Source: Bacteroidia bacterium (lineage in GTDB: Bacteria > Bacteroidota > Bacteroidia > J057). From it: 36,963 nucleotides of DNA. This document shows positions 1 through 36,963 of this stretch, one piece after another (the stretch's first letter is position 1; every line of letters starts with the position of its first letter). The stretch spans positions 1 through 36,963 of the forward strand of contig JAUIGE010000053.1 of assembly GCA_030430205.1 (NCBI GenBank), given 5' to 3'. The notes under the pieces were generated by a model. The model ran no database searches and was not told the DNA's origin. It worked only from the letters and a program-made list of their open reading frames with translations. The position numbers were made by a program, and so were the translations under genes.

Positions 1-300
1 ACAAGCTTTTGAGCCGAGTTTCTAATGGATTTAGATCTTGTTGAAACATGATACAAGTTAAAAATTTCTGCTAGATTTGAATAGGGGGGCTGAATAGTTA
101 CAATTCAAAAGTATTAGGATTTTCTATTTTTTTTTTTTGATTTACGACAGTTTGCAAACTACTATTCCCAATGGCCTAAATATTTTAAAATTCTAGATTT
201 TGAAGTCCTAAACAAATACAACTACTTTTTATTTAGAATTCATCCAATGATTATGCTATTGGGGTTTCACCTATTATCAACCCTTAATTAGTTCTAAATC
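1..300. other. AT-rich intergenic region at the window edge
   Basis: No convincing coding sequence is visible. The stretch is strongly AT-rich, with a run of T around 127-139. One match to the Bacteroidota -7 consensus TAnnTTTG lies at 72-79 (TAGATTTG), but it is about 220 bases before the first gene and no well-spaced -33 TTG accompanies it, so I do not call a promoter. Confidence 0.5.
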
Positions 301-891
301 ATGAAAATTTTTAATTTCCTACCCAAAACAAACTATGCAACTGCTTGTTTGATCGCAGTTACTATTGCTACAATTACGTCCTATTCTTTTACAAAGAATC
401 ACTTAGAAACGATCATCGGAACATATGAAGGTTCAACAACCACATTGATCGTAGAAATTAGTATCCTTGAAGAAGCTTTTCAGGAGGGAATTGATTCAAT
501 TTATAGTAGTAATTCTGCCTTGAGCACTGCATACATTCAGGATACAGATCCATCAGATTCCGAATCCGTGCCCTATTTGATTTTTGAAGGTTCCATTGAA
601 GCTACTGGAGAGAATATATTTCTGGCCTTAGAGCTGGGAAGGGGAAATGGGAATTATTGGTTACCAAATCCAGATCAGCCATTTAGAAAACACAAGTGCA
701 CAGATAAATGCAGTTTAACATGCGAAAAGGTTTTTCAAAATGAAGATGGAACTGGTCCTATGATTGATTGCAATTGTGGTACGAGTGGGGTAGGTGATTG
801 TGCGTTTGAAAGTGGAGGTGGCTCAGACCTCGGAAATTGGATTGCTCTTGGGGCCGTTATTGTTAATGCCATTTTGAGATTGTTGGAATAA
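301..891 (+). CDS. Exported or membrane-anchored Cys-rich protein of unknown function
   Basis: I do not recognise a family for this 196-residue protein. Residues about 12-31 form a hydrophobic N-terminal segment (signal peptide or anchor). A second hydrophobic stretch lies at the extreme C-terminus (about 178-194). Between them, around residues 137-168, six cysteines are spaced C-x3-C-x3-C-x15-C-x-C-x7-C, followed by a Gly-rich SGGGS linker. This suggests disulfides or a small metal site. The ATG at 301 is the first start and has no Shine-Dalgarno, as usual in Bacteroidota. The next gene, 85 bases downstream on the same strand, is an exported thioredoxin-like protein, so a disulfide partner relationship is plausible but unproven. 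The gene is AT-rich like its neighbour and unlike the rest of the window. Confidence 0.75.
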   Translation: MKIFNFLPKTNYATACLIAVTIATITSYSFTKNHLETIIGTYEGSTTTLIVEISILEEAFQEGIDSIYSSNSALSTAYIQDTDPSDSESVPYLIFEGSIEATGENIFLALELGRGNGNYWLPNPDQPFRKHKCTDKCSLTCEKVFQNEDGTGPMIDCNCGTSGVGDCAFESGGGSDLGNWIALGAVIVNAILRLLE

Positions 892-923
892 TCAGTGATC
901 AAAAAATACATTTTTAAGTTATT

Positions 924-951
924 ACTGCTTTGATATTTATATCGAAGCAGT
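924..951 (+). repeat. Intergenic hairpin, possible weak terminator
   Basis: Two 13-base arms (924-936 ACTGCTTTGATAT and 939-951 ATATCGAAGCAGT) are complementary apart from one T:G position, which would be a wobble in RNA. The inverted repeat lies between the Cys-rich gene and the thioredoxin-like gene. Only a weak T-rich tail (TATTATT) follows, so it may be a leaky terminator, an mRNA-stabilising hairpin or a protein-binding palindrome. Confidence 0.5.
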
Positions 952-976
952 ATTATTGGTAAAAATAAATAAGCTT

Positions 977-2089
977 ATGAGAGTGTCTTGGGTTTTATTT
1001 TTGTTGATCATTAAGGCATCCGTGTTATTGGGGCAGGTGGACAAAATATTGGAACATTCAGAAGAGGTATATTCAGAAAAGAAAAATGGTCATTATATAT
1101 GTCGAAAACTTTTTAAAGGCCTTTCCACACTAGATACAACTGAAAACATATTCGAAGTATTTTTTAGGAAAAATTTTGAGAATCCACATATGGGAGTTGA
1201 CTTTTCATTTAGAGTGGATACTTCAATATTGAGAATACACAACAGTAGCGGTTGGATTATTATTTATCATCCAGAGAAATATTATTATCATTTGCCATCA
1301 AAGGTTAACAAAAGGAATTTACTGGAAAATAAAAATCATTTACCAATGATTGATCCAGAAGTATTTTTTTCTTCCATTAAATCATTATCTCCAGAGGTAT
1401 TTAACCAGACAAGTTCTCATTTCATAATTAAAGCAGGCCATATTACTCTCATTGTAAGGAAGGAAGATTACTTAATCGAAATGATTGAAGAAAAAATTCA
1501 ATTTGAAAATGAAATTCAATTTACAAGATATTGTATTGATTTTCAATATTTCGACAGAACAGAATACAATAGAGATGAACTGTATAATGATTTGGCTATT
1601 CCCCAAGAATATAAAAAAACGACTTTGACAGAAATTCTTTCATCGTATAAAACATCTGTACTCAAAGTAAAAACTATGGCACCCGATTGGTCTTTTCCAA
1701 CTCCCAATGGCGACACAATAAGCCTCTCGGATTTTAGGGGTAAGTATGTAATACTTGATTTTTGGTACCAATCTTGTTTTGCCTGTATCAAATCGCTTCC
1801 CTCCTTACAACAAATCCATGATACCTATAAAGATAAAAACGTTGTCTTAATTGGCATTAATCCTTTTGACAAGGATGCCGACCGCTTAGTTAAATTTATA
1901 ACTAACAATGAAATTACATATCCTATAGCAATGGCTTATGGCTCTGATATCCAGGAAAAATATCAAATTTCAGCATATCCCACATATTATATTCTTGATC
2001 CTGAGGGTAAAATAATTTACGTTCAGGAAGGCTATGATTCCAACCAAAAAAGAAAAATTAAAACCCTATTAGATAAATTGATTCATTAG
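977..2089 (+). CDS. TlpA/ResA-like exported thioredoxin-family protein
   Basis: This 370-residue protein has an N-terminal signal peptide (hydrophobic residues about 5-19, ending LLGQ). A poorly conserved N-terminal domain of about 220 residues follows, then a C-terminal AhpC/TSA-thioredoxin domain (about 230-370). The domain shows the hallmarks TMAPDWSFPTPNGD, LSDFRGKYVILDFW, the redox pair C267/C270 in the unusual context QSCFAC, and a cis-proline region SAYPTYYILDPEG. TlpA-like proteins reduce or exchange disulfides outside the cytoplasm. I chose ATG 977 over the upstream in-frame TTG at 956 because the signal peptide then begins at a normal position. The gene follows the Cys-rich exported protein, a likely functional partner. 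Family assignment is firm; substrate is unknown. Confidence 0.88.
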   Translation: MRVSWVLFLLIIKASVLLGQVDKILEHSEEVYSEKKNGHYICRKLFKGLSTLDTTENIFEVFFRKNFENPHMGVDFSFRVDTSILRIHNSSGWIIIYHPEKYYYHLPSKVNKRNLLENKNHLPMIDPEVFFSSIKSLSPEVFNQTSSHFIIKAGHITLIVRKEDYLIEMIEEKIQFENEIQFTRYCIDFQYFDRTEYNRDELYNDLAIPQEYKKTTLTEILSSYKTSVLKVKTMAPDWSFPTPNGDTISLSDFRGKYVILDFWYQSCFACIKSLPSLQQIHDTYKDKNVVLIGINPFDKDADRLVKFITNNEITYPIAMAYGSDIQEKYQISAYPTYYILDPEGKIIYVQEGYDSNQKRKIKTLLDKLIH

Positions 2090-2131
2090 AAATGTTCATC
2101 CTACTGGACAAAATTGTCGTACCTCTTTTTT

Positions 2132-2211
2132 GACAGGATCACAGGATTTTCAGGATTAACAGGATGCCATTTGTTTTTCTTGTGATTCCTGAAAATCATG
2201 TTTGTCCTGTC
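2132..2211. repeat. Imperfect inverted repeat, REP/MITE-like
   Basis: Arms of 7 and 11 bases are arranged symmetrically: GACAGGA (2132-2138) with TCCTGTC (2205-2211), and GATTTTCAGGA (2145-2155) with TCCTGAAAATC (2187-2197). The left arm carries the repeated word CAGGAT. It lies between the convergent ends of the thioredoxin-like and Uma2 genes. From memory, similar CAGGATTTTCAGGATTAACAGG words are dispersed in many environmental bacterial genomes. It could also act as a two-way hairpin terminator, but it lacks a clean T-tract. Confidence 0.6.
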
Positions 2212-2318
2212 TAAATCTTCTCTTTAGGTTGGCTAAACAGGCAAAATGTCTGGTAGGGTAAGAAATGTTCTATAAAAAGGATCATAGCTTTCCAGCTTCA
2301 TCCGGTAAAACTATATGT

Positions 2319-3035
2319 TTATTCAGATTTTTCTTCTAATTCTCTCAAGCGCTTTTTCAGGAGTTCTACTTCCTGGAGAGCTGTTTTTTCGGCTTTTAGC
2401 GCTGCCTCTTTTTCCGCTTGCAGGGCTTTATTTTCTACTTGCAACGCTTCTTTCTCTTCCTTTAAATCTTCTACTAATTTAAAGGCAGATCCATCCGGAT
2501 AAAACGCTTTAAGCTCTCCTTCTATCAGTTGAATTGAAATTCCCAATTTAGGGCTTGTCCAAATTCCATCAAGCATCTGCGACTTCTCCAATTTCCCCTC
2601 CTTAGCAACATAAGCGTAAAATTCATTCTTTTGGGGATCAAGAATGATAAATTCTGAAACGCCATATTGCTCATAAAAATCTCTCTTTTTAAGCATTTCC
2701 ATGCCAGAATAGGAAGGAGAAATCACCTCAAATACCACGGTAAGTGGCTGATCATTTTCCTCCCACTGCTTGTAAGAACCTCTATACCCTTCTGGTCTGT
2801 CAAAAGAAACCAGCACATCGGGTGCGACACGTGTTTTGGGGTCGCCTTTCACAGGATACCAAAGTAGGTCCGCTGCAACAAAAACATCTTTTCCGCTGAA
2901 AAGGGCGCGAAGATTGGAATAGAGTAAAACAATCCAAAGGGCCTGGAGGGTATTATCTGCCATAGGCTTGCCATCAGAGTCTGGATATATGATCTCCTGT
3001 TTTAAAGGATGTATATTTTTTGTTGGTAGTGTCAT
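2319..3035 (-). CDS. Uma2 family (DUF820) endonuclease-like protein with C-terminal coiled coil
   Basis: This 238-residue protein matches the Uma2/DUF820 family, a PD-(D/E)XK restriction-endonuclease-fold group common in cyanobacteria and Bacteroidota. Visible core elements are VAPDVLVSF (Asp), VVFEVISPS (the E-x-S/K strand) and KRDFYEQYGVSEFIILDP. The last 50 residues or so (about 188-238) are a heptad-like coiled coil rich in E, K, L and A (KEALQVENKALQAEKEAA). The first in-frame start is a TTG at 3041, but ATG at 3035 two codons later is preferred. It is divergent from the PhoX-like gene, with 86 bases between the starts. Biological function of the family is unresolved; nuclease activity is inferred from fold only. 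Confidence 0.85.
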   Translation of the reverse strand: MTLPTKNIHPLKQEIIYPDSDGKPMADNTLQALWIVLLYSNLRALFSGKDVFVAADLLWYPVKGDPKTRVAPDVLVSFDRPEGYRGSYKQWEENDQPLTVVFEVISPSYSGMEMLKKRDFYEQYGVSEFIILDPQKNEFYAYVAKEGKLEKSQMLDGIWTSPKLGISIQLIEGELKAFYPDGSAFKLVEDLKEEKEALQVENKALQAEKEAALKAEKTALQEVELLKKRLRELEEKSE

Positions 3036-3121
3036 TGACAAATTATCTTACTCAAGATACAAACGAATGAAAAATAATACAAGTTTGAACAGGGCAGTTG
3101 CTTTGCTTAAATTTACCTATC

Positions 3122-4741
3122 ATGAAACGACACTTCAGCATCTTCCTCCTCCTCAGCCTTTCCCTCTCTCCCATTTTTGCCCAAAAGATCGGAGACTTCA
3201 CCTCTATCGCCCCCGGCTCGCAGGATGCGGCCCTGCATCTCCCTTTGACCCACACTTTCCAATACCTGATCGAGCATGGCGATCCCATCACTTCAGGCGG
3301 CACGATGCCTGACAATTTCGATTTTACGGGCTATGTGCCCATCAATGGCCGGAGCGATACCGCTTACCTGAGTATCAACTCAGAGCGCGCGCCCGGCGCG
3401 GTGACGGTGCTGGACATAGATTTTGATCCGGCTTTTAAGGAATGGCATGTGCTGGCTTCGACGGCGGTAAGCTTTGCCAGCGTGCTGGGCACGGCTGCCA
3501 ACTGCTCAGGTGCGGTCACGCCCTGGGGGACGATCCTCACTTGTGAGGAGGTAACTGTCGGCACCGACTTCAATTTTGATGGCTACAATGACCTCGGCTG
3601 GGCCGTGGAGATCAATCCCCAGACCAGGACCCTGGTCGATAAGCGCTGGGCCATGGGCAATTTTGCCCATGAGAATGCTGTGGTCCACAGCAACCAACGC
3701 ACCGTCTACCAGGGGGCTGACAGCAACCCGGGCTATATGTTTAAGTTTGTTGCCAACTCGGCAGCCAATCTTTCCAGCGGAAATTTATATGTCTACCAGG
3801 GCTCAAAAAGCGGCAACGGCATCTGGATTTTGCTCAATAACAGCACCCCCGCTGAGCGCAACAGCACCCTGACCCAATGCTCTGCCGTCAATGCCACCGT
3901 TTTCAACGGCATAGAGGATGTCGAGATCGGTCCTGACGGCAAGGTCTATCTGGCTGTCAAAAATGAAAATCGCGTCTATCGCTTCCAGGATTCAGATCCG
4001 CTAACGGGCACCACCGTGAGCAATTTTGAGACCTTTGTCGGCAATGCCAGCTATACGATCAACTATGGTACGGGCAGCGCTTCCGTGCCCTGGGGCGGCG
4101 GCAACGACAACCTGGCATTTGACAGCGATGGCCATCTCTGGGTCTTGCAGGATGGCGGCAACAACTACATCTGGGTGGTGAAAAGCGGCCATACGCAGGC
4201 TTCGCCTGATGTGGAGATCTTTGCGCGCATGCCAGCCGGCAGCGAGCCTACGGGCATTACCTTTAGCCCCGATTACAAATTTCTCTTCATGTCTATCCAA
4301 CATCCTTCCAGTGCCAATACGAGCATCAGCCAGGATGACGCCTTTTGTGCGCCCCGCTTCTTTGATAAGGATGTGGCGATCGTGATCGCTTTGAATAATG
4401 ACCTGGGAGTGCAGGCCCTGCCCTGCAGCCCGGTTTTGCATCAGCCACCTGATAGCAGTAAGCTGTCAACCGATGATTTCCCCACTTTTAAGCTTACGCT
4501 CTTCCCCAATCCGACCCAGCCTGGAGAAACCTTTTACCTGCAGGTAGATGTGGAAAAAGAAGATATCGTGAAAGTGGAAATCGTGGATTTGATGGGAAAA
4601 AGGATACTGACAAAAACCTTCTCTCTATCCGAAGGCTCCAACCGCTTTAAATTTTCCCTACCCCATGTGCTGCCGGGTATGTATGTCGTACGAACGGCTA
4701 GTGAGCACTTTCAGGAAAGTCAAAAGCTTTGGATCAGGTAG
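3122..4741 (+). CDS. PhoX-like (DUF839) secreted protein with T9SS sorting domain
   Basis: This 539-residue protein has a signal peptide (residues 1-20, ending IFAQ). The body resembles the PhoX/DUF839 family of calcium-dependent secreted phosphatases: CSGAVTPWGTILTCEE, a FAHENAVV motif, GIEDVEIGPDGKVYLAV, NLAFDSDGHLWVLQDGG and a closing TGITFSPDYKFLFMSIQHP. The final 75-80 residues are a type A T9SS sorting domain beginning LFPNPTQPGETFYLQ and ending with the usual MYVVRTA strand, so the product is probably exported and surface-attached or released. ATG 3122 is chosen over an upstream in-frame alternative start at 3098 because it places the signal peptide at the N-terminus. Phosphatase activity is inferred from family. 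The gene is markedly more GC-rich than the first 2 kb. Confidence 0.88.
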   Translation: MKRHFSIFLLLSLSLSPIFAQKIGDFTSIAPGSQDAALHLPLTHTFQYLIEHGDPITSGGTMPDNFDFTGYVPINGRSDTAYLSINSERAPGAVTVLDIDFDPAFKEWHVLASTAVSFASVLGTAANCSGAVTPWGTILTCEEVTVGTDFNFDGYNDLGWAVEINPQTRTLVDKRWAMGNFAHENAVVHSNQRTVYQGADSNPGYMFKFVANSAANLSSGNLYVYQGSKSGNGIWILLNNSTPAERNSTLTQCSAVNATVFNGIEDVEIGPDGKVYLAVKNENRVYRFQDSDPLTGTTVSNFETFVGNASYTINYGTGSASVPWGGGNDNLAFDSDGHLWVLQDGGNNYIWVVKSGHTQASPDVEIFARMPAGSEPTGITFSPDYKFLFMSIQHPSSANTSISQDDAFCAPRFFDKDVAIVIALNNDLGVQALPCSPVLHQPPDSSKLSTDDFPTFKLTLFPNPTQPGETFYLQVDVEKEDIVKVEIVDLMGKRILTKTFSLSEGSNRFKFSLPHVLPGMYVVRTASEHFQESQKLWIR

Positions 4742-4877
4742 GGATCCCTATTCTGATCCTAAGTCGGAAGCGGGGAGCAATTGGAATAAAGCAGCTTGCC
4801 AAATTTGATTAATTCGTTTTAGTCTGGTAAATTAAAAATTCTTGTATTCCATATTTACCTTATTCAAATTTTATTCC

Positions 4878-5636
4878 ATGCTCCAAACAGTAATCATTGA
4901 TGACGAACCAGAAAGCCTGGAGGTCCTTCAAAAACAATTACAGTTATTCTGCCCAAATGTTCAGGTTCTTGCCTGCTGCGACCAGCCTGCGAAGGGACTG
5001 GAAGCGATTGTCCAATATAAACCCCAATTGGTGTTTTTGGATATAGAAATGCCCGGGATGACGGGTTTTGAGATGCTGGAACGCATTCCTCCTTATAACT
5101 TCAATGTAATCTTCACCACCGCCTATAATCATTACGCTGTACAGGCATTTCAGCTGAGTGCATTGGACTATTTACTCAAGCCGATAGATAAAGAATTGCT
5201 TATATCCGCTGTAGCAAAAGCGGAACAAAAATATGCTCAGGAAGACACCCTCAATCGTCTGGAGGTGATGTTGGATTTATTGGCGAAAGGCCAGCAAGGC
5301 GCTCAAAAGCAGGCAAAAAAGATTGTGTTGCCTATAGCTGAAAAAAAAATCATCAAGCAAATGGAGAATATCCTCTGCATAGAGGCTCAGGAAAACTACT
5401 GCCGCTTTCATTTTGATGATGGCACTGCTCTGCAGATTTCCAAAAATATTGGTTTTTATGATAAAGCGCTGGACGCTTATGACATCATGCGGGTGAGTCG
5501 GTTTTATATGGCCAACCTGCACAAGGTTGAAGCCTATTTACGGGAGGGCTACCTGAAATTATCAGCTTACAAGGATCAGATATGGGTATCCAAATCAAAA
5601 AGGGAAATCCTTTTAGATCGCCTAAAAAGGCTATAA
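4878..5636 (+). CDS. LytTR-family response regulator
   Basis: This 252-residue protein has an N-terminal receiver domain (about 1-120) with acidic pair D8/D9 (VIIDDEP), phosphoacceptor D55 (VFLDIEMPGMTGFEML), a conserved T in FTTAYNHYAVQAF and K in YLLKPI. The C-terminal LytTR DNA-binding domain (about 148-250) includes ENILCIEAQENYCRFHF and RVSRFYMANLHKVEAY. LytTR domains bind tandem direct repeats about two helical turns apart. ATG 4878 is preferred to an upstream TTG at 4842. The cognate kinase is probably the propeller kinase at 7888, separated by two genes of the same strand. Copies of CTTCCTACAT at 21- or 42-bp spacing just downstream (5640-5700) and at 11027-11066 are candidate binding sites. 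Confidence 0.95.
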   Translation: MLQTVIIDDEPESLEVLQKQLQLFCPNVQVLACCDQPAKGLEAIVQYKPQLVFLDIEMPGMTGFEMLERIPPYNFNVIFTTAYNHYAVQAFQLSALDYLLKPIDKELLISAVAKAEQKYAQEDTLNRLEVMLDLLAKGQQGAQKQAKKIVLPIAEKKIIKQMENILCIEAQENYCRFHFDDGTALQISKNIGFYDKALDAYDIMRVSRFYMANLHKVEAYLREGYLKLSAYKDQIWVSKSKREILLDRLKRL

Positions 5637-5639
5637 AAA

Positions 5640-5700
5640 CTTCCTACACCGGGGAGGTAGGTTCATGGCGCCCCATTGGCTCTTCCTACATCAGACATTG
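5640..5700 (+). promoter_or_regulatory. Candidate response-regulator site: CTTCCTACA copies 42 bp apart
   Basis: CTTCCTACA occurs at 5640-5648 and again at 5682-5690, exactly 42 bases (two times 21) apart. The second copy extends as CTTCCTACATCAGACAT, similar to the pair at 11027-11066. The first copy is only a half match, since it diverges after CTTCCTACA and is part of an imperfect CCTAC/GTAGG inverted repeat. The sites lie upstream of the operon starting at 5756. A short TAGACCTTAAA block at 5719-5729 lies at the same distance from the second copy as TATCTTTAAA does in the other region. Binding by the adjacent LytTR regulator is inference. Confidence 0.5.
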
Positions 5701-5745
5701 TGCCTATTCCATTTAAAATAGACCTTAAACGATTGAACACCTAAC

Positions 5746-5750
5746 AGGAG
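5746..5750 (+). promoter_or_regulatory. Shine-Dalgarno-like AGGAG
   Basis: AGGAG lies five bases before the ATG at 5756. This is a canonical Shine-Dalgarno, unusual in Bacteroidota where most genes lack one, and it fixes the start of the 127-residue protein. Confidence 0.6.
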
Positions 5751-5755
5751 AAATT

Positions 5756-6139
5756 ATGGCATATACAAAAGTCAGCGAATTGACCTTAGCAAATGGGAAT
5801 CCTACGGATCCCCAATCCGAATTTGATGCAATATATAGCATAGCAGAACTCACCCATGGTGGGGGAAACTTTGATTCTGCCCTTACACATTTTTATGGAG
5901 AAGATATCAAAAAGGTGCTATTACAGGGAGAGAATGGCGAAAATGGGCCCGCCAAAGTTGTATTTATCCATGTGAAATTTGAAAGAGTTGATGGAGAAAA
6001 TGACGACATACATGAAATAACAGTAATCGGAGCCATCAATGATACCGGCAAGGTCTATCCCCTCCTGGCACTTCCCTGGCAACCCTATTATCGGGAAGAA
6101 TCCCCTCAATATGAACCGGGAAACTATCTGAAGAAATAA
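5756..6139 (+). CDS. Small soluble protein of unknown function preceding a DyP peroxidase
   Basis: This 127-residue protein has no signal peptide or membrane segment and no family I recognise. It is acidic. The second half (about 66-115) looks like beta structure: KVVFIHVKFERVDG, EITVIGAINDTGKVYPLLAL and PWQPYYRE. An AGGAG Shine-Dalgarno five bases upstream supports the ATG at 5756. It lies 29 bases before the DyP-type peroxidase gene and in the same direction, so co-transcription and a partner role (for example a chaperone, substrate-binding or scaffold protein for the peroxidase) are reasonable but unproven. It does not resemble an encapsulin shell protein, the best-known DyP partner, and is far too short to be one. 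Confidence 0.75.
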   Translation: MAYTKVSELTLANGNPTDPQSEFDAIYSIAELTHGGGNFDSALTHFYGEDIKKVLLQGENGENGPAKVVFIHVKFERVDGENDDIHEITVIGAINDTGKVYPLLALPWQPYYREESPQYEPGNYLKK

Positions 6140-6168
6140 TATATGAGTTCATCTGATCGCTTCAAATC

Positions 6169-7875
6169 ATGAAAAACATGGGTAAAAATAAATCCCTGGA
6201 GGATTTTCTGGACCAGGAGACCCATTCTGATAGTCAGGATGCATATAATATTATCTTGAAAAACCTTCAAGCCAATATAATAAAGCCTCACAGGAAAAAG
6301 CATGCCTTTTTCATCTTCATCACCTTCAATACGCACCAGGGAGTAGGACGCCTGGCCAAAAACCGCGAACGAGCGATCAATTGGATACAAACAATTCCTT
6401 TAACTTCTGCCTTCGAGAAGGCCCCCCAGGATGTCCATTGCCTCTACTTAAGCTATGAAGGCCATCAGTATTTTGAAAAATTCGAAGAAAGACCAGACCT
6501 CATCCAGGATAATCCTTTTGAATCTTTTAAGAAGGGCCTGATGAATCAAACAATCTTTGGAAACACCCAAAATGCCAGCCAGGTTGAGGAAAATTATAAA
6601 AAGACCATTCATGCCCTGTATTTCATTGCTACCGACGACAAAGCGCGTTTTGTTGGAGAAAATGGCTTAATCAACCAACTCAGTGATCCTGATATGCTTT
6701 CCAATAATGGAATGGCAGAAATATTTATGGAAGAAGGTAGCTATGAGACCAATACGCAAGGGAAACAGATAGAATGGTTTGGTTTTAGAGATGGCATCAG
6801 CAATCCGCGATTTTTTCCCGACATGAGCAAATTGCCCATCGCACCTCAAAAAGCAGAGGCTCCGGCAAAATTAAATACAGTCCTTTTGCCTGACAAAAAC
6901 GGGATGTATCCCTACACCTGCAGCAGTTTCATGGCTTTTCTCAAAATCCAACAAGACATAGAAGCATTTGAAGAATTAACCCATAAGATGGCAATTATGC
7001 GGAAAGCAGAGGCGAAAAAGTCAGACAAGGACCATGTCAAACTTATATGTAAAGGACTGGCAAACAGGAACTTAAAAACAGGAACCATCCTGGATGTTGG
7101 AGAGCAGCTTGACAAGAAAATCGATAAGATAGGCAAGGCCATTGCAAAAAATGGAGGAATTCTGACGGAAGAAGAGGCTGAAAAACTTCAATCTTCTATG
7201 TTAGCTATTCTTAAAAATGTTTTTAGAGATGATCAAATCGAATTTGATACCCTAAAAGAATTGAAAACCAACGACCCGGAGAGGTATAGAAAGATTATAC
7301 GGATCATAAGCCGCAAGCTTAAGCGATCCTTCCAGCTGACAGAAGAAGAGGTTAAATATGCTGAGGCCTCCCTCATCGGCAGATTTAAAGATGGCACGCC
7401 CCTGAGCCTTTCAGAAAAAGACGGCCTGGATGAAGCCAGCATTCGGTCGAACTTCAGCTATCAGGACAAGCAGGATGGGAAAGGCTTAAAATGCCCTTTC
7501 CATGCACATATCCGCAAGGCAAATCCCCGGACGAAGGACAGCGAGGATCGCAGAATCGTGCGGAGAAGTATGCTCTATGGAAAAAAACAAGAGGCCGAAA
7601 AAGGCATGCTTTTCGTCTCTTTTCAAAGCGATCTGAACTGGCAGTTTGAGGAGTTGGTTAACCGTTGGTTATATCAATATGACCCACGCAAAAAAGATGC
7701 GGGGAAAGACCCCATCCTTTTTTTTGAAAAGGACTACAAACGCTTCCGCTTTCCGAAAAACTATGGCGAAAAAGAAAAGATCAATCTTATTATGAAAAAG
7801 CCGCTTATTACTTTTCGGGGAGGCTTGTATTTTTTAGCGCCTTCCATTCCTTTTTTTAAAAATCTGAAATATTAA
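6169..7875 (+). CDS. DyP-type heme peroxidase with a large internal insertion
   Basis: This 568-residue protein carries the DyP signature: the GxxDG motif GFRDGISNP (catalytic distal Asp D208), CPFHAHIRKANPR (probable proximal heme ligand H447), RRIVRRSMLYG (probable distal Arg R466) and GMLFVSFQSDLNWQFEEL near the C-terminus. DyP peroxidases use H2O2 to oxidise dyes, phenolics and other substrates. No Tat or Sec signal is present, so it is probably cytoplasmic. Between SSFMAFLKIQQDIEAFEEL (about 251-270) and LIGRFKDGTPL (about 402-412), where family members have a short connection, there is a highly charged, helical insertion of roughly 110-120 residues. It sits between the 127-residue gene and the histidine kinase, with only 12 bases to the latter. 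Family assignment is strong; natural substrate is unknown. Confidence 0.93.
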   Translation: MKNMGKNKSLEDFLDQETHSDSQDAYNIILKNLQANIIKPHRKKHAFFIFITFNTHQGVGRLAKNRERAINWIQTIPLTSAFEKAPQDVHCLYLSYEGHQYFEKFEERPDLIQDNPFESFKKGLMNQTIFGNTQNASQVEENYKKTIHALYFIATDDKARFVGENGLINQLSDPDMLSNNGMAEIFMEEGSYETNTQGKQIEWFGFRDGISNPRFFPDMSKLPIAPQKAEAPAKLNTVLLPDKNGMYPYTCSSFMAFLKIQQDIEAFEELTHKMAIMRKAEAKKSDKDHVKLICKGLANRNLKTGTILDVGEQLDKKIDKIGKAIAKNGGILTEEEAEKLQSSMLAILKNVFRDDQIEFDTLKELKTNDPERYRKIIRIISRKLKRSFQLTEEEVKYAEASLIGRFKDGTPLSLSEKDGLDEASIRSNFSYQDKQDGKGLKCPFHAHIRKANPRTKDSEDRRIVRRSMLYGKKQEAEKGMLFVSFQSDLNWQFEELVNRWLYQYDPRKKDAGKDPILFFEKDYKRFRFPKNYGEKEKINLIMKKPLITFRGGLYFLAPSIPFFKNLKY

Positions 7876-7887
7876 CTCATACCGGGC

Positions 7888-10800
7888 ATGAAAGCCCCTA
7901 TTACTTTCCTGTTTGCCTTTATTTTCCCCCCGTTGCTTGCTGCCCAGGTACAGCAACCTATATGGTTTCACCACATCGACGCACAGGATGGCCTACCTTC
8001 CAACAGGGTTTTGGATGTCTTTATGGATTCAAAGGGCCTCGTATGGACAGCTTCTGTAGAAGGCTTATCTCGTTTTGATGGGCATCAAATCCAAAAGTAT
8101 CCGGCAGACCCTTCTGATTCTACTGCTTTAAGCGAAGACTTTATCACAGGGCATTTTTTTGAAGACAAGCAAAGCAACATCTGGTTTTGTACAGAAAAGA
8201 CCATTCATTGCTATAACAGAAAAAAAGACAATTTTTCCCGATATATTCTTCACTCTGAGCAAGGCCTGGATGTCAAAAACAACTACTTCGCTATCGCCCT
8301 GGAGCAGGATAGTTTTCTTTGGCTCAGGGCTGGAGAAAACAAATCGCTCTATTGGTTTAACATTCATACTGGCCAAAACTCCCCCGCTCTTGGTCAAATT
8401 GATTTCAAAATCAATTGTTTCGCCGGAATCCACGAGTCAGGGAGACTGGCTTATATCTTTGTGGTGAATGAAGGTATAGGACCAGGGGTCGAGATTTTTC
8501 ACATTAATAATGCGAGAGAGGTTGTTTTGCATGAAAAAAAATTTGACGGTCACTCAAAAGAGTTACCTGCTCTTCCCATATCCACAGTCCATTTTGATGG
8601 AAAACAGCAAGTCTGGCTGGGAGCCAAAGGCCAACTGATTTTCTGGGATATTTTTTCAAATCACTACATACTTTATCCTACAGGCAGGGACAATCTGGTC
8701 AAGGTTTTCTCCGTAGAAAACGATCGTTTATTGATTTGTGAGAGCAAAAAAGGGCTGCTCGAATTCCGTCCAAAAAAGGGCTTCGGCTTCTTGCCAGGCA
8801 GGCTGATTGAGAAGCCTGATGCAGAGGTAAATTCACAATTTACAAGACCTTATCAAAGTCCCGATGGCACCATTTGGTTATCCTTAAAAGATGAAATGTT
8901 GCTATTTGGTCAATTGGGCTATAACAAATTTCAATCGATCCCCAAGGAGCCCATTTCCCAGGGCGGTTATGCCTATAGAGGCATGCTTCAGGACAGCCAG
9001 GAGCGGGTTTGGATCAGTACTTATAGCGATGGCTTGCTTCAATATGATGCATCCGGAAACCTTATTCACCCCTTTCATCCCCGTTTTACTGGAAAATACC
9101 ATTTGCCAGACAACCAGATCAACCACATAGCTCTGGATAATAGAAAAAACCTTTGGGTTGCAGCAACCAAGGGCTTGATGGTCAGCAAACTTGCCGAGGA
9201 GCCCTTTGAAATGGTAGCTTCTCCCAAAGGTACGGAGATGATGAACATAACCCACCTTTGCCATCTTCAAAATGGCCAAATACTGGCTTCAACTTTTAGA
9301 AATGGCATTTTTGGAATAAAAAAATCGGACGATTCCTGGCAAGCGAGGCAAATAATTACTCCTGAAAAAAACAAGGCAGAAGCTTACTCAAGTCTTTTTC
9401 AGGACAGCAAAGGCTCTGTTTATGCCAGCTACAACGATGAAAAATTAAAAATTTATACCCTCCAGGAAGAACAACTCCAACTTCAAAAAAGCATCCCAAT
9501 TAGTGGTATGGTCCATGGTTTTATTGAAGACAGGGAAAAACAGCTTCTCTGGATCGCGACCTCAAATGGATTGCTTCGTTTGGGCATAAATGAATTGAAT
9601 GTCCCGCCAAGCATTTTCAAATGTAAAGAAGGAGCGAATATCCAGAGCATGGCAAGAGATAAGCAAGGCAATTTGTGGTTAGGCACGACCCATGGGCTTC
9701 AATGTTTTTTCCCAGAAAAAGAGCTGTTCAGGGTTTTTACCTTGACAGAGGGCATGCAATCTATCCTTTTCGACAAATTAGCATGTATGATGCATCAGGA
9801 TAGCAGCCTTTGGTTTGGGGGCAATGCGGGCATCACCATTGTAAACCCGGATTTAATACAAGAAGATACTTTTCAAGCTTGCATCTATCTGACAGACCTG
9901 ATGATCAATGACAAACGCCCTGAAGCAGATTGGCTACATAAAACTGATACCCCCAATATCAGTTTGCGAAAAAAATATACCTTTTCTTATCAGGAAAATA
10001 CCCTTTCCTTTCATTTTGCAGCACTGGATTTTAGGAATCCCAATGGGGCGCACCTATCCTACTTTTTGGAAGGAGAGGATCACGATTGGGTCCATTTATC
10101 CCAGACAGGACCTGGTCTGGCGCGCTATGCCAACCTTAAAGCAGGACACTATACTTTTCGGGTGCGAAGCAATCCTGCAAAAGCAATCGGGCAGAGTCTT
10201 TCCCATGAGTTGGCAATAACTATTCAGATAACACCTCCTTTCTGGCAGAGGCTCTGGTTTATTGTTTTGATAGGAATCCTTTTAGCCCTTATAATATATA
10301 GCCTGCTCCGCTATCGAATCAACCTGATCCGGGAAAAGGCAGAATTCAAGACAAGAATTGCAGAAAACAAATTAACAGCGCTTCGCGCCCAGATGAATCC
10401 CCACTTCATCTTCAATAGTCTTAATTCTATCAATAATTTTATTCTGGGTAACAATGCCGAGTTCGCCAGCCAATACCTCTCCAAATTTGCCGGACTTATC
10501 CGCATGATATTTGACCTGAGCCAGCATGCCAGCATCAGCCTGGAAGAGGAATTGGAGATGCTCAAATTGTACCTGGAAGTAGAAAGCATGCGCTTTCGGG
10601 AGCCTTTTCAGTACAGCATCAATCTGGCAGATGATATTGATTCCTTTGAAATTCAAATCCCCACCATGATCCTTCAACCCTTTGTTGAAAATGCCATTAA
10701 GCACGGTATTTCCCACAAAGAAAAAGGCAAAGGGGAAATCCAAATCAATATCTTTTCCAATGAAAAATTCATGGTATGTGTCATTCAGGACAATGGAGTT

Positions 10801-11004
10801 GGCAGAAAAAAATCTGCGGAAATCAACCAACAAAAAGGACGCAAACATAACTCTCGAGGCATTGATATAACCCGGGAACGGCTGCAAACTCTCCAAAACC
10901 AAGGCCAGCTTGCCTACCAAATCAAGATTGAAGATTTGAAAAATGAACAAGGTCAAGCCTCTGGAACCAGGGTAGAAATCCTTTTCCCCCAGGCCCCCTC
11001 TTAA
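7888..11004 (+). CDS. Propeller-type sensor histidine kinase (LytS-like)
   Basis: This 1038-residue protein has a signal peptide (about 1-19), then periplasmic two-component propeller repeats over about 30-700, for example GLPSNRVLDVFMDSKGLVWT, ERVWISTYSDGLLQYD and KQGNLWLGTTHGLQCF. A Y_Y_Y domain follows (about 705-778, SYFLEGEDHDWVHL) with one transmembrane helix (about 788-810). The cytoplasmic part has a His_kinase domain with H839 in LRAQMNPHFIFNSLNSINNF and a HATPase domain with the N-box QPFVENAIKHG (N935) and IQDNGVGR. There is no fused receiver or AraC output, so it needs a separate regulator, most likely the LytTR protein at 4878. Propeller kinases commonly sense extracellular ligands. 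It starts 12 bases after the peroxidase gene, so kinase and peroxidase levels are probably linked. Confidence 0.95.
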   Translation: MKAPITFLFAFIFPPLLAAQVQQPIWFHHIDAQDGLPSNRVLDVFMDSKGLVWTASVEGLSRFDGHQIQKYPADPSDSTALSEDFITGHFFEDKQSNIWFCTEKTIHCYNRKKDNFSRYILHSEQGLDVKNNYFAIALEQDSFLWLRAGENKSLYWFNIHTGQNSPALGQIDFKINCFAGIHESGRLAYIFVVNEGIGPGVEIFHINNAREVVLHEKKFDGHSKELPALPISTVHFDGKQQVWLGAKGQLIFWDIFSNHYILYPTGRDNLVKVFSVENDRLLICESKKGLLEFRPKKGFGFLPGRLIEKPDAEVNSQFTRPYQSPDGTIWLSLKDEMLLFGQLGYNKFQSIPKEPISQGGYAYRGMLQDSQERVWISTYSDGLLQYDASGNLIHPFHPRFTGKYHLPDNQINHIALDNRKNLWVAATKGLMVSKLAEEPFEMVASPKGTEMMNITHLCHLQNGQILASTFRNGIFGIKKSDDSWQARQIITPEKNKAEAYSSLFQDSKGSVYASYNDEKLKIYTLQEEQLQLQKSIPISGMVHGFIEDREKQLLWIATSNGLLRLGINELNVPPSIFKCKEGANIQSMARDKQGNLWLGTTHGLQCFFPEKELFRVFTLTEGMQSILFDKLACMMHQDSSLWFGGNAGITIVNPDLIQEDTFQACIYLTDLMINDKRPEADWLHKTDTPNISLRKKYTFSYQENTLSFHFAALDFRNPNGAHLSYFLEGEDHDWVHLSQTGPGLARYANLKAGHYTFRVRSNPAKAIGQSLSHELAITIQITPPFWQRLWFIVLIGILLALIIYSLLRYRINLIREKAEFKTRIAENKLTALRAQMNPHFIFNSLNSINNFILGNNAEFASQYLSKFAGLIRMIFDLSQHASISLEEELEMLKLYLEVESMRFREPFQYSINLADDIDSFEIQIPTMILQPFVENAIKHGISHKEKGKGEIQINIFSNEKFMVCVIQDNGVGRKKSAEINQQKGRKHNSRGIDITRERLQTLQNQGQLAYQIKIEDLKNEQGQASGTRVEILFPQAPS

Positions 11005-11026
11005 TTTTCATTCAGGCTCCCCTCCC

Positions 11027-11066
11027 CTTCCTACATCCAACTTGCTACTTCCTACATTCAACATAG
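11027..11066 (+). promoter_or_regulatory. Tandem CTTCCTACAT direct repeat, 21-bp period
   Basis: CTTCCTACAT occurs at 11027-11036 and 11048-11057, with extensions CTTCCTACATCCAACTT and CTTCCTACATTCAACAT; the start-to-start distance is exactly 21 bases. A third, imperfect copy (CTTGCTACTT) lies between them at 11041-11050. The same motif occurs upstream of the operon at 5756. LytTR regulators are known to bind pairs of 9-base direct repeats about 21 bases apart, so this is a candidate activator site for the small membrane protein at 11180. The motif does not match the published GTT-containing LytTR consensus from Firmicutes and Proteobacteria. Confidence 0.55.
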
Positions 11067-11086
11067 AATGGAAGGTATGCCTCTGT

Positions 11087-11094
11087 TATCTTTA
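11087..11094 (+). promoter_or_regulatory. Possible -7 element (TATCTTTA)
   Basis: TATCTTTA differs from the Bacteroidota -7 consensus TAnnTTTG only in the last base. It lies about 85 bases before the ATG at 11180 and about 30 bases after the end of the tandem CTTCCTACAT repeats, an appropriate distance for an activator bound next to the -33 region. No clear -33 TTG is present, which would fit an activator-dependent promoter. Confidence 0.3.
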
Positions 11095-11179
11095 AATAAC
11101 TACCCTAAAAAAGGCACGGATCAGTTTTACATTTTTGGTGTTTTTCTGCTTCTGTGCCTTTAATAAGCATGTAAAAGCT

Positions 11180-11656
11180 ATGTTAACGAAACGAAAAAAC
11201 CTCCTTGACAAATCCGCTGGCTCTAAAAAGGTCCATCCAATTATCGGCCTTGTGCTATTGATGATAGCTATGGTTCTGCTCATCCTGACTGGCCCCATAG
11301 GCTTTCTCTACAGCATGATTTATGCTTTTATCAGGAAAGGCCTTACAGGCCTCGGAGAGTTTTGTTTTCAGATGGCTTTAGCCATCGACCAATTGGGAAA
11401 TGTGATCATGCAACATTTGCTCAATCACCTAATAATTAAAAAAAGGGAAATCCCTTTTGGCGATCCAGATGAAACCATCTCCAGTGTGATTGGCAAAAAT
11501 ATGTTGAAAGACAACCTAACAAGAACTGGCAGATCAATCGATAAGATCCTCAATTTCATAGATCCTGCGCATTCCTTCCGCTCTATAGCCTACCAAATAG
11601 AATATAGACCTCATGAAAAGGGGGAAATACATATACCGAGCAAAGCCCAAAATTAG
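11180..11656 (+). CDS. Small membrane protein with a DPDETISS motif, unknown function
   Basis: This 158-residue protein has a basic N-terminus and a hydrophobic segment at about 20-50 (one long or two short helices). It then carries the ordered motifs AIDQLGNVIMQ (68-78), FGDPDETISSVIGK (93-106) and ILNFIDPAHSFRSI (123-136). From memory, the arrangement D-Q-x-x-N, GDPDET-[IL]-SS, and D-x-x-H recurs in small unannotated membrane proteins of phages, prophages and plasmids, so I suspect homology but cannot verify it. ATG 11180 is chosen over an in-frame TTG at 11135. The gene follows the kinase by 175 bases with its own candidate regulatory region and is followed by a hairpin terminator. Confidence 0.75.
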   Translation: MLTKRKNLLDKSAGSKKVHPIIGLVLLMIAMVLLILTGPIGFLYSMIYAFIRKGLTGLGEFCFQMALAIDQLGNVIMQHLLNHLIIKKREIPFGDPDETISSVIGKNMLKDNLTRTGRSIDKILNFIDPAHSFRSIAYQIEYRPHEKGEIHIPSKAQN

Positions 11657-11712
11657 GTAGGGAAGGCCCCATATATCACTCCATCAAGCCTTCAAGTATC
11701 CAGTTCTTTATG

Positions 11713-11754
11713 CCCTGGTGAATTTTTTTGCTGTCAATTCGGTATTCACCAGGG
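11713..11754 (+). repeat. Perfect 11-bp inverted repeat with 20-base loop
   Basis: CCCTGGTGAAT (11713-11723) and ATTCACCAGGG (11744-11754) are perfect reverse complements. The 20-base spacer starts with a run of T. It lies between the small membrane protein and the 415-residue gene, upstream of a separate terminator-like hairpin. It could be a hairpin in the 3' end of the upstream transcript or an operator. Confidence 0.55.
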
Positions 11755-11773
11755 TTCCATGAATTTCCTCCCT

Positions 11774-11796
11774 AATCCCTCCGGGGAGGATTTTTT
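11774..11796 (+). terminator. Rho-independent terminator (CTCC/GGAG stem, T6)
   Basis: AATCCCTCC pairs with GGAGGATT, with one bulged C and a two-base GG loop, and six T follow immediately. It would end transcription of the small membrane protein about 30 bases before the 415-residue gene, which would therefore need its own promoter or read-through. Confidence 0.6.
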
Positions 11797-11826
11797 CTTA
11801 TCCATTCAACTTTTAACTACCATATC

Positions 11827-13074
11827 ATGAGTACCATCAAAGCAATTTGGGAGAGAATCCGCAGAGACGAATCCGTCAATTATCCTACCTTTCAAATAAA
11901 GGCGGGCAATATCCTGGACAAAAACGATAATGTGGGAAAACTTATCATTCCCCAAGGAAATTATTTTTCCATCTCTTTAACTGAGCAGTTTTTGAAGTAT
12001 AAAAGAGAATACTGGAATGAATATATCCCCATGACCTTATTTTTTGCCGAATTCATCTATGGAGGCAAAAGGCAGGATTTTCCATTTGTCGTAGGTCCGG
12101 AATTGCTCAAAAAGATTGAGCAAATGGAAGGGAATGAAAGTGTTAGATACAAAAACACCCGGGTCATAGGTCCTACGCCCTACAATGGCGACAATGTGGC
12201 ACTTTTTACAGCTCTCTTTCGCATCAAGACAAAAGACTGGGCTGCTCAGGCCATCAACTTACTGGAAACAGTAGCCAATTCTTTTGATGCTTCTAAACTG
12301 ACAAATTACTTAAGTATTGCAGAGCCATTACTTACAGGTATTGAAGGCTTTTTCAATATGGGAAAACAAATTCAGTTTAGGCTTGGACAGCGGGATGAAT
12401 ACAGAGACTCAACTGTTCAAAATACCAACCCCTTCAGAAGTGGATATTGGGTTATGCTCAGAAAAGACCAAAATGAAGTAAATCAGGACCATTTTTGGGT
12501 AAAAGATAATACATTGTGTTACGGCACGGATCCAGAAAACCTTGTCTTTTTCCAGGAGTGCGATTACACCCTTTTTGAGATCAGTGCATTAGAAAAAAGG
12601 GGAGATTATCAGACCTTTGATTTTCACAGACATTGGGAAAGAGCCAAAGAAGCTGTAATCCAAAAAAACCTAAAAGAAGCTGATCGCCAGTTTCAAAGCT
12701 TAACGGCTAAACTTTACTTAAGCAATGACATCATTGATTCACAAAAGAATCAGTTACAAACTATGTACCTGACCCGCTTTAATCAATTGAAAGACAAATT
12801 CCTTCCGAAAACACTCAATAATAATTTGCAGGAATTCGCCACAAATGGGCTTGAATCGGCTACTACCACATCTAAATGGAATAGCCTGGATAAGAAAATA
12901 ATAGACCTCGCAGCCCACTTTTCCAAAGAAACAGCGAAAGAATTTGAGGCCAACAATTTTGAGATAAATGAATCATTTATTGAAAAGGAGTTGGACAGTG
13001 AATTCTTAAACAAGGCTGAAATAGTAAATATGAAAAGCAGTCAATTGGAGAGGCTTCAGGAGAGCTTCAGGTAG
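11827..13074 (+). CDS. Conserved-looking soluble protein of unknown function (415 residues)
   Basis: I do not recognise this protein. It has no signal peptide and no transmembrane helix, and is expected in the cytoplasm. The N-terminal half (about 1-180) looks like a compact alpha/beta domain (KLIIPQGNYFSISLTEQFL, DFPFVVGPELLKKIE, RVIGPTPYNGDNVALFTALF). A middle beta-like section (about 205-255) contains GYWVMLRKDQNEVNQDHFWV. The last 150 residues are helical and charged, probably a coiled coil (KEADRQFQSLTAKLYL, ETAKEFEANNFEINESF). It follows the two-component/peroxidase cluster on the same strand, behind a terminator-like hairpin, and converges with the ClpX-like gene (5 bases between ends). 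The N-terminal domain with a helical tail could suit a scaffold or effector-associated role; this is only a guess. Confidence 0.8.
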   Translation: MSTIKAIWERIRRDESVNYPTFQIKAGNILDKNDNVGKLIIPQGNYFSISLTEQFLKYKREYWNEYIPMTLFFAEFIYGGKRQDFPFVVGPELLKKIEQMEGNESVRYKNTRVIGPTPYNGDNVALFTALFRIKTKDWAAQAINLLETVANSFDASKLTNYLSIAEPLLTGIEGFFNMGKQIQFRLGQRDEYRDSTVQNTNPFRSGYWVMLRKDQNEVNQDHFWVKDNTLCYGTDPENLVFFQECDYTLFEISALEKRGDYQTFDFHRHWERAKEAVIQKNLKEADRQFQSLTAKLYLSNDIIDSQKNQLQTMYLTRFNQLKDKFLPKTLNNNLQEFATNGLESATTTSKWNSLDKKIIDLAAHFSKETAKEFEANNFEINESFIEKELDSEFLNKAEIVNMKSSQLERLQESFR

Positions 13075-13079
13075 CCCCC

Positions 13080-14228
13080 CTACCCCCGCCGATAGCTCAG
13101 CTTCCAGTCAATCTTCCCATCCTTCATCTTCAAAATCACCTTGCTCACCTTCCGATCGGTAGAGTAAGCCTCAAAAAGCGCTTCTTCGATAAACTCCAGC
13201 AGCGCAAAGCGCACCCCACGAGCGCCTGTCTCGCGCTCCAGAGCGTCCTCCACGATGCGGTCCATGACGGGCTCATCTATCGCGAGTTTGATGTTTTGGA
13301 GTGCGAGTTCTTTCTCGTATTTCTGGAGCGTGCTGTCGAGCAGGATCTCTTTGAGGGTATCTTTTGAAAGGGCTTCAAAAGGCAGGATGCGGGAGAATCT
13401 CCCGATGAGCTCCGGCATGATGCCGTAGTTTTCAAAGGTGGTGACCTTTTGCAGATCGTCGCGGTGGAGCGAACGCGCAATGCGCTTTTCCTCGCCATCG
13501 GCGGCGGTTTTCTCTGCTTTGGCCATGCCAAAGCCTATTCCTTCTTTGGCGGCTTTCTTTTTTTTCACGGCCTTGGGAAGGCCGGAGAAAGCGCCGCAGG
13601 CGATAAATGCCACATCGGATGTACCGAAGGTCTCCCGCCTGGCCCAGGCCGAATGCGAAAGTTCCGTTGGAACATCTACATCTGCTGTCTCTAACATCTT
13701 GAGCAGCTCGCGCTGCACGCCCAGGCCGCTGACGTCCTTGGTGGTGCCCTGACCGGAGAAAACAGCGTTGTTTTTCCCCGAGGCCAGTTTGTCAAATTCA
13801 TCTATGCAGATGATGCCGATGGAGGCGAGCTCGGGATTGCCGTCGGCGGCATTCATCAGACGCGTGAGCATGGAGACGGCATCCTGCCCGACATAGCCGG
13901 TCTCCGAATAGGAGGTAATGTCGATGATGACAGTGGGCAAATGCAGAACGGTTCTGAAAAGCAATTCCACCAAAAAAGTCTTGCCCGAACCCGTCGGCCC
14001 TACCAACAGATAGTTCTCCTTGGCAGGCAGCTCATGGCGCGATACGCCATCGAGGTAGATGCGCTTCAGCCGGTTGACATGGCGATAAGCCATGAGACTG
14101 AGCGCTTTGCGCGCCTGCTCCTGCCCTTTGAAGCCGCAGGCTTCGATACGCTTCACCATCTCAGCAGGTGTAAAATGGGGCATGGAAGAGAGAAACTGTT
14201 GGATCTGAGACGTTTTGGCGTTCGGCAT
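13080..14228 (-). CDS. ClpX-like AAA+ unfoldase lacking the zinc-binding domain
   Basis: This 382-residue protein is a ClpX-type HCLR-clade AAA+ ATPase. Visible are Walker A GPTGSGKT (77-84), the pore loop GYVG (111-114), Walker B IICIDEFDKLA (139-149), a sensor-1 region FIACGAFSGL, the IGF loop that docks on ClpP (231-233, EGIGFGMAKAEK), an arginine finger in PELIGRF (R277) and sensor-2 TGARGVR (R337). Canonical ClpX is about 410-430 residues with an N-terminal four-Cys zinc domain; here the first 70 residues have a single Cys and no zinc domain. It is therefore probably a paralogue that can feed ClpP but uses different adaptors. It lies 9 bases downstream of an ATP-grasp gene and is almost certainly co-transcribed with it. 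Confidence 0.9.
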   Translation of the reverse strand: MPNAKTSQIQQFLSSMPHFTPAEMVKRIEACGFKGQEQARKALSLMAYRHVNRLKRIYLDGVSRHELPAKENYLLVGPTGSGKTFLVELLFRTVLHLPTVIIDITSYSETGYVGQDAVSMLTRLMNAADGNPELASIGIICIDEFDKLASGKNNAVFSGQGTTKDVSGLGVQRELLKMLETADVDVPTELSHSAWARRETFGTSDVAFIACGAFSGLPKAVKKKKAAKEGIGFGMAKAEKTAADGEEKRIARSLHRDDLQKVTTFENYGIMPELIGRFSRILPFEALSKDTLKEILLDSTLQKYEKELALQNIKLAIDEPVMDRIVEDALERETGARGVRFALLEFIEEALFEAYSTDRKVSKVILKMKDGKIDWKLSYRRG

Positions 14229-14237
14229 AAAAAGATT

Positions 14238-15440
14238 TTATTGTTTGTCAGGCGCCGGCATACTCATGAAAAAGTCCTGGTAAAAGCGCTTGGCATAGTT
14301 GTCCAGCAATTCCACCACACGCTCAGGACTGGAGGCCTTAACGATGATGCCTGCATGTTGTTTTTTGTTCATTTTCCACACGATCTCGGGATCGTTGTAG
14401 GAAGTCATATCAGGCCACTCCTGCTGGGCAAGGGAAATGATGATGCCAGCATAGGCACCTTCACCTTTGGGTGCTTTGTACTTCTTGCCTGGGGCAAGGG
14501 TTTCAATTTTGGCCCACTCTGCCCAGAGGTTGATGCCGCTGGCGGCTTCTACCATCTCGGCGATGTTGGCACCGCCAACACGGGAAGCCGTTTCGATGAA
14601 ATAGTATTTCCCATCCTCATGCGCACGCAGAAACTCGGTATGCGTAGCACCGCTTTTCATGCCAAAACCTTTGATAACGCCTTCGTTATGCTTGATCAGG
14701 TCTTTTGCGATGGGGTCATTGTTGTCCAATGTATAGGTGCGGAAAACGCCTCCTTCATGAGAAACCTCGAAAGGCGGGCTCATGTATTTGCTTACGCGAA
14801 CGAAGGTCACTTTGCCTTCATAGGTGATGGCATCAATATGGTAGACATCGCCGGGGATGAATTGCTCCAGCACAAAGCGGCTTCTGTCGTCACCGAGCTC
14901 ATTGAGGCGCTTCCAAAGGGTATCTGCATCATGAAATTTCTTGATGCCATGCGCTGAAGCCTGCGAACGGGGCTTGAGGATCCAGGGCGCAGGTATGCGC
15001 GCGATAAAATCATTGACAGCCTCATCGTTGAAGGGAGCCACAAAGGCAGGATTGGGAACTTGGGTGTCATCCGCCATCATGCGCATGGCAAGTTTATCGC
15101 GAAAATAGCGGGCACGGGTGTCGCCCATGCCTGGGATGCGAAACTGCTCGCGGATACGCGCTGCGCGCTCTACATCAAAATCGTCCAAAGCAGCGATTTT
15201 GTCTATTTTTTCCTTTTTCAACAAGCCGCTGATTCCTTTCATCACAAACTCCATATCCCATGCATCCTTGTCCTGGGGTACAAGCAGGATCTGGTCTATG
15301 TCCTCACGAGGCCATTCGGCATCCCGAAATTCTTCAGAAGTGAGCAGTAAAACGCGCCATCCGGATGCCTTACAGGCACGGATAAAATCGATCCCTTTGA
15401 AGTAGGATGCAACACAGAGTATAGTGTGAGTAGAATTCAT
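14238..15440 (-). CDS. ATP-grasp domain ligase-like protein
   Basis: This 400-residue cytoplasmic protein has a Rossmann-like N-terminal domain (TILCVASYFKGIDFIRAC) and an ATP-grasp domain (about 110-310). Landmarks are a nucleotide-binding Lys at 156 (APWILKPRSQASAHG), FVLEQFIPGDVYHIDA (E192), the metal-binding region THTEFL (E269) and FIETASRVGGANI (E283, R287). The family forms acyl-phosphate intermediates and ligates carboxylates to amines or thiols, e.g. dipeptide ligases and carboxylases. The substrate cannot be read from sequence. The C-terminal 80 residues form an extra domain seen in several ATP-grasp peptide ligases. ATG 15440 (MNSTHTILCV) is preferred over the longer in-frame extension to 15551, which would run into the divergent sigma-factor promoter. 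It is the first gene of a two-gene operon with the ClpX-like unfoldase. Confidence 0.88.
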   Translation of the reverse strand: MNSTHTILCVASYFKGIDFIRACKASGWRVLLLTSEEFRDAEWPREDIDQILLVPQDKDAWDMEFVMKGISGLLKKEKIDKIAALDDFDVERAARIREQFRIPGMGDTRARYFRDKLAMRMMADDTQVPNPAFVAPFNDEAVNDFIARIPAPWILKPRSQASAHGIKKFHDADTLWKRLNELGDDRSRFVLEQFIPGDVYHIDAITYEGKVTFVRVSKYMSPPFEVSHEGGVFRTYTLDNNDPIAKDLIKHNEGVIKGFGMKSGATHTEFLRAHEDGKYYFIETASRVGGANIAEMVEAASGINLWAEWAKIETLAPGKKYKAPKGEGAYAGIIISLAQQEWPDMTSYNDPEIVWKMNKKQHAGIIVKASSPERVVELLDNYAKRFYQDFFMSMPAPDKQ

Positions 15441-15524
15441 TTTCTTTTTTTGTATAAAAATTTGCCCCAATGAAAATCGCGCGCAAAGGTAGGAAATACT
15501 TTTTCTAAGTTGAAAGATTTTGTT

Positions 15525-15532
15525 CACCTTTG
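15525..15532 (+). promoter_or_regulatory. -7-like element CACCTTTG immediately before the sigma-factor start
   Basis: CACCTTTG matches the Bacteroidota -7 consensus TAnnTTTG in all fixed positions except the first T. A start site about 4-7 bases downstream would place the mRNA 5' end at or next to the GTG at 15539, giving a leaderless or near-leaderless message. A well-placed -33 TTG is not obvious. Confidence 0.4.
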
Positions 15533-15538
15533 CAACAA

Positions 15539-16102
15539 GTGGGTAACACATCTCAACATACCAATATAGAGGAGCAGATTATACAACTGCTCCATGCGCG
15601 CAATAAGGAGGCGATACAGCTTATTTATGCAAACTATGCCAGGGTTTTGTTGGGAACCATCACCCGTGTCGTCGGGGATCCTGCCACAGGAGAGGATGTT
15701 TTTCAGGAGGCCATGGTGAAGATATGGAAAAATGGCCCCGCTTATGACAGCTCAAAAGGGCGATTATTTACCTGGATGATGCGTATTTGTCGAAACCAAG
15801 CCATAGATACGCTCCGTTCCAAAGGATATAAATCACAACAAAAAATCCAGTCTACAGAAAACATCGTAGTTAGTGAGGATTCAGGATTATCCTATTCATT
15901 TAATCCTGATTTGATTGGAATAAAAGAAAAACTGGATAGCCTGGATGCCAGCTATCGGGAAGTGATAGAAGTTGTTTATTACAAAGGCTATACACATGCC
16001 GAAGCTGCCGAAGCGCTCAACCTGCCCCTGGGCACGGTGAAGTCTCGCGTCCGCATCGCTATCCGTGAATTAAGAACCATATTAGGCATTGAACTTAGTT
16101 GA
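15539..16102 (+). CDS. ECF-type RNA polymerase sigma factor
   Basis: This protein of about 187 residues has sigma region 2 (AIQLIYANYARVLLGTITRV, EDVFQEAMVKIWKN, KGRLFTWMMRICRNQAIDTL) and region 4 (LDSLDASYREVIEVVYYKGY, HAEAAEALNLPLGTVKSRVR), joined by a short linker. The organisation fits SigK-like ECF factors controlled by an RskA-type anti-sigma. No ATG is available before region 2. Candidate starts are GTG 15539, chosen here, and TTG 15530, which overlaps the -7-like element. It is divergent from the ATP-grasp gene and overlaps the anti-sigma gene by 14 bases, implying translational coupling. The following DUF4331-TPR-TonB genes on the same strand are its likely regulon. Confidence 0.93.
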   Translation: MGNTSQHTNIEEQIIQLLHARNKEAIQLIYANYARVLLGTITRVVGDPATGEDVFQEAMVKIWKNGPAYDSSKGRLFTWMMRICRNQAIDTLRSKGYKSQQKIQSTENIVVSEDSGLSYSFNPDLIGIKEKLDSLDASYREVIEVVYYKGYTHAEAAEALNLPLGTVKSRVRIAIRELRTILGIELS

Positions 16103-16892
16103 TTACATATCGTCCGGCGTGCTAGAGCTCTACGCTAGCAGCATGCTCTCCCCAGAGGAGATGCAGGAGGTAGAGCGCATGTGCGATCAACATCCTGAAG
16201 TGGCTGCTGAACTGCTCGCCATAGAGGATGCCCTGGCAGTTCAGGCCTCTGTCAATTACAGAGAGCCGAGCCCGGATTTGTTGGCCCATATCATGGACCG
16301 CATTGAGGAAGAGGAGAAGAAAGAGGAGGAAAAAGAAGAAGAAAAGAAAGAAGCTGAAATAAGACCTCTTTTTACCGAAAAAAGCTCCTCCAGGCTCAGG
16401 TGGTGGCTAGCGGCGGCTTCTGTCATTTTGATTTGCAGCCTTGTTGCCAACTTCTACCTCTTTAAGCAGCTGGATCAGGTGGAAACACAATTGGCCATCT
16501 TAGAAACAGAAAACCAAAGCATAGCCCAGCAATATGAAGGCATGCGCACCAACTACCAGGTGCTGACAGATCCTTCCTTCTCGACCATCCACATGGGCGG
16601 ACAAGCCGCCAGCCCCGAATCCTACGCTTCCGCGGTCTATGATGCCGCAAGCGGCAAGCTCTTCTTCAACACCGGCAACCTGCCGGAAACCGAAGCTGAC
16701 AAGCAATTTCAGCTCTGGGCCATCGTAGAGGGCGTCGGGCCCGTAAGCGCAGGCGTCTTTGACAAAAGCAGCGACCTGCTCCAAATGCCTGCCATCGAAG
16801 GCAAGGTCGTAGCTTTCGCTGTCACGCTTGAAAAGCGCGGCGGAGTGGAAAGCCCTACTTTGGAGCAGATGTATGTTTTGGGGGAGGTGTAG
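16089..16892 (+). CDS. RskA-family anti-sigma factor
   Basis: This 267-residue single-pass membrane protein has an N-terminal zinc-finger-like/ASD region (about 1-70, YISSGVLELYASSMLSPEEM). A very acidic-basic linker follows (RIEEEEKKEEEKEEEKKE, about 71-88), then a transmembrane helix (about 104-125) and a periplasmic RskA domain (about 130-267, with KQFQLWAIVEGVGPVSAGVF). It should hold the co-encoded sigma factor inactive until a signal is received. The start is a TTG at 16089, inside the sigma gene; it gives the family-typical short lead before YISSG and there is no ATG. The linker is encoded by an uninterrupted purine run (16305-16353). Confidence 0.92.
   Translation: MNLVDYISSGVLELYASSMLSPEEMQEVERMCDQHPEVAAELLAIEDALAVQASVNYREPSPDLLAHIMDRIEEEEKKEEEKEEEKKEAEIRPLFTEKSSSRLRWWLAAASVILICSLVANFYLFKQLDQVETQLAILETENQSIAQQYEGMRTNYQVLTDPSFSTIHMGGQAASPESYASAVYDAASGKLFFNTGNLPETEADKQFQLWAIVEGVGPVSAGVFDKSSDLLQMPAIEGKVVAFAVTLEKRGGVESPTLEQMYVLGEV
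16305..16353 (+). repeat. 49-base polypurine tract inside the anti-sigma gene
   Basis: Every base from 16305 to 16353 is A or G; the run encodes the Glu/Lys-rich linker between the cytoplasmic sigma-binding part and the membrane helix. Such tracts can slip during replication or form triplex structures. Slippage by multiples of three would alter linker length without frameshift. Confidence 0.7.
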
Positions 16893-16902
16893 CGGAGCTA
16901 GA

Positions 16903-16944
16903 AGAGAGAATAGAGACCAGAGATTAGAGACTGTAAACTGAAGA
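16903..16944 (+). repeat. Degenerate 7-bp array (NNAGAGA)
   Basis: Successive heptamers AGAGAGA, ATAGAGA, CCAGAGA and TTAGAGA (16903-16930) are followed by CTGTAAA and CTGAAGA. The period is exactly seven although the first two bases change in every unit. It starts shortly after the anti-sigma stop codon. Confidence 0.6.
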
Positions 16945-17100
16945 CTATTTTATGTTGCCAGGTAATAGACTGTGAAAAGGTCTGTTCTCTGGCTTTTTGC
17001 ATTTGAGCTTAAGGGCCGGATTACGCGCAGGCTCCCACCATCAGGAAATCCCGCCCCCCAGGACAAAAGTGCCTTGCACTTCGAAAAACCCGTCCCGCCT

Positions 17101-17142
17101 CTCTACTCTCTACTCTCTACTCTCTACTCTCTACTCTCTACT
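17101..17142 (+). repeat. CTCTACT heptamer tandem array, six units
   Basis: Six perfect consecutive copies of CTCTACT occupy 17101-17142, followed by an imperfect CTCTGCC and preceded by a partial CCT. It is a pyrimidine-rich simple repeat about 100 bases before the first DUF4331 gene, where copy number changes could alter promoter spacing. Confidence 0.85.
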
Positions 17143-17244
17143 CTCTGCCTCCCCAAATTTTTTTTCCCATCCCGAAATCCAAAACCCAGCCCGGCTCCGT
17201 AAGTAGGTCGATTTTAAACTTTAACCTTTAATCCCAACAAAATC

Positions 17245-18993
17245 GTGAAGAACTTAACTCTTACCCCATCCATCCTCGCTCGCATGATGCGGCTTTGGCT
17301 GATTGGGGCGATGATGGCAGGCAGCCTATCTTTGATGGCATCCAGCCACAGGGAAGCGCCGCTCATCGCCAACGACCCGCTTGCGGACAATACCGATGTG
17401 TATGCCTTCCGCTCGCCCGACGATCCCAACACTGTGACCCTCATCGCTTGCTACATTCCTGCGGAATTGCCTTTCGGTGGACCCAACTACCATTCTTTTG
17501 GCGAAAACATCCGCTATGAAATCCACATCGACAACGATGTCACCACCACCGGAGATGACATCATCTACCGCGCCACTTTTACCCGTGTAAATGAAGATCC
17601 CAGCACTTTTTTCAATATCCGTCTGGGAATGGAAAACCTCAAAAACACCTATACGCTTCAGCGTAGCATGGACGGTGGTGCGACCTGGCAGACGATTGTC
17701 AGCAATGGCATTGTGCCTCCCGCCAATATCGGTGCACGCTCCATCGAAAGCGCCGTAGGCCTGAACACGACCTATGAAAGCCTGATCACACAGGCGATCG
17801 CTACTGCTTCGACCGGTGAAAAAGTTTTTTGTGGTCCAGCTGACGATCCCTTCTTCGTAGATCTGGGTGGAATCTTTGACCTGGGCGATGCCCCCCGCAA
17901 AAGCAATGGCGTCACCCGCGACGGCCTGGCCCGCTACAATACCCACGCTATCGCGATTCAGATCCCGATCTCTACTTTGCAAAAAGATGGCAAAAGCGTC
18001 AGCCAGGCTGGCAACATACTGGATGGCGATTTTGTGATCGGCGTCTGGGCTTCTGCCAGCAGGCCGAGCATGCAAACCCTTAACGGTGATGGAACGATGA
18101 GCACTTCGGGCAATTGGGTGCAGGTATCACGCCTGGGCATGCCTTTGACCAATGAGGCGGTCATTCCCATCGGTGCAAAAGATGAGTGGAACAACCGCAC
18201 ACCTTATAATGAGAATCCTGCTCACTACGAATACTTTTACAACCCTGAGCTGGCGCTCTATATGGACGACGCGCTTTTCGGCGGTGCCGTGCCTGCTTTT
18301 GAGGCTTTGCGCATACAGCGCAACTCACTTCAGGGATTTGACTTTGGCTATGGCCAGGACGGATTGTATGGATTGAAAGGCAATCCTGCCGTGGCAGGAA
18401 CGGCATTGGATGATGCCATCTTTGGCACATTGCTTCTGCCAGGACCTGGCAAAGCGCGTTCAGTTGACCTGTGGCCCATCTTCCACACCGGTGTTCCCAA
18501 TTTCCCTCCCTATCAGCTTGTTACAGGGAAAAATGGCAACCCGCTCGCAAAAGGAAAACCTTTTATCAACAACTTCCTGCCTAATGGCGGCGATATGCTC
18601 CGCCTGAACATGGCTACGCCTGTCACAAGCAGAAAAGACCCGAACTTCAGTTCGTTGGGTATCATCCAGGCAGCTGTCCTGGGCATCCTCGATCCCAATT
18701 TTAATACCAATGACAGCATACAGTGGATTCCCAATATGGATGGATTTCCCAATGGCCGCAGGCTGGAAGATGATGTGACCCGCATCGAATTGCAGGCAGT
18801 GGGGGGCATAGCCCTGGCAGCGATCGGTCTTTGGTACGACGACTATGATGCAGCTGATCCCAATGCATCTCCCGTGACCAACCAATTGCTCAATGTGTTG
18901 CAATACTCTACCGGTGTTGAGAAAAATGATACCACCTTCAAAAGTAGCTTCCCTTATGTTCAGGCTCCATGGAGGGGCACAGAAGTGAAGTAG
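17245..18993 (+). CDS. DUF4331 family exported protein (copy 1, no T9SS tail)
   Basis: This 582-residue protein belongs to DUF4331, recognisable from SSHREAPLI right after the signal peptide, DPLADNTDVYAFRSPDDP, GPNYHSFGENIRYEIHIDND, DPFFVDLGGIFDLGD and AHYEYFYNPELALYMDDALF. The function is not established. The start is probably GTG 17245, whose context AAAATCGTGAA mirrors AAAATCATGAA of the second copy; ATG 17284 or 17287 would also leave a good signal peptide. It ends at PWRGTEVK, where the second copy continues into a sorting domain, so it should stay periplasmic or be differently localised. It is followed by the paralogue after 37 bases and is part of the sigma/anti-sigma-linked cluster. 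Confidence 0.92.
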   Translation: MKNLTLTPSILARMMRLWLIGAMMAGSLSLMASSHREAPLIANDPLADNTDVYAFRSPDDPNTVTLIACYIPAELPFGGPNYHSFGENIRYEIHIDNDVTTTGDDIIYRATFTRVNEDPSTFFNIRLGMENLKNTYTLQRSMDGGATWQTIVSNGIVPPANIGARSIESAVGLNTTYESLITQAIATASTGEKVFCGPADDPFFVDLGGIFDLGDAPRKSNGVTRDGLARYNTHAIAIQIPISTLQKDGKSVSQAGNILDGDFVIGVWASASRPSMQTLNGDGTMSTSGNWVQVSRLGMPLTNEAVIPIGAKDEWNNRTPYNENPAHYEYFYNPELALYMDDALFGGAVPAFEALRIQRNSLQGFDFGYGQDGLYGLKGNPAVAGTALDDAIFGTLLLPGPGKARSVDLWPIFHTGVPNFPPYQLVTGKNGNPLAKGKPFINNFLPNGGDMLRLNMATPVTSRKDPNFSSLGIIQAAVLGILDPNFNTNDSIQWIPNMDGFPNGRRLEDDVTRIELQAVGGIALAAIGLWYDDYDAADPNASPVTNQLLNVLQYSTGVEKNDTTFKSSFPYVQAPWRGTEVK

Positions 18994-19030
18994 ACCTTTC
19001 CTCTCTTTAACAAAATCAAAAAATAAAATC

Positions 19031-21118
19031 ATGAAAACCCAATCCATCTTTATGGGGGTATGGAAATACTTTGCGCTCATTTTCCTCCTGAGCATGACAG
19101 CAAGTAGCTTCGCCTCCAGCCACAGAGAAGCTCCGCTCATCGCGGATGATCCCCTGGCAGACAATACCGATCTCTATGCTTTTCGCTCTCCTGACGATCC
19201 CAGCACCATCACGATCATAGCTAACTATGTGCCACTACAGCTTCCCCACGGTGGACCCAACTACTACCAGTTTGGTGAAAATGTACGCTACGAGATCCAC
19301 ATTGACAATGATGTGTCAACCCCTGGAGACGATATTATTTACCGTTTCACTTTCAAAAAGACCATCGAAGATTCCACGACTTTCTTCAATATCCGTTTGG
19401 GAAAAGAAAATCTGAAGACGACCTACACCCTTGAAATCAGCAGAGATGGAGGCAAAAAGTTTTATACCGCTTTGCGGAATGGTGTGGTCCCCCCTTACAA
19501 TATCGGCCCTCGTTCTATCAGCTCTGCTGTAGGCCTGGAGCAAAACTATGAGAAGCTCTTTCAATCGGCTATCGGCAGGACCAAAGGCGCCGATCAGGTA
19601 TTTTGCGGTCCTGCGGACGATCCCTTCTTTGTAGACCTGGCAGGCATATTTGACCTGGGCGATGCCCCTCGTCAGCAGGGCCAGGCCCGTGATGGAGTTG
19701 CCTGCAAGAATGTCAGCGTGATCGCGCTGAAGATTCCGATCAGCTTTCTCCAGAAAGAAAACAAATCTGTCAGCCAGGCTGCCAATATCCTAGATGGTGA
19801 CTTCGTCATCGGCGTATGGGCCTCAGCCAGCCGTCCCCAAATGCGGACACTGTCCGCAGCCGGAACGCCCGCTTATAGCGGGCAGTGGGTGCAGGTGTCA
19901 CGCCTGGGCATGCCTTTGACCAATGAAGCTGTCATCCCCATCGGTGACAAAGACGAGTGGAATTCCCGCACGCCTTACAATGAAAACCCCGCTCATTATG
20001 AGTATTTCTACAACCCTGAGCTGGCCTTGTATATGGACGATGCGCTTTTTGGCACCGCTGTTCCTGCCCTGGCTCCTCTTCGTATCCAACGCAATGCCTT
20101 ACAATCCTTTGACTTTGGCAATGGCCAGGATGGTCTCTATGGCCTGAAAGGCAATCCTGCACTGGCGGGCACCGCCCTCGATGATGCCATATTTGGCACC
20201 CTGCTGCTGCCGGGTCCCGGCAAGCCGCGCTCTGTGGACCTCTGGCCTGCCTTTCATACAGGCGTTCCCAACTTCCCGCCCTATCAATTGGCGACGGGCA
20301 AAAATGGCAACCCACTTGCCGTAGGCAAGCCTTTTATCAACAACTTCCTGCCCAATGGCGGCGATATGTTGCGCCTGAACATGGCCGTGCCTGTGACGCC
20401 GAGAAATGATCCTGCTTTCAGCACCTTAGGCCTGATTCAGGCAGCGGTATTGGGCCTCACAAGCCCGACTTATGCCAATCCCCATTTGCAGTGGATTCCC
20501 AATATGGATGGATTTCCGAATGGCCGCAGGCTCGAAGATGATGTGACACGTATTGAGCTTCAGGCAGTGAGTGGTATAGTCCTGGCAGCCATCGGGCTGT
20601 GGTATGACGACTACACCGCAGGTGCTGCCAACCCTGTGACACAGGACCTGGTCAATGTCCTCACCTACTCTACCGGTGTAGAGCGCAATGACACCAGCTT
20701 CAGAACAAGCTTTCCTTATGTACAACTTCCCTGGTCAGGCACAGGCAAATGTGGCGGTATGGAAGTGCCTTATACAGCTCCTGCGGTCCTGAATCCTACG
20801 CCTATGGCCAACAAGCCTAAAACACGCGCCAGAACGGCCAACAGCCTTGAAAATGAAAACGGCCTCACAGTCAGCAATTTTTATCCCAACCCAGCCAGCA
20901 GCACGAGTCAAATAGACATCAGCTCCCTGGCAGAAGGAAACTTTAGCTGGGAGCTATATGACCGCATGGGCAGAACGGTGAAAAGCGGTGAAATCACCCT
21001 CTCCGGTGGCAATATGAACCAGCTTCGTATCTCTGTAGACGATTTATCGAGGGGCATCTATTACTTCCGATTGGATCACCCGAAACAGCTTGAAAGCCAG
21101 ATGTTAGTAGTTAAGTAG
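19031..21118 (+). CDS. DUF4331 family secreted protein (copy 2, with T9SS sorting domain)
   Basis: This 695-residue paralogue of the preceding gene has a signal peptide (about 1-28) followed by SSHREAPLIADDPLADNTD and the same ordered blocks through FPYVQLPWSGT. It then adds a Pro/Asn-rich linker (PYTAPAVLNPTPMANKPK) and a type A T9SS sorting domain (about 615-695, SNFYPNPASSTSQ and GIYYFRLDHPKQLESQMLVV). It is therefore predicted to be exported to the cell surface while copy 1 is not. Protein similarity to copy 1 is very high in the central region, with near-identical stretches around IPIG-KDEWN and YNENPAHYEYFYNPELALYM. At DNA level a 29-base identical tract occurs at 18127-18155 and 19898-19926, consistent with tandem duplication or gene conversion. 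Biochemical role unknown. Confidence 0.93.
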   Translation: MKTQSIFMGVWKYFALIFLLSMTASSFASSHREAPLIADDPLADNTDLYAFRSPDDPSTITIIANYVPLQLPHGGPNYYQFGENVRYEIHIDNDVSTPGDDIIYRFTFKKTIEDSTTFFNIRLGKENLKTTYTLEISRDGGKKFYTALRNGVVPPYNIGPRSISSAVGLEQNYEKLFQSAIGRTKGADQVFCGPADDPFFVDLAGIFDLGDAPRQQGQARDGVACKNVSVIALKIPISFLQKENKSVSQAANILDGDFVIGVWASASRPQMRTLSAAGTPAYSGQWVQVSRLGMPLTNEAVIPIGDKDEWNSRTPYNENPAHYEYFYNPELALYMDDALFGTAVPALAPLRIQRNALQSFDFGNGQDGLYGLKGNPALAGTALDDAIFGTLLLPGPGKPRSVDLWPAFHTGVPNFPPYQLATGKNGNPLAVGKPFINNFLPNGGDMLRLNMAVPVTPRNDPAFSTLGLIQAAVLGLTSPTYANPHLQWIPNMDGFPNGRRLEDDVTRIELQAVSGIVLAAIGLWYDDYTAGAANPVTQDLVNVLTYSTGVERNDTSFRTSFPYVQLPWSGTGKCGGMEVPYTAPAVLNPTPMANKPKTRARTANSLENENGLTVSNFYPNPASSTSQIDISSLAEGNFSWELYDRMGRTVKSGEITLSGGNMNQLRISVDDLSRGIYYFRLDHPKQLESQMLVVK

Positions 21119-21119
21119 G

Positions 21120-21168
21120 CAGTTTGCAGTTTGCAGTCGGCAGTTTGCAGTCGGCAGTGGACAGACTG
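21120..21168 (+). repeat. CAGTNNN heptamer array, seven units
   Basis: Seven consecutive heptamers run from 21120: CAGTTTG, CAGTTTG, CAGTCGG, CAGTTTG, CAGTCGG, CAGTGGA, CAGACTG. The array starts one base after the DUF4331 stop codon region and is followed by AAAACTG. The sequence differs from the CTCTACT array but the period is the same. Confidence 0.8.
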
Positions 21169-21187
21169 AAAACTGATCTAAATTCCT

Positions 21188-21208
21188 GAGTTGTGAGTTG
21201 TGGGATGG
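21188..21208 (+). repeat. Short GAGTTGT heptamer repeat
   Basis: GAGTTGT occurs twice in tandem (21188-21201), followed by a degenerate GGGATGG. It is a third unrelated heptamer in the same spacer between the DUF4331 and TPR genes. Confidence 0.5.
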
Positions 21209-21283
21209 AGCCACAAACTCCGCCCATGGCTCACAACATTTCAAAGACCTTTATCAAAAACATATTTTCTAAAAATCACAAAC

Positions 21284-22510
21284 ATGAAAAAGATTACCAT
21301 CATCCTCAGCGCCCTTCTCCTTTCCAGTTTGCTCCTTTCCTTTTATTGGTTCAATAAAAGTGAAAAAATGCCTCAAAAGGCTGCGATCTCCATTCCGGAA
21401 CTGCTCGAACGCCCCGAAGCGCTGGGTTCTGTGGACGAACAGGACTTTATCCGCAAGCGCTATTTTGAAATCAAAAATGAAATAGAAGTGCGCCCTGAAA
21501 ACCAGCAAGCCTATATAGATCTGGCTCAACTCTATATGTTTGAAGCCCGCATCACCGGTGAGCATGGCCATTATTATCCGGCAGCTCTGGCGGTGATTGA
21601 AAAAGTAGCTCAGCAACCCAAAGATTCGGATATGGCTTTTCAGGCAAAAGCTACCCAGGCTTCCGTTTACCTTTCGCTCCACCAGTTTCGCGATGCGCTC
21701 ACCACAGCCTCGGAAGCCCAAAAAATCAATCCGCACAATGCAGGTATCTATGGAGCACTTGTAGACGCATATGTCGAATTGGGGGAATATGAAAAAGCCG
21801 TCAATATGGCTGACACCATGGTGGCTATACGGCCCGATCTGCGCTCCTACTCCCGGATTTCTTATCTCCGTGAGATCCACGGAGAGGTAGCAGGAGCTAT
21901 CGAAGCCATGAACTTCGCCGTTTCCGCTGCGCTACCGGGAACTGAAGAAGCTGCCTGGTGTCAGCTTATTTTAGGCAGGCTGTATGCCAAATACGATCAG
22001 CCGGAGATGGCAGAGAAAACCTTCAAAAGGATTTTGACAGAGCGACCCAATTATCCTTTCGCTTTGGCCGAATTGGGAAAATTGGCTGCTGAGAGAAATG
22101 AATTTTCGCTTGCCGAAAACTATTTCAAGCTTGCCTGTGAGATCATACCTGAAGTAGGATTTTATGAGGAAATGGCTCTTTTGTACCAAAAAGCAGGCAA
22201 GGAAGAAGAAGTAAAAGCATTAACAAAAGAAATCCTCCTCATGCTCGCCGATGATGAAGCCCATGGCCATAGCATGACCCTTGAATACGCCCGGATTTAC
22301 CGCGACCTCATCAAAGATTATGACAAAGCTCTTTTTTACGCCAAAAAAGCTCATAATGAACGTCCTGTTAACATTGATGTCAACCAAACCCTTGCCTCTA
22401 TTTATATTGCGAGCCAACAGCCAGAAAATGCAAAAATCCATTTAGCCCTTGCTTCTCGTACATCTGCTAAGTATCCTGAATTGGTTCAGTTAACAGAACA
22501 GGTAAAATAA
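21284..22510 (+). CDS. TPR-repeat protein with N-terminal membrane anchor
   Basis: This 408-residue protein has an N-terminal hydrophobic segment (about 4-22, IIILSALLLSSLLLSFYWF-like) acting as signal peptide or anchor. The rest is mostly tetratricopeptide repeats: AKATQASVYLSLHQFRDAL, AGIYGALVDAYVELGEYEKA, CQLILGRLYAKYDQPEMAEK, PFALAELGKLAAERNEFSLA and VNQTLASIYIASQQPENAKI. TPR arrays mediate protein-protein contacts. ATG 21284 (MKKITIILSA) is chosen over an in-frame upstream start at 21200 that would add 28 residues before the hydrophobic segment. It ends 7 bases before the TonB-dependent receptor, so the two are translationally close and probably partners at the cell envelope. Confidence 0.9.
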   Translation: MKKITIILSALLLSSLLLSFYWFNKSEKMPQKAAISIPELLERPEALGSVDEQDFIRKRYFEIKNEIEVRPENQQAYIDLAQLYMFEARITGEHGHYYPAALAVIEKVAQQPKDSDMAFQAKATQASVYLSLHQFRDALTTASEAQKINPHNAGIYGALVDAYVELGEYEKAVNMADTMVAIRPDLRSYSRISYLREIHGEVAGAIEAMNFAVSAALPGTEEAAWCQLILGRLYAKYDQPEMAEKTFKRILTERPNYPFALAELGKLAAERNEFSLAENYFKLACEIIPEVGFYEEMALLYQKAGKEEEVKALTKEILLMLADDEAHGHSMTLEYARIYRDLIKDYDKALFYAKKAHNERPVNIDVNQTLASIYIASQQPENAKIHLALASRTSAKYPELVQLTEQVK

Positions 22511-22517
22511 AAAGTTT

Positions 22518-24584
22518 ATGAAAATCCCTTCCACCATCCACCAAATTGCTCTTGTCATCCTCCTCAGCCTGAGCTACGGTATAGCCTGGGCACAAGAAGC
22601 CTCGATTCCTATCGCTGAAGCCAGCGATGATAGCCTGCGAAAAGAAATCAGCGTAGCTGAGTTGGTGATCACAGCAGAGAAAAACCCTTTTTCTCTGCTC
22701 TCCCAACTCGATGTGCAGTTGCGGCCTATCCAATCCTCGCAGGACGTCCTGCGCTCGGTTCCGGGCCTGTTTATCGCCCAGCATGCGGGCGGAGGAAAGG
22801 CAGAACAGATTTTTCTGCGCGGATTTGACATAGACCACGGCACGGATATCGCCCTCTCTGTAGACGGCTTGCCCGTCAATATGGTCTCTCATGCCCATGG
22901 ACAAGGCTATTCCGATCTTCACTTTTTGATCCCCGAACTGATCGAGCGCATTGAATATGGAAAAGGCCCTTTTGAGGCGGAGAAGGGGAATTTTGCCACC
23001 GCGGGCTATGTGGATTTCATCACACCCAGACGCTTGAAAAACAATGTATTTAAGCTTTCCGCAGGACAATTTGACAGCTACAGGAGCCTGTTGATGACCA
23101 ATCTTTTCCAAAAGGAAAATCCACATCAGGCATATATCGCCGCGGATTACAGCACCAGTCAGGGCTATTTTGAAAGCCCACAGGATTTCAATCGCTTGAA
23201 TATTTTTGGAAAATACAATACCTGGCTAAGCGGCAAGACCCGCCTGAAAGCCTCAGCGGCTTTCTTTCGCTCCAGATGGGATGCCTCCGGGCAGATCCCT
23301 GTCCGGGCGGTCGAAAGCGGCCTCATCTCGCGCTGGGGCGCCATAGATCCTACCGAAAGAGGCAACACCCAGCGTGCCCATGCAGAGGCGGAATTGTTTC
23401 ATCTGCTTTCCTCCCAGGCAAGCATCAGCGCTCAGGCCTACCTGATCCATTACGATTTTGAGCTATTTTCCAATTTTACCTTTTTCCTGAACGACAGCAT
23501 CCATGGCGATCAGATTCGCCAGGCTGAAAGCCGCTGGATCAGCGGGGGCAAAGTCGCCTATAAGCATCAAAAAGCAAGCAGCTTTGCCAAAATCACTTCC
23601 TCGGCAGGCCTCCAACTGCGGCATGATGCTGTCAAAGACAACCTGCTAGCGCATACCTTTATGCGTGACAGCTTGTTGAGTTATACCCGGCTTGGGGATG
23701 TACAAGAATGGAATATCAGTGCTTTCTGGGAAGAAGAATTGCAGTTTTCGCCCCGTTGGGTGCTGAGTATGGGCCTTCGCTATGATGTATTTCAAATGGC
23801 TTATCGGGATAAGCTGGAAATTCAAGCGGCTCCCGGCAAGCAGTTGCAGGGGCAACTCAATCCCAAACTCAAGCTCCTTTTCAATCCCAGTGAGAAGCTA
23901 AGCCTCTTTGTGCAAAGCGGCAGGGGATTTCATTCGAATGATAGCCGCTTGTTTGTGGCCAACAGCAATCAGAATTTTCTGCCCCGGGCCTATGGCCTGG
24001 ATGCAGGGCTTGTGGCCAAGCCTTTGAAGCGCCTGTTTGTCCAGGCAGTCGCCTGGAGATTGGACCTGGAACAGGAATTTGTATATGTCGGCGATGCCGG
24101 CATCGTGGAGGCAGGCGGGCGCACGCGCCGCTATGGGCTGGAATTTTCGACCCGCTGGCAGCCTGTGAGCTGGCTGTATGCCGATGCGGATATCACCTGG
24201 ACGGTGGCCCGTTCAAAAGATGAAGCGCCAGAAAGCGCTTATATCCCGCTCGCTCCTGCTCTGACCGCCACAGGCGGTCTCTCCGCCCAAATCACCCCAG
24301 ACCTGCGTCTGGGGCTCCGCTATCGCCAGCTGGGCGATCGCCCGGCAAATGAAGATTACAGCCTTACGGCTGATGGATATCAACTGCTGGACCTGGTGGC
24401 AAGCTACCGCTGGAAGCAATTTGAATGGGGCCTGAGCATCGAAAATGTGCTGAATAGCGAATGGAAGGAAGCTCAATTTGAGACGGAGTCGCGCCTACGG
24501 GGCGAAAGAGCGCCAGTCTCGGAAATACATTTCACGCCCGGAAGTCCATTCTTTGCGCGTCTGTCTGTACAAGTGAATTTCTAA
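22518..24584 (+). CDS. TonB-dependent outer-membrane receptor
   Basis: This 688-residue protein has a signal peptide (about 1-26, ending WAQ) and a plug domain (about 45-170) with QDVLRSVPGLFIAQHAGGGK and LRGFDIDHGTDIALSVDGLP. A beta-barrel follows, ending in the typical aromatic C-terminus LSVQVNF. Unlike SusC proteins it has no N-terminal carboxypeptidase-like domain. The plug is unusually rich in His/Asp in two conserved-looking stretches, RGFDIDHGTD (101-110) and SHAHGQGYSDLHF (124-136), which could relate to a metal or metal-complex ligand; this is inference. It lies 7 bases after the TPR gene and downstream of two DUF4331 genes and a sigma/anti-sigma pair, a layout typical of sigma-controlled uptake modules. 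Confidence 0.93.
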   Translation: MKIPSTIHQIALVILLSLSYGIAWAQEASIPIAEASDDSLRKEISVAELVITAEKNPFSLLSQLDVQLRPIQSSQDVLRSVPGLFIAQHAGGGKAEQIFLRGFDIDHGTDIALSVDGLPVNMVSHAHGQGYSDLHFLIPELIERIEYGKGPFEAEKGNFATAGYVDFITPRRLKNNVFKLSAGQFDSYRSLLMTNLFQKENPHQAYIAADYSTSQGYFESPQDFNRLNIFGKYNTWLSGKTRLKASAAFFRSRWDASGQIPVRAVESGLISRWGAIDPTERGNTQRAHAEAELFHLLSSQASISAQAYLIHYDFELFSNFTFFLNDSIHGDQIRQAESRWISGGKVAYKHQKASSFAKITSSAGLQLRHDAVKDNLLAHTFMRDSLLSYTRLGDVQEWNISAFWEEELQFSPRWVLSMGLRYDVFQMAYRDKLEIQAAPGKQLQGQLNPKLKLLFNPSEKLSLFVQSGRGFHSNDSRLFVANSNQNFLPRAYGLDAGLVAKPLKRLFVQAVAWRLDLEQEFVYVGDAGIVEAGGRTRRYGLEFSTRWQPVSWLYADADITWTVARSKDEAPESAYIPLAPALTATGGLSAQITPDLRLGLRYRQLGDRPANEDYSLTADGYQLLDLVASYRWKQFEWGLSIENVLNSEWKEAQFETESRLRGERAPVSEIHFTPGSPFFARLSVQVNF

Positions 24585-24588
24585 TGAC

Positions 24589-24622
24589 TTTCATTTTGAA
24601 TAACATTTTACCCAAAATGAAA
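24589..24622. repeat. 10-bp inverted repeat downstream of the TonB receptor
   Basis: TTTCATTTTG (24589-24598) and CAAAATGAAA (24613-24622) are perfect reverse complements around a 14-base spacer, just after the receptor stop codon. There is no T-tract after it, so it is not a standard terminator. It may be an AT-rich hairpin at the 3' end of the long operon or an operator. Confidence 0.45.
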
Positions 24623-24694
24623 AAATACAGGAAATGGCTCACTTTACAATATATTGACAATCAGGCCACTACGGTAAACTAACATTCTTTGGAA

Positions 24695-24702
24695 TACCTT
24701 TG
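24695..24702 (+). promoter_or_regulatory. -7 promoter element TACCTTTG
   Basis: TACCTTTG is a full match to the Bacteroidota -7 consensus TAnnTTTG, about 85 bases before the ATG of the coiled-coil lipoprotein at 24789. A -33 TTG at ideal spacing is not evident. It suggests that the two lipoprotein genes form a unit separate from the TonB operon. Confidence 0.5.
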
Positions 24703-24788
24703 GCAAATAGCATAATAGATTTCAATTTTATTTTTTCAGCCTATTCCCGAATTCTACATACCAGTCAAGTTAAACAAACGCTAAACAA

Positions 24789-25721
24789 ATGAAGTTGAAA
24801 CGAATTTGTGTAGCTGCAACGATTGGTCTATTCGGATTGGTAAGTTGCAGCGACCAGGAAATCAAAGAATTAGAAGCCAGTAACCAAACGCTTCTTACAC
24901 TCACCGAGCAGCAAGACTCCATTATCAATGAGGTGGCCAACTACATCAACCACTTTGAAGATAACCTGGAATCCATCATCCACCAGGAGGGTATCATTGT
25001 ACAAACTTCTGCCAATAAGGAAAACAGTAAGGAAACGCAGTTGAACTTGATTTCTAATCATTTAGAGGCTGTAGACTCTTTACTGAGCCAAAATCAGGCT
25101 ATCATTGATAGCCTGAGTGAGCGCCTCAACGCTTCAGAGGGCAGGTGGTACACCTTAAAGAAAACGGTCAACCGGCTTCAGATAAAACTGAAGGAAAAAA
25201 ACCAGGAGGTCAATGATTTGCGAGACAAATTGGGAATTGCCCTGGATGAAATTTATGTGCTGAAGCAAAACAAATTGATTTTGATGGATGCACGTGACAG
25301 TTTACTGGCAACTTCCGGCTCTCTGGAGGATACCCTCGCGCAACAGCGCGCCAAAAATCTTGCGCAGGCGCAATTGATCCGCCAACAGGCTGATGACATC
25401 AGCCAGGCATTCTACCTTGCAGGTAGCAAGCAGGAGCTCAAAGAGCTGGAAGTACTGGAAACAGAAGGCGGAATCGCCGGAATCGGCAGGGTCAAAACCC
25501 TGAATGAAAACCTAAAACCTGAGGCTTTCCAGCCTATTGACACCCGCGAAAAGAAGGTTTTCGCTATCCACAGCAAGAAGGCTCAACTGATCACCCCTCA
25601 TCCTGTGGATGCCTATGCCTTTATCCCTTCAGAAGATGGAAAGACCATCGTTGGGCTGGAAGTAACCGCTCCCGAAAGGTTTTGGGGAGCCTCTAAATAC
25701 CTGGTGGTCTTGACTGATTAA
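24789..25721 (+). CDS. Coiled-coil lipoprotein of unknown function
   Basis: This 310-residue protein has a lipoprotein signal peptide with lipobox LVSC (Cys at about 20, followed by SDQE). A long coiled coil runs over about 22-205 (IKELEASNQTLLTL, LLSQNQAIIDSLSERLNASE, RLQIKLKEKNQEVNDLRDKL). The C-terminal domain of about 100 residues contains EVLETEGGIAGIGRVKTLNE, KVFAIHSKKAQLITPHPVDAY and GLEVTAPERFWGASKYLVVL. Similar lipoproteins with a coiled coil and this small C-terminal domain occur in Bacteroidota but I know no function for them. It starts about 85 bases after a full-consensus -7 element and is followed by a second lipoprotein after 48 bases, probably in one operon. An envelope spacer or tether role is a guess. 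Confidence 0.85.
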   Translation: MKLKRICVAATIGLFGLVSCSDQEIKELEASNQTLLTLTEQQDSIINEVANYINHFEDNLESIIHQEGIIVQTSANKENSKETQLNLISNHLEAVDSLLSQNQAIIDSLSERLNASEGRWYTLKKTVNRLQIKLKEKNQEVNDLRDKLGIALDEIYVLKQNKLILMDARDSLLATSGSLEDTLAQQRAKNLAQAQLIRQQADDISQAFYLAGSKQELKELEVLETEGGIAGIGRVKTLNENLKPEAFQPIDTREKKVFAIHSKKAQLITPHPVDAYAFIPSEDGKTIVGLEVTAPERFWGASKYLVVLTD

Positions 25722-25769
25722 GACCCGAAAACATCTCAAAACAAAAACATCGTCTCAAAACAGAAAACC

Positions 25770-26312
25770 ATGAAAAACAACGCAATCAAATTAATCGCTA
25801 TTAGCTTCCTTTCTCTCCTTTTTGTGCAATGCACAGAACTGGACGAATACACCATGTTTGACCTCGAATACACATCGAGTGTAAGCATTCCGGCGAGTTC
25901 AGGAATCAACCTGCCTTTCGATCTCTTCTCCCCGGAGGTAGCCACAAATGCCGAAACCGAATTGGGATTCCATGATACCAACAAAGAGTTGGTTGAGGAA
26001 ATTACCCTGGATGAAATGATCCTGACAATCACTTCACCTAGTGATCAGCGATTTGACTTTGTCAAATCCATCGAGATTTTCATTGAGGCCGATGGCCTTT
26101 CGGAGCTACGGGTAGCCTATATAGAAGAGATTCCGGATAATATCGGCGCCGAACTCGAGCTGACGACGCTTGAAAACAACCTGAGGGAGTATATCATCAA
26201 AGATAAATTTACCCTTCGTGCCAAGGTGGTAACGGACAAATTTATCACCCAGCAGGTGAACATCAGCCTTGCTTCACGCTACCATGTCGATGCGAAAATA
26301 TTGGGCCTTTAG
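25770..26312 (+). CDS. Putative small lipoprotein of unknown function
   Basis: This 180-residue protein has a signal peptide ending in a lipobox-like LFVQC (Cys about 21, followed by TELDEYTMF). The mature part is acidic and looks beta-rich (SVSIPASSGINLPFDLF, DEMILTITSPSDQRFDFVKS, FTLRAKVVTDKFITQQVNIS), with a repeated theme of long strands separated by Glu/Asp-rich turns. I do not recognise the family. It follows the coiled-coil lipoprotein by 48 bases, and a strong terminator lies 47 bases after its stop codon, so it is the last gene of that unit. Surface or periplasmic location depends on lipoprotein sorting, which cannot be read here. Confidence 0.8.
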   Translation: MKNNAIKLIAISFLSLLFVQCTELDEYTMFDLEYTSSVSIPASSGINLPFDLFSPEVATNAETELGFHDTNKELVEEITLDEMILTITSPSDQRFDFVKSIEIFIEADGLSELRVAYIEEIPDNIGAELELTTLENNLREYIIKDKFTLRAKVVTDKFITQQVNISLASRYHVDAKILGL

Positions 26313-26358
26313 ACAAACGATAACAGGATGACAACAGGTTTCAGATAGCCTGTACTGA

Positions 26359-26387
26359 GGCCGGGCCAAAAGGTCCGGTCTTTTTTT
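26359..26387 (+). terminator. Strong rho-independent terminator
   Basis: GGCCGGGCC (26359-26367) and GGTCCGGTC (26372-26380) form a nine-pair stem with two G:U wobbles around an AAAA loop, followed by seven T (26381-26387). It terminates the lipoprotein operon. Confidence 0.9.
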
Positions 26388-26466
26388 GTATAAAAGAACA
26401 ACCCCATTATGTGGTATTTAGGAACGATGACGAAATAAACTTTCAGTTTCATTTTTCGCCAGGAGG

Positions 26467-26646
26467 TGTCATTTCGACAGCCTGCCCTGAGCTTGTCGAA
26501 GGAGCCTGCCCTGAGCTTGTCGAAGGAGCCTGCCCTGAGCTTGTCGAAGGGAGTCTTCGAGGAGAAATCTCCTGAGTTATTGATAATCAGACTTTTAACA
26601 AATGTGTTCAGGAGATTTCTCCTCGCAAAGCCTCGTCGAAATGACA
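26467..26646. mobile_element. 180-bp MITE/REP-like element with nested inverted repeats
   Basis: The ends are perfect 12-base inverted repeats, TGTCATTTCGAC (26467-26478) and GTCGAAATGACA (26635-26646). Inside them is a second perfect 18-base pair, CGAGGAGAAATCTCCTGA (26558-26575) and TCAGGAGATTTCTCCTCG (26608-26625). No ORF of a transposase is present, so it would be a non-autonomous element. I recall GTCATTTCGA...GAGAAATCTC words as dispersed repeats in Bacteroidota genomes. No clear target-site duplication is visible. Confidence 0.65.
26480..26551 (+). repeat. Three tandem copies of a 24-base palindromic word
   Basis: GCCTGCCCTGAGCTTGTCGA plus AGGA is repeated at 26480-26503, 26504-26527 and 26528-26551; only the last base of the third copy differs. 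The core CCCTGAGCTTGTCGAAGG is close to self-complementary and, from memory, is a widespread dispersed repeat word in environmental genomes. It sits in the left arm of the MITE-like element and breaks its symmetry. Confidence 0.85.
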
Positions 26647-26754
26647 AACTACTTGAAACAAACTGATGATTTATTTTATCTCTATTCCTTAGCTGCCTTT
26701 GCAGCATAAGGTATGCTGAACTTCGTCATGCTGACAAAATTAATTTTTATGAAC

Positions 26755-27567
26755 ATGAAAAGATCGTTTACCCTACTCCTCACTTGTTTGTTTGTGAATC
26801 TATCTTTTGGCCAGGTCTTCCATATCCTGGCAGAAGATCCCGCTGGAGATCCCAGCCAATCGGTCAATGATGTAGAACGCATCAGCCTTGCCATAGACCC
26901 GCTCCAGGACAGCCTCTGGCTCCAACTCGATTTTCACAACAGCCTTTCCGGCGATGTAGGCTTTGTCCTGGGAGTTGATACAGACCTCGATCCGGGTACC
27001 GGCAGCCATGCCTGGAACGGCGTACAAAGCGGGCTGAATTGCGAAGAGATTATCATCATCAACCGCAATAGCATCGATCCAAGCTTCTTTTATGGCTCTT
27101 CTTCGATTGGAGGCCTCAATCAACTGGCGGTTGCCTTGAATGACACTTCTATTCTTATCAAAATGAAATTATCCCTCATCGACGCGGATGGGACCTTCAA
27201 CCTGATCGGAGGATCAGGCTTTTTTGATGCCGCGCTCACCAATCGGCAGATTTATGATGAAATACCCGAATTGGGTTGGATAAGTGTAAGCCCGAATGTG
27301 GCGCTGACACCAGATCAGGAAACAGCTTCCTGGAAGATCTACCCACAGCCAGCAGATCAGCAGCTATTTATAAAATGGGGAGATAACGTTTTTTCACAGG
27401 AAAATACGCGATGGGAGATCATGACATGGGAAGGGAAAAGCCTGATGGGCAAGACCTGGTCGGCTTTTGAGGAAATTAACCTAAGGCAGCTACCATCTGG
27501 CATGTATATCATCCGGCTTTTTTCTGGAGAAAAAGAGATGAGTCAACTGTTGAATGTGAAGCATTAA
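26755..27567 (+). CDS. Secreted T9SS cargo protein of unknown function
   Basis: This protein of about 270 residues has a signal peptide (MKRSFTLLLTCLFVNLSFGQ). The central domain (about 20-190) looks all-beta (ISLAIDPLQDSLWLQLDFHN, GFVLGVDTDLDPGTGSHAW), with a calcium-binding-like DTDLDPGTG turn. The T9SS sorting domain (about 195-270) contains WKIYPQPADQQLFIKW and ends PSGMYIIRLFSGEKEMSQLL. ATG 26755 is preferred; ATG 26749 and more upstream starts would add residues before the signal peptide. It lies 100 bases after the MITE-like element and converges with the metallopeptidase gene, the two stop codons overlapping by four bases. Function of the beta domain is unknown. Confidence 0.85.
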   Translation: MKRSFTLLLTCLFVNLSFGQVFHILAEDPAGDPSQSVNDVERISLAIDPLQDSLWLQLDFHNSLSGDVGFVLGVDTDLDPGTGSHAWNGVQSGLNCEEIIIINRNSIDPSFFYGSSSIGGLNQLAVALNDTSILIKMKLSLIDADGTFNLIGGSGFFDAALTNRQIYDEIPELGWISVSPNVALTPDQETASWKIYPQPADQQLFIKWGDNVFSQENTRWEIMTWEGKSLMGKTWSAFEEINLRQLPSGMYIIRLFSGEKEMSQLLNVKH

Positions 27568-28268
27568 AGCTTGCGTTTCTCCTGGCAGACATATAATTCG
27601 GCAAGGCTCTCATAATTTTCAGGGCTTTGAATAGCCAGCGCAGGATGCGCCTTTGCGAGTGCGACAGCCTCCAGAGGCGTATCTGTGTTGAGGGGATGAC
27701 TGAAGCCAAAAGTATGAACGAGTTCATGCAGGATGGTTGCTACCTGCTGTCTTTCTTTTTTGTCAAACCATTCAGGGCATAAAAAAATGGTCCTGCTATC
27801 ACTTCCCTTTCTGACGAAAGCATTGGTGCTGGTAAATTGACAATAACTCAACCAGGTTGATTTCACTTCATAGCTGATCTCCTTATTGACCAGCCGCTCA
27901 TGCATGCTGAGCAATCTCTCCGAAAACTCAATCATGATGACAGAATCTGCCGCTTGTTTCAGCTTCCCCATCCACTTGGGGATGTCGGGGTGGGCATTCC
28001 AGGCCGCCATGCGCGCCTCCACGCTGCTATCAGCAGCCATCCAGATTCGGCTTTGATAGCTCTTGAGCAAGCGCTCAAGGGTGCATATCGCCTTTTCATG
28101 CATGCGCATGATGTGTTCCTGCAGGCTATCTGCTTCTGGTCCGGGAATCTCCTCCGTGATACGGACTATCTCCCTTTTTTCTTCCTGAAAAAAGGAGGAA
28201 GGTGGGAGGGTTCCTGCCAGAAAAAACAGGCCCAAAAAGCATGCGATATATGGGTGATAGCTTTTCAT
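27564..28268 (-). CDS. Putative secreted zinc metallopeptidase, aspzincin (M35)-like
   Basis: This 234-residue protein has an N-terminal hydrophobic signal segment (about 7-22). The zinc motif is H181-E182-x-x-H185 in TILHELVHTFGFSH, preceded by the strand RTIFLCPEWF. Downstream, NTDTPLEAVALAKAHP and AIQSPENYESLAEL resemble the aspzincin (M35, deuterolysin/lysyl endopeptidase) pattern, where an Asp (here D196) is the third zinc ligand and an NADNYEYFAE-like segment follows. H191, however, also completes a metzincin-like HExxHxxGxxH. The middle region (about 45-130) is helical. The ATG at 28268 lies directly after the T-tract of the upstream lipoprotein's terminator. Peptidase activity is probable; substrate is unknown. 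Confidence 0.8.
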   Translation of the reverse strand: MKSYHPYIACFLGLFFLAGTLPPSSFFQEEKREIVRITEEIPGPEADSLQEHIMRMHEKAICTLERLLKSYQSRIWMAADSSVEARMAAWNAHPDIPKWMGKLKQAADSVIMIEFSERLLSMHERLVNKEISYEVKSTWLSYCQFTSTNAFVRKGSDSRTIFLCPEWFDKKERQQVATILHELVHTFGFSHPLNTDTPLEAVALAKAHPALAIQSPENYESLAELYVCQEKRKL

Positions 28269-28272
28269 AGTG

Positions 28273-28305
28273 AAAAAAAATCCCGACTAGCAGGCTAGTC
28301 GGGAT
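28273..28305 (-). terminator. Strong rho-independent terminator abutting the peptidase start
   Basis: ATCCCGACTAG (28280-28290) and CTAGTCGGGAT (28295-28305) are perfect reverse complements around CAGG. On the minus strand the stem is followed by eight T (28280-28273), so it terminates the lipoprotein gene at 28345-29229. The T-run ends only four bases before the metallopeptidase ATG at 28268. Confidence 0.9.
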
Positions 28306-28344
28306 ATCTATTCCTTAACGTTCAATTGAAGCGTTATGGTATTT

Positions 28345-29229
28345 TTACAAACCTTTCACTGCAAAGACATAGTTGTCTTTGTTGTCAGCAGCGGTTTGAT
28401 TTACCTCACGTGTGTCAAGCAGGAAGTAGTTTCCAGCTTTGGTTTTGACAACGAATACATCACCTACTGCGATAACATCAGTCTGGTCAGTAACAGTCAT
28501 CCCTGCATCAAAGATAGCAGTAACCTCTTCGATTGTTGCAACATCAGCATATACAACACCAGCAGCAGGTACTTTCAGGATAGCGCTGCTCATGCTCTGC
28601 ATTTGCTTTCTCCAGTTCTGATCATTAGGAAGAGCGTTATTGATACCCATGTCTCTCAGGTCTGTGTCAGGGAAGTTGGCAGCAGGAGTAGAACCTGTGC
28701 TCGCACCTGTCTCCAGGTCAAGACCACCCTGGCCGGCAGGACCAGAAGAGTTCAACAAAAGGATCATTGTTCTTTCTGTAACAGGTGTACCTGGATCAAC
28801 GGTAGTGATATCTACAGAAGCAGAAATGGTTTTCTGGTTGGCATCAGTTACGATGATGGTGTAAGTAGAAGTAACTTCTTCTGAAGCAGCAGTGATTTCA
28901 ATATCCCAGCTGATGGCGTCAACACCACCTACGGGGTTAGGGTTGCTTTGCGCCTGGAAACCATCAAAAATGATACGTGAAGCATCAACAGTTACGTTGT
29001 TTTCACGAACTTCGATTGTATTCAAGGCAGCGTCTCCTTTAAGAGAAGAGATATTGATCAGAAAACTTGCTCCGGTATCAATGGTATCAAGAGTTACATC
29101 TGCTCCATTGAGGGTAAGCACATTCAAAGTCGGGCCAAGTGGCTCAACGGGATCTGGCTCACAGCCAATAGAAAGGATCAGTGTAAGGCTGATAAATAGG
29201 ACGGATAATAGCTGAGTGATTTGTTTCAT
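28345..29229 (-). CDS. Lipoprotein with an Ig-like/cadherin-like beta domain
   Basis: This 294-residue protein has a lipoprotein signal peptide with lipobox LSIGC (Cys about 23, followed by EPDPVEPLGP, a flexible acidic start). The N-terminal mature half (about 35-140) looks like one or two immunoglobulin-like beta sandwiches (TLNVLTLNGADVTLDTIDTG, STYTIIVTDANQKTISASVD). The C-terminal half (about 145-294) includes MILLLNSSGPAGQGGLDLET, ATGSTPAANFPDTDL-like text and DQTDVIAVGDVFVVKTKAGN and is not recognised. ATG 29229 is chosen over an in-frame extension to 29283. It is followed by a strong terminator and the metallopeptidase gene. It is probably exposed at the cell surface or periplasm. Confidence 0.85.
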   Translation of the reverse strand: MKQITQLLSVLFISLTLILSIGCEPDPVEPLGPTLNVLTLNGADVTLDTIDTGASFLINISSLKGDAALNTIEVRENNVTVDASRIIFDGFQAQSNPNPVGGVDAISWDIEITAASEEVTSTYTIIVTDANQKTISASVDITTVDPGTPVTERTMILLLNSSGPAGQGGLDLETGASTGSTPAANFPDTDLRDMGINNALPNDQNWRKQMQSMSSAILKVPAAGVVYADVATIEEVTAIFDAGMTVTDQTDVIAVGDVFVVKTKAGNYFLLDTREVNQTAADNKDNYVFAVKGL

Positions 29230-29468
29230 GATTTTAATGCGATTAATAATTTTAGATTGAATGGTTAATGATAATTTGTTCAATCGCCATATAGACGAAG
29301 TATTTTTAAAAAAGACACGTCAGAAGACATTTTTTTTTAAAAAAAATTTGTGGAGCTAGCCTTATCTTCTTTTGTGGGCTGAAAATGATATATTTTCATC
29401 ATATGCTGACAGAACGTAAAGCCACCCTACTTTATTTTGCTCACTTGTAGAGAAGCAACTGACCGTTG
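29230..29468. other. AT-rich intergenic region
   Basis: 239 bases between the PNGase F-like gene and the lipoprotein gene, both on the minus strand. It contains a T9-A8 run (29330-29346) and a perfect 7-base hairpin TGAAAAT/ATTTTCA (29380-29398), but no TAnnTTTG element on the minus strand and no clear T-tract terminator. I see no gene. Confidence 0.5.
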
Positions 29469-31955
29469 CTAGCGAAGATACAATTTACGCGAGGCCATGC
29501 CTGCTTCAGTCTGTATCACCACGACATACATCCCCCCGGGCAAATGCCCGAAATCAAATTTTTGGGTTTTGTTCGCAAAGCTCACATCCTCCAGGCTCAG
29601 GACCTGCTGTCCCAGCCCATTGACCAGGCTCAGCCTGGCGTGGTGACTGGCATAAACCAGTTTTATTTCTACCTGCCCGGTAGAAGGGTTGGGATAAACC
29701 GAAAAATTCGTTTGAGTAACCTCCTCCGGCTCTAAGCCCGTCAGCACGGTATTGGCATAGCTGATGACGCTGGAAGCCACGATCAGGTGCGGATTGAAGC
29801 CGTCATTGCAATCGGGGCAGGTGGTTCCCGACACACAATTGGGATGATTGGGGTGGCAAAAATCTATGTAGTTGGGGTCCAGGACATAGTCCAGTTCTAC
29901 TTTTCCATTTGCTACAAAAGGCGTCAGGTTGTAGTCATGCCAGGGCGAAATCGCCCCAGGACAAAAACCTGCACGGTTGAAGTACCAGGTACCATTTTGG
30001 GGCTGACAGCCATCGGGATTGGGGTTACAGGTCATCCAATTGGCATGAGTGAATGCCAGGCTGCCATCTGCCCAGATGCTGTGGGTGGTATTGAAAAACT
30101 CCGCAGCATTGTTGCTGTTGTTGTCTCCCCATCCATGCCCTGAAGCTACAAGCTTCAGCTTAGCGGCGAATGCATTCGCCGGAAATGTGACCTCCTGTGC
30201 GGGCACAGGCTGCTGGTTGGCGATATCGCCAAAGTCAAAAGCCTCATGCCACAAAGGCGTGATGACGCTGTATAGCGCATTGGGACGGCCTGCTTTGTAA
30301 TTCAGATCCAAATTGTATTCGAAGCCTTCACCAAATGTCGTATAGTCAATCTGAAAAGTAACTTTCCCCTGCAATGCTGACATAAAGTCTGTCAAATCAA
30401 TCTGATGCGAACAAGCCACACCATAAGAGGTGATGTAGCGGATGATTTCCACCCAATTACCCTCATGCGTTTTTACCTTCATGTGCATTACCCTGTCCCA
30501 GGGATCACAACCGCCAGCAGGACAGACCACATTCATGGTGGCATTGATCTGATTATATGCCCCCAGATAGGAGGGCAATTCTGCATCAAATTGTGCCAAT
30601 GGAATGGAAGCATTCATCAACACATCTGAGAAAGCGTCTACCAGGGTATCCGAGACCGTATTGACAATATTGATAGAAACAGTTTCGGTAGCTTTGGCGC
30701 CAAAGTTATTGTAGGCATGCACATGCAGGCTGTAGCTGCCATAAGAGGGCGGAGCCCACCAGCCTGTATAGTGTTCATTGCCCCAGTCGTGGGCCGAAAC
30801 GATATTGCCATTTATCTCAAACTCTACTTTTGATACGGAAAGCAATTCCGGAAAATCGGTATTGACGATGGCTGCAAGCTGAATCTTATTCAGCGAAGGC
30901 ACGATCACATCCCCTGCCAGGGGATTGCGCAGGTCAATATTGGGAACGGTGGCCATGGGGTCCACCACTTCAAAGCTTTTGACAACCGGGTTGGCCGGGT
31001 TCCAGGAGGCATCTCCTGGCTGGCTGGCCTCTACCACCACAGTGCCTGCTGTGCCGTTGAGGGTCAGGGTATCATTGCTGACGCTTGCAGGGCCTGAAAG
31101 GACCGCAAACTGTACAGGCAACATAGAGGTGGCGCTTGCCAGCATTTTAAAAGGCGCATCTGAGATGAGTTTGTTGTCTATGTCATCAAAAGAAATGGCT
31201 TGAAAGCCCGTTTGAAGCGTTCCCAGAAAATTGGAGGTAGAGCCCGTAAGGGAAAAGCCGATCAGGCTGGCATCACGCGCACTGCCGCCCACCTCAGAAA
31301 TCAATTTGGTGATGGAGGAATTATTTCCTCCAGGCTGGCCCTGGTTCATTTTGTAATACAAGAGCAGGTTGGGCTCACTGCCTGTCAGCTCATTCGTCAT
31401 CATATCCTGAAGATCCATGACATTCAAGGCTTTGTCCCAAACCGAAACCTCATCGGCCCGCCCCCCAAAGTAGAAGTTGATGCTCGCAAGTATGCTCCTT
31501 CCGATGGTAAAAGGAATATTATTGTCCGATAAAGTCCCCGAAGCAGCAGCAGAGCCTTTTGAAACGCCATCAATAAATAAGGTAATGGAACTGCCATTGT
31601 ACACCCAGGCCACATGCTGCCATACGCCTGGCAAAATCGTGAAATTAGGTCCGACAAACTGATGTAAACCTGTATTGGTTTCGAGGCGACATTCGAGCGT
31701 ACCGTTGGCGAGTTGTATCAGGTAAAAGCCATTACCTGCCCCCCGAAATCCCATCATGCCCTGTCCGTAGGCCAGTTGATCGGTATAAAACCAGCCTGCC
31801 ATGGAGAAAGCGGTCTTTCCGGTAAGGAATTGAGATGCGCCGTCCAGCCGCACATAGTCGTCCTGACGATCAAAATGCAGGTATTGATTGGACTGGGCGA
31901 AAGTACTGAGCGAAAAGCTGAGGAGGAGGAGAAAAAGTAGGTAGTTGATTTTCAT
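29469..31955 (-). CDS. Secreted PNGase F-like glycosidase with LamG domain and T9SS tail
   Basis: This 828-residue protein has a signal peptide (about 1-20, ending TFAQ) and a LamG/concanavalin-like domain (about 22-215, QYLHFDRQDDYVRLDGASQF, WQHVAWVYNGSSITLFIDGV). Linker and Ig-like regions follow, then a peptide-N-glycosidase F domain (about 455-735). PNGase F landmarks are GGCDPWDRVMHMKVKTHEGN (D487, equivalent of the catalytic Asp), NNAAEFFNTTHSIWADG (E619, equivalent of the catalytic-site Glu near CAEWC) and WYFNRAGFCPGAISPWHDY. The C-terminal 75 residues are a T9SS sorting domain (FSVYPNPSTGQVEIK). PNGase F removes N-glycans by hydrolysing the Asn amide. It is the third gene of the SusC-SusD operon, 27 bases after SusD. 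Confidence 0.92.
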   Translation of the reverse strand: MKINYLLFLLLLSFSLSTFAQSNQYLHFDRQDDYVRLDGASQFLTGKTAFSMAGWFYTDQLAYGQGMMGFRGAGNGFYLIQLANGTLECRLETNTGLHQFVGPNFTILPGVWQHVAWVYNGSSITLFIDGVSKGSAAASGTLSDNNIPFTIGRSILASINFYFGGRADEVSVWDKALNVMDLQDMMTNELTGSEPNLLLYYKMNQGQPGGNNSSITKLISEVGGSARDASLIGFSLTGSTSNFLGTLQTGFQAISFDDIDNKLISDAPFKMLASATSMLPVQFAVLSGPASVSNDTLTLNGTAGTVVVEASQPGDASWNPANPVVKSFEVVDPMATVPNIDLRNPLAGDVIVPSLNKIQLAAIVNTDFPELLSVSKVEFEINGNIVSAHDWGNEHYTGWWAPPSYGSYSLHVHAYNNFGAKATETVSINIVNTVSDTLVDAFSDVLMNASIPLAQFDAELPSYLGAYNQINATMNVVCPAGGCDPWDRVMHMKVKTHEGNWVEIIRYITSYGVACSHQIDLTDFMSALQGKVTFQIDYTTFGEGFEYNLDLNYKAGRPNALYSVITPLWHEAFDFGDIANQQPVPAQEVTFPANAFAAKLKLVASGHGWGDNNSNNAAEFFNTTHSIWADGSLAFTHANWMTCNPNPDGCQPQNGTWYFNRAGFCPGAISPWHDYNLTPFVANGKVELDYVLDPNYIDFCHPNHPNCVSGTTCPDCNDGFNPHLIVASSVISYANTVLTGLEPEEVTQTNFSVYPNPSTGQVEIKLVYASHHARLSLVNGLGQQVLSLEDVSFANKTQKFDFGHLPGGMYVVVIQTEAGMASRKLYLR

Positions 31956-31982
31956 AATAAAAATAAATTGAAGGTCGTGTTG

Positions 31983-33566
31983 TTATTTTATCCACCAAAC
32001 TTTCACCTGGCTTTCATCAGCCCCCATGATTGACACTTGATTTTGCCAGTTTTCGGGGTTTTTCTCAGCCTCAGAAGGCGGATAGCTAAATCGGTAAAAG
32101 TCGGAGGGAGTGCCTTCATAAGGCGTAGCCCCGGTACGGCGAAGCAGAGAAAATGCTTCCCAGGGCTGCCGGAAAGCATCTATCCACCGCTGGCGGTAGA
32201 TCAATTCCAGCTTATCATTGGCGGGGTTAAAGATACTGATACGCTGGTGATTGACGCGCATAAATATTTCGCTGGTGCTGAGGATGGGAGGTTTGTTGGT
32301 CCAAATCGCTGTTTGGGTCATCACATTTTGCCAAAAAGTGATAGAAGCCGCGACAGCAGAAGAATATTCCGTCTCCGCCAATGGCGTATTCTGCGGCACG
32401 CCTATGCCTCTCAGGTAGACTTCCGCTTTAATAAAGCGTACTTCCGCCGCCGTCAGCAGGATCTCCGGCACATGCCGTTCGTCACGTATCAGGTAGTAGT
32501 TAAAAGGCGAATAGATATTGCCTTGTCCCTTAAAATCATAGCTCACATCGCGATGCTGCTGGTAGGGTATGCCCGCTGCCTGAGGCGTAGTATCATTAGG
32601 AATTTGGGGAAAAGGCACCCATTCGCGGGCATTGTTGGTTTCGAAGAAAATATAGGCGCGGGGATCAAAAATACCGCTGCCATCTTTGTTGTCATTTTCG
32701 GACATGGCACGCCAGATGGTTGTGCCCATGCGCAGTTTTTTGTGCTCGCGAAAAGACCAATGAACGCCCAGATTGAGCCAGTTTTGCTGCTCGGGCTTCA
32801 TGAGCACATCTCCTCCTTCTTCGATCAAAGGCAGATTGCCTTCGATGATCTCAGCGATGATCGCCCCCGCAAATTGCGGGTCCTTTTCGGACATGCGCAG
32901 CGCATGGCGCAAGCGGAGGGAATTGGCAAATTTTTGCCAGCGGCGAAGGTTGCCGCCCAAGAAGGTGTCGAAGTCACCAAAAGACACATAGCGCTCGCCG
33001 GAGGCGGTGGTGGGATTGGCGTCCAGATTCAGATTTTCAGCCGCCCACTTCAATTCATTCAACAGAAATTTGTAGATATCTTCCTGCCTGTCAAAAGCCG
33101 GTCTGGCAAAGTCAATGCTCTCATAAGCCCTTCCTGCATCAAAAAAGGGAATATCCCCAAATAAATCCGTCAGGCGGAATGTCTTATAGGCAGTCAAAAT
33201 TTTGAGCTGGGCCCGCACATTGTTCAGGGCATCCTGATCGCCCTGATAGGCATCAATCCGCCTTTCGATTTCGCGTATATGCGCCAGGGCGTTGTAATAA
33301 TTTGCCCAAACTTCTTCTGTGCCTATGCTGATATTTTGAAAAGTCTCCGCCGTCAGCGCTGCCTGCTGTGTGACCTGGTAGAGTTTTTCATTGTGCATAT
33401 AAAACTGCTCGTTCCAGCCCAGCCTCAGCGAACTGATGACCGTATTGAAGAGCGGCCCGATGTCCGTCGTCGTAGGCGAGAAGGGGTTTTTATTGATGTC
33501 TTCGAAGTTTTTGTCACAGGAGGTCAGCGAGGCAAAAAGAAGAAGGAGGATGAATATTTTTTTCAT
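31983..33566 (-). CDS. SusD/RagB-family surface glycan-binding lipoprotein
   Basis: This 527-residue protein has a lipobox LTSC at about 14-17, followed by DKNFEDINKNPFSPT, a typical SusD start. The body contains helix-rich TPR-like segments (EVWANYYNALAHIREIERRI, LKILTAYKTFRLTDLFGDIP) and ends with the SusD-like signature QRWIDAFRQPWEAFSLLRRT and a Pro/Tyr-rich tail. Sequence style fits the SusD-like_2 subgroup. SusD proteins cap the SusC channel and present oligosaccharides or peptides to it. It is 23 bases downstream of SusC and 27 bases upstream of the PNGase F gene. Its ligand may be an N-glycan or glycopeptide; inference from context. Confidence 0.93.
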   Translation of the reverse strand: MKKIFILLLLFASLTSCDKNFEDINKNPFSPTTTDIGPLFNTVISSLRLGWNEQFYMHNEKLYQVTQQAALTAETFQNISIGTEEVWANYYNALAHIREIERRIDAYQGDQDALNNVRAQLKILTAYKTFRLTDLFGDIPFFDAGRAYESIDFARPAFDRQEDIYKFLLNELKWAAENLNLDANPTTASGERYVSFGDFDTFLGGNLRRWQKFANSLRLRHALRMSEKDPQFAGAIIAEIIEGNLPLIEEGGDVLMKPEQQNWLNLGVHWSFREHKKLRMGTTIWRAMSENDNKDGSGIFDPRAYIFFETNNAREWVPFPQIPNDTTPQAAGIPYQQHRDVSYDFKGQGNIYSPFNYYLIRDERHVPEILLTAAEVRFIKAEVYLRGIGVPQNTPLAETEYSSAVAASITFWQNVMTQTAIWTNKPPILSTSEIFMRVNHQRISIFNPANDKLELIYRQRWIDAFRQPWEAFSLLRRTGATPYEGTPSDFYRFSYPPSEAEKNPENWQNQVSIMGADESQVKVWWIK

Positions 33567-33589
33567 AATTGGTAAAGTTGTCGTTTTTC

Positions 33590-36500
33590 CTAAAAATTAG
33601 CCTGTACACGAAAGCCATAAGACCGCATACCGGGATAGGAAGCCCATTCAAGCCCCTGGGCATTGCCTGCACCATTGTTGCCTTCAGGATTGATCCGGTC
33701 CGGCAACGTAGTGTAGAGGTAAAATAAATCCCTGCCTACCAGGGCCACATTGAGTTTTTGGAACACCTTCATTTTACTCAAAATGGTAGGCGAAAAAGTA
33801 TAGGAAAGCGACACTTCCCGCAGCTTTACCCATGAATTTTCCATAACACCGGGACGGGAGAGAAATCTGCCCCAACCGCCTGCATTGGGCAGGTATTTGA
33901 AGTAGTAATGTACCACCTCTGTATTGGGGCTGCCGTCGGCATGTACCCCGTCGAGGATCACCCCAATGTTGCTCACATTGCCTTCAGGATCGGTATAGGG
34001 CAGGCCACCGCCCTGCCTTTCCAGCAAAGTCTCCGGGCTTTGCCCGGTCTGCAGGCCGATCACATAAGACCCGGCATACATATCGCCGCCGAGCTTGGCA
34101 TCTACCAGTGTCTGGAGGCTAAAGCCTCCATAGCTGAACTGGCTGCGCCATCCACCGATCCAATGGGGGGTGGCATTGCCGATGGCTTCCCGGTTTTCAG
34201 AAATCAGGTAATGCGTGCCTTCCGCATTGAGGATCGGCTGGCCATTCTCATGGTAGACATAGTCGTAACCGATGATGGTGCCGTATTGCTCTCCGGCCCG
34301 CACCGCGATGGCAGGACCGTTGAGGCCCCATATATCTGCCAATTCGAGGATTTGGGCACCATCGCCCAGACTCACAACCGTGTTGCGGTTGCGGGCAGCA
34401 TTGAAAGAGGTGCGGGCAAAGCCCTTTTTCCCCTTCCATAAGGTGATATCCAGGGTAGCTTCCAGCCCCTGGTTTTCCAATACCCCTGTATTGATTTTGA
34501 TTTCACTCGCTCCCGAAGAGGCAGGCAGAGGCGAATTCAAAATCTGGTTAAAGGACTGTATATAGTAATAAGTCAGGTCGAGGTTGATCCGGTCTTTGAA
34601 AAGACCGAGGGTGGTACCGAATTCATAGGAATTGGCCTGCTGCGGCTGCAAGCCGATGGGCGGGATGGTCGTCGGCAGACTCGCAGTCTGCGCCCCGCCA
34701 AAGCTGCCTGTACTGTAGACAAAGTCTACCTGAAAGGGATCGGTATCCGATGCCGTCTGCGCAAAAGCGCCTCTCAATTTCCAGAAATTGAGCCATTTCA
34801 CAGGCATGTCAAATGCCTCTGTGAGGATAAAGCTCAGCGAAGCTGAGGGGTAGAAGTAGCTATTGCTCTCTATCGGCAGGGCCGATGACCAGTCGTTGCG
34901 ACCCGTCACCTCCAGGTAGACAAAATTGTCGTAGGAAAGGTTGAGGAAACCGTAGAGCGAGTTGATGTTTTTGTCAAAACGCACTTCTGTTGGCAGCAGC
35001 ACCGACAAGGGATCTGCGTAATTGTTCAGGCTGAACAGCCAGGGATTTACCCAATCGCCACTGTTGGCCTTCAGGCCATAGAGTCTCCGCTGCCATTGTG
35101 TTCCCCCAAAGGAAAGGCCCACATTCAGTTTTTCCGTCAAAAAACCCTCTTGAGAAGCCGTGAGCAAAAACTCATTATTGCCCACGCGATTCCGCGTCAA
35201 TTCATTGCTGTAAAAGCCTTCATCCAATCCCAATACATCTATCGGATCGTTACGGGTTTCAAATTGATCCAAATTGAAATCCAGGCCCAAACGCCCCATA
35301 GCAGAAAGCCAGGGGGTGATCTGGTAATTGAGCGTAAACGCGCCGATGAGCTTGTTGCGGTCGAGTTGGGTATTCTGGTGGTAGGTATTCCACCAGAGGT
35401 GGGGAGGCGTGAAGGTAAAGGGGTAGGCCCCATCATAGTTGTAGCGGCTGCCATCCGCATTGAAGTTCAGCTCTTCCTCCAGCCCTTTATAAGAGCGAGG
35501 CCAGCTATAGAGGATACCTTTTCCAAAGGATTTGTTGTTGTCATCTCCCAACGTCGGGCTGTTGAGGCGTTGGTAATTGATATAAGACATGCTGATATCA
35601 GCCTTGACTTTGGAAGATATATTGAGGGTAGCGCCCAGGTTGGCGGTGTATTGCTGGAAATTGCTGTTGGGGATCACCGCTTCGTGATCTGCTGCGGTAA
35701 GGGATACGCGCACGCTGCCCATTTCTCCCCCTCCCGAAAAAGAGACATTGTGGGTTGCGGTATATCCATTGGAAAAATACTGCTTCAAATTGTCCGGCTG
35801 AGGCGTAAACTGGCGCAACTCGCCATCCCACCAGCGGACATCCTGTCCCAGCATCTCCGGTCCCCAGCTTGCTCCTGTGGAGTAAAAGCCAAATAGTTCT
35901 GTGGTGGATTTGCCAAAAGGGCCTTCTGTGCTGTGTACAGTGGCGGGATATATATTTTCTCCGGCAGCATTTTGCTGAAAAGAAGGCTTCAATAAGCTGA
36001 CAGGGCCTCCGGCACCATAGACATTTTGCACATCCCGGTAGCGGTAAGGCTGAATGACTTTGTAATTCAACGAATATTGAATGCCGATGCCTGTCTGTTG
36101 GCGGCCACGCTTGGTGGTAATCAGCACGACTCCATTGGCGCCACGGGCGCCGTAGAGGGCTGCCGCGGTGGGGCCTTTCAGGATATTGATATCCTGTATG
36201 TCATCAGGATTGATGTTGTTGATGGCGGAGCCCCAGTCTACGCCTCTGCCGATGTCTGTGAGGCCCGGCGCGTTTTCGAGCGGCACACCATCCACCACGA
36301 CCAGCGGCTGGTTGTTGGCGTTGATGTTGTTGTTGCCGCGAATGACAATGCGCGAAGTGCCGCCATCCACGCCATTGGGCGTGCTGATCTGTACACCGGC
36401 AGACTTGCCGGCGAGGGCGTTAACGACATTGGGCGCGTTGGAAAGGGTGATTTCCCCTCCCCCCACCGTCTCGGTGGAATAGCCGAGTTCGCGTTTCTGG

Positions 36501-36841
36501 CGCTTGATGCCCAGGGCCGTGATGACCACTTCATCGAGGGCTTTGCCCTCTTCGGCCAGCAGTATCGTAAAGGTCTTTTTGCCTGCAACTGCCACTTCCT
36601 GGCTTTCATAGCCTAAATATGACACCAACAAATGGGCTGTATCGGCCTGTATTAAGGTCAGCTTAAAAGAACCATCAAACTCAGAAATGACGCCATTCTG
36701 GCTTCCTTTTTCAATAATCCTTGCCCCAATTAGTGGCTCACCCTCCTCTTTGGAAAGGACAACACCACTGATTTCAGTTTGAGCAAAAAGAAAGGATATA
36801 GAAAGAAAGGGAATTAAAAGAGAGAGGAAAAGTGTTTTCAT
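33590..36841 (-). CDS. SusC/RagA-family TonB-linked outer-membrane transporter
   Basis: This protein of about 1083 residues has a signal peptide (about 1-20, FLFAQ) and an N-terminal carboxypeptidase-regulatory-like domain (about 22-100, EISGVVLSKEEGEPLIGARI). The SusC hallmark DEVVITALGIKRQKRELGYS is followed by a plug domain (about 115-235, ALAGKSAGVQIS and RGNNNINANNQPLVVVDGVP, NPDDIQDINILKGPTAAALY) and a large beta-barrel to the C-terminus (RSYGFRVQANF). It imports ligands with SusD using TonB energy. ATG 36841 is preferred; the codon before it at 36844 is GTG. It heads the SusC-SusD-PNGase F operon on the minus strand. Confidence 0.95.
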   Translation of the reverse strand: MKTLFLSLLIPFLSISFLFAQTEISGVVLSKEEGEPLIGARIIEKGSQNGVISEFDGSFKLTLIQADTAHLLVSYLGYESQEVAVAGKKTFTILLAEEGKALDEVVITALGIKRQKRELGYSTETVGGGEITLSNAPNVVNALAGKSAGVQISTPNGVDGGTSRIVIRGNNNINANNQPLVVVDGVPLENAPGLTDIGRGVDWGSAINNINPDDIQDINILKGPTAAALYGARGANGVVLITTKRGRQQTGIGIQYSLNYKVIQPYRYRDVQNVYGAGGPVSLLKPSFQQNAAGENIYPATVHSTEGPFGKSTTELFGFYSTGASWGPEMLGQDVRWWDGELRQFTPQPDNLKQYFSNGYTATHNVSFSGGGEMGSVRVSLTAADHEAVIPNSNFQQYTANLGATLNISSKVKADISMSYINYQRLNSPTLGDDNNKSFGKGILYSWPRSYKGLEEELNFNADGSRYNYDGAYPFTFTPPHLWWNTYHQNTQLDRNKLIGAFTLNYQITPWLSAMGRLGLDFNLDQFETRNDPIDVLGLDEGFYSNELTRNRVGNNEFLLTASQEGFLTEKLNVGLSFGGTQWQRRLYGLKANSGDWVNPWLFSLNNYADPLSVLLPTEVRFDKNINSLYGFLNLSYDNFVYLEVTGRNDWSSALPIESNSYFYPSASLSFILTEAFDMPVKWLNFWKLRGAFAQTASDTDPFQVDFVYSTGSFGGAQTASLPTTIPPIGLQPQQANSYEFGTTLGLFKDRINLDLTYYYIQSFNQILNSPLPASSGASEIKINTGVLENQGLEATLDITLWKGKKGFARTSFNAARNRNTVVSLGDGAQILELADIWGLNGPAIAVRAGEQYGTIIGYDYVYHENGQPILNAEGTHYLISENREAIGNATPHWIGGWRSQFSYGGFSLQTLVDAKLGGDMYAGSYVIGLQTGQSPETLLERQGGGLPYTDPEGNVSNIGVILDGVHADGSPNTEVVHYYFKYLPNAGGWGRFLSRPGVMENSWVKLREVSLSYTFSPTILSKMKVFQKLNVALVGRDLFYLYTTLPDRINPEGNNGAGNAQGLEWASYPGMRSYGFRVQANF

Positions 36842-36888
36842 CACGTAACTAATTGGATTTGGCGAAACTGAGCGTTTTGCCCTAAACC

Positions 36889-36896
36889 CAAAATTA
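36889..36896 (-). promoter_or_regulatory. -7 promoter element of the SusC operon (TAATTTTG)
   Basis: Read on the minus strand, 36896-36889 is TAATTTTG, a full TAnnTTTG match, about 48 bases before the SusC ATG. A -33 TTG at ideal spacing is not clear. Confidence 0.45.
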
Positions 36897-36945
36897 CATT
36901 TTAACAGGAACTATCTGCCAGTAATTTTTCCAGAAAAATCAGGCA

Positions 36946-36963
36946 CAAAAAAAAAGGCTCCGT
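36946..36963 (-). terminator. Possible 3' half of an upstream terminator at the window edge
   Basis: On the minus strand the window opens with ACGGAGCC followed by nine T. This looks like the second stem arm and T-tract of a terminator whose first arm would lie outside the window, ending an upstream minus-strand gene. Confidence 0.35.

Follow-up and report, generated by a model that had tools for sequence, protein, structure and literature searches.

Two adjacent genes on the minus strand

The window, by which we mean the whole stretch of 36,963 nucleotides that was analysed, lies on contig G000:C67 of a 7.24-Mb host genome in 80 contigs. It carries two neighboring genes on the minus strand. 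The upstream gene (14238..15440) encodes a 400-aa ATP-grasp ligase of the L-amino-acid-ligase type (PF13535), and its open frame extends out to an ATG at 15551. The downstream gene (13080..14228) encodes a 382-aa ClpX-like AAA+ unfoldase without a zinc-binding domain (PF07724/PF10431). As the initial annotation had stated, the ligase stop and the ClpX-like ATG are separated by nine bases, and this short gap on one strand suggests that the two genes are probably co-transcribed in the host. The sequence TACCTTTG (15484..15491, minus strand), a candidate promoter element read from the sequence, resembles the Bacteroidota -7 promoter element, TAnnTTTG, and could possibly mark the start of the ligase/ClpX-like transcript; a sigma-70 scan returned no minus-strand site at these positions. 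On the plus strand, a gene for a 415-aa protein (11827-13074) converges on the ClpX-like gene, with 5 bases between them; searches of Pfam, NCBIfam, PADLOC, and PHROGs at the thresholds applied gave no hit for this protein. Farther along, a minus-strand gene (29469-31955) adjoins genes for a SusD-like protein and a TonB receptor; its product is secreted and combines laminin-G-like with peptide-N-glycosidase F C-terminal domains. The SusD-like and Por_Secre_tail domains that occur in the window, together with the Saprospiraceae relative L036 described below, point to Bacteroidota.

The two Pfam domains identify the 382-aa protein as a Clp-type AAA+ ATPase. Its best NCBIfam matches are two ClpX models, and both scores fall under the respective cut-offs (TIGR00382, 213.3 versus 370.75 bits; PRK05342, 243.3 versus 359 bits). 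The second-nearest model is HslU, also an AAA+ unfoldase of the Clp/Hsp100 type that belongs to a two-part protease, but here the score is only 91.3 bits against a cut-off of 362.45, and the host has a separate HslU-type gene. A phmmer comparison with a solved ClpX gave E = 6.3e-50, so the likeness to ClpX is not due to chance. We also built an AlphaFold model from a 5-row alignment (mean pLDDT 66.6), which is uninformative on the pore-2 and IGF loops because its confidence drops below 50 across these regions. Foldseek searches with this predicted model listed 50 matches, all of them ClpX or ClpXP entries with a TM score of about 0.45, which confirms, as far as the model goes, the family of the protein and not its loops.

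GC content (0.551) and GC3 (0.687) of the ClpX-like gene exceed those of all other genes among the 23 measured in the window; the values for the ligase gene are 0.506 and 0.576. The composition of the ClpX-like gene is compatible with a recent acquisition and is no proof of one. Comparisons with phage and plasmid records gave no sign of such an origin, as the best 20 of 67 and the best 20 of 71 records were 35-38% identical, the level of ordinary ClpX. In viral-contig loci, of which at least 80 were kept, identity to the ClpX-like protein was at most 38% among the matches listed. PHROGs returned a ClpX-like family whose function is given there as unknown, and an anti-phage library search of the window returned one weak partial match.

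A search for a second, full-length clpX, which had been proposed together with the initial annotation, located the host's canonical gene on G000:C69. It is full-length, carries the zinc domain (the one zf-C4_ClpX match in the host genome), and adjoins clpP. Its product and the ClpX-like protein share about 33-35% identity. Because this zinc-domain clpX lies elsewhere in the genome, the ClpX-like gene is a paralog and not the housekeeping ClpX. The clpP gene beside canonical clpX is convincing (E 2.9e-77); a second ClpP-domain match elsewhere in the host, within a 609-aa frame, is weak (E 9.2e-5), although over the family cut-off.

Motor, docking loop, and entrance in a ClpX-like clade

The ClpX-like protein belongs to a clade with 11 members known here. 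The ten others (G396, L036-L039, G510, G511, G522, G546, and G854; L036 is a Saprospiraceae relative) are 45.5-55.0% identical to the window protein, and clade members share 30.7-35.2% identity with Escherichia coli ClpX. The motifs of the motor and of the docking loop are present in the same order as in canonical E. coli ClpX: Walker A, GPTGSGKT (residues 77-84; 13977..14000); the pore-1 loop, GYVG (residues 111-114; 13887..13898); Walker B, IDEFDK (residues 142-147; 13788..13805); the IGF loop core, a predicted ClpP contact (residues 231-233; 13530..13538); and, by alignment to the E. coli protein, arginine finger R277 (13398..13400) and sensor-2 R337 (13218..13220), all on the minus strand. 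Walker A, the Walker B acid, the arginine finger, and the sensor-2 arginine align in all 11 members. The pore-1 loop reads GYVG in seven of them and GYIG in four, and the docking loop follows (I/L)G(F/Y) in 11/11 (IGF in nine, LGY and IGY in one each).

Substrate choice by ClpX is thought to reside in the zinc domain, the RKH loops, and the pore loops. These are the parts in which the clade differs from canonical ClpX. The paired-cysteine zinc pattern, found in 7/7 ClpX compared, is absent from the window protein and from 10/10 relatives (0/11 members). The description of the protein as a ClpX-type unfoldase that lacks the zinc-binding domain and keeps the GYVG and IGF loops was thus correct. 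Two changes that it had missed are more telling. First, the segment in place of the RKH loop (residues 184-203; 13620..13679, minus strand) contains no RKH motif, which occurs in 0/11 clade members versus 6/7 ClpX, the exception being the Butyribacter protein L040. Second, the pore-2 loop (residues 153-166; 13731..13772, minus strand) is remodelled; it carries five extra residues in 11/11 members and in 0/7 ClpX, and it reads TTKDV in the clade instead of the ITRDV of ClpX. Six further residues are inserted before the arginine-finger motif, again in 11/11 members and 0/7 ClpX. In all, 27 diagnostic positions separate the clade.

A phylogenetic tree split ten clade members from six canonical ClpX proteins, mostly of the same genomes, with a branch support of 100/100; G854 brings the clade to 11. 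When HslU was added, the canonical ClpX set was weakly supported (80/57) and long branches were flagged, so that the tree fixes no root and places the clade neither inside nor outside canonical ClpX.

The clade is sparse in Bacteroidota, Planctomycetota, and Spirochaetota. We counted at least 1 carrier among 395 genomes of the host phylum (the host being the only one), at least 5 among 343 genomes of the planctomycete seed's phylum, and at least 2 among 344 of the spirochaete seed's phylum, with the seeds counted; these frequencies are lower bounds, as four first-look candidates per genome were scored in the 395-genome phylum and five in the other two. Two of the 22 genomes of the host order are carriers. 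L036-L039 were found by a search needing exact peptide words. A zinc-domain clpX was also present in 6/6 carriers examined, namely the host and 5/5 others, out of 11 carriers; the frame in G484 is 169 aa long and cut near a contig end.

Clustering of ten carrier regions revealed no conserved partner of the ClpX-like gene, a coarse negative because the gene picker performed poorly in two regions (L083 was unpicked, and frames were GC-rich). The one shared neighbor family, encoded upstream at a distance of two or three frames, is confined to the closely related L038 and L039. The region of G854 entered the search for the ligase only. Other neighbors are unrelated and include an apolipoprotein N-acyltransferase and an SbcC-type protein (G511), PhyH (G546), an M28 peptidase (L037), and a class-V aminotransferase (L038).

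The ligase and the conservation of the gene pair

The ligase matches ATP-grasp_4 (PF13535) with 31.9 bits, over the cut-off of 27, and no NCBIfam equivalog passes its cut-off for this protein. Among solved structures, its closest relatives are two L-amino acid ligases, 4wd3 (E 2e-20) and 3vot (E 9.9e-11). They share the ATP-grasp fold with it, and K, E, and R of the ATP/metal site align; the alignment is partial, covering ligase residues 60-312. Across 33/33 sequences, 61 positions are identical, including K156, E192, E283, and R287. Of the 395 genomes from the phylum, 80 encode a relative (E <= 1e-20; weakest listed 3.8e-94).

The initial annotation had linked ligase and unfoldase in a tag-and-degrade pathway and had suggested a survey of their co-occurrence. 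We found no ClpX-like gene beside any of 29 other ATP-grasp loci (the best-scoring ones, searched by tblastn with 1.5-kb flanks); 28 of these are informative, as L019 has only 243 bases downstream of the ligase. Nor did any of 23 wider ligase regions of 10-18 kb contain a ClpX-like relative, counting L070, where the ligase frame itself was unpicked. Twelve further genomes of the host's family were compared; three have the ligase, and one, G396, which is none of these three, has the ClpX-like gene. The ligase carriers include a same-genus genome (63% identical) in which no ClpX-like relative was found. Conversely, the ligase family is absent from the ten other ClpX-like carriers: four had no ATP-grasp match at E <= 1e-6, and six had weak generic matches, with identities of 22-29% and a best E of 7.2e-18. 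In G484, three generic L-amino-acid-ligase-like ATP-grasp matches lie in a row (C333:45045-51205), 11-17 kb from the ClpX-like gene. Because it is absent from the other ligase loci and carriers examined, the pair is seen only in the host genome. In one open-licence literature collection we found no paper on an ATP-grasp/ClpX pair, which is not proof that none exists; one article mentions the two families separately, in jumbo phages (PMC7824862).

The ligase has neighbors of its own in other genomes. The gene picker recovered the ligase frame in 22 regions; nine of them contain a PF00756-type esterase, and 13 contain neither an esterase nor an M17 aminopeptidase. Both enzymes lie within 3.5 kb of the ligase in 7/22 regions, and in six regions (L047, L048, L057, L061, L068, and L069) the genes are ordered esterase-aminopeptidase-ligase on one strand; in the same-genus genome G395, esterase and aminopeptidase are on the strand opposite the ligase. 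These names come from Pfam scans of two examples each and from clustering for the rest. In Bacteroidota, the recurrent run of esterase, M17 aminopeptidase, and ligase resembles a small-peptide cluster of an undescribed kind. The window ligase is probably a separate enzyme of the L-amino-acid-ligase type that makes a small peptide or an aminoacyl amide. Divergent from it, at 15530-21118 on the plus strand, lie genes for an ECF sigma factor, an RskA-type anti-sigma protein, and two DUF4331 proteins; a related sigma/anti-sigma pair is found near the ligase in L061 (genome G064).

Proposed role of the ClpX-like protein

In our reading, to which we assign a probability of roughly 0.6, the ClpX-like protein would be a stand-alone, horizontally scattered ClpX paralog that serves the housekeeping ClpP with other clients, and the ligase would be independent of it. 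Given its ATPase motifs, arginine finger, and sensor-2 residue, the protein may form a hexameric ring, whose tyrosine pore-1 loop would grip and thread protein chains. The IGF loop could then dock the ring onto the ClpP also used by canonical ClpX, a shared partner being suggested because only one convincing clpP was found. Because all 11 members have lost the zinc domain and the RKH motif and have a longer pore-2 loop, the ring would be expected to refuse ssrA-tagged substrates and those delivered by zinc-domain adaptors and to take a different client set. We infer a working motor that may still dock on ClpP but would choose other substrates. The ligase would make its small peptide or aminoacyl amide independently of the unfoldase, and the adjacency of the two genes could be a lineage-specific rearrangement that probably leaves them co-transcribed with no obligate shared pathway.

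Several observations count against this reading. Residue V274 of E. coli ClpX matters for ClpP binding (PMC7112951), and its equivalent is lysine in the window protein, but it is proline even in the host's canonical ClpX. Two clade members deviate from IGF. Furthermore, the span from IGF to arginine finger is 37 residues here, compared with 27-30 in six of seven ClpX proteins and 38 in one. As to independence from the ligase, the nine-base gap on one strand still hints at co-transcription in the host. The ring might instead unfold or activate particular proteins without degrading them, independently of ClpP, and the changed entrance loops and the two deviating members are in agreement with this alternative. 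Mitochondrial ClpX provides a precedent, as it is described as activating the haem-biosynthesis enzyme ALAS by partial unfolding (PMC7077987). However, conservation of (I/L)G(F/Y) in 11/11 members, with the exact IGF in 9/11, would be unexpected if docking were useless, and we regard such a remodeller as unlikely, if worth keeping in mind.

Far less probable is the tag-and-degrade pathway, in which the ligase would add amino acids to proteins and a dedicated unfoldase would feed these to ClpP. Two points speak for it: the adjacency on one strand with a 9-base gap, and the altered entrance of the unfoldase, a change that a new recognition code would call for. Nevertheless, the ligase family usually occurs without the unfoldase, its closest relatives of known structure link free amino acids and not proteins, and its company in 7/22 regions is an M17 aminopeptidase and an esterase. 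We rejected the pair as a tag-and-degrade system on conservation, the ground that the initial annotation had itself named for a refutation; what stands of that annotation is the zinc-domain-less, non-housekeeping unfoldase, whereas the functional link to the ligase is not supported. A housekeeping ClpX that lost a domain, or a decaying gene, would account for the NCBIfam scores under the ClpX cut-offs, but this is the most improbable reading. We rejected the housekeeping role given the full-length zinc-domain clpX in the host, and the open frame with all ATPase motifs kept and the clade signature, common to 10 genomes of other genera or phyla, make decay very unlikely.

The weight of our results lies on the unfoldase clade as a paralogous lineage; the ligase/unfoldase pair carries little. 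Since Myxococcus xanthus ClpX3 (MXAN_2743) has been published, an extra ClpX without zinc-binding domain and RKH motif is already known. ClpX3 is reported as isolated in the genome (PMC11423568), as lacking the N-domain and RKH, and as weakening growth at 36 °C when deleted. Compared by this description only, ClpX3 shares both absences with the clade. However, its published identity to E. coli ClpX, 43.5%, exceeds the 30.7-35.2% of the clade, so ClpX3 is probably not of the same clade, even if the identity measures may differ. We tentatively propose that the clade may form a third lineage next to ClpX and HslU that has so far gone unrecognised; it would share ClpP, respond to degradation signals of its own through the altered entrance, and have spread between phyla.

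By keeping the motor and the docking loop while swapping the selector parts, the clade would amount to a natural experiment on the recognition code, and its presence beside a normal ClpX could show how two unfoldases share one ClpP. A ClpX-type protein of Butyribacter intestini (L040, 5674-7128) displays an intermediate combination, with the zinc-finger cysteines kept and RKH absent.
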